A stretch of 47,206 nt of DNA. Source: an uncultured Verrucomicrobiota bacterium (GTDB lineage Bacteria; Verrucomicrobiota; Verrucomicrobiia; Verrucomicrobiales; Verrucomicrobiaceae). The stretch covers positions 1 to 47,206 of the forward strand of contig CAJCCF010000006.1 in assembly GCA_903960845.1 (NCBI GenBank). The letters run 5' to 3'. Of the stretch, positions 1-47,206 are shown piece after piece (position 1 is the first letter of the stretch; each line of letters starts with the position of its first letter). The notes below the pieces were generated by a model. The model was not told the DNA's origin, searched no databases, and was given only the letters and a program-made list of their open reading frames with translations. The position numbers and the translations under genes were made by a program.

Positions 1-593
<593 letters not shown>

Positions 594-627
594 CTAATTC
601 GTTGATTATCAGTGTGTTTCTTTTTTA

Positions 628-659
628 GCGCGCCTTCCATGAGCTGAATCAAGGCGCGC
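628..659. repeat. Inverted repeat GCGCGCCTT / AAGGCGCGC
   Basis: Nine-base perfect arms (628-636 and 651-659) flank a 14-base loop in the dnaK upstream region. A T run lies on the left (plus strand), so on the minus strand, the direction of dnaK, the stem is followed by A residues. It is therefore not a usual intrinsic terminator there. It may sit in the dnaK leader or simply separate the two genes. Confidence 0.4.
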
Positions 660-672
660 CGAAATGCCATTT

Positions 673-722
673 TTGGCACAATTGGTCGCCACGTTTGGCA
701 CTTTGGCCGAGATAGCTGGCAC
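673..722 (+). repeat. Three phased TTGGCAC-like words
   Basis: TTGGCAC occurs at 673-679 and 695-701 and CTGGCAC at 716-722, so the copies are 22 and 21 bases apart, about two helical turns. The last two continue as TGGCACTTTGGC. They lie between the dnaK palindrome and the stop of the PmoA-like gene. The phasing suggests binding on one DNA face, but no function is proven. Confidence 0.35.
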
Positions 723-728
723 TTTGGC

Positions 729-1697
729 TCACTTCTTCGCTGGCCACAGCTCCGGCACTGGCAGTTCAGTGAAGGCTTTCCATTGCGCCTCGCTTTGCGC
801 CTGGGTCGCCACTCCATCGTGAACCCATAGGGCGTAACGGACGCGGAGCTTCCGGGCCTCCGTGACTTCGACCGGTGTGTCGAGGCTGAGGCAGCAGCCC
901 ATCCAGCCATCATTGCGAACGTGAAAGGCTGTGGGGTTGTGCGGATTCATCGGGTGATTCATCAGGGTGATGCCGGCAAAACCGTCGGTATCGTTGGTGA
1001 TGCGGCCGCTGTAGTCACACCAGCGCGCGGGCTTGCGGAAAACCTGCTCCTCATTGAGCTGGCCTTCAGAGTTTAGAATGCGCCCGCCGCCATCGATCAC
1101 GCCGATGCTTTTCGCCATGCGCACGGCCACGAGGCCAAATCCTGTGGCACCAAAGGTCGCCGTCTTGCCTTTCGGCGGCGTGAACTCCAGGTCGATGAGC
1201 ATGAGCCAGCTCTTCGCGCCATCGAGCGGCCGGATCTCGGTGCGGCGGACTTCGATGAGTTGCACGGACTTGTCGGCCTCGCTGATCCAATGATTCACCA
1301 TGCGCATGGCGGCGAGTTCATCGCTGTCCTCGTAACCCTCGCGTGAAACTTCGACATTCACGATGCGGCCCTGCTTCTTTGCGTAATCACCCCAGAAGTC
1401 GAGCTCATTGACCATGTTGTGCGTGACCCAGACGCTGTTGTGATGGCTGTGCGTCAGCGGATCATGCGGATGCCCCATGCGCGTAAGGCCCGCCTCTTTG
1501 GAAGCCCGGATCGGATACCAGAAGGGCCGCATGTCCTGCGGATCAAAATGCATCGCCGTGAGCTCACGGCCATTGAGCTGAAAGGAGGTGATGTGATGCG
1601 GCATCGGAACCGCCTGCACCCGGGGCACTGGCCTGGCCGTAGGAAGCTGCGCGCTGAGGCACAGAGGAATGAGCAGGGGCAGAATCACGAATCGCAT
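729..1697 (-). CDS. Secreted PmoA-family (DUF6807) protein
   Basis: This is a 322-residue protein with a signal peptide (MRFVILPLLIPLCLSAQ). The body matches what I know of DUF6807, annotated as PmoA-like and common in Planctomycetes and Verrucomicrobia. Typical pieces are RPFWYPI near residue 60, GHPHDPLTHSHHNSVWV near residues 75-92 (several His), and the late MNHPMNPHNPTAFHVRNDGW. Despite the name there is no evidence of methane oxidation. Members often lie among sugar-degradation genes, and a beta-sandwich carbohydrate-related role is plausible. It ends 27 bases before the SOUL gene start region in the same orientation and may share its transcript. The exact reaction is unknown. Confidence 0.8.
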   Translation of the reverse strand: MRFVILPLLIPLCLSAQLPTARPVPRVQAVPMPHHITSFQLNGRELTAMHFDPQDMRPFWYPIRASKEAGLTRMGHPHDPLTHSHHNSVWVTHNMVNELDFWGDYAKKQGRIVNVEVSREGYEDSDELAAMRMVNHWISEADKSVQLIEVRRTEIRPLDGAKSWLMLIDLEFTPPKGKTATFGATGFGLVAVRMAKSIGVIDGGGRILNSEGQLNEEQVFRKPARWCDYSGRITNDTDGFAGITLMNHPMNPHNPTAFHVRNDGWMGCCLSLDTPVEVTEARKLRVRYALWVHDGVATQAQSEAQWKAFTELPVPELWPAKK

Positions 1698-1724
1698 CCA
1701 CCCACTACGCCGCGCCGGAGCTCG

Positions 1725-2318
1725 TCATTTCGCCTTCACGCGAAGCAGCACTTCATTGCGCCGCATGAATCCGGGCGTCCAGGGCGGATCGTAAAAGGCA
1801 AACAACGGCGAGCCTTCCACCTCCACACCCTGCTTGAGTACCCAGGCCTGCAGCACAGCGAGTTTCTCCGCCTCCTTGACGCTGTTGCTCACGCCGGAGA
1901 ACCGCAGGGCGACCACTTTCACCGCAGGGATCCGGTCCAGCTTCACCTCGCCCTTGGGCAGAGGCAGGCCTTTGGCAACGCTCTTCTGAGGCATGACGAA
2001 ACTCATGGAAGACTCCTTCTCCCCGCGCTCAATGATGACCGGCGTGGTCATGGAAATCTTCTCAGACTTCTCGTTCTGGCCGTCGATGAAACGAAACAGT
2101 TTCATGAAGCCACCATCCATGTTTTTCGAGCGTTTATCGCTCGCCGGCATCGACACTTTTGCGAGATGCAGCGTGTCATACTCGCGCAATTCAAAGGCAC
2201 CCTCCTGTCTCACCAGCTTGTAGGCTGCCGTCTCCGTCGCCGCGCGGGAATTGGTGACAAAGAAGAAGCCTGTGGCGAGCAGGACAAGACTTGGAATGAT
2301 CCAGAACATGCGTTTCAT
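1725..2318 (-). CDS. SOUL family heme-binding protein
   Basis: A 197-residue protein with an N-terminal hydrophobic segment (residues about 4-22) that could be a signal peptide or membrane anchor. The SOUL fold is indicated by YKLVRQEGAFELREYDT, GFMKLFRFIDGQN, KISMTTPVI, SSMSFVMPQK and the C-terminal YDPPWTPGFMRRNEVLL. SOUL/HBP proteins bind tetrapyrroles, and bacterial members are usually exported and poorly understood. It starts 93 bases from the divergent SGNH hydrolase and is followed by the PmoA-like gene. Family assignment is firm; physiological function is not known. Confidence 0.88.
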   Translation of the reverse strand: MKRMFWIIPSLVLLATGFFFVTNSRAATETAAYKLVRQEGAFELREYDTLHLAKVSMPASDKRSKNMDGGFMKLFRFIDGQNEKSEKISMTTPVIIERGEKESSMSFVMPQKSVAKGLPLPKGEVKLDRIPAVKVVALRFSGVSNSVKEAEKLAVLQAWVLKQGVEVEGSPLFAFYDPPWTPGFMRRNEVLLRVKAK

Positions 2319-2410
2319 GATACCACCACACTCCTGTTCCGGGGAAAATATGAAAGCGGTTTCGATTTTATGATTGTCGCCGCATTTTCATCCCGTCAGT
2401 GTAGCCACCC

Positions 2411-3184
2411 ATGAAATTCACCGCACTCGCTCTCTCCGTCTTTCTCTCAATCGCCGTTTCAACCCGGGCCCAGACTCCGGCTCCCGCCGCTAGGCCGACC
2501 GCACCTGTTGTTATACTTCCTCCACAGGCTCCGGACGTCGCCGCACCGAAGGTCGGACCGGATGGCAAACCCAACGCAGGCTTCGTCGCCGCTCATGAAC
2601 GCTTCTTGAAAATCGCCCGGGAAGGCAAAACCGACCTCGTCTTTCTTGGCGACTCCATCACCGCTGGCTGGGGCAGCCAGAAAGCCATCTGGGACAAGGC
2701 TTTCGGCGCTTATCATCCAGCCAACTTCGGCATTGGAGGCGACCGCACTCAGCACGTCCTGTGGCGCATCACCAATGGTGAACTCGACGGCATCAAACCC
2801 AAGGCCGTCGTGCTCATGATCGGCACCAACAACTCTGCCACCGATTCCGTCGAAGGCATCGCCAAAGGCGTCACGGTCATTGTCGAAACCATCCGCGCCA
2901 GGCAGCCGCAGGCCAAGATTCTCCTGCTCGCCATCTTCCCGCGCGGCGACAAGCCCACCGGCAAGCTGGGTGCAGCCAACGAGAAGCTCAAAAAGGTCAA
3001 CGCCATCATCGCCAAGCTTGATGACGGCAAGAACATCCACTTCCTCGACATCGGCTCCAAGTTCCCGCAACCCGATGGCGCACTCACCAAGGATGTCATG
3101 CCCGACTTCCTCCACCTCTCCCCGGTCGGCTACCAGATCTGGGCCGACGCGATCAGTCCACAACTGGCGAAGCTGATGAAGTAG
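2411..3184 (+). CDS. Secreted SGNH/GDSL hydrolase, PAF-acetylhydrolase-like
   Basis: This 257-residue protein carries a signal peptide (MKFTALALSVFLSIAVSTRA) and a proline-rich linker. The SGNH blocks are in order: FLGDSITAGWG (catalytic Ser near residue 82), the FGIGGDRTQHVLWR Gly block, MIGTNNSA with the oxyanion Asn, and DFLHLSPVGYQIW with the catalytic Asp and His. This fits the subfamily often annotated as platelet-activating factor acetylhydrolase IB subunit, which in these bacteria probably removes acyl groups from carbohydrates. It is likely periplasmic. The substrate cannot be read from the sequence. Confidence 0.9.
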   Translation: MKFTALALSVFLSIAVSTRAQTPAPAARPTAPVVILPPQAPDVAAPKVGPDGKPNAGFVAAHERFLKIAREGKTDLVFLGDSITAGWGSQKAIWDKAFGAYHPANFGIGGDRTQHVLWRITNGELDGIKPKAVVLMIGTNNSATDSVEGIAKGVTVIVETIRARQPQAKILLLAIFPRGDKPTGKLGAANEKLKKVNAIIAKLDDGKNIHFLDIGSKFPQPDGALTKDVMPDFLHLSPVGYQIWADAISPQLAKLMK

Positions 3185-3200
3185 CCGGCTGCTACCGCGT

Positions 3201-3258
3201 GATGAGCATGGCGCCTGGAAAACAAGGATTACCGCCGTTTTCCAAGAGCCTGCTCATC
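3201..3258. repeat. Long interrupted hairpin between two plus-strand genes
   Basis: GATGAGCA (3201-3208) pairs with TGCTCATC (3251-3258). GGC (3210-3212) can pair with GCC (3248-3250), and TGGAAAAC (3216-3223) with GTTTTCCA (3237-3244). No T tract follows on either side, so it is not a standard intrinsic terminator. It may stabilise the end of the upstream mRNA or be a dispersed repeat. Confidence 0.5.
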
Positions 3259-3310
3259 ATGTGAAGCGACAACGGCATCAGCCCGCTCATGAAATAGCAT
3301 CCCGTTCACC

Positions 3311-4543
3311 ATGAGCTCCACCACCGTCTCCCGTCGCGATTTCATCCGCCTTGGCACCCTGGGCGCCGCAGCGGCGAATGCCTCAACCCTTCACGCCGCC
3401 GCAGCACCAGCAAGGCCACCCCTTCTGACGCCGGATGCGGACTTTCAAGATGTGTCGCGGGGGAGTCCGAAGCCGCACACGCTGACGGGTGCAGCACAGG
3501 CCGAAGCGCGGCTCACCGCCGAGACGTGGCGGCTTGAAATCACGGCAGACCCGTTCACCGAAGAGCCGCACACAAAGGTGGCGGCGACCCTCGATCATCC
3601 GCTCACCCTGGCCGATGGCAGCGCGCTCGATTTGCCGAAACTCATGGAACTGGGCAGGAAGCATCAGGTCCACTTCCTGAAAGCGATGCAGTGCCTGAAC
3701 ATCGACACCCCGCTGGGTCAGGGCCTCTGGACCGGCGTGCCGTTGCGCGAGGTGTTGAAGCTCTGCGGCAGGATGACAAACGTGCGCCGCATCTACTTCT
3801 GGGGCTTTCACAACAACGACCCGAAACAGATTTTCAAATCTTCCGTGAGCTACACGCAGTGCATGGAAACCGCGCCGGGCGATCTGCCGGTGTTTCTCGC
3901 CTACCGGCTCAATGGCAAGCCCCTCTCACCCGAACGCGGCGGGCCTGTGCGCATGATCGTACCCTGGTCGCATGGCTATAAATCCATCAAATGGCTGCAG
4001 CACATCTTTGTCACCAATGATGCGCGCAACAACGACACCTATGCCAGTGGCAACAATGATCCCGATTCCTTTCTGAAAACCGCAGCGTATGTCGACACCG
4101 GTCCGGACAAGATCAAAACAGGAGAACCAGTATTCCTCACCGGCCAGGTCATCAGCGGCCTCTCCGGCGTCAAACGCGTGGAATATTGGCTGCGCCGGGT
4201 CGAGGGCAACCCCGCGAAGCTCGCCGATGACGCGCCCGAACTGCTGCGTGGTCCGTGGACGCCGTGCGAACTCGAAGCACAGCCTGACTGGAACTCGATC
4301 CTGCCTGCGGGAGTGAGCCCGCAAAACGTGCTCGGCTTCAACCAGGCCTCCGGCAGACCGAACTCCTGGCCGCCGCGTTACGGCATGTGCTCCTACATGG
4401 CCGTTCTCAAAGACCTGAAGCCCGGACATTACGAACTCCGCGCCCGCAGTGTCGATCTGAACGACTATGCGCAGCCGGAGCCCAGGCCCTCGCAGAAAAG
4501 CGGCAAGAACTCGATTCAAGTCCGACGCTTTGAGGTCGTCTGA
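3311..4543 (+). CDS. Tat-exported sulfite-oxidase-like molybdopterin oxidoreductase
   Basis: A 410-residue protein beginning with a twin-arginine signal (SRRDFIRLG, residues 7-15), which fits a periplasmic enzyme exported with its cofactor. The central domain resembles the oxidoreductase molybdopterin-binding fold of the sulfite oxidase/SoxC family. KAMQCLN places a Cys at about residue 128, the expected Mo ligand. LGQGLWTGVPLREVL and GGPVRMIVPWSHGYKSIKWL are typical. The C-terminal part (about 270-410) resembles the Mo-co dimerisation domain. The electron acceptor and substrate are unknown; no dedicated cytochrome is adjacent. Confidence 0.85.
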   Translation: MSSTTVSRRDFIRLGTLGAAAANASTLHAAAAPARPPLLTPDADFQDVSRGSPKPHTLTGAAQAEARLTAETWRLEITADPFTEEPHTKVAATLDHPLTLADGSALDLPKLMELGRKHQVHFLKAMQCLNIDTPLGQGLWTGVPLREVLKLCGRMTNVRRIYFWGFHNNDPKQIFKSSVSYTQCMETAPGDLPVFLAYRLNGKPLSPERGGPVRMIVPWSHGYKSIKWLQHIFVTNDARNNDTYASGNNDPDSFLKTAAYVDTGPDKIKTGEPVFLTGQVISGLSGVKRVEYWLRRVEGNPAKLADDAPELLRGPWTPCELEAQPDWNSILPAGVSPQNVLGFNQASGRPNSWPPRYGMCSYMAVLKDLKPGHYELRARSVDLNDYAQPEPRPSQKSGKNSIQVRRFEVV

Positions 4544-4567
4544 CACCACCTGAAAACCCATACCGCC

Positions 4568-5422
4568 ATGAAACATCTCCCCCTATTTCTTCTTCTCAAT
4601 TCGACCCTTTTTGCCGCTGAACTCAGCGAGTCGAAACAAAAAGTGCTGGCAATCGCGGCGCAGAATCAGGTCGAGCTGCGCCTTGATCAATCCTATGCGG
4701 ACAACGACAATCCAAAGCAGAAGGTCGATCTTTATCTGCCAGGAAAACGCAACAGCAGCAAACCTTTGCCTGTCGTGGCTTTCATTCACGGCGGCGGCTG
4801 GGTGAATGGTGACCGGCTTGGCTACGCAGCCGCCGCGATCCAACTCGCGCGCACGGGAGACTATGCGGCGGTAACTGTCGGTTATCGGCTCACCAAAGAG
4901 GCGCACTGGCCCGAGCAGATCTATGATTGCAAGGCTGCCATCCGCTGGATTCGTGGTCACGCACAGGAGCTGAATCTCGATGCTGACCGGATCGCGGTTT
5001 GGGGCAGTTCGGCCGGCGGACATCTCTCCTCACTGCTCGGCACCAGCGGCGGTGTGAAGGCGCTCGAAGGCCGGATCGGCCCCTTCACCAGCCTGAGCAG
5101 CCGCGTGGCCGGCGCGGTCAATCTCTGCGGCCCGGAAGATTTTACCAAGGCCCTCATGTTCGACAAGACAGGCAACCCAATCATCCAGGACGACGCCGTC
5201 ATCGGCCTGCTCGGCGGCAACTACGAGGAGCAGCACGATGCCGCCGTTGCAGCATCACCGCTGACTTATGTGAGCGCGGATGATCCGCCATTCATCACCT
5301 TCCATGGCACGACAGATCAGCGTGTCGCTTTTCTTCATGCGGAGGCGATTCACGCCGCCCTGAAAAAACCGGCGTGCCATCGCTGCTCGTGCCGATCACT
5401 GGAGGCGGCCACGGCTCCGTGA
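4568..5422 (+). CDS. Alpha/beta hydrolase (carboxylesterase), first half of a frameshifted fusion
   Basis: The readable frame encodes 284 residues with a signal peptide and an esterase/BD-FAE-like domain. Visible parts are the HGGGW oxyanion motif (from residue 74), the nucleophile elbow GSSAG (Ser near 148), and PPFITFHGTTDQRVAF with the probable catalytic Asp. The frame then loses homology-like sequence after AIHAALKK. The catalytic His region, VPITGGGHGSVSHPE, continues in another frame. Adding one A to the A6 run at 5363-5368 joins the two frames as one esterase-DUF1080 protein. The last 20 or so residues of this ORF are therefore probably out-of-frame junk. Confidence 0.8.
   Translation: MKHLPLFLLLNSTLFAAELSESKQKVLAIAAQNQVELRLDQSYADNDNPKQKVDLYLPGKRNSSKPLPVVAFIHGGGWVNGDRLGYAAAAIQLARTGDYAAVTVGYRLTKEAHWPEQIYDCKAAIRWIRGHAQELNLDADRIAVWGSSAGGHLSSLLGTSGGVKALEGRIGPFTSLSSRVAGAVNLCGPEDFTKALMFDKTGNPIIQDDAVIGLLGGNYEEQHDAAVAASPLTYVSADDPPFITFHGTTDQRVAFLHAEAIHAALKKPACHRCSCRSLEAATAP
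5363..5368 (+). other. A6 homopolymer at the frameshift point
   Basis: The six-A run follows CTG and precedes CCGGCG. Reading it as seven A restores one open frame, giving ALKKTGVPSLLVPITGGGHG across the joint. A genuine indel, an assembly error or transcriptional slippage on the run are all possible. Confidence 0.7.
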
Positions 5423-6159
5423 GTCATCCCGAAGTCAAAAAGCGTGGCGAGCAGTTCACCGCCCGGCACCTGCGCGGCATTGCCACCGAAATCGACGTGA
5501 CACCGATCCCCGCTCTCTCTGAAACCATCACGCTCTTCACCGGCCCTGAGCTCAGCGGATTCAAAAAGCCGTTCGGCACCTGGCAAAGCGCGCAGAGCCT
5601 CACGCTGGACCCGGCAAACGCGAAGGCCTTTCAGCTCACGCCCGGCACCGGCATCTTCGTGAACAGTGCCGCCGGCAAAACGAATGATCTGTTCAGCCTG
5701 GCCGAGCATGGCGACTGCGAGCTGCACGTGGAATTCTGCGTGCCACAGGGCTCCAATTCCGGCGTTTATCTCATGGGCCGCTACGAGGTGCAGATCCTCG
5801 ACAGCTTTGGCAAAAAGGAACTCAAATTCAGCGACTGCGGCGGCTTGTACCAGAGCCACCTGCCAGCGCCCGCCTTCACCGGCAAACCACCTGCAGTGAA
5901 TGCCAGCAAAGCTCCCGGCGAGTGGCAGAGTTTTGACATCACTTTCCGCGCGCCGCGTTTTGATGCCGGTGGCACGAAGACGGAAAATGCCAGGTTCATC
6001 AAAGTCCTCCACAACGGCCAGCTCTTGCATGAAAATGTCGAGGTCAACGCTCCAACACGTTCCGCCGCATTCAATGATGAGAAGCCGCTTGGCCCACTGA
6101 AGATTCAGGGCGATCACGGGCCTGTTGCCTTTCGCAATCTGACGCTCAAAAAGCTGTGA
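5374..6159 (+). CDS. Esterase C-terminus plus DUF1080 (3-keto-disaccharide hydrolase) domain
   Basis: This frame starts formally at a GTG but really continues the upstream esterase, supplying its catalytic His (GGGHG near the start). After a linker, FTGPELSGF begins a DUF1080 domain (about residues 50-261), a concanavalin-like fold. The motif SNSGVYLMGRYEVQILDSFG is diagnostic. DUF1080 enzymes are linked to 3-keto-glycoside hydrolysis and are abundant in Verrucomicrobia and Planctomycetes. Secretion would depend on the signal peptide of the first half. If the frameshift is real this half is probably not expressed as a separate active protein. Confidence 0.75.
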   Translation: MPSLLVPITGGGHGSVSHPEVKKRGEQFTARHLRGIATEIDVTPIPALSETITLFTGPELSGFKKPFGTWQSAQSLTLDPANAKAFQLTPGTGIFVNSAAGKTNDLFSLAEHGDCELHVEFCVPQGSNSGVYLMGRYEVQILDSFGKKELKFSDCGGLYQSHLPAPAFTGKPPAVNASKAPGEWQSFDITFRAPRFDAGGTKTENARFIKVLHNGQLLHENVEVNAPTRSAAFNDEKPLGPLKIQGDHGPVAFRNLTLKKL

Positions 6160-6177
6160 TGCGCTGTGGGGGGATGA

Positions 6178-8163
6178 TCAATATCTCTGCGCCCCGAGGA
6201 TTGACCGGGTCAGTGCATCGGCTGAGTTCGCGCCTGCGTTGTCCGTGTAGGTGTCTTGTTGGTTAGGCATGGCCGATAAAATCGCCAGGTGCGCCTGGGG
6301 CAATGGGCCCGTAGCCATCGCCGCCTGATAGTGATGTCGCGCTCTCCGATAGTTTTTCGTGTGGGCAAAAATGGCCCCCAGACAAAGATTCGAATCCCTG
6401 AAATGCGGAGACACCCGAACCGCTTTGAGAAAGGCCTCCGTTGCCTGCGGCAGACGATTCAGATGATAGAGTGCCACACCCTGGTGGTGGAGCATCCGTA
6501 TATTTTCCGGAGACTCGAGAAGTAGCGCCTCACTCTCCTTCAACGACTTTTCATACTGTCGATAATTGACCAGCATGATGGCCAGATTTTCTCTCGCCAT
6601 CCCAAAATTAGGACTCAGAGAGACCGATTTTTCCAGACAGGAAATGACCTCATCAGGGTTTTCCCCTCCTTTCATCACCAGGGCCGTAGCCAGCCCATTC
6701 CATGCGCGGGCGCGCTGCGGACATTTGGCAATGACGTCCCGGTAGATGGTCTCGTCATCACGCAGCACTTCATTGCGGGCCAGCGTCGCAGTGCCGAGTG
6801 CAATCACCCAAACAGCCGTAACCATCCAAAGTGCGCGTTTTTTCGCCACCATCGGAGCCCATGCCTCCTTAAAGCAGTTCAGGAGTGCCGCGAACACAAA
6901 GAACACGCCAACCGAAGGCAGGTATGACCGGTGCTCCGCCATCAAGTCGGGAAGCGGAATCAGGCTCGAAGAGGGAGTCAGGGTGATGAAAAACCAAAGG
7001 ATGCCGAAGAAGCCCAGGCTGCCCATTTGACCAACCAGCCGCCGATGCCACAGCCAGCCGGCGTAGAGCAACGCAAGGATGCCATGAAAAGCCAGAATGA
7101 ACCTGATGTCCCGGATGGAACTGATCAGCGGAAACTCCGGATCGAAGTTCTGATTCACAGGCACGATCAGCATTTGCAGGTAATGCAGGCAGACACAGGC
7201 CTGGGTCACCGCGTAGTCGAACGGAGAAAACTGGATCAAGCCAATGTTCGTGATGTTGATCACACTCCAAAGACTCCCGTCTCCTGTCTGCACCCAGGAC
7301 GTGACCATCAGCAAGACCGGAACCACAGGAAGCAGCACCAGCACTGGCAGACATCTTTGCAGCGCTCTTTTCCAGGACGTTCCAAGACAGATGATGTCCA
7401 TCAGAAGGATCATCACTGGCGCCGTGGCGCCTATCTCCTTTGAAAGCATTGCGGCAAGGACCGCAAGCGGGACAAGAGCGCGCATCAGCCACCCGCTCCA
7501 AAGGCCTGCGGATAAATGCCCGCCCAAAAAAAGCGCTGCCGCCGCCAGATAAAACATCGTGGACAAAGACTCGAATCTCTGGACGACATAAGTCACTGAT
7601 TCAGTGGCCAGCGGATGCACCGTGAATAGCAGGGCGGCTGCGGCCGGAGCAAAAAGAGAACCTGCTGAAGTGGTCTTTTGACCACGCCGGATCAGCAGCG
7701 AGAGAATGACAAAGATCAGGCAACCATTCACCGCGTGGATCAGCATGTTCACCATCCGGTAGCCTGCAGGGTCCGCACCGCCAGCGAGCCGGTTCCAGTA
7801 GAAGGTGGCATAAGTCACCGGACGCATGATAAAATTCAGGGCGGTGTCAGGATCAAGACCGATACGCTGCGCATTTCTAACAAACTCAATGAAATTAAGC
7901 GGATACAAAAAACTGTCTGAAGTTCTCAGCAGTGCATTATCCATTAAATACTGCCGGTCATCCAGCACCACCCCATGGTGCAGCGCGGGCAGGTAAATTC
8001 CAAAAGCCGCCGTGACGATGAGCAGCAGGACCAGCCAATGCGCTTTTCTGCGATCCTTTGAATCTGCAGCAGGAGCCTCAATCGTGGCGGGCGAAGGCGC
8101 TGCCAATGTGGCATGCGCATCGGGGCGGGCGCGGTCGCAAGAAGAATCGGTGATGGTGGACAT
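6178..8163 (-). CDS. Multi-pass membrane protein with C-terminal TPRs (TMTC/GT-C-like)
   Basis: This 661-residue protein has a soluble N-terminus, about ten hydrophobic segments between residues 40 and 440, and a C-terminal tetratricopeptide region (about 470-640). Repeat-like pieces include NGLATALVMKG, CLEKSVSLSPNFGMARENLA and HHQGVALYHLNRLPQATEAFLKAV. The first loop contains LHHGVVLDD, a DD motif like the first-loop acidic motif of GT-C glycosyltransferases. The architecture resembles TMTC-type O-mannosyltransferase proteins. Acceptor and sugar are unknown. It is convergent with the DUF1080 gene. Confidence 0.75.
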   Translation of the reverse strand: MSTITDSSCDRARPDAHATLAAPSPATIEAPAADSKDRRKAHWLVLLLIVTAAFGIYLPALHHGVVLDDRQYLMDNALLRTSDSFLYPLNFIEFVRNAQRIGLDPDTALNFIMRPVTYATFYWNRLAGGADPAGYRMVNMLIHAVNGCLIFVILSLLIRRGQKTTSAGSLFAPAAAALLFTVHPLATESVTYVVQRFESLSTMFYLAAAALFLGGHLSAGLWSGWLMRALVPLAVLAAMLSKEIGATAPVMILLMDIICLGTSWKRALQRCLPVLVLLPVVPVLLMVTSWVQTGDGSLWSVINITNIGLIQFSPFDYAVTQACVCLHYLQMLIVPVNQNFDPEFPLISSIRDIRFILAFHGILALLYAGWLWHRRLVGQMGSLGFFGILWFFITLTPSSSLIPLPDLMAEHRSYLPSVGVFFVFAALLNCFKEAWAPMVAKKRALWMVTAVWVIALGTATLARNEVLRDDETIYRDVIAKCPQRARAWNGLATALVMKGGENPDEVISCLEKSVSLSPNFGMARENLAIMLVNYRQYEKSLKESEALLLESPENIRMLHHQGVALYHLNRLPQATEAFLKAVRVSPHFRDSNLCLGAIFAHTKNYRRARHHYQAAMATGPLPQAHLAILSAMPNQQDTYTDNAGANSADALTRSILGAQRY

Positions 8164-8432
8164 GGCGTGCTGGATTGTTTATCGACGCCATTCTGGACCC
8201 CCGGTCCTGTGGCAGCCAAATCACACCCTTTGTCATGATGATGCTTCGAATGGCTGGCGTTCAGCACTGTTCAGGTGTGGCACCAGACGCCACGCGACAG
8301 CTTCGCGGCCTTCGATCGCCATGGGCCAGATCAAGCATCGTCATGCGCCCGCCAAAAAAGTTCAAGTGCGTGAGATTGTCCCCGATCAAAGGCGGCATGA
8401 TGTCCGACTGTCCACCCGTTCTCTTGCACCCC
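8164..8432. other. Divergent intergenic region, 269 bases
   Basis: This lies between the divergent TPR membrane protein and the FG-GAP protein. An in-frame extension of the FG-GAP frame into it (from 8175) is judged spurious because the signal peptide starts at 8433. It presumably holds both promoters; I see no convincing motif, RNA gene or repeat. Confidence 0.5.
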
Positions 8433-10358
8433 ATGAAATTTCTCCCACTCCTTGCCCTCCTCGGCGCTCAACTGTTCGCGGCTGAGGGATTGCAGCCCAT
8501 CACCTACAACCACCCCGGCCTGGTCGTTGATTTGGAGGTCGGCCTGTGGGCCTGGCCGGTGCCCTGTGATGCGGATGGCGACGGCGATTTCGATCTCATG
8601 ATTTCCTGCCCGGACAAGCCTCACAATGGTGTCTACCTCTTCGAGAACACCAGCGGTGACACGGCAAAAAACAAGATGCCGGTGTTCAAGCCGGGCAAAT
8701 TCATCAGCAAGACCACCCCCTATGTCATGCCGAGCTATGTGAACGGCAAAATGCGCGTGCTGACACCCGGTGCGGAGTACCCCAACTTCATCAAAACCGG
8801 GATCGATGAAAAAGTGAAACTGCCCGTCGATCCCAAATGGTACAAACCAAAGGGCAAACAGCCCAAAGGCCCCAGGGTGCGCCACAATCAGTGGCGCTAT
8901 GTGGACTACGATGGAGATGGCAAAACCGATCTCGTGAACGCCATCGAAGACTGGAGTTACTATGGCTGGGACGATGCCTGGAATGAAAAAGGCGAGTGGC
9001 AAAACGGCCCGCTGCATGGCTTCGTCTTCATCTTCCGCAACATTGGCACGGACGACGAACCGAAGTACGACAAAGAGTTCCGCGTTCAGCCCGTGGACAC
9101 CTATGGCTGTCCCTCACCTAACTTTGAGGATTTCGACAAGGATGGTGATCTCGACCTGCTCTGCGGTGAGTTTCTCGACAAGTTCACCTACTTTGAAAAC
9201 ACCGGCACGCGCACCGAGCCGCAGTATGCCAAAGGCCGCCGCGTGCTTGATCCTGAAGGCAGGCACCTGCACATGGATCTGGAAATGATCGACCCCATCG
9301 CCTTCGACTGGGACAGGGATGGAGACTTCGACCTCATCTGCGGTGATGAAGATGGCCGCGTGGCCTTCATCGAAAACACCGGCAAACTCGGTGCTGACAA
9401 AACACCGGTTTTTGAAAGGCCCCGCTACTTCAAACAGGAGGCCCATGAAATCAACTTTGGCGCCCTCGTCACCCTCTTTGGCTGCGATTGGGATGGTGAC
9501 AGGGACACCGACATCATCGCGGGCAATACCGCCGGTTACATCGCCTTCATCGAAAATCTCAGCGGCCCCGGTGTCGCTGAGCCGAAGTGGGCCGCACCGG
9601 CGAAACTCAAGGCCGATGGCAAGACGCTGCGCATCATGGCCGGGAAAAACGGGAGCATTCAAGGCCCCGCCGAGGCCAAATGGGGATACACCACCCAGAC
9701 CGTTGCCGATTGGGATCACGACGGTGATCTCGACATCGTGGCAAACAGCATTCTCGGCAAAGTCGTGTGGTTTGAAAACACCGGCAGCAAGACCAAGCCG
9801 CAACTCGCCGCCGCAAAACCCGTGGAGGTCGAGTGGAGCGGGGAGCAGCCCAAACTCGCCTGGGGCTGGCTGCGGCCGGAAGGCAAGGGATTGCTCACGC
9901 AATGGCGCACCACACCGGTCGCCATCGACTGGAACAAGGACGGCCTGACCGACCTCGTCATGCTCGATCACGAGGGTTACCTCAGCTTCTTCCAGCGCAC
10001 CAAAACCGGGCTGCCGCCGCCAAAGCGCATCTTCGCCGATGCCAAGGGCAAACTCCTGCAACTCAACGCCGGAACCGCCGGCAAAAGCGGGCGCCGCAAA
10101 CTCTGCCTCATGGACTGGGACGGTGACGGCAAGCTCGACATCCTCCTCAACAGCCAGAACGCCCAGTTCCTGCGTCAGTCCGGCGAACGCGACGGCCTCA
10201 TCCTCTTTGAAGACAAGGGCAACGTCAGCGACCGCAACATCGAAGGCCACGACACAAGTCCAACGCCCGTGGATTGGGACGCCAACGGTCTGCCTGACCT
10301 GCTCATCGGTGCCGAGGATGGCCGGCTTTATTTCCTGAAGAACCCGAAGGCCAGGTGA
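8433..10358 (+). CDS. Secreted FG-GAP/VCBS repeat protein
   Basis: From the ATG at 8433 the product is 641 residues with a clear signal peptide (MKFLPLLALLGAQLFA). The body is a series of FG-GAP/VCBS-type repeats, each with a Ca-binding-like DxDxDGD loop: DADGDGDFDL, DYDGDGKTDL, DFDKDGDLDL, DWDRDGDFDL, DWDGDRDTDI, DWDHDGDLDI and DWDGDGKLDI. These fold as an integrin-alpha-like beta-propeller. Such proteins are common secreted proteins of unknown function in Verrucomicrobia and Planctomycetes. Binding of polysaccharide or surface partners is possible but not shown. Confidence 0.88.
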   Translation: MKFLPLLALLGAQLFAAEGLQPITYNHPGLVVDLEVGLWAWPVPCDADGDGDFDLMISCPDKPHNGVYLFENTSGDTAKNKMPVFKPGKFISKTTPYVMPSYVNGKMRVLTPGAEYPNFIKTGIDEKVKLPVDPKWYKPKGKQPKGPRVRHNQWRYVDYDGDGKTDLVNAIEDWSYYGWDDAWNEKGEWQNGPLHGFVFIFRNIGTDDEPKYDKEFRVQPVDTYGCPSPNFEDFDKDGDLDLLCGEFLDKFTYFENTGTRTEPQYAKGRRVLDPEGRHLHMDLEMIDPIAFDWDRDGDFDLICGDEDGRVAFIENTGKLGADKTPVFERPRYFKQEAHEINFGALVTLFGCDWDGDRDTDIIAGNTAGYIAFIENLSGPGVAEPKWAAPAKLKADGKTLRIMAGKNGSIQGPAEAKWGYTTQTVADWDHDGDLDIVANSILGKVVWFENTGSKTKPQLAAAKPVEVEWSGEQPKLAWGWLRPEGKGLLTQWRTTPVAIDWNKDGLTDLVMLDHEGYLSFFQRTKTGLPPPKRIFADAKGKLLQLNAGTAGKSGRRKLCLMDWDGDGKLDILLNSQNAQFLRQSGERDGLILFEDKGNVSDRNIEGHDTSPTPVDWDANGLPDLLIGAEDGRLYFLKNPKAR

Positions 10359-10377
10359 GACCACCTCACCGGCGCGG

Positions 10378-11670
10378 CTAGATCACATGCTCACCCTTGA
10401 GCACATCATCCAGGGTCTGGCGCTCGCGCACGACGTGAGCCTGATCACCGTCGACCAGGATTTCGGCGGGCATGGGCCGGGTGTTGTAGTTTGAGGCCAT
10501 GGTGAAACCATAGGCTCCGGCGCTCATGGCGGCGATGTAGTCGCCTTCCTTCACGATCGGGATCTCACGGTTCTGAGCCAGGTAGTCGCCCGTCTCGCAG
10601 ATGGGACCGACGACATCGACGACTTCTGTCTCCTTCGTCGCTGGCTGTTTCAAAGGCACGATCTGGTGCCAGCCTTCATACAGTGTCGGACGGATGAGGT
10701 CGTTCATGCCGGCATCGACAATTTTGAAGGTCTTGGCTCCGCCGCGCTTTTCATAAAGCACCTGGGTGAGAAGCACCCCGGCATTACCGACCATGAAACG
10801 GCCGGGCTCGCAAAGAATGCGCAGACCGAGTGGCTTGAGAAGAGGCACCACGGACTCGGCATAATTCTGAATCGTGAGGGGATGCACCTCGCTGTTTTCC
10901 TGCCACCACGCAGCATCACCGGAGTCGAGTGACTGCTTGTAATTGATGCCGATGCCGCCGCCGATGCTGAAGAATTGGATGTGATGCTTCGCCTTCATCT
11001 CCATCACGAGCGGGGAGATTTTTTTCACGGCTTCGACATAAGGATCCACGCTGGTGAGTTGGGAACCGATGTGCATCTGCAGGCCGCGGATTTCCAGGTT
11101 CGGCATCTCACTGGCGATGCGCGCATACACCTCGCCAATGCGGTCGAAGTCGATGCCAAACTTGTTCTCACTCTTGCCCGTGGTGATCTTCGCGTGCGTC
11201 TTCGCATCAACATTCGGATTCACGCGCACGGCCACCGGGGCTTTTTTGCCGATCTCACCCGCGACATGGTTGATGTAGCTCAGCTCTGCCTCGGACTCGG
11301 CATTGATGCAATAGACGCCCTGCTCCAGGGCATAGACGATCTCAGCGCGTGTCTTGCCCACACCGGCAAAGGTGCACTTACCAGCGTCACCGCCTGCCTT
11401 GATCACACGATAAAGCTCGCCGGCCGAGACAATGTCAAATCCTCCGCCGAGCTTGGCAATTGTGCTGAGCACAGCGAGGTTCGAGTTTGCCTTCACGGCA
11501 TAACAAATCAGGTGATCCAACTCGCCGAGCGCCTCATCGAGACGGGTGAAATGGCCCGTGATGGTGTCTTTGGAATAGACATAGAGAGGTGTGCCATGTT
11601 TTTGCGCCAGCGCCTGAAGGCTGACGTTTTCACAAAAGAGCTGACCCTGAGAATAGCGGAAACTGTGCAT
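10378..11670 (-). CDS. lysA: Diaminopimelate decarboxylase
   Basis: LysA converts meso-diaminopimelate to lysine, the last step of lysine synthesis, using PLP in the cytosol. The 430-residue protein has the expected length. CYAVKANSN places the PLP Lys near residue 60. GGGFDIVSAGEL, the FSIGGGIGINY glycine motif, CEPGRFMVGNAG and VGPICETGDYLA are characteristic of the fold-III decarboxylase family. The gene stands alone, convergent with the FG-GAP gene and 56 bases downstream of the DUF1501 gene in the same orientation. Confidence 0.95.
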   Translation of the reverse strand: MHSFRYSQGQLFCENVSLQALAQKHGTPLYVYSKDTITGHFTRLDEALGELDHLICYAVKANSNLAVLSTIAKLGGGFDIVSAGELYRVIKAGGDAGKCTFAGVGKTRAEIVYALEQGVYCINAESEAELSYINHVAGEIGKKAPVAVRVNPNVDAKTHAKITTGKSENKFGIDFDRIGEVYARIASEMPNLEIRGLQMHIGSQLTSVDPYVEAVKKISPLVMEMKAKHHIQFFSIGGGIGINYKQSLDSGDAAWWQENSEVHPLTIQNYAESVVPLLKPLGLRILCEPGRFMVGNAGVLLTQVLYEKRGGAKTFKIVDAGMNDLIRPTLYEGWHQIVPLKQPATKETEVVDVVGPICETGDYLAQNREIPIVKEGDYIAAMSAGAYGFTMASNYNTRPMPAEILVDGDQAHVVRERQTLDDVLKGEHVI

Positions 11671-11726
11671 AGGAAGGGCGCGCTAGATAGGCGGGAAGCG
11701 ACGGAGTGCAACCCCTGCCGCACGCC

Positions 11727-13163
11727 TCACACGATCTCCCGGATCACCTCGCCAAAATCAATCTCCAGCCGCTTGCGGCCCGGATACTCTAATCGGTGCG
11801 AGTCCAGCCCGAGCTGGCGCAGCAGTGTGGCGTGGATGTCAGTCACGTAGTGCGGGTTCTCCACGGCATGAAATCCCAGCTCATCCGTGCTGCCGTGAGC
11901 GATGCCGCCTTTGATGCCGCCGCCGGCCATCCAGACGCTGAAACCATAGGGATGATGGTCCCGGCCGTCCGCCCCCTGGGAGCCCGGCGTGCGCCCGAAT
12001 TCGGTGGCAAAGACGACGATGGTTTCTTCAAACAACCCGCGCTGCTTCAGATCGGCGATCAGGCCTGCGATGGGCTTGTCCACCTGGGCGGCGAGCTTGC
12101 TGTGACTCGCCCGCAGCTTCGAGTGGCTGTCCCACGCGCCCGCTGCGCCGTCGCCATGCATGATCTGGATGAAGCGCACACCGCGCTCCACGAATCGACG
12201 CGCGGCGAGGACCTGCTGGCCAAAGGGCCTGGTGATTTCATGATCGAGGCCGTACATCTTTTTGGTGGCCTCACTTTCATGGTCAAAGTTCACCACCTCA
12301 GGCACGTCCTTTTGCATGTGAAAAGCCAGTTCGTAGGACTTGATGCGCGCCGCCAGGGCCGGGTCATCGGGATAACGCAGCGCGCTGAGACGATTCAGTT
12401 TACCTGCCAAAGAAAAGCGCGCCGCCTGCTCCGCCTCGGCCATGGCGATCTCTGGCCGCGCATAGGCGAGCGGGTTCTTCGGATCGATCTTCAGATTCAT
12501 CGCATCATAAGCCGGCCCCAGGTAGTGACCGTCCTTGGTGTCAAAGAAGCGCGGGCCGATGTTGATGAATTGCGGCAGGTTTTCATTGAGCGGACCGAGC
12601 CCGTAATTCACCCAGGCACCGATGGTCGGGTGCCGCCCGTCCAGCATGTGCCTGCCGGTGTGGAACTGCACCTGGGCACCGTGATTGTCATCCGTGGTCC
12701 ACATGCTGCGGATGATCGCAAGATCATCGACCGAATCGCGCAGGTGGGGAAACCAGTCACTGACCTCGATGCCGCTCTGGCCGCCTTTGCGAAAGCCAAT
12801 CTGCAACGGGTAGATTTTGTTTCGCTGCTGGCCGTTCGCATCATTCACCACGACCACGCGCACCTTTTTCCGCTTCTCGGGATCGAGCACGCTTTTGTAT
12901 GGCGTCTCGCTTATGCTCTTGCCCTCATACTTGTTGAGCAGCGGCTTGGGATCAAAGCTCTCCATGTGGCTCACCCCGCCGCGCATGAAGAGCCAGATGA
13001 CGCTTTTCGCCCGTGGCTGAAAGTTCGGCTTGCCGTCAGGAAACTCCGGCAACGTCAGCCCCTGCGCCTCACGCTGCATCAGCGCCTGCAGCGCCACGCC
13101 CCCCAGGCCAAGCCCGAAGTCGGAAAGGAAGTTGCGTCGATTGCTGAGGAGTCTGTCTGGCAT
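11727..13163 (-). CDS. DUF1501 family protein, putative secreted sulfatase-like
   Basis: A 478-residue protein with a twin-arginine-like start ([16 protein letters not shown]). DUF1501 belongs to the alkaline-phosphatase superfamily and is greatly expanded in Planctomycetes and Verrucomicrobia. Characteristic stretches are [44 protein letters not shown]-like [47 protein letters not shown] and the C-terminal [13 protein letters not shown]. Members are often paired with DUF1553/PSCyt genes, but none is here. The substrate is unknown. Confidence 0.9.
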
Positions 13164-13212
13164 GGCTGTTACATACGCCTCGACTGAGCGCCGGATTGCA
13201 GTCTCGGATCAT

Positions 13213-14244
13213 TCAGCCGCATAGTACGCGTTTCACACCAGAGCCAAGCTCTGACAACCCGAACTTCACTGGTAAGAATTGCTCAACCAGCGCCATGTTC
13301 GTCCGCGCGTGATCAGTGATCGTGAAGGTGTGAAACACCCCTCCGCCGGCGAGCGCCATGGGCAACAGTAACTGATCGGCCAGATGCAAGCCAACGGGCG
13401 CCATCGAGGCCAGATAGCTGCGCAGGCCCTTTGCCGCGCCCATGGCGACAGCTTCGGCGGATTTGCCGAGCTGCGCGATGCCGGTGCTGATTTCGCAGAC
13501 CTTTGCAAAACGGGCACCAATCAGGATGGCATTGCCGGGGCCGGTGCTCTCGTTCGCGTAGCGTAGATCGAACTGATTTTCGGGCCATTCGAGCAGTTTG
13601 GCGGCGGTCACGATTTCGCGCTTGGCGATCTCGCCGGGCAGATGCGCGTGCAGCACGCGGCCAAAGGTTTCCGCCAGCTCGCCGCGTTCGGTGAGCTTGA
13701 GCTTTTTCCATTTTTTGATCGGCGAGATTTCCGCCGTGAGCACGCCGCCGCCTGCCTGCATGAACCCGGGGCGCTCCAGCGTCACCGTCGCATTCACGCC
13801 CATTCTCCGGAGCACAGGCAGGAAGCATTGCTCGATGAACTCAAACGGCGGAGCCATCGGGTTGTGCGTGCCGCCTTCGATGCGCAGTGTGCTGGAGGCT
13901 TCCGCATGAAGCAGAGCGGGCAGCAGCGTCTGCAACACGAGCGTCGTGCTGCCGCCGGAGCCGATGGCAAAGCGGTAGTCGCCCGCTGTGATCTGGCCGG
14001 GCTGGAAAACGAGTTCTGTGGAGCCCATTTCGGCCCCTTCGACCTCCGCGCCGCAAACTTCCGCCGCCGCTTTCACGCAGGTGAGGTGCTGACGCATCAG
14101 ACCCGGCTTCGGCCGCTTCCCGCGAATGTTCGTCATCCGAAACGCCCGCCCCGTGACCAGCGCCAGCGACAGCGAAGACCGCAGCAACTGCCCGCCGCCG
14201 GATTCGCCGGAGATGGAGAGAATGGAGGTGTTGGTTTTGCTCAT
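13213..14244 (-). CDS. rtcA: RNA 3'-terminal phosphate cyclase
   Basis: RtcA uses ATP to turn an RNA 3'-phosphate into a 2',3'-cyclic phosphate through an adenylated His. The 343-residue length is normal. SGESGGGQLLRSSLSLALVTG (start), IRGKRPKPGLMRQHLTCVKAA, ESTGPGNAILIGA and the active-site region TDHARTN (His near 312) are all visible. It is separated from rtcB by a small membrane-protein gene and two plus-strand genes, so it is not directly downstream of rtcB as in Escherichia coli. I see no clear GG-N10-GC promoter before it. It belongs to the same RNA-repair island as rsr, rtcB and rtcR. Confidence 0.95.
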   Translation of the reverse strand: MSKTNTSILSISGESGGGQLLRSSLSLALVTGRAFRMTNIRGKRPKPGLMRQHLTCVKAAAEVCGAEVEGAEMGSTELVFQPGQITAGDYRFAIGSGGSTTLVLQTLLPALLHAEASSTLRIEGGTHNPMAPPFEFIEQCFLPVLRRMGVNATVTLERPGFMQAGGGVLTAEISPIKKWKKLKLTERGELAETFGRVLHAHLPGEIAKREIVTAAKLLEWPENQFDLRYANESTGPGNAILIGARFAKVCEISTGIAQLGKSAEAVAMGAAKGLRSYLASMAPVGLHLADQLLLPMALAGGGVFHTFTITDHARTNMALVEQFLPVKFGLSELGSGVKRVLCG

Positions 14245-14278
14245 TGCGAAAGAAATAGGGTTCAGATAGTTTCAGGAC

Positions 14279-14470
14279 ATGTCAGCCGGAATTGCCAGCA
14301 TTGAGGAAAAGCGTGCCGCAGATCGCCAGCGCGTCGCCGAATACCTCGAAAGCCAGCGCCCCTTCACCGATGCGGAGTGGGCAGCCCAATTGCGGCTGTT
14401 CGAGGCAGTGGGGCGCGATACGGCCTCGGCACTGCCTTTTTGGAAACGTTGGTTTTCACGATGGAACTGA
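14279..14470 (+). CDS. Small hypothetical protein
   Basis: A 63-residue reading frame, rich in charged residues with an amphipathic helix-like middle (EEKRAADRQRVAEYLESQ, AEWAAQLRLFEAVG) and a Trp-rich end (FWKRWFSRWN). It is divergent from rtcA and overlaps the kinase-like gene by 10 bases, which suggests translational coupling. I do not recognise a family. It may be a small partner of the downstream protein. Confidence 0.5.
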   Translation: MSAGIASIEEKRAADRQRVAEYLESQRPFTDAEWAAQLRLFEAVGRDTASALPFWKRWFSRWN

Positions 14471-14952
14471 AGCCTGCCAGTCTTCCACCTGGATTTGGTC
14501 AAACACGAGGCTCTGAGCACGAAGTCTGGCTTTCCGCCGACAAACTGCGCGTGATCAAGGGCACACACGCTGGCGAATTTGGGCGAAAATTCGGTCCGGA
14601 TCGTTTTGCCACGCTGGAGGAGTATTTGGAGCGCATTTGTCTGCTGAACGATGAATTCGCCGTCAGATGGCAAATCGAGGGCGTGTGCGGCGAAGGCCGT
14701 TCGCAACGCATCATCACCTCCCAGCCCGCATATCACGGCAAGCCGCCCACGTTGGCGGAAATCCGCCAGTTCATGGTGGAGCGTGGGTTTGAGTTTCATC
14801 GGACTCGGTTTGGTGATGCTTGGTTTCGAAGCGAGGATGGCATGTTGGTTTCTGATGCAGAACCGAAGAACGCTGTGGTGACAGCGAATGGGATCATGCC
14901 TTTTGATTTCATCATCGCTCGGATATCCGATGATTCGCTTATTCGAAAATGA
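14461..14952 (+). CDS. Stand-alone polyvalent-protein-kinase-like domain
   Basis: From the ATG at 14461 the product is 163 residues; a longer in-frame extension to 14377 would run through the preceding gene. GSEHEVWLSADKLRVIKGTH resembles a Gly-loop/VIK start. FATLEEYLERICLLNDEF, QPAYHGKPPTLAEIRQFMVERGF, and DGMLVSDAEPKNAVVTANG followed by MPFDFIIAR resemble the kinase-like domain of phage and mobile-element polyvalent proteins, with a catalytic-loop-like D-x-x-P-x-N. I recognise this from memory and cannot check it by profile. Its 3' end overlaps the convergent gene at 14939-15265 by 14 bases. A role in RNA repair is only suggested by position. Confidence 0.6.
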   Translation: MELKPASLPPGFGQTRGSEHEVWLSADKLRVIKGTHAGEFGRKFGPDRFATLEEYLERICLLNDEFAVRWQIEGVCGEGRSQRIITSQPAYHGKPPTLAEIRQFMVERGFEFHRTRFGDAWFRSEDGMLVSDAEPKNAVVTANGIMPFDFIIARISDDSLIRK

Positions 14953-15265
14953 GCGCAGCGATCCGCGCCAGGCCCACGAGGAAAATCAGAAAGCAGAAAG
15001 CCACGAGGATGAGGCAACCGCGCCCGATAATCTTCGACCATTTTGATTCCACCGGCACTGGCGGCTTTGCCGCCAAAGCACGCACTCCTGCGAATTCGAC
15101 GTCCTCAACCCCAATCATGCTTTCTCCGTGTTCAAGCGCATGATCGATGGCGTCGCGAAGAATCGTGAGACCTTCCCGATTGCCTTCCAACATGTTTTCG
15201 TCTTCTCCGGGTTCTCCGCAGTGAGCCCAGGCAGTTTCTTGGAGTGATGTTTCTGGCTGATCCAT
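14939..15265 (-). CDS. Small protein with C-terminal membrane anchor, downstream of rtcB
   Basis: A 108-residue protein starting 18 bases after the rtcB stop, in the same orientation, so probably in the rsr-Y RNA-rtcB transcript. The first 75 residues are acidic and soluble (ILRDAIDHALEHGESMIGVEDVEF). Residues about 82-105 form one strong hydrophobic helix (RGCLILVAFCFLIFLVGLARIAALIF). It looks like a tail-anchored or single-pass protein. I do not recognise a family. It could tether a component of the repair system to the membrane, which is speculation. Confidence 0.65.
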   Translation of the reverse strand: MDQPETSLQETAWAHCGEPGEDENMLEGNREGLTILRDAIDHALEHGESMIGVEDVEFAGVRALAAKPPVPVESKWSKIIGRGCLILVAFCFLIFLVGLARIAALIFE

Positions 15266-15283
15266 GATTTTCGAATGTTTAAC

Positions 15284-16771
15284 TCAATCATCCGCCTCCG
15301 CCGCGTCTTTGATGACGAAGCGGGCTTTGAGTTTGCAGACCTGCTGGGCCAGACCGGCGGCTTCGACGCTGTGGAGGACTTCTTTGAAGTCTTTGTAGGC
15401 GTTGGGGGCTTCGTCGATCGGGTATTGGCGGGCGTTGTAGAGGATGTCGTGGGTTTCGAAGTCGGCGTTGACCTCCTGCTGGTTGAGGTTGCGGGCGGCA
15501 GCTTTGCGGCCCATGCAGCGGCCAGCGCCGTGGTTGACGCTGTAGCAGCTTTTCACGGCATCGGGTTTCGCGACCATGACCACAGAACCGTCGCGTGGAT
15601 TTCCAGGCAGCAGGATGGGGTGGCCGGTTTCGGCGAAGGGCGTGTCTTTGATCGCGTGGTGACCACCGGGGAAGGCACGCGTGGCGCCTTTGCGGTGGAC
15701 CCAGGCGAGCTGGTTATCGACGACTTCCTGACGCGCGATGTTGTGGCTGATGAAGTACACGAGCTGGCCGGTCGTTCCTGGCAGCACCTCCTGGAAGGCC
15801 TCCAGCACGAGCGCGTTGATGAGCATGTGGTTCACGGTGGCGAAGTTCGCCCCGAGCGCCATGTCGTCGAGATATGCGTCCGCCTCGGGTGTGCCGAGCG
15901 GGGCATAGACGAGCTGCTTGTCTTCAGCAGGAAACGGCAGGTCCCAGGTGCGGAAGAAACCTTCCAGCGACTTGAACTGGCGCTGCGCGAGGATGTTCCC
16001 GAACCCACGCGATCCGCAGTGGCTTAGGAAGGCGACGTGATTGTCCCGCAGGCCGAAAACTTCGGCCGTGGAGCGCATCGCGGCGTCATCGGCGAGTTGC
16101 ACGATCTCGCACTCTCCAAAGTGGTTTCCACCTCCATAGGAGCCGAGCTGCATCATCTTGTTTTCGAAGCCGGAGAAGCCGTTGAACGCGCGCATCTTGT
16201 CCAGACGCTCGTGGAGCGTGGACACGTTTCCATCGTGGCCGAGGTGGGCGCTGTCTTCGCAACGCTGCGCCCACTCGGGCGGGATGCCGAGCGCTTCGCA
16301 CACGCTGCGGCTGGCACCTTCGGTGCAAGTCTGCACGCCAAGATCAGCGGACACACGGCGGGACTTTTTCGCCTCGCGCTGACCACGGCCAGGGCCGGTC
16401 GGCGTGCGCAGCAAAATGGCGTCGATGAGCCGGCGACGGATCGCCTTGTCCACGATCTCCTCGGCGGGAATGTTCATCTGGAGCAGCGACATGGAGCACT
16501 TGATGTCCACGCCGACCGGTCCCGGATAAATGTGCGTCGGCGAAACCATCACGCATCCCACCGGCGCTCCGTAACCGGAGTGCGCATCAGGATTGAGCAC
16601 GAGATCAGTCACGCCCGGCGCCGAGCGCGAGTTCAGCGCCTGCTCGATGCAGGACGGATCAAAGCCAGCGCGGATCGCCTCCGTCCCGATGACAGTGATG
16701 GGTTTTCCCGCGTTGTTGCGGACTGGGAGGATGGCTTCGGCTTCGCCGGTGATGTGGAAGGGGGAGGTCAT
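15284..16771 (-). CDS. rtcB: RNA-splicing ligase RtcB
   Basis: RtcB joins RNA 2',3'-cyclic-phosphate or 3'-phosphate ends to 5'-OH ends using GTP and Mn2+. The 495-residue protein has PDAHSGYGAPVGCV, GVDIKCSM with the metal-binding Asp and Cys (about 89 and 92), SYGGGNHFGE (His near 217), HCGSRG (His near 251), SHNIARQE (His near 343) and NHGAGRCMGRKAA (His near 414, the expected guanylylated residue). It is longer than the approximately 408-residue E. coli enzyme and similar to other long bacterial versions. It follows the Y RNA cluster; its start lies 41 bases after the terminal stem of the last Y RNA. All catalytic residues expected are present. Confidence 0.97.
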   Translation of the reverse strand: MTSPFHITGEAEAILPVRNNAGKPITVIGTEAIRAGFDPSCIEQALNSRSAPGVTDLVLNPDAHSGYGAPVGCVMVSPTHIYPGPVGVDIKCSMSLLQMNIPAEEIVDKAIRRRLIDAILLRTPTGPGRGQREAKKSRRVSADLGVQTCTEGASRSVCEALGIPPEWAQRCEDSAHLGHDGNVSTLHERLDKMRAFNGFSGFENKMMQLGSYGGGNHFGECEIVQLADDAAMRSTAEVFGLRDNHVAFLSHCGSRGFGNILAQRQFKSLEGFFRTWDLPFPAEDKQLVYAPLGTPEADAYLDDMALGANFATVNHMLINALVLEAFQEVLPGTTGQLVYFISHNIARQEVVDNQLAWVHRKGATRAFPGGHHAIKDTPFAETGHPILLPGNPRDGSVVMVAKPDAVKSCYSVNHGAGRCMGRKAAARNLNQQEVNADFETHDILYNARQYPIDEAPNAYKDFKEVLHSVEAAGLAQQVCKLKARFVIKDAAEADD

Positions 16772-16811
16772 TTATGATTTAGTATCTATGAATTAGAATT
16801 TGGAAAAAGGC

Positions 16812-16935
16812 GGTGACGACAAGGGGTGATGAAACATTGCTCTACCAGACTGAGCTACGGTCCCGAAAAAATGGATTGGTAGGACCGGTCGGATTCGAAC
16901 CCACGACATATGTAGTTCCATCGGCATTCGTCACC
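16812..16935 (-). ncRNA. Y RNA 1 (YrlA-like) with complete permuted tRNA body and encoded CCA
   Basis: The 124-nt unit is closed by an 8-bp stem, GGUGACGA with UCGUCACC. An inner stem, GAUGGAAC with GUUUCAUC, follows the putative Ro60-binding core (5' GACGAAUGCC, 3' ACCCCUUGUC). Its centre is a tRNA in permuted order: T arm (16904-16888, loop UUCGAAU, one G-G mismatch in the stem), acceptor 3' strand CGGUCCU, ACCA, a 12-nt linker, acceptor 5' strand GGGACCG, UA, then a D arm with a 9-nt loop containing GG. The acceptor stem has 7 pairs with one G-U. Only the anticodon arm is missing, replaced by the Ro60-binding stem. Most YrlA RNAs I know close the acceptor with a small loop, so the CCA is unusual. 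Confidence 0.88.
16839..16904 (-). other. Permuted tRNA-like module of Y RNA 1
   Basis: On the minus strand the order is T arm 16904-16888, acceptor 3' strand 16887-16881, ACCA 16880-16877, linker 16876-16865 (AUCCAUUUUUUC), acceptor 5' strand 16864-16858, U8-A9 equivalents 16857-16856, D arm 16855-16839. This is the same layout as permuted tRNA genes in some algae and archaea. RNase P and a 3'-end nuclease could in principle excise the linker. Confidence 0.85.
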
Positions 16936-16965
16936 ATTTGGGGTGATTGATTTTGAAGATGAAAG

Positions 16966-17056
16966 TGGCGACAAGGGTGGAGAGACTTCTCCGCATTGCT
17001 GCGGGGCGGGGGTCGAACCCGCTGGTTACCGATGTAGTCCGCTCCGGCATTCGCCA
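16966..17056 (-). ncRNA. Y RNA 2, T-arm-only tRNA remnant
   Basis: The 91-nt unit is closed by UGGCGA/UCGCCA (6 bp). The inner stem pairs GGAG with CUCC and GACU with AGUC. A perfect T arm is present at 17022-17006 (stem GCGGG/CCCGC, loop UUCGACC). It is followed by a hairpin CCGC-AGCAAU-GCGG at 17004-16991 in place of the acceptor stem. There is no D arm. The core GGCGAAUGCC and ACCCUUGUC matches the other units. It may be a reduced form of the YrlA module or a separate class. Confidence 0.8.
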
Positions 17057-17082
17057 GGATGATAGGTGATTAGTTAATGAGG

Positions 17083-17206
17083 TGATGGCGACAAGGAGAT
17101 CGAGAAACATTTCAATTGCTCTACCGACTGAGCTACTGCCGAAGCAGGCAGGGCTCGAACCTGCGACCAGTTGAGTACATGTAGTTCCTCAGGGCATTCG
17201 CCATCA
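17083..17206 (-). ncRNA. Y RNA 3, YrlA-like with UUCG-capped acceptor stem
   Basis: The 124-nt unit is closed by UGAUGGCGA/UCGCCAUCA (9 bp), with inner stem GAGGAAC/GUUUCUC. The module is a T arm with a perfect 5-bp stem and 7-nt loop (17164-17148), then CUGC-UUCG-GCAG (17147-17136), a 4-bp acceptor-like stem capped by a UUCG tetraloop, UA, and a D arm GCUC-AGUCGGUA-GAGC (17133-17118). This matches the published picture of YrlA as a tRNA mimic whose acceptor end is closed. It should be a substrate for tRNA-modifying enzymes acting on D and T loops, as known for YrlA. Confidence 0.88.
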
Positions 17207-17226
17207 TTTGAGAAGGGGTTGAGAGA

Positions 17227-17300
17227 TGGAGCCTGGTGACAAGGAATGGAGAGACGTGACAGTTTGGAATGTAGTCCGCTCCAGCATTCACCAGGCTCCA
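17227..17300 (-). ncRNA. Y RNA 4, minimal Y RNA without tRNA module
   Basis: The 74-nt unit has the longest terminal stem, UGGAGCCUGGUGA with UCACCAGGCUCCA (13 perfect pairs). The core is GGUGAAUGCU with AUUCCUUGUC, and the inner stem pairs GGAG/CUCC and GAC/GUC around a loop of about 18 nt. It has no T or D arm. It begins 8 nt after the rsr stop, so it may also act as a 3' stabiliser or processing site for the rsr mRNA. It resembles a bare Ro60-binding module. Confidence 0.8.
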
Positions 17301-17308
17301 AAGTGTTT

Positions 17309-18877
17309 TTAGAGTGGGGTTTGATCGATCTGGCCGACCCAGTGGTCGCCGGTGAGTTCACCGCTCGCGAAAGCGGCGATCACCTGGAACACGGAGTCGG
17401 AGAAACCGCCGATGTTGAGGATGTCCTCGCGCTCCTTGACCTGCGTGGTGGCATAAGGCTGGATATCGAGGCACACGAGACGGGCTTTTGGATTCCGCTG
17501 CTTGAACTTCATCCATTCGCTCATCGTGCGTGTGGCCGAGCCACCGAAGCGGCCGTGCTGAGGCGTGTCCATCCACGACTCGTTGTCGGAGACGTAGATC
17601 ACCAGATCGGCTTGCACATTGCGGGCATTCAGATCGATGAGCACGGCGCTGCAGTTCGTCCCGCCGCAAGGCAGAGACGCGAGCTTCTGCGCGTTCGTCA
17701 TCACGGAATCACGAGGATTCAGCTTCACACGAACGACATTGGTCTCAAACGGCAGCACCTCGGCATCGCGGTTCTGGCGCAGGAAAGCGGCGGCGACGAG
17801 CGCGGCCACATCGATGCAGCGCACCTTGCTCGTGGCGCCCTTGCGGACACCGGTCACAGGCGAGTGCATGGAGCCGGACACGTCTGGAGCCACGATCACT
17901 TTCCCAGCCACCACAGGCACATTGGAGATGGCGATCTCCATCGCATCCTGCAGCGCTTCCTTCACCTCGTGCGGCACTTCCGCGCCGACGTTGTGATAGG
18001 CGGCCATGAGCTGATACGGGAACACTTTGGCGCGACGCACCTGCTCCTCGCTGCGCAGACGGCTGGCGATGAGGCGGGTGATCTCCTTCACGGAGAACAC
18101 GCCATGACGGGCAAAGGTGTTCAGGTTCATTCGCGTCATCTGCCATGGGGCACGACGCGCGATGGCCTGCCACTGCTCTGCCGTCAAAGGCAGCGCGGTG
18201 AGCATCTGGAACGGCACCTCCGGCGGATTACCCGCAGGATCAGCCTTCCAGGCCTCGAACTCCCGCACGACATGCGGCAGTTCTGACGCCTCGTGCTTTC
18301 GCCCGATCAGATAACCGTAGAGCGCCTCGCGGGTCTTCGTCGCCGGACGTGGGTGCACCATTTTCACGATGTCCGCCAGCGATGGCGACTGACCGACGTC
18401 CGAGCGGAAGATTGCCTCGTCCGAGCGGGTCTCGAACCAACGGCGCACGAGGCGCTTTGGCAGGGAACCGAGAGACTTCCGACCCGTCACGCCGGAGCGA
18501 AGGATCTGGACGAAGTTCCGCAACATTTTGGCGTCGTCGATCACGCGATCAAAGATCAGCTCCAGGCGCTCGGCATCACGGGCCGCCAGCACGGCGCAAA
18601 GCAGCGCAGGCACATCCTTCATGAAACCCTTCTGGCGGCAGTGTAGCGCCGTGCGGGCGATGAAATCGGTCGGGACATTCTCACACAGCTTCAGCACCTG
18701 CTGGAGCTGGTCCTCCGCCGTGGCGTAATAGGTGCGGTTCAGGCAACCCGTGGCCGCAAACTGCGCCAGTGCCTGACGCGGAGCGAGGGTGTAGGCCCGG
18801 CCTCCGGCTTCGTTGAAGCTGTCAGCCTTCGGAGCAAGGGCTCCGGCGATGGTTTGAAAGAGAGTTTTGTTAGCCAT
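17309..18877 (-). CDS. rsr: Ro60 orthologue Rsr (TROVE domain protein)
   Basis: The ATG at 18877 (MANKTLFQT) gives 522 residues; a longer frame to 19024 would cross the promoter. The N-terminal part is a HEAT-like TROVE ring (about 20-320). The C-terminal von Willebrand A domain has an intact MIDAS motif DVSGS at 332-336. Ro60 is a ring that binds misfolded RNA ends in its hole and Y RNAs on its outer surface. In bacteria Rsr works with PNPase in RNA decay and with Y RNA as a tether or gate. Here it is followed directly by four candidate Y RNAs and rtcB, consistent with the known rsr-yrl-rtcB arrangement. Confidence 0.95.
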   Translation of the reverse strand: MANKTLFQTIAGALAPKADSFNEAGGRAYTLAPRQALAQFAATGCLNRTYYATAEDQLQQVLKLCENVPTDFIARTALHCRQKGFMKDVPALLCAVLAARDAERLELIFDRVIDDAKMLRNFVQILRSGVTGRKSLGSLPKRLVRRWFETRSDEAIFRSDVGQSPSLADIVKMVHPRPATKTREALYGYLIGRKHEASELPHVVREFEAWKADPAGNPPEVPFQMLTALPLTAEQWQAIARRAPWQMTRMNLNTFARHGVFSVKEITRLIASRLRSEEQVRRAKVFPYQLMAAYHNVGAEVPHEVKEALQDAMEIAISNVPVVAGKVIVAPDVSGSMHSPVTGVRKGATSKVRCIDVAALVAAAFLRQNRDAEVLPFETNVVRVKLNPRDSVMTNAQKLASLPCGGTNCSAVLIDLNARNVQADLVIYVSDNESWMDTPQHGRFGGSATRTMSEWMKFKQRNPKARLVCLDIQPYATTQVKEREDILNIGGFSDSVFQVIAAFASGELTGDHWVGQIDQTPL

Positions 18878-18915
18878 GTTGGTTTCGGGTGGTTGATCCC
18901 GTGTGCCAATCTCTA

Positions 18916-18933
18916 TTGCTGGTGGTGTGCCAA
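18916..18933 (-). promoter_or_regulatory. Sigma-54 promoter candidate for rsr-Y RNA-rtcB
   Basis: On the minus strand TTGGCAC is followed by CAGCAA so that the invariant GG (18931-18930) and GC (18919-18918) are exactly 10 bases apart. The -24 box is perfect; the -12 box is CAGC rather than TTGC. Transcription would start near 18906, about 29 bases before the rsr ATG. RtcR, encoded divergently, is the expected activator. Confidence 0.7.
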
Positions 18934-18943
18934 GTTTTGGCAC
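18927..18943. promoter_or_regulatory. Palindrome GTGCCAA-GTT-TTGGCAC shared by divergent promoters
   Basis: Seven-base perfect arms (18927-18933 and 18937-18943) put one -24-like box on each strand, back to back. This arrangement would let two sigma-54 polymerases compete or be coordinated. It may also simply reflect the two promoters. Confidence 0.5.
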
Positions 18944-18952
18944 GGAGGGGGC
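18937..18952 (+). promoter_or_regulatory. Possible sigma-54 promoter for rtcR
   Basis: TTGGCAC at 18937-18943 is followed by GC at 18951-18952, again with GG-N10-GC spacing. The -12 box is GGGC, so it is weaker than the rsr element. It is 122 bases before the rtcR ATG. Autoregulation would be implied if it is used. Confidence 0.35.
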
Positions 18953-19044
18953 GGAAGACGCTGGAAGCCTTGTAAATACAGGGGAAGAAAAAAATTCTGG
19001 CTTTTTAGCAGCCAAGTTTAACACCTCATTAAATCCTGATTGTT

Positions 19045-19058
19045 TATCCTATAGGCTA
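19045..19058 (+). promoter_or_regulatory. Near-palindrome TATCCTATAGGCTA before rtcR
   Basis: Twelve of 14 positions are symmetric around CCTATAGG, 16 bases before the rtcR start. It could be an operator or overlap a sigma-70 -10 box. No direct evidence distinguishes these. Confidence 0.25.
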
Positions 19059-19074
19059 GTGAATTATCCAAACC

Positions 19075-20676
19075 ATGGCTTCCGCTAAACCCATCATCAC
19101 TTTCGGCTTCCTCGGCTCTACTTTGGACCGTGCTCAAGGCGCGGAGCGGTGGTCAAAATGGCGGCCGACGGTTGCGATGTGTCAGCAGGAGGATTTGCTC
19201 ATTTCGCGGCTGGAACTGCTCGTGGAGCCCAAGTTTGCCGACCTGGCGAAACGTGTGGTCGCGGACATCGCAAAGGTCTCACCGGAGACGGAGGTGGTGG
19301 TGCATGAATTTGCGCTGAAGGACCCGTGGGACTTTCAGGAGGTGTATGAGCGGCTTTACGATTTCGTGCGCGGCTATGACTTCCAGCCTGAACTGGAGGA
19401 CTACCTCATCCATCTGACGACGGGGACTCACGTGGCGCAGATTTGCTGGTTCCTGCTGAATGAGGCGAACTTCATCCCGGCGCGGCTGCTGCAAACCTCG
19501 CCGTCACGCGAAGGCGGACGCGATGCGAAAGCCTCGGGGCGCTACGAGATCATCGACATCGACCTCTCCAAGTATGATCGGCTCGCCACTCGCTTCGCGC
19601 AGGAGCAGGAGCGAACGCTGGATTTCCTGAAAAGCGGCATCGCCACGAAGAACAAGGGCTTCAACAAACTCATCGAACAGATCGAACTCGTCGCGGTGAG
19701 CTCGAAGGCTCCGATCCTCATCACCGGACCGACGGGCGCAGGCAAATCCATGCTCGCAGGCCGCATCTATGAACTGCGACGCTCGCGGGCCGGTTTGAGC
19801 GGCCGATTCGTCGAAGTGAACTGCGCCACGCTGCGTGGCGATCAGGCGATGTCGGCGTTGTTTGGCCACAAACGCGGCTCATTCACCGGAGCGCAGTCGG
19901 ATCGGCCCGGATTGCTCAAAGAGGCCGACAAAGGCCTGATTTTCCTCGATGAGATCGGCGAACTCGGTCTCGACGAGCAGGCCATGCTTTTGCGTGCTTT
20001 GGAAGACAAAACCTTCCTGCCGCTGGGAAGCGACAAGGCCGTGCAGAGCGACTTCCAGCTCATCGCCGGCACGAATCGCGATCTGCGTTCGCAAGTAGCT
20101 GCAGGTAAATTCAGGGATGACTTGCTGGCCCGGATCAATCTGTGGACCTTCTCGCTGCCTGGCCTAGCGGAACGTCGCGAAGACATCGCCGCAAACCTCG
20201 ATTTCGAGCTTGAGCGCTACGCCAAAAGCCATCGCAAACAGGTGCGCATGAACAAGGAGGCACGCGAAGCCTTTCTCAAGTTTGCCCGCAATCCCGACTC
20301 AAAATGGAGCGCGAATTTTCGTGACTTGAACGCGGCAGTAACCCGCATGGCGACGCTGGCGCCAAAGGGACGCATCACACTCAGCGAAGTGGAGGCGGAG
20401 ATCGAGCGACTGCTCGGAGGGTGGCGTGATGCAGCAGATCATGGCCGGACCTTGGAGTGCGATGTTCTGGGTGAAAAGCAGCGCGCTGAGATTGATCCGT
20501 TTGATTTGGCCCAGCTCGATTTTGTTTTGAAAGTGTGCCGTGAGAGCAAGACCCTGTCTGACGCTGGACGGAAGCTGTATGCAGTGTCGCGGTCGAAGCG
20601 TCGTGTCATGAACGATGCCGATCGGCTGAAAAAGTATTTGCTGCGCTTTGGGCTGAAGTGGGATGACCTGAAGTGA
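19075..20676 (+). CDS. rtcR: RtcR, sigma-54-dependent activator of RNA repair genes
   Basis: This 533-residue regulator has an N-terminal CARF domain (about 1-185), with the ligand-pocket motif HLTTGTHVAQ near 113-122, and then an AAA+ domain. Walker A is GPTGAGKS (218-225), the sigma-54 contact loop is GSFTGA (268-273) and Walker B is GLIFLDE (287-293). The C-terminal part is the usual DNA-binding region. RtcR of enteric bacteria is activated by tRNA fragments ending in 2',3'-cyclic phosphate and drives the rsr-rtcBA operon. The gene is divergent from rsr, separated by 197 bases with sigma-54-like elements. Confidence 0.96.
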   Translation: MASAKPIITFGFLGSTLDRAQGAERWSKWRPTVAMCQQEDLLISRLELLVEPKFADLAKRVVADIAKVSPETEVVVHEFALKDPWDFQEVYERLYDFVRGYDFQPELEDYLIHLTTGTHVAQICWFLLNEANFIPARLLQTSPSREGGRDAKASGRYEIIDIDLSKYDRLATRFAQEQERTLDFLKSGIATKNKGFNKLIEQIELVAVSSKAPILITGPTGAGKSMLAGRIYELRRSRAGLSGRFVEVNCATLRGDQAMSALFGHKRGSFTGAQSDRPGLLKEADKGLIFLDEIGELGLDEQAMLLRALEDKTFLPLGSDKAVQSDFQLIAGTNRDLRSQVAAGKFRDDLLARINLWTFSLPGLAERREDIAANLDFELERYAKSHRKQVRMNKEAREAFLKFARNPDSKWSANFRDLNAAVTRMATLAPKGRITLSEVEAEIERLLGGWRDAADHGRTLECDVLGEKQRAEIDPFDLAQLDFVLKVCRESKTLSDAGRKLYAVSRSKRRVMNDADRLKKYLLRFGLKWDDLK

Positions 20677-20701
20677 GCCATCCTGAATTCAGCAGGAGCT
20701 A

Positions 20702-20719
20702 TTTCGGCCTTTGCCGAAA
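20702..20719 (+). terminator. Small hairpin after rtcR
   Basis: TTTCGGC-CTTT-GCCGAAA forms a 7-bp stem 26 bases after the rtcR stop. It has no following T tract, so as a terminator it is weak. Confidence 0.3.
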
Positions 20720-20744
20720 GCCTCGGGCGCTCTAGATTCGGCGC

Positions 20745-21785
20745 ATGAAACGCAATCGCCTCGGCCGCACTGGCATCGTTGTTACGGACATCTGCATGGG
20801 AACCATGACCTTCGGCCTTCAGGCGGATGAGAAGACTTCCTTCGCCATCATGGACCGGGCGATCGATGCGGGGATCGACTTCTTTGACACGGCGGAAATG
20901 TATCCCGTGCCGCCGAGCGCGGAGCTGTTTGGCGTCACGGAGCAGATCGTCGGCAAGTGGCTCAAAGGTCGCACGCGGGGTGAGCTGATTGTCGCCAGCA
21001 AGGTCACCGGGCCCGGTCACGGCTGGTTCCGCCCACCAATTCGCGGCGGTTTCACCGCACTGGATCGCCGCCAGATTTTTCAGGCCTGCGAGGACAGCCT
21101 GCGCCGCCTGCAGACTGATTACATTGATCTCTACCAGACGCACTGGCCTGATCATGGCATGCAGCAGGAGGAGACCCTCGGCGCACTCACCGACCTCATT
21201 GATCAGGGCAAGATTCGAGCCTGGGGCGGCAGCAATGAGACCTGCTGGGGTGTCATGAAAAATCTCTGGGAAGCCGAAAAACACGGCCTGGCACGCATGG
21301 CCTCTGTGCAGAATAACTTCTCGCTGATCAACCGGCGCTGCGAGAGCGAGCTGGCTCAAGTTTGCCGCCAAGAAGGCGTGAGCCTGCTGCCCTACTCGCC
21401 ACTCGGCGGCGGAGTGCTCTGCGGCAAATACAATGGCGGTGCCCTGCCCAAAGGCGCACGCTTCACAGACTACATTTTGAATGGCGGCCCGCGTCAGAAA
21501 CGCATGGCCGCACGCTTCGTGAATGAGCGCAGTCTTGAAACCACGGCACGACTCCAAGTCATCGCTGCCGATCTGGGGATCAGCGTGACCACCCTCGCGC
21601 TCGCCTGGAGCAAGCAGCACGACTTCGTCGCCTCCACCATCGTCGGAGCCACGACGGTCGCGCAGTTTGAAGAAAGCCTGCTCGCCGCTGATCTGGTGCT
21701 CAGTCCCGAAACCCTGGCGCGCATCGACGCCATTGATGAAGCCATCCCCACTCCGATGACGGAGGACGGGTTGAGGAGGCTGTGA
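20745..21785 (+). CDS. Aldo/keto reductase, Tas-like
   Basis: A 346-residue NADPH-dependent aldo/keto reductase (TIM barrel). It shows the N-terminal [31 protein letters not shown] with catalytic Asp and Tyr, IVASKV with the catalytic Lys, [12 protein letters not shown] with the catalytic His, and the C-terminal cofactor segment [16 protein letters not shown]. Length and the YPVPP motif fit the Tas subgroup of E. coli. The physiological substrate is unknown. It stands alone between rtcR and the convergent phosphatidylserine decarboxylase gene. Confidence 0.92.
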
Positions 21786-21809
21786 AAACGGTTCGGCGAC
21801 GCAGCGCGG

Positions 21810-22709
21810 TCACAGGCACCGCGCCGCTTCATCGCCCATGCGCGCATAGACCTCGCGTCCTGCGGCGCTGTGCTCCAGCAGGTCGGCAGAGAAGCGCACG
21901 CGGCCCGGCTCAAAGAGGGTGATCACACAAGAGCCGCCGAAGCGGAAGTAGCCCTTCTCATCGCCCTTGCAGATGATCTGGCCGGGAGTGGAGGTGTGGA
22001 CGACGGAGCCGACGCAGGTGGCGCCGACCTCGAGAAACACGACATCGCCCAGACCCTGCGTGCGCATCCGGGTCACGTAACGTTTGTTTTCCCAAAAGAT
22101 GGTTGGGCGCTTCATCAGGGCGATCGGACTCACGGAGAACAGGGCACCGTGGATCTTCCGTGGCGACTCGGCGATGCCGCCGCAGGGGAAATGAAAGCGG
22201 TGATAGTCGGTCGGGCAAAGGCGCGAGATGAGCACGCTGCCTTTCTCGAATCGCGAGGACAACCCGCTGTCTCCGAGCAGCGCCGTGATGTCGAAGCGGA
22301 TGCCCTTGACCAGAAAATCACGGCACTGGGAGACATCAGGAATCACGAGATGACGGCCGTCCGCCGGCAGGGCGATGGCATCCTCATCGGCGACAATGGG
22401 CCGCGCGGCGGGCTTGAGTTTGCGATAGAAGAAATCGTTGAAGCTCTTGTAGCCCTCCATCGGATCGGCGAACTCGGAGACATCGACACCATATTCCTTG
22501 ATGAAGGGTGCGATCTTCGCGGCGCTGGCCGGCGAGTCCATGCGTGAGCCATACCACGCTGAAAACATCGATCGCTTCACCAGTGCGTGCAGGGCGAGCT
22601 GACCCAGCGGATTTTCATAAACGAAGCGCAGCGGCCCCTCACCATACACGGTCTCGGTTTCGAGACGCTGAGTGAGGCGATTGAAGAACTGAATCGGGGC
22701 TGCAGGCAT
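21810..22709 (-). CDS. psd: Phosphatidylserine decarboxylase
   Basis: Psd makes phosphatidylethanolamine from phosphatidylserine at the inner membrane, using a pyruvoyl group formed by self-cleavage. From the ATG at 22709 the proenzyme has 299 residues. NDFFYRKLKPAARPI, the CPTDYHRFHFPCGG His region, VGATCVGSVVHT and the C-terminal FGGSCVITLF are visible. The GGS near the C-terminus takes the place of the LGST cleavage site, with Ser as the likely pyruvoyl precursor. An upstream GTG at 22739 is rejected because it lies inside the terminator stem of the preceding gene. Confidence 0.93.
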   Translation of the reverse strand: MPAAPIQFFNRLTQRLETETVYGEGPLRFVYENPLGQLALHALVKRSMFSAWYGSRMDSPASAAKIAPFIKEYGVDVSEFADPMEGYKSFNDFFYRKLKPAARPIVADEDAIALPADGRHLVIPDVSQCRDFLVKGIRFDITALLGDSGLSSRFEKGSVLISRLCPTDYHRFHFPCGGIAESPRKIHGALFSVSPIALMKRPTIFWENKRYVTRMRTQGLGDVVFLEVGATCVGSVVHTSTPGQIICKGDEKGYFRFGGSCVITLFEPGRVRFSADLLEHSAAGREVYARMGDEAARCL

Positions 22710-22724
22710 CGGGGGAGGTTTCTC

Positions 22725-22763
22725 AAAAAAGCCGCCCACGAATGCTCGGCATTCATGGGCGGC
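22725..22763 (-). terminator. Intrinsic terminator after mdh
   Basis: On the minus strand GCCGCCCA-x-GAATGC pairs with GCATTC-x-TGGGCGGC around a 3-base loop and is followed by T6. The long GC-rich stem and T run are a typical intrinsic terminator. It ends mdh transcription before psd. Confidence 0.9.
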
Positions 22764-22795
22764 TCAGGAATCTGGTTTTAGATCACGATGGGTGA

Positions 22796-23779
22796 TTAGA
22801 GCATCTCGGCCACGAAAGCACGCTCATCGACGAGTTCTTTGTTCGTCGCGGCGATCTTGGATTTGGCGAAGTCGTCCATCTCATAGCCGGTGATGACTTC
22901 ATAGCTGCCGGGAGTGGTCGTGCGCACGGGCATGCCGGCCCAGACATTGGCATCAAAGCCGTACAAGCCCTGGCTCTTCACGCCGATGGAATGAATGGCG
23001 CCAGGGGTGAACAGCGAACGCACATGATCGACAAGGGCATTTGCCGCCGAGGCTGCGGAGGATGCGCCGCGGGCCGCGATGATGGCTGCACCGCGCTTGC
23101 CGACGGTTTCGCAGAACGGACCTTCAAGCCAGGCCTGATCGTTGATGACGGAGGTCGCAGGTTTGCCGCTGATGGTGGCGTGGGCAAAGGAGGGGAACAT
23201 CGTGGGGCTGTGGTTGCCGTAGATGAAGATGTCCTTCACTTCCGTGAGATCCACGCCGGCTTTTTGAGCGAGTTGGGTTTGCGCGCGGTTTTGATCGAGG
23301 CGCACCATGGCGGTGAAGCGCTCCTGGGGGAGGCGCTTGGCCTGGGAGGCGGCGATCATGCAGTTCGTGTTGGCAGGATTGCCCACGACGGCGATGCGCG
23401 CATCGTCCGCAGCCACGGCATCAATGATGCGCCCCTGTTCGATGAAGATTTTGCCATTGTCCTTGAGCAGGTCCGCGCGCTCCATGCCGGGTCCGCGTGG
23501 CTTGGCACCGACCAGCAGGCACCAGTTGGCGTCCTTGAAACCCACGGCTGGATCCGAAGTCTGCACGATGCCTTTGAGCAGCGGGAAGGCGCAGTCATCA
23601 AGTTCCATCGCGACACCGGCGAGTGCCTGCAGAGGTTTCTCAAACGGGGCCTCAATGAGCTGCAGGATCACCGGCTGATCAGGTCCGAACATGGCACCTG
23701 AAGCGATGCGGAAGAGAAGTGCGTAACCGATCTGACCGGCGGCACCGGTGACTGCGACTTTGATTAGGGCTTTGCTCAT
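22796..23779 (-). CDS. mdh: Malate dehydrogenase
   Basis: This 327-residue enzyme interconverts malate and oxaloacetate with NAD in the citric acid cycle. [19 protein letters not shown] is the dinucleotide-binding start. [45 protein letters not shown] (substrate Arg region) and GNHSPTMFP (catalytic His) identify the cytosolic-type malate dehydrogenase group. It is transcribed alone and closed by a strong terminator. Confidence 0.96.
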
Positions 23780-23941
23780 AATTTGGGGGGCTGGAAGATT
23801 CCAAGATGAGGTCAGGCAGCAAGAAGAAAGTCTGCGCGTATCGTGCTCTGGGCGAAAGTATGAGAGAACTGACTGACCGCTTGTATCCAGCGGGCTAGCT
23901 GTGATCTACTGCTTCTTGTAGCAAAAACTCCGACTCTCCTC

Positions 23942-24292
23942 ATGAAACCCACTCTCCGAACGCACCCAAACGCCATCGTCATCGAACTCGAGGGCGATGC
24001 CGATCTCTCGTCGGTGCCCGGATTTCAAGCGCTCGTGCGCGAGCAAATCAAGGCCAGGGCAAGCCGGCTCATCATCGATTTCTCCAGGGTGACCTTCGTC
24101 AACACGCCGGTCTGGGCCGTGGTGGTGGAGTACTTTCAGCATGCCAGCGGTGCGGAAAGTGAGTTTGCGCTGACCGGCATGCAGGGGCGGGTGGAGGCAT
24201 CGTTCAAGATTGTGCGCCTCGGCGATTTCATCCGCCATCTGCCGACGGTCGAAGATGCCTTGAACGCTCCCGACCTGAAAAACAAACGCTAA
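23942..24292 (+). CDS. STAS-domain protein, MlaB-like
   Basis: A 116-residue single STAS domain. VIELEGDADLSSVPGFQALV and RLIIDFSRVTFVNTPVWAVVVEYF are the conserved strands and loop. Anti-anti-sigma factors usually have a phosphorylatable Ser in a DSSGL-like loop; here it reads VNTPVW, so Thr could be the phospho-acceptor. The gene is 31 bases before mlaE, matching the MlaB role of gating the MlaFE transporter. A SpoIIE-type phosphatase ends the operon, so phosphorylation of this protein is a reasonable expectation. Confidence 0.85.
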   Translation: MKPTLRTHPNAIVIELEGDADLSSVPGFQALVREQIKARASRLIIDFSRVTFVNTPVWAVVVEYFQHASGAESEFALTGMQGRVEASFKIVRLGDFIRHLPTVEDALNAPDLKNKR

Positions 24293-24323
24293 GCCATTCC
24301 TTCCCACCCCGCTCATTCGCCGC

Positions 24324-25070
24324 ATGATCGAAGCCTTCCGCCAATACTTTGCGCTGTGCGGGAGCCTTCTCTACTGGCTGTTCGTGGCCCCGTTTCGCGG
24401 CAAGCCCTGGCGCATCAGCCACGCCTTTGCGCAAACCGTGCGCATCGGTGTGCATGCCGTGCCGATGTCGGCGCTCACAGCATTGACCATCGGCGTGGTG
24501 CTGGCCATGCAGTCAGCGGCGCAGCTCGCGAAGCTCGGCGCCACGGTCTATGTGCCCGGCCTCGTGGCCTCCAGTCTCATTCGTGAACTCGCCCCGCTGG
24601 TGACGGCCGTGATCGTCATCGGCCGCAGCGGCTCGTCAGTCACGGCGGAACTGGGCACGATGAGAGTCTCGGAGGAAATCGAGGCTCTTGAGGTGATGGC
24701 GATCCCTCCCATGTCCTACCTCATTGTGCCGCGCTTTCTCGCCATGGTGGTCATGATGCCGCTGCTCACGGTGTTCAGCATCTACGTCGGTCTCACGGGC
24801 GGCTGGTTGATCGGCCACTTCTCGCTGCACATGTCCACGGCATTTTTTGTTAGTCATGCGCTGCAATACATCGAGCTGAGCGATGTCGGCATCAGCATGC
24901 TGAAAAGCGGCGTGTTCGGCATGCTGGTGGTGACCATTGCCTGCAGCATCGGCTTAAACGTCTCCGGCGGGGCCGAGGGTGTCGGCCTGGCCACCACGCG
25001 CTCGGTCGTGGTCTCGCTGATGAGTGTCTTCATCGCCAATGCCGTGCTCACCGCGCTGTTCTTCTTCTGA
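24324..25070 (+). CDS. mlaE: MlaE-type lipid ABC permease
   Basis: A 248-residue inner-membrane permease with about five or six hydrophobic segments. The MlaE signature region is LIRELAPLVTAVIVIGRSGSSVTAELGTMRVSEEIEALEVM, which holds the coupling helix to the ATPase. With MlaF and MlaD it should move phospholipids between the inner and outer membranes. It is followed 2 bases later by the ATPase gene. Confidence 0.93.
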   Translation: MIEAFRQYFALCGSLLYWLFVAPFRGKPWRISHAFAQTVRIGVHAVPMSALTALTIGVVLAMQSAAQLAKLGATVYVPGLVASSLIRELAPLVTAVIVIGRSGSSVTAELGTMRVSEEIEALEVMAIPPMSYLIVPRFLAMVVMMPLLTVFSIYVGLTGGWLIGHFSLHMSTAFFVSHALQYIELSDVGISMLKSGVFGMLVVTIACSIGLNVSGGAEGVGLATTRSVVVSLMSVFIANAVLTALFFF

Positions 25071-25072
25071 TC

Positions 25073-25909
25073 ATGATCCCGACTGCCAGCAGCACCAGCG
25101 CCGAACCGATCATCGAGGTCGATTCGCTGGTGCGGCATTTTGGCAGGCAGCGCGTGCTCGACGGCGTCAGTTTCAAGGTCTATGCCGGTGACACCTTCAT
25201 CATCATGGGCGGCAGCGGTTGTGGTAAAAGCACGCTGCTGCGTCACCTCATCGGCACGGAGAAGCCGACCTCCGGCAGCATCAAGATTTTCGGCGAGGAG
25301 ATCACCACCATGCATGGCGGCGCGCTGCAACGGCTGCGCGGCCGCTACGGCATGCTGTTTCAATCCGGAGCGCTGCTGCAGTCACTCACCGTGGCTGAAA
25401 ACGTGGCCCTGCCATTGATCGAGCACACCCGGCTCGATCCCGGATTGATCAACACTGTGGTCAAGATGAAGCTGGAGCAGGTCGGCCTGACCGGTCACGG
25501 TCACAAGAAGCCCTCGGAGATCAGCGGTGGCATGAAAAAGCGCGCCGCCCTGGCCCGCGCACTTGCCCTGGATCCACCGCTGGTGTTCAGCGACGAACCA
25601 ACGGCCGGACTTGATCCCATCATGACCGCTGTAGTGGATGAACTCACGCAGCGGCTCACGCAAAAAATCGGTGCCACGGTGGTCGTCGTCACCCATGACA
25701 TGAACAGCGTCTTCCGCATCGGCACGCGCATCATCATGCTCGGCACCGGCCCCAATCAGGGCAAAATCATCGCCGAAGGCACGCCCGACGAAATCCGGGC
25801 ACATCCCAATCCTGCGGTGCAGCAGTTCATCAACGGCGATCCCGAAGGTGATGGCAGCGACGATTCCGGCGAGCTTCTGTATCGCGACATGCTGCTCGGA
25901 AAAACCTGA
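25073..25909 (+). CDS. mlaF: MlaF-type lipid ABC ATPase
   Basis: The 278-residue ATPase has Walker A GGSGCGKST, a Q-loop at MLFQSGALLQSL, signature ISGGMKKRAALARAL, Walker B LVFSDEPTAGLDP and the switch VVTHD. The modified signature with GGMKKR is typical of MlaF. The C-terminal tail (HPNPAVQQFINGDPEGD) is as in the family. It powers lipid transport by MlaE. Confidence 0.94.
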   Translation: MIPTASSTSAEPIIEVDSLVRHFGRQRVLDGVSFKVYAGDTFIIMGGSGCGKSTLLRHLIGTEKPTSGSIKIFGEEITTMHGGALQRLRGRYGMLFQSGALLQSLTVAENVALPLIEHTRLDPGLINTVVKMKLEQVGLTGHGHKKPSEISGGMKKRAALARALALDPPLVFSDEPTAGLDPIMTAVVDELTQRLTQKIGATVVVVTHDMNSVFRIGTRIIMLGTGPNQGKIIAEGTPDEIRAHPNPAVQQFINGDPEGDGSDDSGELLYRDMLLGKT

Positions 25910-25930
25910 CCACCCCCACTCTCCCACACC

Positions 25931-27139
25931 ATGAAAAACAAGAACGACATCTTCGTGGCCAGCCTGGTCATCCTGTGTTCGCTGGTGCTGCTCGGCGCGC
26001 TGCTGTTTGCCATCTCCGGTGATCCATGGCGCAAACCGCAGCTGCGCTTTTCCGTGGACTTCACGGATGTGACCGGCATCCGCCGCAATTCAAATGTCCT
26101 CTATTCCGGCGACACCATTGGCATTGTTGAAAGCATCGAACACCTCGCTCCCGCGGACCGTCTCGTCGCCAACCGCACCGTGCGCGCGCACCTCGCCATT
26201 TTCGAGAAGGCCGCCATCCCGGCGCATGTGGAGATCATCATCAGCGCCGAGTCCGTTCTGGGTGAAAAGCACATCGCCATCGTGCGCACCGATGACGAGG
26301 GTGGCCTGCTGGCTGATGGCGCGAAGCTCACCTCCTCCAGCCTCGGCAGCATGCTGGAAATGATGCTGCCGGGTGGAGATGCCATCATCACCAACATCAA
26401 GGACATCACAGCCGATCTCAAAAAAATCACTGTCCCGCTCGGCAATGGCAACGGTGCCAAAAAACTCACCGACTCCCTCGCCAACATCGAAATCTTCACG
26501 CAGGACTTGAAGAAGGTTTTTGCCGGTGACGGCAAATCGCCGGGCTTCGGCCAGAAGCTCAGCGCGGTGGCCGACAAACTCGAGGAAACCGTCACTGGCA
26601 TCCAGGAACTCGTGAAGGGGCCAAAGGGCGCGGCTGACAAGGGCCTCGCCAACCGTGCCGACGCCATCCTCGCAAACCTGGAGGGTTTCTCAAAGGAGCT
26701 GCACCAAACCATCGCCGGAAAACCCGGCGGGACACCTGGCCTGCGGGTGCGGATCGAAGACATCACCGAGGAGGTGCAAGGCCTTCTCTCAGGCGGCAAG
26801 GACGCCTCGGGTCCGGGATTGGAGAAGCATCTCGACACCACCATGCGCAAGGTCAACACCCTCGTCGAGGAGATGAACGCCCTCGTCGTCTGGGGTGAAT
26901 ACATCACCGGCACGCTCGCTGAAAAACCCAGCCGCCTGATCTATGGCAGCAAGGAAAATGATGTGCCGAGCAAGGAGCAGATCATCGAGCACATGCGCAG
27001 CAGCCAGAAGCCTTTCCCAGTGCGCATCAAGGAACTCGAATCCGGTGCCAAACCCGCTGCCGGCAGTCCTGGCCCAACAAAAAGTGGCGGGCCGGAGGAA
27101 AAGAAGAAGGGCCTGTTTAACTCCACCAAAACGCCGTGA
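25931..27139 (+). CDS. mlaD: MlaD-type MCE protein
   Basis: A 402-residue protein with one N-terminal membrane helix (about 9-30), followed by an MCE domain (FSVDFTDVTGIRRNSNVLYSGDTIGIVESI). The long C-terminal part is predicted helical or coiled (KKLTDSLANIEIFTQDLKKVF) with a hydrophilic Gly/Pro/Lys-rich tail. MCE proteins bind lipids as periplasmic hexamers. This tail is longer than E. coli MlaD (183 residues) and could span part of the periplasm. Its TGA overlaps the GTG of the next gene. Confidence 0.92.
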   Translation: MKNKNDIFVASLVILCSLVLLGALLFAISGDPWRKPQLRFSVDFTDVTGIRRNSNVLYSGDTIGIVESIEHLAPADRLVANRTVRAHLAIFEKAAIPAHVEIIISAESVLGEKHIAIVRTDDEGGLLADGAKLTSSSLGSMLEMMLPGGDAIITNIKDITADLKKITVPLGNGNGAKKLTDSLANIEIFTQDLKKVFAGDGKSPGFGQKLSAVADKLEETVTGIQELVKGPKGAADKGLANRADAILANLEGFSKELHQTIAGKPGGTPGLRVRIEDITEEVQGLLSGGKDASGPGLEKHLDTTMRKVNTLVEEMNALVVWGEYITGTLAEKPSRLIYGSKENDVPSKEQIIEHMRSSQKPFPVRIKELESGAKPAAGSPGPTKSGGPEEKKKGLFNSTKTP

Positions 27140-28809
27140 GTAATCCACAGTCCACCGAATCGCGACAGGCCGTGCTGATCGACGTGGCACGCCGTTTGAG
27201 CTGCACGCATGATCTTGGCGAGCTCGTCGATCACATCCTGCAGCGTTCCCGTGAAGTGATGGACTGCGAGGTCTGCTCCATCCTGCTGCCAGACGGTCCG
27301 GACGAGGATCTGCTGATCCGCTCCACGCTCGATCCCATCAACTCGATGGAGATCCGCGTGCCAAAGGGCAAGGGCATCGCCGGTGATGTTTATGCGACCA
27401 AAAAGGTCGTCAACATTGAAGACGCGCTCAGCGATCCGCGCCACTTCCGGCCTGCTTCTGACAAGTCCGATCTCGTCACCCGGGCGATGCTCACGATTCC
27501 TCTGCTGGATGGCGGGCACTGCGTCGGCGTGATGCAGGCGATCAATCCAAATCACAGCGCCTCCTTCACCGCGCAGGATGTGGAGATGTTTGAAACCTTT
27601 GGCAGTCTCATTGCCGTCACGCTCCTGCGGCTTGAATCGCAGAAAAAAGCCATTCAGGAGGCGGAGACGCGCCAGCAGCTCTCACTGGCCACGGAGATCC
27701 AAAACTCCTTTCTCCCCGCGCCACAGGTGCGCCTGGGTGACATCGCCGTGGAAAGCTTCTATGAACCCGCCAGTGAGGTCGGCGGTGATTTCTTTTTCTG
27801 GCATCAGATCGACGACGGTAAAATTCTTCTCGGAGTGGGCGACGTGTGCGGCAAGGGGCTGCCTGCCGCGCTCGACATGGCACGTGGCACCACGCTCATC
27901 GCCTCCACCGCGCACCTGTGCACCACGATGAATCTGGCGGAGTGGATGACCACGCTGAACCGGCGCCTTTGCGGCGTGATGAAAGCCGGCCGGTTCATCG
28001 CCATCAACGCCATGCTCGTCTGCCCCAGGACCCGCCGCGTGCAGCTCTGCTGTGCGGGATTGCCTGGTGCGCGCGTGTTTGATGGGAGGCTGTGGAAAGA
28101 AGTTCAGGCACCCGGCAATGTGCCACTCGGCATCTCATGCGCCGCAAGCTATGAGGAGGCGGAACTGCCTCTCAGCACCGGCCGTCACTGGATGATCTTC
28201 ACCGATGGCATCCTCGAGGTGCAGAACAGTGCAGGCGAGTACTTCGAGGACCACGCCATGGAGCAGGCCCTCCAGGTGCCGTCCGGCGGTGACGCAGGAA
28301 TGACCCTGGACCGCCTTGTCAAACAATGGCGCACCTTCTCCCAAGGCGCGGCCTATCAGGATGATGCCACCGTGCTCACGGTCACTGATCACTCCGCGCC
28401 GCCGCCCGCTGAACTCGCACTCACCTGCCACCCCGAAACACTGCGCCTCGTGCGTGAATTCATCGAGGCCTGGGCCTGCTACCACGGGCTGCGCGATGAC
28501 ATCACCGGATTGATCGTGCTCGGTTGTGATGAAGTGATGAGCAACATCTGCAAATACGCTTACTGCTCCACCAGCGCCGAACGTTCCGCCTGCTGCCGCA
28601 TCGGGTCCGATTCCGAATCGGTGCGCATCCTGATCGAGCACCACGGGGCCGGGCTCACCAACGAAGACTTCCAAAAACTCATCACCCCGCCCTCAGCCGG
28701 CGAGCGCATCGGCGGCCTTGGCCTGCACGTCATCCGTGAAGTTTTCGACTCCGTTGATTTCCGCCGGGAAACGGACAGGTCGGTGATCGAACTGGTGAAA
28801 CGGCTTTAA
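27136..28809 (+). CDS. GAF-PP2C (SpoIIE)-HATPase phosphatase/kinase regulator
   Basis: A 557-residue protein starting at GTG overlapping the mlaD stop. An N-terminal GAF domain (about 10-170) senses a signal. A SpoIIE/RsbU-type PP2C phosphatase follows (about 190-420; VGGDFFFWHQIDDGKILLGVGDVCGKGLPAALDMA, FTDGILEVQN, QDDATVLTV). The C-terminal HATPase domain (about 430-557) has an N box (CDEVMSNICKYAY) and a G box (GGLGLHVI) like RsbW anti-sigma kinases. Its fusion of kinase-like and phosphatase domains, and its place in the Mla operon, suggest that it switches the STAS subunit. Confidence 0.9.
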   Translation: MSNPQSTESRQAVLIDVARRLSCTHDLGELVDHILQRSREVMDCEVCSILLPDGPDEDLLIRSTLDPINSMEIRVPKGKGIAGDVYATKKVVNIEDALSDPRHFRPASDKSDLVTRAMLTIPLLDGGHCVGVMQAINPNHSASFTAQDVEMFETFGSLIAVTLLRLESQKKAIQEAETRQQLSLATEIQNSFLPAPQVRLGDIAVESFYEPASEVGGDFFFWHQIDDGKILLGVGDVCGKGLPAALDMARGTTLIASTAHLCTTMNLAEWMTTLNRRLCGVMKAGRFIAINAMLVCPRTRRVQLCCAGLPGARVFDGRLWKEVQAPGNVPLGISCAASYEEAELPLSTGRHWMIFTDGILEVQNSAGEYFEDHAMEQALQVPSGGDAGMTLDRLVKQWRTFSQGAAYQDDATVLTVTDHSAPPPAELALTCHPETLRLVREFIEAWACYHGLRDDITGLIVLGCDEVMSNICKYAYCSTSAERSACCRIGSDSESVRILIEHHGAGLTNEDFQKLITPPSAGERIGGLGLHVIREVFDSVDFRRETDRSVIELVKRL

Positions 28810-28827
28810 AACATCCGGCGCAGATCC

Positions 28828-29481
28828 TCACGGACTCAGTCGCTCGCGCTTCCAGCCGGCACCGTCGCGGGTGTAGCGGAGCCGGTCATGCAGGCGGCTG
28901 AAGCGGCCCTGCCAGAATTCGATCTCATTGGGCAGGAGCGCGTAGCCACCCCAGTGCGGCGGGCAAGGGATGTTGCCATTGGCAAAGCGGGCGGAGATTT
29001 CAGCCTGACGCTGTTCCAGCCATTCGCGACCGGGGATAACCTGACTCTGCACCGAGACCCAGGCACCGATCTGGTGTCCACGGGGACGGCTGGCGAAGTA
29101 GCGCTCAACCTCCGCCTCCGGGAGTTTGCTGAGCGTGCCGCGAATGCTCACCTGATGATGCCGCTGGGTCCAAAGGAAGATGGAACTGGCATTCGGATTG
29201 GCGGCGATCTCCCTCCCCTTGCGGCTCTCGTAATTGGTGTAGAAATGAAAGCCCAGTTGATCCACGCCCTTGAGGAGCACGGTGCGTGCCGACGGAGAGC
29301 CATCGAGCCCGATGGTGGCCAGAGTCATGGCGTTTGGCTCCGGCAATTGATGAGTGATCGCATCGTGCAGCCAATTCTGAAACAGCACGTATGGATCTGC
29401 GGGAGCAGTTTCCTCAACAAGACTATCGAGATCGTAGCTCACACGCAGGTCGTGAAGAGTAAGGGAAGGAAAGTCGATCAT
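28828..29481 (-). CDS. pdxH: Pyridoxamine 5'-phosphate oxidase
   Basis: From the ATG at 29481 the product is 217 residues (an upstream GTG at 29499 is less likely). PdxH oxidises pyridoxine or pyridoxamine phosphate to PLP with FMN. EPNAMTLATIGLDGSPSARTVLLKGVD, FYTNYESRKGREIAANP, RPRGHQIGAWVSVQSQVI and the C-terminal EFWQGRFSRLHDRLRYTR with its ligand-binding RLHDR are characteristic. The C-terminal RLSP matches the usual end. Confidence 0.96.
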   Translation of the reverse strand: MIDFPSLTLHDLRVSYDLDSLVEETAPADPYVLFQNWLHDAITHQLPEPNAMTLATIGLDGSPSARTVLLKGVDQLGFHFYTNYESRKGREIAANPNASSIFLWTQRHHQVSIRGTLSKLPEAEVERYFASRPRGHQIGAWVSVQSQVIPGREWLEQRQAEISARFANGNIPCPPHWGGYALLPNEIEFWQGRFSRLHDRLRYTRDGAGWKRERLSP

Positions 29482-29553
29482 AACAAAGTTAGGAAACACC
29501 GTCAGGGCATTGCGGCAATCACAAGTTTGGCCTTTAATGCCACCAATCTTGTC

Positions 29554-30096
29554 ATGGCCCCTCTCACCGGAATTTTAAGCGACCTCAACCGCGTGCTGCT
29601 CACTGCGGATCAAATCCATGACCGCGTCTCAGCGATGGCAGCGCAGATCGGGTCCGACTATGCCGGGAAAGTCCTCACCGTGGTGGTGCTGATGGATGGC
29701 GCGCTGTTCTTTGTTTCAGACCTGCTGCGTCAGATCGATCTGCCGATCCGCCTCGTCACTCTGGGAGCAAGCAGTTACCACGGCGGGCTTGAGTCGAGCG
29801 GGCAGGTGCAGATCCAGTGGCCTGCCGGCGTCCGTTTTGCCGGTGAAGATGTGCTGCTGCTCGATGACATCCTGGACACGGGGCTGACCCTGTCCGCCCT
29901 GCGGGAACGGCTGCTCGCCGAGAGCCCCGCCTCACTGCGCACCGCGGTGCTGCTCGATAAAAAGCGCCCGCGCAATCACGACTGTCCGCTGGACTATTGC
30001 GGATTTGAGATCGCCGACGAGTTCGTGGTCGGCTACGGTATGGACTATCAGGGACGTTTTCGAAACCTGCCATGCATCGGGATTTTAAAACCATGA
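29554..30096 (+). CDS. hpt: Hypoxanthine phosphoribosyltransferase
   Basis: The 180-residue enzyme salvages hypoxanthine or guanine to nucleotides with PRPP. The ATG at 29554 gives the usual length; the frame runs upstream only through antisense pdxH. Motifs are VLMDGALFFVSDLLRQI, ASSYHGG, the PRPP loop VLLLDDILDTGLTLSAL, and DYCGFEIADEFVVGYGMDYQGRFRNLPCIGIL. It is divergent from pdxH and its TGA overlaps the next start (ATGA). Confidence 0.95.
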   Translation: MAPLTGILSDLNRVLLTADQIHDRVSAMAAQIGSDYAGKVLTVVVLMDGALFFVSDLLRQIDLPIRLVTLGASSYHGGLESSGQVQIQWPAGVRFAGEDVLLLDDILDTGLTLSALRERLLAESPASLRTAVLLDKKRPRNHDCPLDYCGFEIADEFVVGYGMDYQGRFRNLPCIGILKP

Positions 30097-30338
30097 ACGT
30101 ACGACTGCTTTTCTTTTCACTGCTGCGCGACATCACCGGTCTCGATGAGATGACGTGGACCTGCTCTGCCGGGTCAAACGTGAGCCAACTGCTGGAGCAG
30201 ATCTACCAGCGCTGGCCGCGCCTGGGCGAGTGGGACAGCAGCCTGCTGATCGCCGTGGATCAGACGTATGTGAAACGGGATGCACCCCTGCACGAGAACT
30301 GCGAAGTGGCGATCATGCCCCCGGTGCAGGGCGGCTAA
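30093..30338 (+). CDS. moaD: MoaD-like ubiquitin-fold protein
   Basis: An 81-residue beta-grasp protein ending in Gly-Gly (MPPVQGG), where sulfur is carried as a thiocarboxylate. VRLLFFSLLRDITGLDEMTW and the NCEVAIMPPV end match MoaD, the small subunit of molybdopterin synthase. It overlaps hpt by an ATGA. No other molybdenum-cofactor gene is adjacent, although a Mo enzyme is encoded at 3311-4543. Its stop overlaps the convergent giant gene by 4 bases. Confidence 0.85.
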   Translation: MNVRLLFFSLLRDITGLDEMTWTCSAGSNVSQLLEQIYQRWPRLGEWDSSLLIAVDQTYVKRDAPLHENCEVAIMPPVQGG

Positions 30339-33300
30339 GGCGCGCTGATCAGGCGGAATTCCCAGGGAATGTCGGAGGCTGTCGGGATGCTGAGGCGGAC
30401 CTTCTCGCGGTTCAGTTCTTCATCTACGACTACACTTTCCACGGTGTAATCGAACCCCGGAGTGAGTCCGCTCCACGTCATGCCATCCGGGCTTCCCTGG
30501 AGAATCACTGCGGCGTCAGGCAATCCGGCGCGGCGTGTGTAAGCGAAGTCATGCGTGGTGAGACTGACGCCTTTCGCGCTGACACCGGCTCCGGTGATCC
30601 AGACATCCGGTTCGCCATCAGCATCGAGATCGAGCGTGGCCGCTCCGGCGCCGACGCTGCTCACGGCGGCTGAAGCCGGGCCGGTGGAAACATTTTCAAA
30701 CACCAGATTGTCCATGGCATAACCATCAACAGTGACCTGAGCCGACACGAGGTCGCGGAAAGTGGCGGGAAAAACAAAGGTCTGGAAGTCGGCCAGCGGG
30801 CCGGTGCCATCAATGATTCCGTCAATCGTGAAGGTCGTGCTGACGGTGCTGCTGTTGCTCTTCACCCCCGTGAATGTGATGTCCTTTGGCTGCGGAAAGA
30901 CCGTGCTGTATTCCGCGAGATCCACGGAATGAAGGCGGAAGACCCCGCCATCGAGACGACCAATGCTCAGGGGTTTCTGCAAGGAAAGCGGCGCGATATG
31001 AGGCGTGCCGTTGTTCGGACGGTTCGCCGCATTGGCTCCCACGCGGAATATTTGGTTGGGCGTGCTGAAGAACAGTCCATCCTCCTGATAGGTGGCGTTC
31101 CCGCCCGTGCTACCGTCCGCCGGGGCGCCGGCACTGAAGTCCACATTCAACCTCGTGATCACTGAAACTGCCTCCGCCGTGATGGAAGCCGTGCGGTTAA
31201 ATTGTGGCTGCCCGGGTACACCCAGCGTCAGCAAGCCCGCGAATGTGCCGGCCGCCGTCGGCGCGCAGGTGACGGTGAACTGTGCAAGCTGACCGGCATT
31301 GATGCTCACGGGCGTGGCCGGAACTTTGAAAACCGGCTGGGAGGAACTGACCGTGACATTCACATCCTGGCTGGAAAGGTTGCTCACCGTGAAGCTCGTG
31401 CCGGCAGTGCCATTGATCAGGACCTGGCCGAAATCAAACAGACCGGGTGACACCATCAGCGTCCCCGGATCAATCGAACTGAGCGCCCGGTTCACGGGAT
31501 CATAAAGCACGAGGCGGGAGTTGCTGGCGGTGGCCGCCATGAAGGTGGTGGTGACAGGCAGTGTCCCGGTCTCCAGTGGTGCTGATGAAATGGCGTAGCT
31601 CTTCGAGTTGGAAAATGCCATCCGTCCATTCCAGGAGGAGGCGACAATGCCCGCGCTCATGCTGGAGATCTCCGTGAAGTTCGTCGTTGAGTAGGCTTTC
31701 AAATTGTAAAAAGCGCGGCTGCCATCCCCGGAAACAACGAAGTTGGCGCCAAGCAATCCATTCCAATACGATGCCGTGCTGTAGACAATGCCGCTGGAGA
31801 CAAGCGCGTATTTGGCGATGCCTGTGACGGCCGAATTCTGCTGCACCGCCGCGTACAAATAGGCCCCGTTGCCGGGCGTGCGCGTGATGCATGACGGCAG
31901 GGTGACACCGGAGCCGACAGCGCCGCCCGTGCTGGAGTTGAGCATCTGGATCACATTCGCCGCACTGCGCGCGACGAGACGCCCCACCGGTCCGCTGTGG
32001 ATTGCCGCCGCCGCACTGCTCAGGTTCCAGCTGCCGGTCACCTGCCGCGACTGCTGGCGCTGCACGGCGACAACTCGTGTTCCACCATTAGTTAGGGCGT
32101 AAAGCCTGTCATCGGCACCGTGAACGGTGAAGTCGACGGCATCCGCCGCAGTCAGAACCGCCTGTTCGACACGCGCGGTGACAGGGTCGATCCAAAGCAG
32201 CCAGCCATCATACGGGCTGGCAAGATCACGGTGCAGCGCAAAAACGAACGGCAGGGTGGGATCGGCCTCCAGTTTGACGATGTTCAGTGTCCCCAGCAGG
32301 CGGAAAGTGACGGGCACGGTGACAGTGTCAGTCCCCGAGTTGAGCGTGATCAGCGCCTGTTGACTTCCGGCTGCCAGACCGGCGGGATTGAAGAAAGCTG
32401 TCACTGTCGCAGGACCAACCCCGGCAGGCGTGTCCACGCTGAGCCAGGCCGCATTGTCAGAAAGTGTCCAGGGCGTGTTTCCCGCGGCGGCGGTGATGCT
32501 AAACGCAGCGGAAAGAATGGCGGTGCTGCCGGGCACCGTGGCCATCGACAAGCCGGCGGGAGCCACGGCCACGGGCGGGATGCGGAAACTCCACAGCGCA
32601 CCTTTGACCGTGCTGCCGTCAAAGTTCCGCGTGTCGACGCGCCAGTAGTAGGACTGCCCTAACTTAAAGTTGGTTCCACTCAACGAGTAGCTGATCCCGG
32701 GCGTGTTGCCAAGAAAGATGCCTGCCGTGCTGTTCGTGGCGGCGGCGAGGGCAGCGGCATCGGTGCCCATGAACACATCGTAACTGGCGGAAAGCGGGCT
32801 GCCGGTCCAGCTCAGCGCCGCGGGAGCCGCCGTCACGGTGCCGCCATCGGCAATCAGCGGCGTGACCGCGGCCGGCGGCAGGTTGGGAACGGCAACACGC
32901 TCGAGGCGCTGCGTGCTGTTGTTAAGGTAAACGAGCGCCGTCTGATCACTGGCAAAGGCCGCGACCGTCACGGCAACCGGCAGCGTCTGCAGCTCCGCAC
33001 CGGTGATCCCATCGATCACACTGCCGCCGCTGACGAGCGCATGACCATAGGCGGATGAGGCGATGATGTTTCGCCCAACCAACTGTTGTCGTGTGGTGAG
33101 TGCGGTGTTGAAACGCGAGTCCTTGGTGATCACGGCATCGCGATTGGCACTGTAAAACACCGGCGCCGCCTGAAGATCCTGGGTGACGGTGGCCGTGCTG
33201 AGCGCAGCCTGGCTCAGCGTGTCCGCCGCGCTGTTGAGGCGGGCCAGGAGCGAGCTGCCTCCGGTTCCCCAGCCGGTCTGTGACCGCGCGTAAATCGTAC

Positions 33301-36300
33301 CGCCATCGGGTGTGGTGACAAAGTCACCGATGCCCGCCCCGGAGTTGAGGACGAAGCTTTGCAGGTCGATGCCGGCGTCATAGTTGAAGACATGCAGCGC
33401 AGGATTCGTCGCGGCATCCGTGTAATAAACGAGCCCGGGGCGGCCGGTTCCAACGTGGTATTGATACGATCCTGCATCGAGTCCCGCAGGGATGGTTTTG
33501 GTGCTGGCGAGGGTGAATGTGTCCAGGTCCACCTGGCTGATGTTTTTGCCCGCGAAGCTGATGGCATAAAGCCGGCGGCCATCCGTGGTGAGATCGGCGT
33601 CCGTGATGTCTGTCGGCAGGAGCAGCAGGCTTCCGGCCTGCAGCGTCGCCGCGTTCACACTCGCGAGCAGCGAAGGCTCGCCGGCTGTGCCGCGCATGAT
33701 CCCGAGCAGCCGCTGCTGGCGATAGTCGGTCAGGAGCTGGCTGAAGTTCGGCGCACGGACGGTGAGGCTGACGGACACGGGCAGTGTGATGCTGTTGAAT
33801 TGGATGTTCACCGCACCCTGATAAAAGCCTGGAATGAGAGCGCGGCTGTAGGTCAGCGTGAGGTTGTCACTGCCATTGCCACTGGATTTGGAAAGGGTGA
33901 TCCAGGGCACCGTCGGGATGGCTGTCCATGCCGGACTGGCACCTGCGCGGGCCGTGATTCTGAGTTCGCTCTGCACGCTGCCGGATTCGGTGAGCTGCAG
34001 TGCGGAAATCGCAGCCGGTGTGGCATCGAGCTCCGCCTCGGTCACTTCCAGACTGAGCGGGATGTCGACGGTGCCGGACACCGGCGCATTGCTGGTCACG
34101 CGAACCATGGCGGTGTAGGTGCCAACTGGCAGCGGGCGTGTATCGATCTGCACACTGGCGCTGGAACTGGCTGCCTCTGCCGTGGTGCCGGAGGCCGGAC
34201 TGACACTGACCCACGCCGTGGCGGCAGGCAGGGCCATGTCCCGCAGGAATGCATCCATGATGCTGCCAGCAAGCGCCTCGGACACCTGCACGCCGTTTTG
34301 TCTGGCGAACAAAATGTAATACAGGCGAACACTGCCCGAAAGGCCGCTGGCGCTGTGGGCGTCGTCATCGGTGTCGGTGCTGTAGGTGTGGGACACGCCG
34401 GGCCTGTCCTCGACAATGATGAGATGGTTGACCGAGGGATCATATGCTCCTGACACGCCTTTTAAAAAACCCTTGTAGGTGATGCCCCCGACCGTGCGCG
34501 TGAACACGGCGCCGTTCGTGATGCCGGAACCGTCTGCGCCCAGATTGCCGCGCACGGAGAAACTGGTGACGCCCTTCATGTCCGCCGCAAACACAAACAG
34601 GCCGTTTTGCTTGCAGGTGAAATAACTGCCACCCGCACCCACCGATGCGCTGGTGATGACGGCGTTGTTTGAATAAACCAGCCCGCTGCCCAGGCTTGTA
34701 TCCAGGTAGTTGCCACCGTCATACATGTCATTGCTGCCATCGGTGATGGAGCTGCCTGTGACCCCCTCGGTGAATGAATAGAGATCCGGAATCAATGCGG
34801 TCAACGCGGCATGATGATCATTCACGCGGTCCAGCACGTTTTGCAACGTTCCACCGCCCGTGCTGCTCTGCGTGATGGCGGCCTGCCAGTTCAGGGCGGA
34901 ACCGCCGTCGTTGCTGATTGTCAGCGGACGGCTGCCGGTGCGTCCTTTTTCCAAACTCAATGTTATGCCCGCCGCCGGGTCCACGCGCAAAACCGGCGGC
35001 GTGATGCCACGGCCTGAAACGTTCATAGCCACCGCGGCGGGCAGGACAGGATCGGTACTGAAACTCATCCGGCCGGTGAAGGAGGCCGCGGCATCCGGCC
35101 GGAAGCGCACGGTCACCGGTCGCGAAGATCCGGCGGCCAGCGCCATGGGAAAAGTGACCGGCACAGTATCAAACGGTGCGCTGTCACTGGTGATGCCGGT
35201 GAGGTTCAGCGGGGCGTTGCCATCATTGAGCAGCAGGATCTGCAACTGAGCCGTGGAGCCGGTGAAGGTGTCGGAAAAACTCAGTGGAGCAGGCGTGACC
35301 GCAAGGCGCGGACGCGGCACAACCGTGATGGTGACAGGCACGACAAGACTTGGTTGTGCCGGGTCATTGCTGGTGAAGGTTATCTGCCCTGTGGAAGCTC
35401 CGGCCGGCGTCGAAAATGTGCTGCTGACCGTCAGGGTGAGCAGGCGGCTGTCGGCCGGTGCCGTGGTGCCCGAACTGCTGCTCAGGCTGGTCATGGTGGC
35501 GATGGCACCCGAGCGGGCTGCCGTCCATTGCAGGGGTGCTCCGCCTGAATTGGAAAGTGTCAGCGTGTCTGTGAGCGGCACGCCGGGCTCCACCGTGAGC
35601 CTGAGTGCGGCTGGTTCCACCATGATGTGTGGAGCGATCACCGCGCGGCCACTCAGCGGGATGACTCTCTCCGGTTCGCTGCGCGCATTTGTTTTCAAAG
35701 TGAGACTCGCGCTGTGATCACGAGCTTCGGTGGGAGAGAAGCTCACCGTCATCCCCGTGCTTGCGCCGGGGTTGAGGGTCAGAGGCAGGCTGATTCCCGT
35801 TATCGTAAAGGCCGCCTCACTGCTGCTGATCTCCGTGATGACCAGCGGCAGATTCCCGGGATTGCTCAGCGTGCCATTCAGCGTGCTGGTGGCCTGGGTG
35901 TAGGTCACTGGAAAGGCAAACAATGCAGGCACATGACGCAGCACCGCCGCCGAGGCCACGCGGAAGGTGACCGGCACATCCATCTGGCTGCGACTGAGCG
36001 CATTGCTGTTGAAGCGCAATGTTGCCGTTTGCCTGCCCGCAGAAAGACCTGCGGTATCGAGCATGATGCCGACGGTGGAACTGCCGCCCGGCGTGGTGGT
36101 GCCGGAGGTTTTCATCGGCGTGATCCATGAAGGCGGGGTGCCGGTGACATCGCGCAGGCTGTTGGTCCAGGTCAGCGCCACCTGCCCGCTGTTGGTGATG
36201 GTGAGATCACGTGTCACGCTTTCTCCAGGCTCGAGTTCCTCGTCCACAAGACCGGGCGTGATGGCAAGCACCGGAGGCCGCACGACTTTTGAGGTCACCG

Positions 36301-39300
36301 GCAGGATGACTTCAGGTTTGCTCAACGAGGTCTTGAGGGTGAGACGGTCGTTGAAATCGCCCGTAACATTGGAACTGAGAAAGAAGCCCACCGTTCTCCG
36401 GGCGCCCGGATCAAGCGTGAAAGGCCAGGACACCGTCGGAAGAATCAGGCGGCTGCTCGAACTGGTGATGGAGATCACCTGCACCGGCGCGTTGCCCGTG
36501 TTCTCGCAAACAAACGATGATGTCTCCACACGGTTCGCCCAGGCTTCATCAAAGTGCGGATTGGATGGTGTCAATGCCAGGGCCCCGGCGCGGCTCACCT
36601 GGATGCTTACCGGAACCGCCACCCGCGGCCGTGCATTGTCGTTATTAGTTAGACGCACCAGTGCTTTGTGGCTGCCTGCAGGCAGGTTGGTGGTGTTGAT
36701 CCCGAGCTGCATGACCCGGCTCTGGCCGGGGGCCAGCGTGCCGCCCGGATCGGTGAGTGTCAGCCAGGAACCATCATACTCCAAGCTGGGCATCCAGGTC
36801 AGTGGCAGATCACCTGCATTGGTCAGGGTGATCGTGCGGGAATGACTTGCCCCTGGAGGTGTGCTGAAGGCAATGCTGGCCGGCTTGATCTGCAGCACCG
36901 GTCCGCGAATGCCTCTGCCGCTCAGCGTGAAGAAGAGATACTTGCCGGGCACATTGGCCCCAAACAGCACGCTGCCCGCGACAGCCCCCGCTTTCACGGG
37001 ACGAAACTCAAACAGCAGACTGCGTGTTTCACCGCCCGGAATCGTCAATGGCATGGGGCTCATGCAGACGAAAGAGGTCGAAAGCGACAGCTTGCTGGAG
37101 AGCACCAGGCTCGCCGCACCGATGTTCTGAATCGGCAGGGCGATCTGGCGGCGTGAACCCAGGATGGTATCGATAAATGCTGCCGTCTGAGTGAACTGGG
37201 GACGCACTGCGGCCTTCACACGCAACGTCACCGTCAGCGCCACATCCGGTGTGTCGGGATCTTGTGACGTGATGTGCAGCACAGCTGTGTAATCGCCCGG
37301 CGACAGCAGGCCCGTGTTGAACTGTATGCGTGTCTGGCCGTTCGCCCTGGCATTGATCCGGCCAGCAACTCCCAAAACGCTGGCCCAGGCGGGACTGCCG
37401 CCACCAGTGTCCCTCAGCGCGGCCTGCCAGTCCAGCGGACCAAGCCCCTTGTTCTCAAGCGTCACCGACAGGAAACCTGTCGCACCCTGGCTCAAGGCCA
37501 TGAGCGGCGCAGCGGGCGACACCACGATGTCTGGAGCCAATTGCCGGGTACCCGTGATTGGCACGATCACCGAGGGCGAGGTCGGGTCATCACTTTCGAT
37601 CACCAGTTCTGCCGAATGCTCGCGCACGGGAGCATTGGCGGCAAAGCTCACACTCAGCATCTGCTGCATGCCAAGGCCAAGCTGAAAGGCGGTCGGTCCA
37701 GCAAGGCTGAAGAACGCAGCGTCGCGGCCCTGTAACCGTATGCTTGAGACATTCAAAGGCAGCGTGCCAATGCTCTGAATCGTGATCTCCTGCTGCGCCG
37801 CCACTCCCTGAACCACCGATCCAAAAGCGAGAGCGCTGCGGCTGAATGAAAGCTGCGGCGAGTCGACCACATGCATGGTCACAGGCAGCCTGGATTCAGG
37901 CTCACCCGGGATGTTGGTGGTGAAGAGCACCGTGGCCTCGTAAGTACCCGCTGTCAGTTCTTCCGAGCGCATGCCAAGCGTCAGCGATTGCGTGGCTCCC
38001 GGCACAAGAATGCCTGCCGATGGCGTGGCGGTCAGCCAACCCGGACGCGCTATGAGTCCCTCCACGATTTGATTGGCAAAGCGTCGCGCATCCCCCGTGA
38101 CGTAATTTGAATCATCCGAGATTTCATTGCCGACAAAAACCAGCAAACCCATGCCCAGCGACGTCACCGCCGCATGGGCGCGGCCATTCGGGTCCATGAC
38201 CAGTGGTTGGGCAGTGCCACTGAGCGTCGCCGAAGTGCCAACCGCGACTTCCTGCAGCGTGGTCAACCCCACCGTCATCGGATGGCTGCGGATGTCGGTC
38301 AGGGTCAAATCACGAAACCCGTCAAACACCGCCGTGATGCCGGTGCTGGCGAACAATTGGTTGATCATGGAAATCGAAGTCGAGTTGTCCGCCTCACACA
38401 GCACCCCCGCACCCGCGCTGATCCGCTGGCGCAGCCGGCTCATGTCCAAACTGGTGAAGTCGGCGATGGCGTCATCCACGATCACCGCATCCACGCCATC
38501 CAGGGCCGCGACACTCAGCGGCAGCGTGAGTGTCACCAACTGAGCTCCGCGGGCCACCAGATCACTCATCAGCACCGTGCGATCCCAGTCCGTGCTCACC
38601 GATCCGATGATCATGCCATCGAGTGATCCAAGCGCGGCCTCCAGCGCCGGCACTTCCAGCACCTGCCTGGTTTTAAAAACCGCGCGCGGACCGCCATCCT
38701 GCAACTCTGGCTGCTCAATGACGGACGCTGCGGGCAGGGTGAAAAGTCTCATCGCCGCACTGCCCGCCGCGTGACCATTCAACCGCTGCAAACTCCACCT
38801 GAGCGGTGCTGTGCCTGAATTCCGCATCTCCACCATCCGGCTGATTGAGCGCCCTGAATACACATTCTCAGTCACCGCTGAAGGCGTGAGATTGAGCTGT
38901 GGCACGCCCAATCTAAAGTTTACGTCATTATGGCCGGGTGGTGTCGTGATCAGCGTCGGGGCACTCGTCACATAACCGGGCGCCGCCGCGGTGATGCTGT
39001 AAACGCCATTCGTCACTGTCATGGCATAGGCACCATCACTGCCGCTCGTGGTCGTGAAGGTGGATGGGCCGGCAAACTGGATCGTGGCTCCCTGAATCGG
39101 CGCGGCATTGCCTGCATCCGTGATGCGGCCCTGGATGCGTGAAGAAATGTGCAGGTAAAGTGTGACACGATGCGCTGTCGTCTCCTCCGGTGTCCCGTAG
39201 TGCAGCGTGATGATGAACTCCTCCGCATACGGCGTGGGGGTGGCGGCCTGTGATTGCACAAGAAATCCCACCGGCGGGGCCACACTCTCACCCGGTGCCA

Positions 39301-41155
39301 GCGTTCCCACATTCACGCTGCCCTGCCGGATTGAGAATCGTGAACTGGCAGCGCTGCTCGCCAATGTTGCCGTGACATTCTGTGCCGCGTCATTGCCGCG
39401 ATTCACGACGGTGAAGCGCAGAGCCAGCGTCTCGCCCGGATTGTAGATGCCATCGCCATTGCCGCCGGGCTGCTCTTCAATGGTCGTCACACTCACGACC
39501 GGTCGCGCACCCGAGGCCTGCTCGATGAGTCGCGCCAGATTAAGACGACCCCCCGATACCGTCGTCGACGCAAAAGCGGGCAGCGCATCGACGGACTCAA
39601 GCAGTTGCGCCTTGATCTCTGCAGCCGTCATGGTCGGCGCAATGCTCTTCAGCAGCGCCACCGCCCCGGAAACATGCGGCGTGGCCATCGATGTGCCGCT
39701 GAAACTCGAATAACTGCCACCGATGATCGTGCTGTAAACCGACGAGCCCGGTGCCGCCAGATCCACCGATGTCGCGCCATAGTTTGAAAAACTTGAGCGT
39801 GCATCACGATCCGTGCTGGAGGCGACAGAGACGATGTTATCCAGCGGATAGCCCGCCGGATACTGCGGGGACACATCCGTGTTCGAACTGTCATTGCCGG
39901 CGGCGGTGATGAATAGTTGGTTCGCCGTTCCGGCGCTGGCGATCGCTGCCTGCAGCAGGGTGCTGGAATCACCGCCACCCCATGAGTTTGACGTCAGGTC
40001 CACACCCAGACCTGTGGCGTAGTTCACGCACTCGATGGCGTCCGACGTGCTGCCGCCGCTCGGCCCGAGGAACCGGATGCCCACGATGGAGACCTGCCAG
40101 CACACGCCGGTCACGCCGTTGAGATTGTTTCCCACGCCACCAATCGTGCCCGAGCAATGCGTGCCGTGATTGCTCTCATCCGCCGGATTGTTGTCATTAT
40201 CAAAAAAATCCCAGCCATTCACATCATCGACAAAACCGTTGTGATCATCCTCGATGCCGTTGCCGGAGATCTCGTTCGGATTCTGCCACATGTTCGCCGC
40301 CAGGTCGGGATGCGTGCGATCCACTCCCGTGTCGATCACGCCCACCAGCACCTCGCGTGAACCGGTGCTGATGTCCCAGGCCTCTGGCGCATCGATGTCC
40401 GCATCGGCGATGCCGCCCGTCTGACCCGTGTTGTGCATGCCCCAAAGCTGGGCAAAACTCGTGTCATCCGGAAACAGCGTGGGAAAGACCAGGTAGTCCC
40501 GCTCCGCCGTCGCAGCGCTGGCCTGCGATGCCTGTGGAAAGGCTTTCCGAAACGCCGCCATGATCGTTCCGGCACTGTCCAGTGTTCCATTCGCCATCGC
40601 GATCAGACGCACGGGTGCTGTCTGCAGACGATGCCGCACGTGGAATCCATTTCGCTTTGCCCAATCCGCGATTTGCGTCTCCGTCACGTCAGCGGGAAAC
40701 TTCACCATGGCATGATCTGCCACTGAAAATTCACGCCGCACCGGCTGCTGCCTGCCCTGTTCATCCGCCCGCAGCCAGATCTCTTCACGAATCATCGGAT
40801 ACTTGAAATCCGTGCGCCACAGCCGCACTTCGCGCGCGGCTTCATCCGCCCGGGCATCGACACGGCGCTTCTCCAACAGCGTGGCCCCCAGCAACAAACG
40901 CTGTTCAAAGGTGCTCAAGGAAACCGGCCTAACAAACTTCGGCGCTGCAGCAGTGCCGCTCGGCAGTGTGCCTGCCCTGGATTTTGCCGCACCCGAATCA
41001 CCGGCAGCCACCACGCGTGTCAGCGGCTGCTTCGCCGGCCGCGCAGTCAGCACTTTGACCCCGCCCGGACGGGCTGCCCACCACGCCACCATGCCCGTGA
41101 TGGCAACGCCAAGACACAGGAGAAATGGCCGGAGGCGTACACGGTTGAAATTCAT
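30335..41155 (-). CDS. Giant secreted subtilase with ASH/choice-of-anchor repeats
   Basis: The likely ATG at 41155 (an upstream TTG at 41176 is in frame) gives about 3606 residues with an N-terminal hydrophobic signal or anchor. A subtilisin S8 domain lies at about 225-560, with VIDTGVD (Asp), NHGTHCSG (His) and SGTSMATPHVSG (Ser), numbered near 282, 337 and 496 from the TTG. Then come a carboxypeptidase-regulatory-like repeat (GRITDAGNAAPIQGATIQF), many ASH-type repeats (NTGNAPVQV, NDGNAPLNL) with PVT ends, a repeated beta-propeller-like region with VDLDTFTL-type strands, and a C-terminal domain. It is probably an extracellular multidomain adhesin or protease. Substrates are unknown. Confidence 0.85.
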   Translation of the reverse strand: MNFNRVRLRPFLLCLGVAITGMVAWWAARPGGVKVLTARPAKQPLTRVVAAGDSGAAKSRAGTLPSGTAAAPKFVRPVSLSTFEQRLLLGATLLEKRRVDARADEAAREVRLWRTDFKYPMIREEIWLRADEQGRQQPVRREFSVADHAMVKFPADVTETQIADWAKRNGFHVRHRLQTAPVRLIAMANGTLDSAGTIMAAFRKAFPQASQASAATAERDYLVFPTLFPDDTSFAQLWGMHNTGQTGGIADADIDAPEAWDISTGSREVLVGVIDTGVDRTHPDLAANMWQNPNEISGNGIEDDHNGFVDDVNGWDFFDNDNNPADESNHGTHCSGTIGGVGNNLNGVTGVCWQVSIVGIRFLGPSGGSTSDAIECVNYATGLGVDLTSNSWGGGDSSTLLQAAIASAGTANQLFITAAGNDSSNTDVSPQYPAGYPLDNIVSVASSTDRDARSSFSNYGATSVDLAAPGSSVYSTIIGGSYSSFSGTSMATPHVSGAVALLKSIAPTMTAAEIKAQLLESVDALPAFASTTVSGGRLNLARLIEQASGARPVVSVTTIEEQPGGNGDGIYNPGETLALRFTVVNRGNDAAQNVTATLASSAASSRFSIRQGSVNVGTLAPGESVAPPVGFLVQSQAATPTPYAEEFIITLHYGTPEETTAHRVTLYLHISSRIQGRITDAGNAAPIQGATIQFAGPSTFTTTSGSDGAYAMTVTNGVYSITAAAPGYVTSAPTLITTPPGHNDVNFRLGVPQLNLTPSAVTENVYSGRSISRMVEMRNSGTAPLRWSLQRLNGHAAGSAAMRLFTLPAASVIEQPELQDGGPRAVFKTRQVLEVPALEAALGSLDGMIIGSVSTDWDRTVLMSDLVARGAQLVTLTLPLSVAALDGVDAVIVDDAIADFTSLDMSRLRQRISAGAGVLCEADNSTSISMINQLFASTGITAVFDGFRDLTLTDIRSHPMTVGLTTLQEVAVGTSATLSGTAQPLVMDPNGRAHAAVTSLGMGLLVFVGNEISDDSNYVTGDARRFANQIVEGLIARPGWLTATPSAGILVPGATQSLTLGMRSEELTAGTYEATVLFTTNIPGEPESRLPVTMHVVDSPQLSFSRSALAFGSVVQGVAAQQEITIQSIGTLPLNVSSIRLQGRDAAFFSLAGPTAFQLGLGMQQMLSVSFAANAPVREHSAELVIESDDPTSPSVIVPITGTRQLAPDIVVSPAAPLMALSQGATGFLSVTLENKGLGPLDWQAALRDTGGGSPAWASVLGVAGRINARANGQTRIQFNTGLLSPGDYTAVLHITSQDPDTPDVALTVTLRVKAAVRPQFTQTAAFIDTILGSRRQIALPIQNIGAASLVLSSKLSLSTSFVCMSPMPLTIPGGETRSLLFEFRPVKAGAVAGSVLFGANVPGKYLFFTLSGRGIRGPVLQIKPASIAFSTPPGASHSRTITLTNAGDLPLTWMPSLEYDGSWLTLTDPGGTLAPGQSRVMQLGINTTNLPAGSHKALVRLTNNDNARPRVAVPVSIQVSRAGALALTPSNPHFDEAWANRVETSSFVCENTGNAPVQVISITSSSSRLILPTVSWPFTLDPGARRTVGFFLSSNVTGDFNDRLTLKTSLSKPEVILPVTSKVVRPPVLAITPGLVDEELEPGESVTRDLTITNSGQVALTWTNSLRDVTGTPPSWITPMKTSGTTTPGGSSTVGIMLDTAGLSAGRQTATLRFNSNALSRSQMDVPVTFRVASAAVLRHVPALFAFPVTYTQATSTLNGTLSNPGNLPLVITEISSSEAAFTITGISLPLTLNPGASTGMTVSFSPTEARDHSASLTLKTNARSEPERVIPLSGRAVIAPHIMVEPAALRLTVEPGVPLTDTLTLSNSGGAPLQWTAARSGAIATMTSLSSSSGTTAPADSRLLTLTVSSTFSTPAGASTGQITFTSNDPAQPSLVVPVTITVVPRPRLAVTPAPLSFSDTFTGSTAQLQILLLNDGNAPLNLTGITSDSAPFDTVPVTFPMALAAGSSRPVTVRFRPDAAASFTGRMSFSTDPVLPAAVAMNVSGRGITPPVLRVDPAAGITLSLEKGRTGSRPLTISNDGGSALNWQAAITQSSTGGGTLQNVLDRVNDHHAALTALIPDLYSFTEGVTGSSITDGSNDMYDGGNYLDTSLGSGLVYSNNAVITSASVGAGGSYFTCKQNGLFVFAADMKGVTSFSVRGNLGADGSGITNGAVFTRTVGGITYKGFLKGVSGAYDPSVNHLIIVEDRPGVSHTYSTDTDDDAHSASGLSGSVRLYYILFARQNGVQVSEALAGSIMDAFLRDMALPAATAWVSVSPASGTTAEAASSSASVQIDTRPLPVGTYTAMVRVTSNAPVSGTVDIPLSLEVTEAELDATPAAISALQLTESGSVQSELRITARAGASPAWTAIPTVPWITLSKSSGNGSDNLTLTYSRALIPGFYQGAVNIQFNSITLPVSVSLTVRAPNFSQLLTDYRQQRLLGIMRGTAGEPSLLASVNAATLQAGSLLLLPTDITDADLTTDGRRLYAISFAGKNISQVDLDTFTLASTKTIPAGLDAGSYQYHVGTGRPGLVYYTDAATNPALHVFNYDAGIDLQSFVLNSGAGIGDFVTTPDGGTIYARSQTGWGTGGSSLLARLNSAADTLSQAALSTATVTQDLQAAPVFYSANRDAVITKDSRFNTALTTRQQLVGRNIIASSAYGHALVSGGSVIDGITGAELQTLPVAVTVAAFASDQTALVYLNNSTQRLERVAVPNLPPAAVTPLIADGGTVTAAPAALSWTGSPLSASYDVFMGTDAAALAAATNSTAGIFLGNTPGISYSLSGTNFKLGQSYYWRVDTRNFDGSTVKGALWSFRIPPVAVAPAGLSMATVPGSTAILSAAFSITAAAGNTPWTLSDNAAWLSVDTPAGVGPATVTAFFNPAGLAAGSQQALITLNSGTDTVTVPVTFRLLGTLNIVKLEADPTLPFVFALHRDLASPYDGWLLWIDPVTARVEQAVLTAADAVDFTVHGADDRLYALTNGGTRVVAVQRQQSRQVTGSWNLSSAAAAIHSGPVGRLVARSAANVIQMLNSSTGGAVGSGVTLPSCITRTPGNGAYLYAAVQQNSAVTGIAKYALVSSGIVYSTASYWNGLLGANFVVSGDGSRAFYNLKAYSTTNFTEISSMSAGIVASSWNGRMAFSNSKSYAISSAPLETGTLPVTTTFMAATASNSRLVLYDPVNRALSSIDPGTLMVSPGLFDFGQVLINGTAGTSFTVSNLSSQDVNVTVSSSQPVFKVPATPVSINAGQLAQFTVTCAPTAAGTFAGLLTLGVPGQPQFNRTASITAEAVSVITRLNVDFSAGAPADGSTGGNATYQEDGLFFSTPNQIFRVGANAANRPNNGTPHIAPLSLQKPLSIGRLDGGVFRLHSVDLAEYSTVFPQPKDITFTGVKSNSSTVSTTFTIDGIIDGTGPLADFQTFVFPATFRDLVSAQVTVDGYAMDNLVFENVSTGPASAAVSSVGAGAATLDLDADGEPDVWITGAGVSAKGVSLTTHDFAYTRRAGLPDAAVILQGSPDGMTWSGLTPGFDYTVESVVVDEELNREKVRLSIPTASDIPWEFRLISAP

Positions 41156-41247
41156 TGCGGGGGGAGCGTCTGACAATCCACTTGAATCACCCGCTCAAAG
41201 CAATCGCAAATGCGGTCTTTTGCCCGTCCCGGCGTGCTTTGATTCTC

Positions 41248-41460
41248 TTATGGCTGTGCCGCAAGCGGGGCGCAGACCAGCTCTTCTTCGTTACGAACGA
41301 GGACATGCTGATTTGCATACGCAGGCGGCGGCCAGACCACTTTCCGGCCGGCAAAGGTGTAAGTCCGATCAATGACGTAAAAACGGCTGAGTTCCTCATA
41401 GACGCTGGGTGTGAGACGGGCGCGGATGAGGTTGCAGGGTTTCGCTGGAGAGCTGCGCAT
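41248..41460 (-). CDS. Possible short hypothetical protein
   Basis: A 70-residue frame from ATG 41460 starts 8 bases after the stop of the duplicated secreted protein in the same orientation. It has no signal peptide and contains FYVIDRTYTFAGRKVVWPPP. I recognise no family. It may be a truncated remnant or chance. The remaining approximately 90 bases up to the giant gene show nothing further. Confidence 0.3.
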   Translation of the reverse strand: MRSSPAKPCNLIRARLTPSVYEELSRFYVIDRTYTFAGRKVVWPPPAYANQHVLVRNEEELVCAPLAAQP

Positions 41461-41467
41461 GCCGTTG

Positions 41468-42955
41468 CTACTGACCAGTGCTGTATTGCAGGTCATCGAG
41501 ATAAATCTTCACCATCTGCCCGCCGGCCTGGGACGTGAACAAACCGAAGCGATCAAGCCTGGCGCCTTGGCTCTTTTGACCAGGCTTCAGGGCAAGTGTC
41601 ACGGACTCCGCGCCAAGAGTGACACGCATTTCTCCGTTTCCACTGTTCCCGGCAGGATCATAGACCAGAGACCATTCGAAGAGCTTGCCGGGTGTTAGCA
41701 CGGGACCGGCATCAACCTTGCCTTTCGTGCCGGTCGCGGTGGCAAATTGCGGAATGAAGTAATGACCAATGCGCGTGGGACCACCGACATGGATGCCGAT
41801 AAAATTGCCGGATTCATCGGGCGACTTGGTTTTGCCGGCACTGCTGAACCAGCCGATGTGCATGTCCGAATCAGGACCTGCGGTGACAAGCTTCACTTTG
41901 CCTCGAGCTTCGAGCCGCTGATCGAGATTCAGCAGTCCCACGCGATCGGCGTAATAACCAAATTCACCGCTGCGCCAGAGTCCGCCGCCGACTTCGCCAG
42001 CGACACCGCCCGCATGGTTCGTCTTTGCACTGAAGCCGAAATCGTGGGCGCCAACGACTTCCCGATCTTCATAAGTCCTGCGGTTTCCCGAGCTTATCCA
42101 ATCGGGTTCACGTGAGAATTCTTCAGGATGCCCGTCTATCTGCACGTCATCAAAAAACATCATCGCCGCCCCGCCGGACTTCATCATGTTCAGCAGACCA
42201 AACCGGTCAAACGTGGCACCCTCGCGGCGAAACCCCGGCGTGAGATCAACCGTGAAGGTTCTGGTGTTTGGGAAACGCGCCTGTGCCTCCTTCTCCGCGT
42301 TCTCCGGCAGGGAGCCGTAGTTTTCAACGACATGCGTGTCGCTGCGCATCGTGAAAACAAACTGCCCGTGGCCACCTCCTGCCATGGGATCATAAGCGAG
42401 GGTCCAGTGATAACGCGTGCCGTCATTCTTGATCGGTGTGGGCCTGAATTTCCCCGGTAGATAGGGTGTGATGAAAGTGCCGCAGGATTTGTTGGTGCCG
42501 GTGATCAGACGTGTTGCAAGCCGGCCACCCTTGCCTTCGAAATCAAAATCCAAACCCAGCGATCCGATCGGTCGCCCGCTGCCGCCAGGCTGTCTGGAAT
42601 TGAAAAAACCGAAGAAAACGCCCGCACCACCTTCAGACTTCGTGACGGCAAAACTTCCCGAGGCGGAGAATTTGTCGTCGAGCGTTTTGACTGGAATCCG
42701 GGCCGCATAGCTGGCCGGTGTTGTCGAGCGCTGGATGCGCCCACCAATCTCACCGGACGCCTTGCCCGCATGATTCGTTGCGCTGTAACCAAAATCCTGA
42801 ATCACGATCAAGGGCTTCGTGGGCACGATGCGGTTGTTGTGGCCATCCCAGCCGGGATCGCGTTCAAACGTCTCCACTTTCAGGGCCTGAGCTCCTGCCA
42901 GGGAACAGGAACATAGAAATGCCATCAGGCTGATTGTCATGGCTGGAATGCTCAC
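41468..42955 (-). CDS. Secreted protein with internally duplicated domain
   Basis: A 495-residue protein with a signal peptide (MTISLMAFLCSCSLAGAQA region). Two similar halves can be aligned: GYSATNHAGKASGEIGGRIQRS in the first half and GFSAKTNHAGGVAGEVGGGLWRS in the second. Each is followed by a beta-rich stretch with YHWTLAYDP or FEWSLVYDP and ending in a FDDVQIDG- or LDDLQYS-like strand. This suggests two jelly-roll/concanavalin-like domains. The function is unknown. It is translationally coupled to the upstream serine hydrolase by an ATGA overlap. Confidence 0.75.
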   Translation of the reverse strand: MSIPAMTISLMAFLCSCSLAGAQALKVETFERDPGWDGHNNRIVPTKPLIVIQDFGYSATNHAGKASGEIGGRIQRSTTPASYAARIPVKTLDDKFSASGSFAVTKSEGGAGVFFGFFNSRQPGGSGRPIGSLGLDFDFEGKGGRLATRLITGTNKSCGTFITPYLPGKFRPTPIKNDGTRYHWTLAYDPMAGGGHGQFVFTMRSDTHVVENYGSLPENAEKEAQARFPNTRTFTVDLTPGFRREGATFDRFGLLNMMKSGGAAMMFFDDVQIDGHPEEFSREPDWISSGNRRTYEDREVVGAHDFGFSAKTNHAGGVAGEVGGGLWRSGEFGYYADRVGLLNLDQRLEARGKVKLVTAGPDSDMHIGWFSSAGKTKSPDESGNFIGIHVGGPTRIGHYFIPQFATATGTKGKVDAGPVLTPGKLFEWSLVYDPAGNSGNGEMRVTLGAESVTLALKPGQKSQGARLDRFGLFTSQAGGQMVKIYLDDLQYSTGQ

Positions 42956-44493
42956 AACACCACTCCCCTCAATGCCGCACGAGTGTCCTTTGCCTTCGGG
43001 TTCATAGCGGTGATGCTGTTGAGGAAGTTGAGCGTGACGGCATCCCCGTCGAACCTGCAGGTGACCGTGTCGCTGTGCGGTGTCTCATAATAGCGCCAGG
43101 TCATGACAAGGGTTGACTCATCCGTCCATGTCGCACTGGCGGCGATCTTTGATGGTGTTTGTTTGTTAGGCTTGCCGCCGGAGATCAGGCGCGGCGGGGT
43201 GCCCGGAAAGACCGCTTCACCGCGCTGCCAGGTTTCGAGTCCGCAGGTGATGCTGTGCGCATCGGCGGTGAAGACGCATGCTCCGTCACGGAAGGCAAAT
43301 GAAACGGTTTGAAGACCGAGCTCATTGGCTTCGAGCCGGAAAGTTTTTCCGGTGGTCCGGGGCGAGGTTTTGCGGCCTTTGGGTGGCGCAAGTTTGAGTT
43401 GGCTGAGCCGGCTCATGTCCGCTTTCCGTGGCTCTTTGGCATCGCATGCGGGCAGGAGGTGTTTCCAGACAAGATCAAGCTGGCCCTGCATGTTTTTGTT
43501 TTCGCTCGTCATCACGATCACGGCGTCCTGTTCCGGTAAAACAAGTGTGAATTGCCCAAAGGCTCCATCACCACGGAAGGCCGTGCCCTGGCATCGCCAG
43601 AACTGATAACCGTAGCCTTGCAGCCAGTCGTTTTTGGCCTTGGGCCGATCCTTCTTGTCCTCGCCAGGCTGCTGAATGTGGAAGCTTGTCGCCTCATCGA
43701 TCCACCCGGCTGGCAGAAGTGCTTTGCCGTTCCACTTGCCCTTTTGCAGCAGCAGCTGACCAAATTTGGCGAGTCCCTCACTCTGAATGCTAAGCCCCCA
43801 CCCACCGGTGTTGATGCCTCGCGGACAGGTTTCCCATTTCATGCCATGAATGCCAAGCGGATCAAACAGACGCGGGGTGAGATAATCGAGCACTGTCCGG
43901 CCGGTGACTTTCTGCACAATGGCCGAGCACATGTAGGTGGCGGCACTGTTGTACATGAATTGCGTGCCGGGCTTGTGCGCGATGTTCTGCGCCAGGAATG
44001 TGCGCACCCAATTCTCTTCCTTCACACAGGTTTGTGTCGGCTCTTTTTCATTGCCGGTGGCCATGGTGAGCAGGTCCTTCACTCGCATTGCCGCGAGATT
44101 TTCGCTGATCTTGGCAGGAAGCTCGTCCGGGAAAAACGAAATCACTTTGTCCTCGACGCTCAACTTCCCTTCAGACACTGCAAAGCCCACGGCCGTCGAT
44201 GTGAAACTCTTGCTCATCGAGTACATCGTGTGCACCAGATCGGGCCCGTACGGTTCCCACCAACCTTCTGCGATGACCGTGCCACGCCGCAGCATCATGA
44301 AGCTGTGCAATTCAATCTTCTCACGCTCGATCGCATCAAGGAAATCGAGAATCGCTCCGGATGACACGCCCTTTGACTCAGGTGTGTCACGCGCGAGCTG
44401 GACCGCCGTCCCTTCCGCGAAGCTTTTTGGAATCCAAAGACCGAATGAAGCGAGGCTTGCCTGCTGAAGAAAGGAACGACGGGTGGTGATCAT
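42952..44493 (-). CDS. Serine hydrolase of the beta-lactamase/esterase family
   Basis: A 513-residue protein with a twin-arginine-like start (TTRRSFLQQ) and Ala-rich signal. Its SxxK motif is SMSK at about 92-95, followed by the YNS triad motif near 181-183 and WGLSIQSEGLAKFGQLLL. It is a class C beta-lactamase-fold protein, more probably an esterase or D-alanyl peptidase-like enzyme than an antibiotic resistance factor. It overlaps the next gene by 4 bases. Confidence 0.88.
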   Translation of the reverse strand: MITTRRSFLQQASLASFGLWIPKSFAEGTAVQLARDTPESKGVSSGAILDFLDAIEREKIELHSFMMLRRGTVIAEGWWEPYGPDLVHTMYSMSKSFTSTAVGFAVSEGKLSVEDKVISFFPDELPAKISENLAAMRVKDLLTMATGNEKEPTQTCVKEENWVRTFLAQNIAHKPGTQFMYNSAATYMCSAIVQKVTGRTVLDYLTPRLFDPLGIHGMKWETCPRGINTGGWGLSIQSEGLAKFGQLLLQKGKWNGKALLPAGWIDEATSFHIQQPGEDKKDRPKAKNDWLQGYGYQFWRCQGTAFRGDGAFGQFTLVLPEQDAVIVMTSENKNMQGQLDLVWKHLLPACDAKEPRKADMSRLSQLKLAPPKGRKTSPRTTGKTFRLEANELGLQTVSFAFRDGACVFTADAHSITCGLETWQRGEAVFPGTPPRLISGGKPNKQTPSKIAASATWTDESTLVMTWRYYETPHSDTVTCRFDGDAVTLNFLNSITAMNPKAKDTRAALRGVVL

Positions 44494-44558
44494 CGCCTGA
44501 TCCTACCGCTGCGACCAGATCCATGACAAGCATGGAGTCACGCTTGGCATCACGCACT

Positions 44559-44951
44559 TCATGCACGCGCCGACATCACCGTGCAGTTGCGCATGCCTCT
44601 CAGAAGTCGGTTCGCACATTGCTCGAAGTGATCCATGATTTCTTCCGACTTCATCCCTGAAGGCCATTGAGCATCCGCCACTACGGGCTTCCCACTGAGT
44701 TCATCGAGAAATAGAAGCACTTCCGTTTGGCTCTGGAAGAGTTGCTTCTCCTGCGCCACTTCCGGCAGCATCACAAACGCCAGATTGATGAGCCACCGCC
44801 CGTCCTTTTGCAGGATAAAGCGCTGCGGGTGAAAATCGGTGCTGCCTGGAGCATAGCCTTCCTGTCGCACAAGATAGGGGCCGTGACCGCCATGCGCCCA
44901 ACCAAGGTTCATCACCTCGCAGCGGGCCGGGTCGTTAGTTAGAACAGGCAT
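44559..44951 (-). CDS. Hypothetical protein in sulfur operon
   Basis: A 130-residue protein starting 2 bases after the stop of the DsrE-like gene. GWAHGGHGPYLVRQEGYAPGSTDFHPQRFILQKDGRWLINLAFVMLP may be a small globular core with one or two His. I do not recognise a family. Its position in the sqr-dsrC-dsrE run suggests a role in the same sulfur process. Confidence 0.7.
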   Translation of the reverse strand: MPVLTNDPARCEVMNLGWAHGGHGPYLVRQEGYAPGSTDFHPQRFILQKDGRWLINLAFVMLPEVAQEKQLFQSQTEVLLFLDELSGKPVVADAQWPSGMKSEEIMDHFEQCANRLLRGMRNCTVMSARA

Positions 44952-44952
44952 A

Positions 44953-45474
44953 TCAGGTGAACAAAATATGTGTTCCCGTTCCCGCGGACTCTTCGTAGAA
45001 CTGGCCCACGGTCAGCACGCCATCGACGCGATCCATGAGGTCCTCCTTCTTCAGCTTGAACATGTCCATCGCCAGCTTGCAGGCATAAATCTTGCCGCCC
45101 GAATCGGAGATGAGTTCGAGGAACTCGCGCACTGGAGGAATGTCGAGCTTTTCCATTTCCTTGTTCATGAGATGCGTCGCAAAGGCCGACACGCCGGGAA
45201 TTGCTCCCAACACCGTGGGAAACGGAATTGTCATCGGCATGCCAAGCATTGGCATGGCCATGTTCAGCGCGGCATTGCCCACGGTAGACACCTTCAGGCT
45301 GTCGAGCGTCTTGTTCGCCAGTGCGTTCAGGCCAAAGAAGGTGAAGAACAGCGAGGCTTCGATGCCTTCCATGCGTGCGCCGTTCGCCATGATCAGTGCC
45401 GGGTAAATCCCATCCAGCGAGCCGCGGCTCACGATGATGGACATCTTCTTCACAGGTTGTTTGTCGTCGCTCAT
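44953..45474 (-). CDS. DsrE/DsrF/DrsH-like protein
   Basis: A 173-residue protein. MSIIVSRGSLDGIYPALIMANGARMEGIEASLFFTFFGLNAL is the common N-terminal region of the DsrE/DsrF/DrsH-like family, and a Cys in GGKIYACKLAMDMF is the likely sulfur-carrying residue. It lacks the tight DsrEFH triplet. It is 37 bases downstream of the DsrC-like gene and should exchange sulfur with it. Confidence 0.88.
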   Translation of the reverse strand: MSDDKQPVKKMSIIVSRGSLDGIYPALIMANGARMEGIEASLFFTFFGLNALANKTLDSLKVSTVGNAALNMAMPMLGMPMTIPFPTVLGAIPGVSAFATHLMNKEMEKLDIPPVREFLELISDSGGKIYACKLAMDMFKLKKEDLMDRVDGVLTVGQFYEESAGTGTHILFT

Positions 45475-45511
45475 AAGTGTTTCAGATTCAAAGTTTCAGG
45501 TTCAAAGTTCA

Positions 45512-45823
45512 TCAAATGCAGCCGACGGGTTTCGGAATGCCCGCGATTTTGGAGGACTTCTTCAATGGACCGCCGGGGAAGAGATCGTAGAGCTCCTTCG
45601 TCGTCACAACGCCGCTTTTGCCCATGCTGCGAATGGTGAGCGCGGCTCCCTTCGCCTGCTGCTCGCGCAGGTAACGCACGACTTTCATATGGGCGTCGGT
45701 CAGTGCTCCAATGCCCTCCTCCCCCGCGATGGCAGCAGCGACGGCTTCGTTCCATTGCGACGCGTCGGTGAGGTAGCCTTCCTCATTCACGTCGATTTCA
45801 GTTCCTGCGATGTTTTTCTTCAT
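45512..45823 (-). CDS. tusE: DsrC/TusE family sulfur carrier
   Basis: A 103-residue protein. GTEIDVNEEGYLTDASQWNEAVAAAIA and EGIGALTDAHMKVVRYLREQ are typical of the DsrC/TusE family. The C-terminal tail GIPKPVGCI keeps the penultimate-region Cys that carries persulfide in DsrC; a second Cys about ten residues before is absent, so it resembles TusE rather than the two-cysteine DsrC. It starts 6 bases after sqr and is probably cotranscribed. Confidence 0.88.
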   Translation of the reverse strand: MKKNIAGTEIDVNEEGYLTDASQWNEAVAAAIAGEEGIGALTDAHMKVVRYLREQQAKGAALTIRSMGKSGVVTTKELYDLFPGGPLKKSSKIAGIPKPVGCI

Positions 45824-45829
45824 GGTTGG

Positions 45830-47059
45830 TTATGCGTTGATGGGTTTCTTTTTCTGCCGGCTGATGCCGGGCAGCGGCCAGGCTTTGAGCAGCAGGTTCC
45901 AGTAAACATGCCTGAAGGCGAGTTTGCCGAGATGATTGAGGCGGCTTTCCTCCAGCAGCCGCATGGGTCCAAAGGCGAAAGGAAACGGTCCTTCATGTGG
46001 CTCATACTCGTAGTTGAAGTCGATGAGCAGCGCCTTGCCGTTGCCGGATTCAATGAAGCAGTTCGAGTGGCCGTCGAATTCCTCCTTCAGCGGCTTCCCC
46101 TGGATGTGGAGCATGACGTTGTCGGCAAGCGTTTCGCTTTCAAAATGGACCACGGAACCGGCTTTCGATGCAGGGAGATTGGTCGCATCGCCGATGATGA
46201 ACACGTCGGGATGCTGGACCGATTGCAGGGTGTGTTTGTGCGTGGGTATAAAATCCAAGTCATCGCCCAAAACCGAGCGGCGCACGGCTTCATCACCCAT
46301 GTTCGTTGGCGTCGTCACCAGCAGGTCGTAGGACACCTCGCGGCCATCGAAACAGACGAGTTTGTTGTTCTCCTGATCGACCTTCTCGGCCACGAAGTCG
46401 GTCACCAGTTCGATCCCTTTGTCTCCGAGCAGATGCCCGAGCTTTTTCGACGCTTTCGGCTTGGTGAAGGCCCCGGTGAGCGGCGTCACATAGGTCAGCG
46501 TGACTTTGTCGCGGATGCCGCGTTCGCGGAAAAAAGTGTCGGCCAGGAAAGTGAACTCCAGCGGTGCCACAGGACACTTGATCGGCATTTCGTTGATGTG
46601 AACAACGACGCGACCACCGGCGAAGGTTTTGAGCTTCTCGCGCAGCGCCCGTGCTCCATCCAAGGTATAAAAATCATGCACGTTCACCCGCCATTTTGGG
46701 CCCAGCATGCCTTCCGTCTCTTCAGGGGCCGTTCGGCATCCGGTGGCCATGATCAGGATGTCATACTTCATCTCTTGTCCGTCTTTGAGCTTCACCGCGT
46801 GGCTTTCAGGCGTGATTTGATTCACTTCCGCCTGCACGAACTCGACGCCATGCGGCATGAAGACCCGCGTCTGCCGGATGATGTCGCTCTCCTCATACTT
46901 GCCAAACGGAAGGAACAGGAACCCCGGCTGGTAGAGATGCTTCTCCGAGCGGTCCACCACCGTCATGCGCCAGTCGGACGCAGGCAGGCGACGGCGCAGA
47001 TGGTTCGCCATCATGGTGCCAGCGGTGCCGCCGCCGAGGATCAGTAAATGCTTGCTCAT
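45830..47059 (-). CDS. sqr: Sulfide:quinone oxidoreductase-like flavoprotein
   Basis: A 409-residue FAD protein with N-terminal LLILGGGTAGTMMANHL and the second FAD motif VFIIGDATNLPASKAGS. Three Cys at about 108 (ATGCRTA), 162 (PIKCPVAP) and 334 (HSNCFIES) are placed like the catalytic Cys of sulfide:quinone oxidoreductases. It would oxidise sulfide and reduce the quinone pool at the inner membrane; the C-terminal amphipathic end (KLAFRHVYWNLLLKAWPLPG) fits membrane association. It heads the sqr-tusE-dsrE-hypothetical run. Confidence 0.88.
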   Translation of the reverse strand: MSKHLLILGGGTAGTMMANHLRRRLPASDWRMTVVDRSEKHLYQPGFLFLPFGKYEESDIIRQTRVFMPHGVEFVQAEVNQITPESHAVKLKDGQEMKYDILIMATGCRTAPEETEGMLGPKWRVNVHDFYTLDGARALREKLKTFAGGRVVVHINEMPIKCPVAPLEFTFLADTFFRERGIRDKVTLTYVTPLTGAFTKPKASKKLGHLLGDKGIELVTDFVAEKVDQENNKLVCFDGREVSYDLLVTTPTNMGDEAVRRSVLGDDLDFIPTHKHTLQSVQHPDVFIIGDATNLPASKAGSVVHFESETLADNVMLHIQGKPLKEEFDGHSNCFIESGNGKALLIDFNYEYEPHEGPFPFAFGPMRLLEESRLNHLGKLAFRHVYWNLLLKAWPLPGISRQKKKPINA

Positions 47060-47091
47060 GGTGGTGTGAAGGTTGTCTTTGCCAAAATGCT

Positions 47092-47111
47092 ATATGAGCG
47101 TATGCGTATAT
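47092..47111. promoter_or_regulatory. Imperfect palindrome ATAT-N12-ATAT, possible operator
   Basis: ATATGAGCGTATGCGTATAT lies between sqr and the divergent thioredoxin gene and is AT-rich against the local composition. GC.TA.GC in the middle also mirrors. Its form resembles ArsR-family operators that often control sqr genes. No ArsR gene is in the window. Confidence 0.45.
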
Positions 47112-47144
47112 GCAAGTTTTAACTCTCCTCCGATCTTGTCCTCC

Positions 47145-47206
47145 ATGAGCCATCACCTCGAATCCGACGAACGCGGCATCATCCTGCCCTGTCCCGCCTG
47201 CGGCAC
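47145..47206 (+). CDS. trxC: Thioredoxin 2-like protein, N-terminal fragment
   Basis: Only 20 residues are present before the window ends. ILPCPACG is one CxxC of the N-terminal zinc ribbon of thioredoxin 2. It is divergent from sqr. The call is tentative because so little is visible. Confidence 0.5.
   Translation, partial: MSHHLESDERGIILPCPACG

Follow-up and report, generated by a model that had tools for sequence, protein, structure and literature searches.

The circularly permuted tRNA fold is already the published nature of YrlA, represented by structure 6CU1 as recounted in PMC11472068. In Salmonella, damaged tRNAs induce the type of locus examined here (PMC7790460). A feature that recurs below, a G:U wobble at acceptor pair 3:70, is the chief determinant for AlaRS and a conserved element of tmRNA (PMC3985003).

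Here, we analysed a 47,206-nt stretch from an uncultured Verrucomicrobiota bacterium (family Verrucomicrobiaceae; GenBank assembly GCA_903960845.1, contig CAJCCF010000006.1), hereafter the window, which contains four Y RNAs in an RNA-repair locus. Our favoured explanation, which we consider probable, is that one of them, Y1, is a repair-locus YrlA of an open-acceptor subclass, in which the acceptor end has been selected as a lookalike of a pre-tRNA end and most likely engages tRNA-end enzymes.

Y RNA array in the rsr/rtc locus

All four Y RNAs lie between rsr and rtcB, with Y1 as the rtcB-proximal one, rtcA downstream of the array and rtcR divergent upstream:

13213-14244, minus strand: rtcA, RNA 3'-phosphate cyclase (PF01137, 7.8e-78)
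15284-16771, minus strand: rtcB, RNA ligase (PF01139, 3.2e-99)
16812-16935, minus strand: Y1, YrlA-type Y RNA with a permuted tRNA module (RF02553 and orthologue alignment)
16962-17057, minus strand: Y2, Y RNA with a T-arm-like hairpin and without a D arm (RF02553, 29.6 bits)
17082-17204, minus strand: Y3, YrlA with a closed 4-bp acceptor hairpin, CUGC-UUCG-GCAG (RF02553, 61.4 bits)
17228-17299, minus strand: Y4, probably a Y RNA of minimal type that lacks a tRNA-like module (sequence reading; repeat)
17309-19024, minus strand: rsr, Ro60 orthologue with TROVE and Ro60 vWA domains (PF25045, 6.7e-17; PF05731, 4.2e-6)
19075-20676, plus strand: rtcR, sigma-54 activator of the repair operon (PF06956, 3.2e-80)

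Y1 scores 81.8 bits against the Rfam covariance model RF02553, above the gathering threshold of 69, and a Ro60 orthologue adjoins it (domains in 17309-19024), the neighbourhood in which a YrlA is found. The probable Y4 carries a 40-nt repeat with 80% identity to the 5' part of Y2. The array at 16810-17300 mixes tRNA content, from an open acceptor through a T arm only and a closed acceptor to none. The order rtcR, rsr, Y RNA, rtcB is common to the window and a Rhizobium plasmid. A tmRNA identity was rejected, as the Rfam search gave no RF00023 match in the window.

Anatomy of Y1

Read on the minus strand from 5' to 3', Y1 consists of the following parts:

16929-16935, minus strand: 5' strand GGUGACG of the outer Ro60-binding stem, with the conserved AAUGC after it; pairs with 16812-16818 (fold, orthologues)
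16888-16904, minus strand: T arm, positions 49-65, with T loop UUCGAAU at 16899-16893 and a G51.G63 stem mismatch
16881-16887, minus strand: acceptor 3' strand CGGUCCU, positions 66-72 (CGGUCCC in most orthologues)
16877-16880, minus strand: A73-C74-C75-A76 (ACCU, ACCC or ACUU in the same genus, ACCA in sister-family modules)
16865-16876, minus strand: 12-nt linker closing the acceptor end (the orthologues' whole loop, including 73-76, has 7-17 nt)
16858-16864, minus strand: acceptor 5' strand GGGACCG, positions 1-7 (invariant across 11 orthologues)
16839-16857, minus strand: U8-A9 (16857-16856) and D arm (GCUC...GAGC, 16855-16839)
16812-16818, minus strand: 3' strand of the outer stem, CGUCACC (sequence, fold, orthologues)

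An earlier sequence-only reading had proposed the order T arm, acceptor 3' strand, ACCA, 12-nt linker, acceptor 5' strand, U8-A9 and D arm, which is correct to the base, and the tRNA-like ends that it named (5' at 16864, 3' at 16877) match the sequence anatomy. Its statement that every tRNA element except the anticodon arm is present also holds, but it overlooked the G51.G63 mismatch in the T stem and the G1:U72 wobble in the acceptor.

The T arm, acceptor helix and D arm in permuted order that characterize a YrlA are all found in Y1, with a single mismatch in a T stem that is intact in the orthologues (GUGGG/CCCAC). Likewise, the 7-bp acceptor, T arm and 3' RCCA of a pre-tRNA are present, the last as ACCA, and the acceptor helix comprises six Watson-Crick pairs and the G1:U72 wobble. 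The acceptor end of Y1, including the CCA tail, is a near-exact tRNA copy set within a rearranged tRNA. The folding z-score is poor (-1.2), and the structure is deduced from homology and covariation, not from folding energy. The host tRNA nearest in sequence is tRNA-Pro(UGG), from which the acceptor is offset by one base, so that Y1 is not a recent tRNA copy. CCA is encoded in 27 of the 29 host tRNA genes.

Orthologues in the genus and the order

The same Y1 is present in 11 same-genus genomes. The GGGACCG/CGGUCCC helix is kept in all 11 orthologues, with only the one-sided single changes C70U and C71U (one orthologue each), while the sequence after the stem reads ACCU, ACCC or ACUU (ACCT, ACCC or ACTT in DNA) in closing loops of 7 to 17 nt. 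With U, C or A at position 76, CCA on its own does not exceed chance in this genus; the helix is therefore constrained and the terminal A is not. Since ACCA was found in none of the 11 same-genus orthologues, we rejected it as a genus-conserved feature. The window copy departs from the 11 orthologues at C63G, C72U and A76 and is about 15 nt shorter on the anticodon side, and because of these differences and the missing nucleotides it looks somewhat degraded, in what would be mild decay.

A search of 387 Verrucomicrobiales genomes, together with relatives fetched before, gave 64 long-acceptor modules with loops starting with ACCU (10), ACCA (9), ACUU (5) or ACCC (1). Besides the window, ACCA occurs in eight of these 64 modules, all from one sister family, with the loops ACCAUCGAC, ACCAAAUAU and ACCAUUUAC. 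The counts indicate that ACC has been retained broadly among open-loop modules of the order, and ACCA in one family; on this sequence comparison, the CCA encoded in the window is one of the forms of an ACCW that Verrucomicrobiales conserve loosely. Comparison of orthologous loci, the check proposed for conservation of ACCA and the 7-bp stem, thus gives a divided answer, with the pairing kept and ACCA absent from the genus, yet present in the sister family and, as NCCA, in Alphaproteobacteria.

For the window copy alone, the encoded CCA could be a coincidence in a decaying RNA, an explanation compatible with the one we favour for the subclass. ACCA is one base away from ACCU, and the T-stem G.G mismatch and G1:U72 are unique to this copy among the orthologues; however, the eight sister-family modules make ACCA a recurrent state, which was possibly retained and not accidental. 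We regard coincidence as a tentative possibility that deserves serious consideration. The favoured explanation, a selected acceptor end, concerns the wider subclass.

Acceptor ends of YrlA modules across bacteria

The scan pattern fixed CGAAUGC, GGUUCGA and UAGCUCA and left the acceptor free, with divergent YrlA falling outside it, and returned at least 116 genome stretches and 76 viral stretches. For the genus statistics, one module was drawn per genus, giving 69 genera among the matches listed, between which deep relatedness remains. Sub-threshold RF02553 matches in other Verrucomicrobiota (L263-L279) proved to be identical tRNA genes in tandem, which can mislead searches for permuted tRNAs by giving false positives; these weak matches were left out of the statistics.

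In the 113 genome modules with room among the matches listed, pairing is 0.90-0.98 at 1:72 to 7:66 and falls to 0.50 at -1:73 and 0.43 at -2:74. The two strands covary across genera, with 95% paired compared to 61% after strands were swapped between modules (matches listed). Exactly 7 bp are found in 43 of 84 modules with a loop of at least 6 (open), and short-loop (closed) modules have stems of 4-9 bp without a preferred length, both among the matches listed. According to the sequence-only reading, known YrlA have a short closed stem, which would make a full acceptor new. In the Rfam consensus, however, the stem already measures 6 bp, and 7 bp is the commonest length; as 7 bp is the norm among YrlA modules, acceptor length as a novelty was rejected.

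Among the matches listed, 14.8 of 69 genera have CCA at positions 74-76, compared to 1.2 in loop shuffles (maximum 5 over 500); at neighbouring loop offsets, it is found in 0-3 of approximately 130. The main source of this signal, among the matches listed, is Alphaproteobacteria, in which 20 of 42 modules have NCCA, and CCA is absent from all 21 beta- and gammaproteobacterial modules, which are otherwise alike. Among the matches listed, open modules have CCA (21/71 vs 3/33) and G1:C72 (54/71 vs 13/33) more often than closed ones. Eight of ten Rhizobium and Shinella plasmid records have UCCA or CCCA in the canonical register, and of the remaining two modules one has CCA shifted by one and the other UCCC. 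The leader bases A-2 U-1, an RNase P preference, are weakly enriched in CCA modules (9.3/16 vs 4.5, shuffle maximum 10), and only in these, among the matches listed. What holds of the sequence-only interpretation is that a full acceptor and a CCA are both real and apparently selected across many genomes, the full-length acceptor itself being common.

The loops of betaproteobacterial and similar YrlA (L073, L080, L086, L145, L152, L166) have a common conserved NNAUCAGG, not CCA. The viral contigs L230, L232 and L237 also have YrlA modules, in which a 7-nt acceptor 3' strand runs into ACCA or GCCA.

Alanine signature of the acceptor

G:U occupies pair 3:70 in 21.6 of 69 genera, compared to 5.9 by within-stem pair shuffles (maximum 14), and G:U at any other acceptor pair occurs in at most 6 of 69, among the matches listed. 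These G3:U70 modules come from at least six phyla among the matches listed (Acidobacteriota, Bacteroidota, Myxococcota, Planctomycetota, Pseudomonadota and Verrucomicrobiota) and sit on differing stems, such as GGGGCCG/CGGCUCC, GGGCCCG/CGGGUCC and GGGACCG/CGGUUCC. Among the matches listed, G3:U70 is associated with A73 (odds ratio 3.5, p 0.011), shows no association with CCA (p 1.0), and is found in 28 of 71 open vs 6 of 33 closed modules. The nearest host tRNA acceptor is that of Ala for 23.7 of 69 YrlA genera, compared to 7.8 of 138 real tRNAs (matches listed). We know of no meaning for a wobble at pair 3:70 other than AlaRS recognition. By this comparative evidence, a tRNA-like acceptor end recurs in many bacterial Y RNAs, is under selection there and often resembles that of alanine tRNA.

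Window Y1 itself combines A73 with G3:C70 and not with the G3:U70 of an alanine acceptor; without that wobble and with a damaged T stem, alanine charging of this copy is unlikely. Our literature search found no report of G3:U70, open acceptors or CCA in YrlA; it did not reach the original YrlA descriptions, and earlier notice is possible.

Related permuted RNAs

The plasmids pNF2 of Nocardia farcinica (L291, 1490-1575) and pSJF2-e of Gluconobacter (L292, 1465-1607) each encode a permuted tRNA-like RNA that has ACCA and a linker of 3 nt, neither with an annotated Ro60 within 1.5 kb. In the Gluconobacter RNA, an anticodon-type stem of 5 bp (UCGGC/GCCGA) is accompanied by a terminator-like hairpin; exact copies of the two RNAs are confined to plasmids, four of N. 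farcinica and one of Gluconobacter. A second RNA class in the window's bacterial family (L023-L031, L293-L296) has the outer stem UUGGGGCAGUGAGA.../...UCACUUUUCUCCCCAA; several members have a 7-bp acceptor with the loop ACCUUAC, some have anticodon-loop-like CUCAUAA or CUCUUAA hairpins, and their neighbours include a TROVE protein (L295) and an RNA ligase and RtcB (L293).

Interpretation

Y1 belongs to an RtcR-controlled rsr-Y RNA-rtcB-rtcA repair locus, and Rsr (Ro60) would be expected to bind it at the outer stem. The far end of Y1 is a circularly permuted tRNA in which the Ro60-binding stem takes the place of the anticodon arm and a loop joins the acceptor ends. Together with PMC8394870, PMC11472068 and PMC7790460, this anatomy suggests that Y1 is a tRNA mimic bound by Ro60 at a locus for RNA repair. 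The putative open-acceptor subclass would be defined by exactly 7 bp and a loop that often starts like a tRNA 3' tail, as A73-C-C-A/U in Verrucomicrobiales and NCCA in Alphaproteobacteria, frequently with G1:C72 and G3:U70. An acceptor end selected to resemble that of a pre-tRNA most likely engages enzymes that read tRNA ends, among which RNase P is the first candidate, since RCCA and leader bases matter to it (PMC9433436) and A-2 U-1 is weakly over-represented in CCA modules; Y1 may also take part in RNA repair. RNase P cleavage would yield a two-piece RNA resembling permuted tmRNA. That the linker is cut in this way is conceivable for the subclass, though not what we would expect, and decidedly unlikely for the window copy. 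Several observations stand against the favoured explanation: the absence of ACCA from all 11 same-genus orthologues, the T-stem mismatch and G1:U72 of a window copy without G3:U70, beta- and gammaproteobacterial modules without CCA, a weak RNase P leader signal, and Salmonella YrlA, of unspecified acceptor class here, which gave no fragments after DNA damage (PMC7790460).

If the acceptor were a purely structural mimic, the hairpin would do no more than complete a tRNA-like fold that either TruB/Dus enzymes or an effector (PNPase in the systems known) could use; the loop would then be unconstrained in sequence, and CCA and G:U would be relics of tRNA descent. This agrees with the published YrlA structure, described in PMC11472068 as a permuted tRNA fold (6CU1), with YrlA being a DusA/TruB substrate (PMC8394870), with the abundance of closed 4-9-bp hairpins, window Y3 included, and with the drift of ACCA within the genus. 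Against this stands the survival of G3:U70 in six phyla, with the other pairs varying, and of unpaired CCA at 12-fold the expected level, where relics would have been expected to decay; we consider pure mimicry rather unlikely.

A processed two-piece Y RNA goes further than the favoured explanation: RNase P would cut 5' of G1, a 3' nuclease or tRNase Z would free the 3' end, CCA would be added where unencoded, and the acceptor and Ro60 stems would hold together a nicked tRNA mimic that AlaRS could charge where G3:U70 is present, as in two-piece tmRNA. The enrichment of CCA and G3:U70, the exact 7 bp, A-2 U-1 in CCA modules, the encoding of CCA in nearly all host tRNA genes (27/29), and the RNase P optimum of AU/AA/AC beside the cut with use of RCCA (PMC9433436) all fit such processing, but G:U and CCA are not mutually associated, ACCA is missing elsewhere in the window's genus, and stable tetraloops close many modules, which leaves it unlikely. 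Its full form, a widespread Y RNA subclass cut to a tmRNA-like two-piece RNA with a genuine CCA end and charged by AlaRS where G3:U70 occurs, is distinctly improbable; if true, the Ro60/RNA-repair system would carry an RNA that can be aminoacylated or one that senses whether tRNA ends are intact. A true permuted gene for a decoding tRNA, suggested by the order of parts, is excluded by anatomy and has practically no likelihood, as the anticodon arm is absent, a conserved YrlA (Ro60) stem stands in its place, and ARAGORN found no tRNA in the window.

Under the favoured explanation of an acceptor end selected as a pre-tRNA end, often tRNA-Ala-like, the candidate enzymes for the tRNA-like part of Y RNAs would narrow to a few, namely RNase P, tRNase Z, the CCA enzyme, AlaRS and PNPase.

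Comparison with known systems

As in the permuted tRNA genes of red and green algae and Thermofilum, the last of which encodes CCA, an intervening loop joins the acceptor ends of Y1; those genes yield decoding tRNAs via a circular intermediate, whereas Y1 is without an anticodon arm. Two-piece permuted tmRNA of Alphaproteobacteria and Cyanobacteria, like Y1, is bacterial and has the order T arm, acceptor 3' strand, CCA, spacer, acceptor 5' strand, and G:U at pair 3 is common to this tmRNA and many YrlA but not to the window copy. Unlike tmRNA, for which alone the two-piece form is known, Y1 has no tag reading frame or SmpB-type D region, but a full D arm and a Ro60 stem. The closest system is YrlA (RF02553; Salmonella 6CU1), with which Y1 shares the Ro60-binding stem, the permuted T arm-acceptor-D arm and a place beside rsr and rtcB; the open-acceptor subclass is set apart by exactly 7 bp, a loop starting with ACCA or NCCA and often G3:U70.
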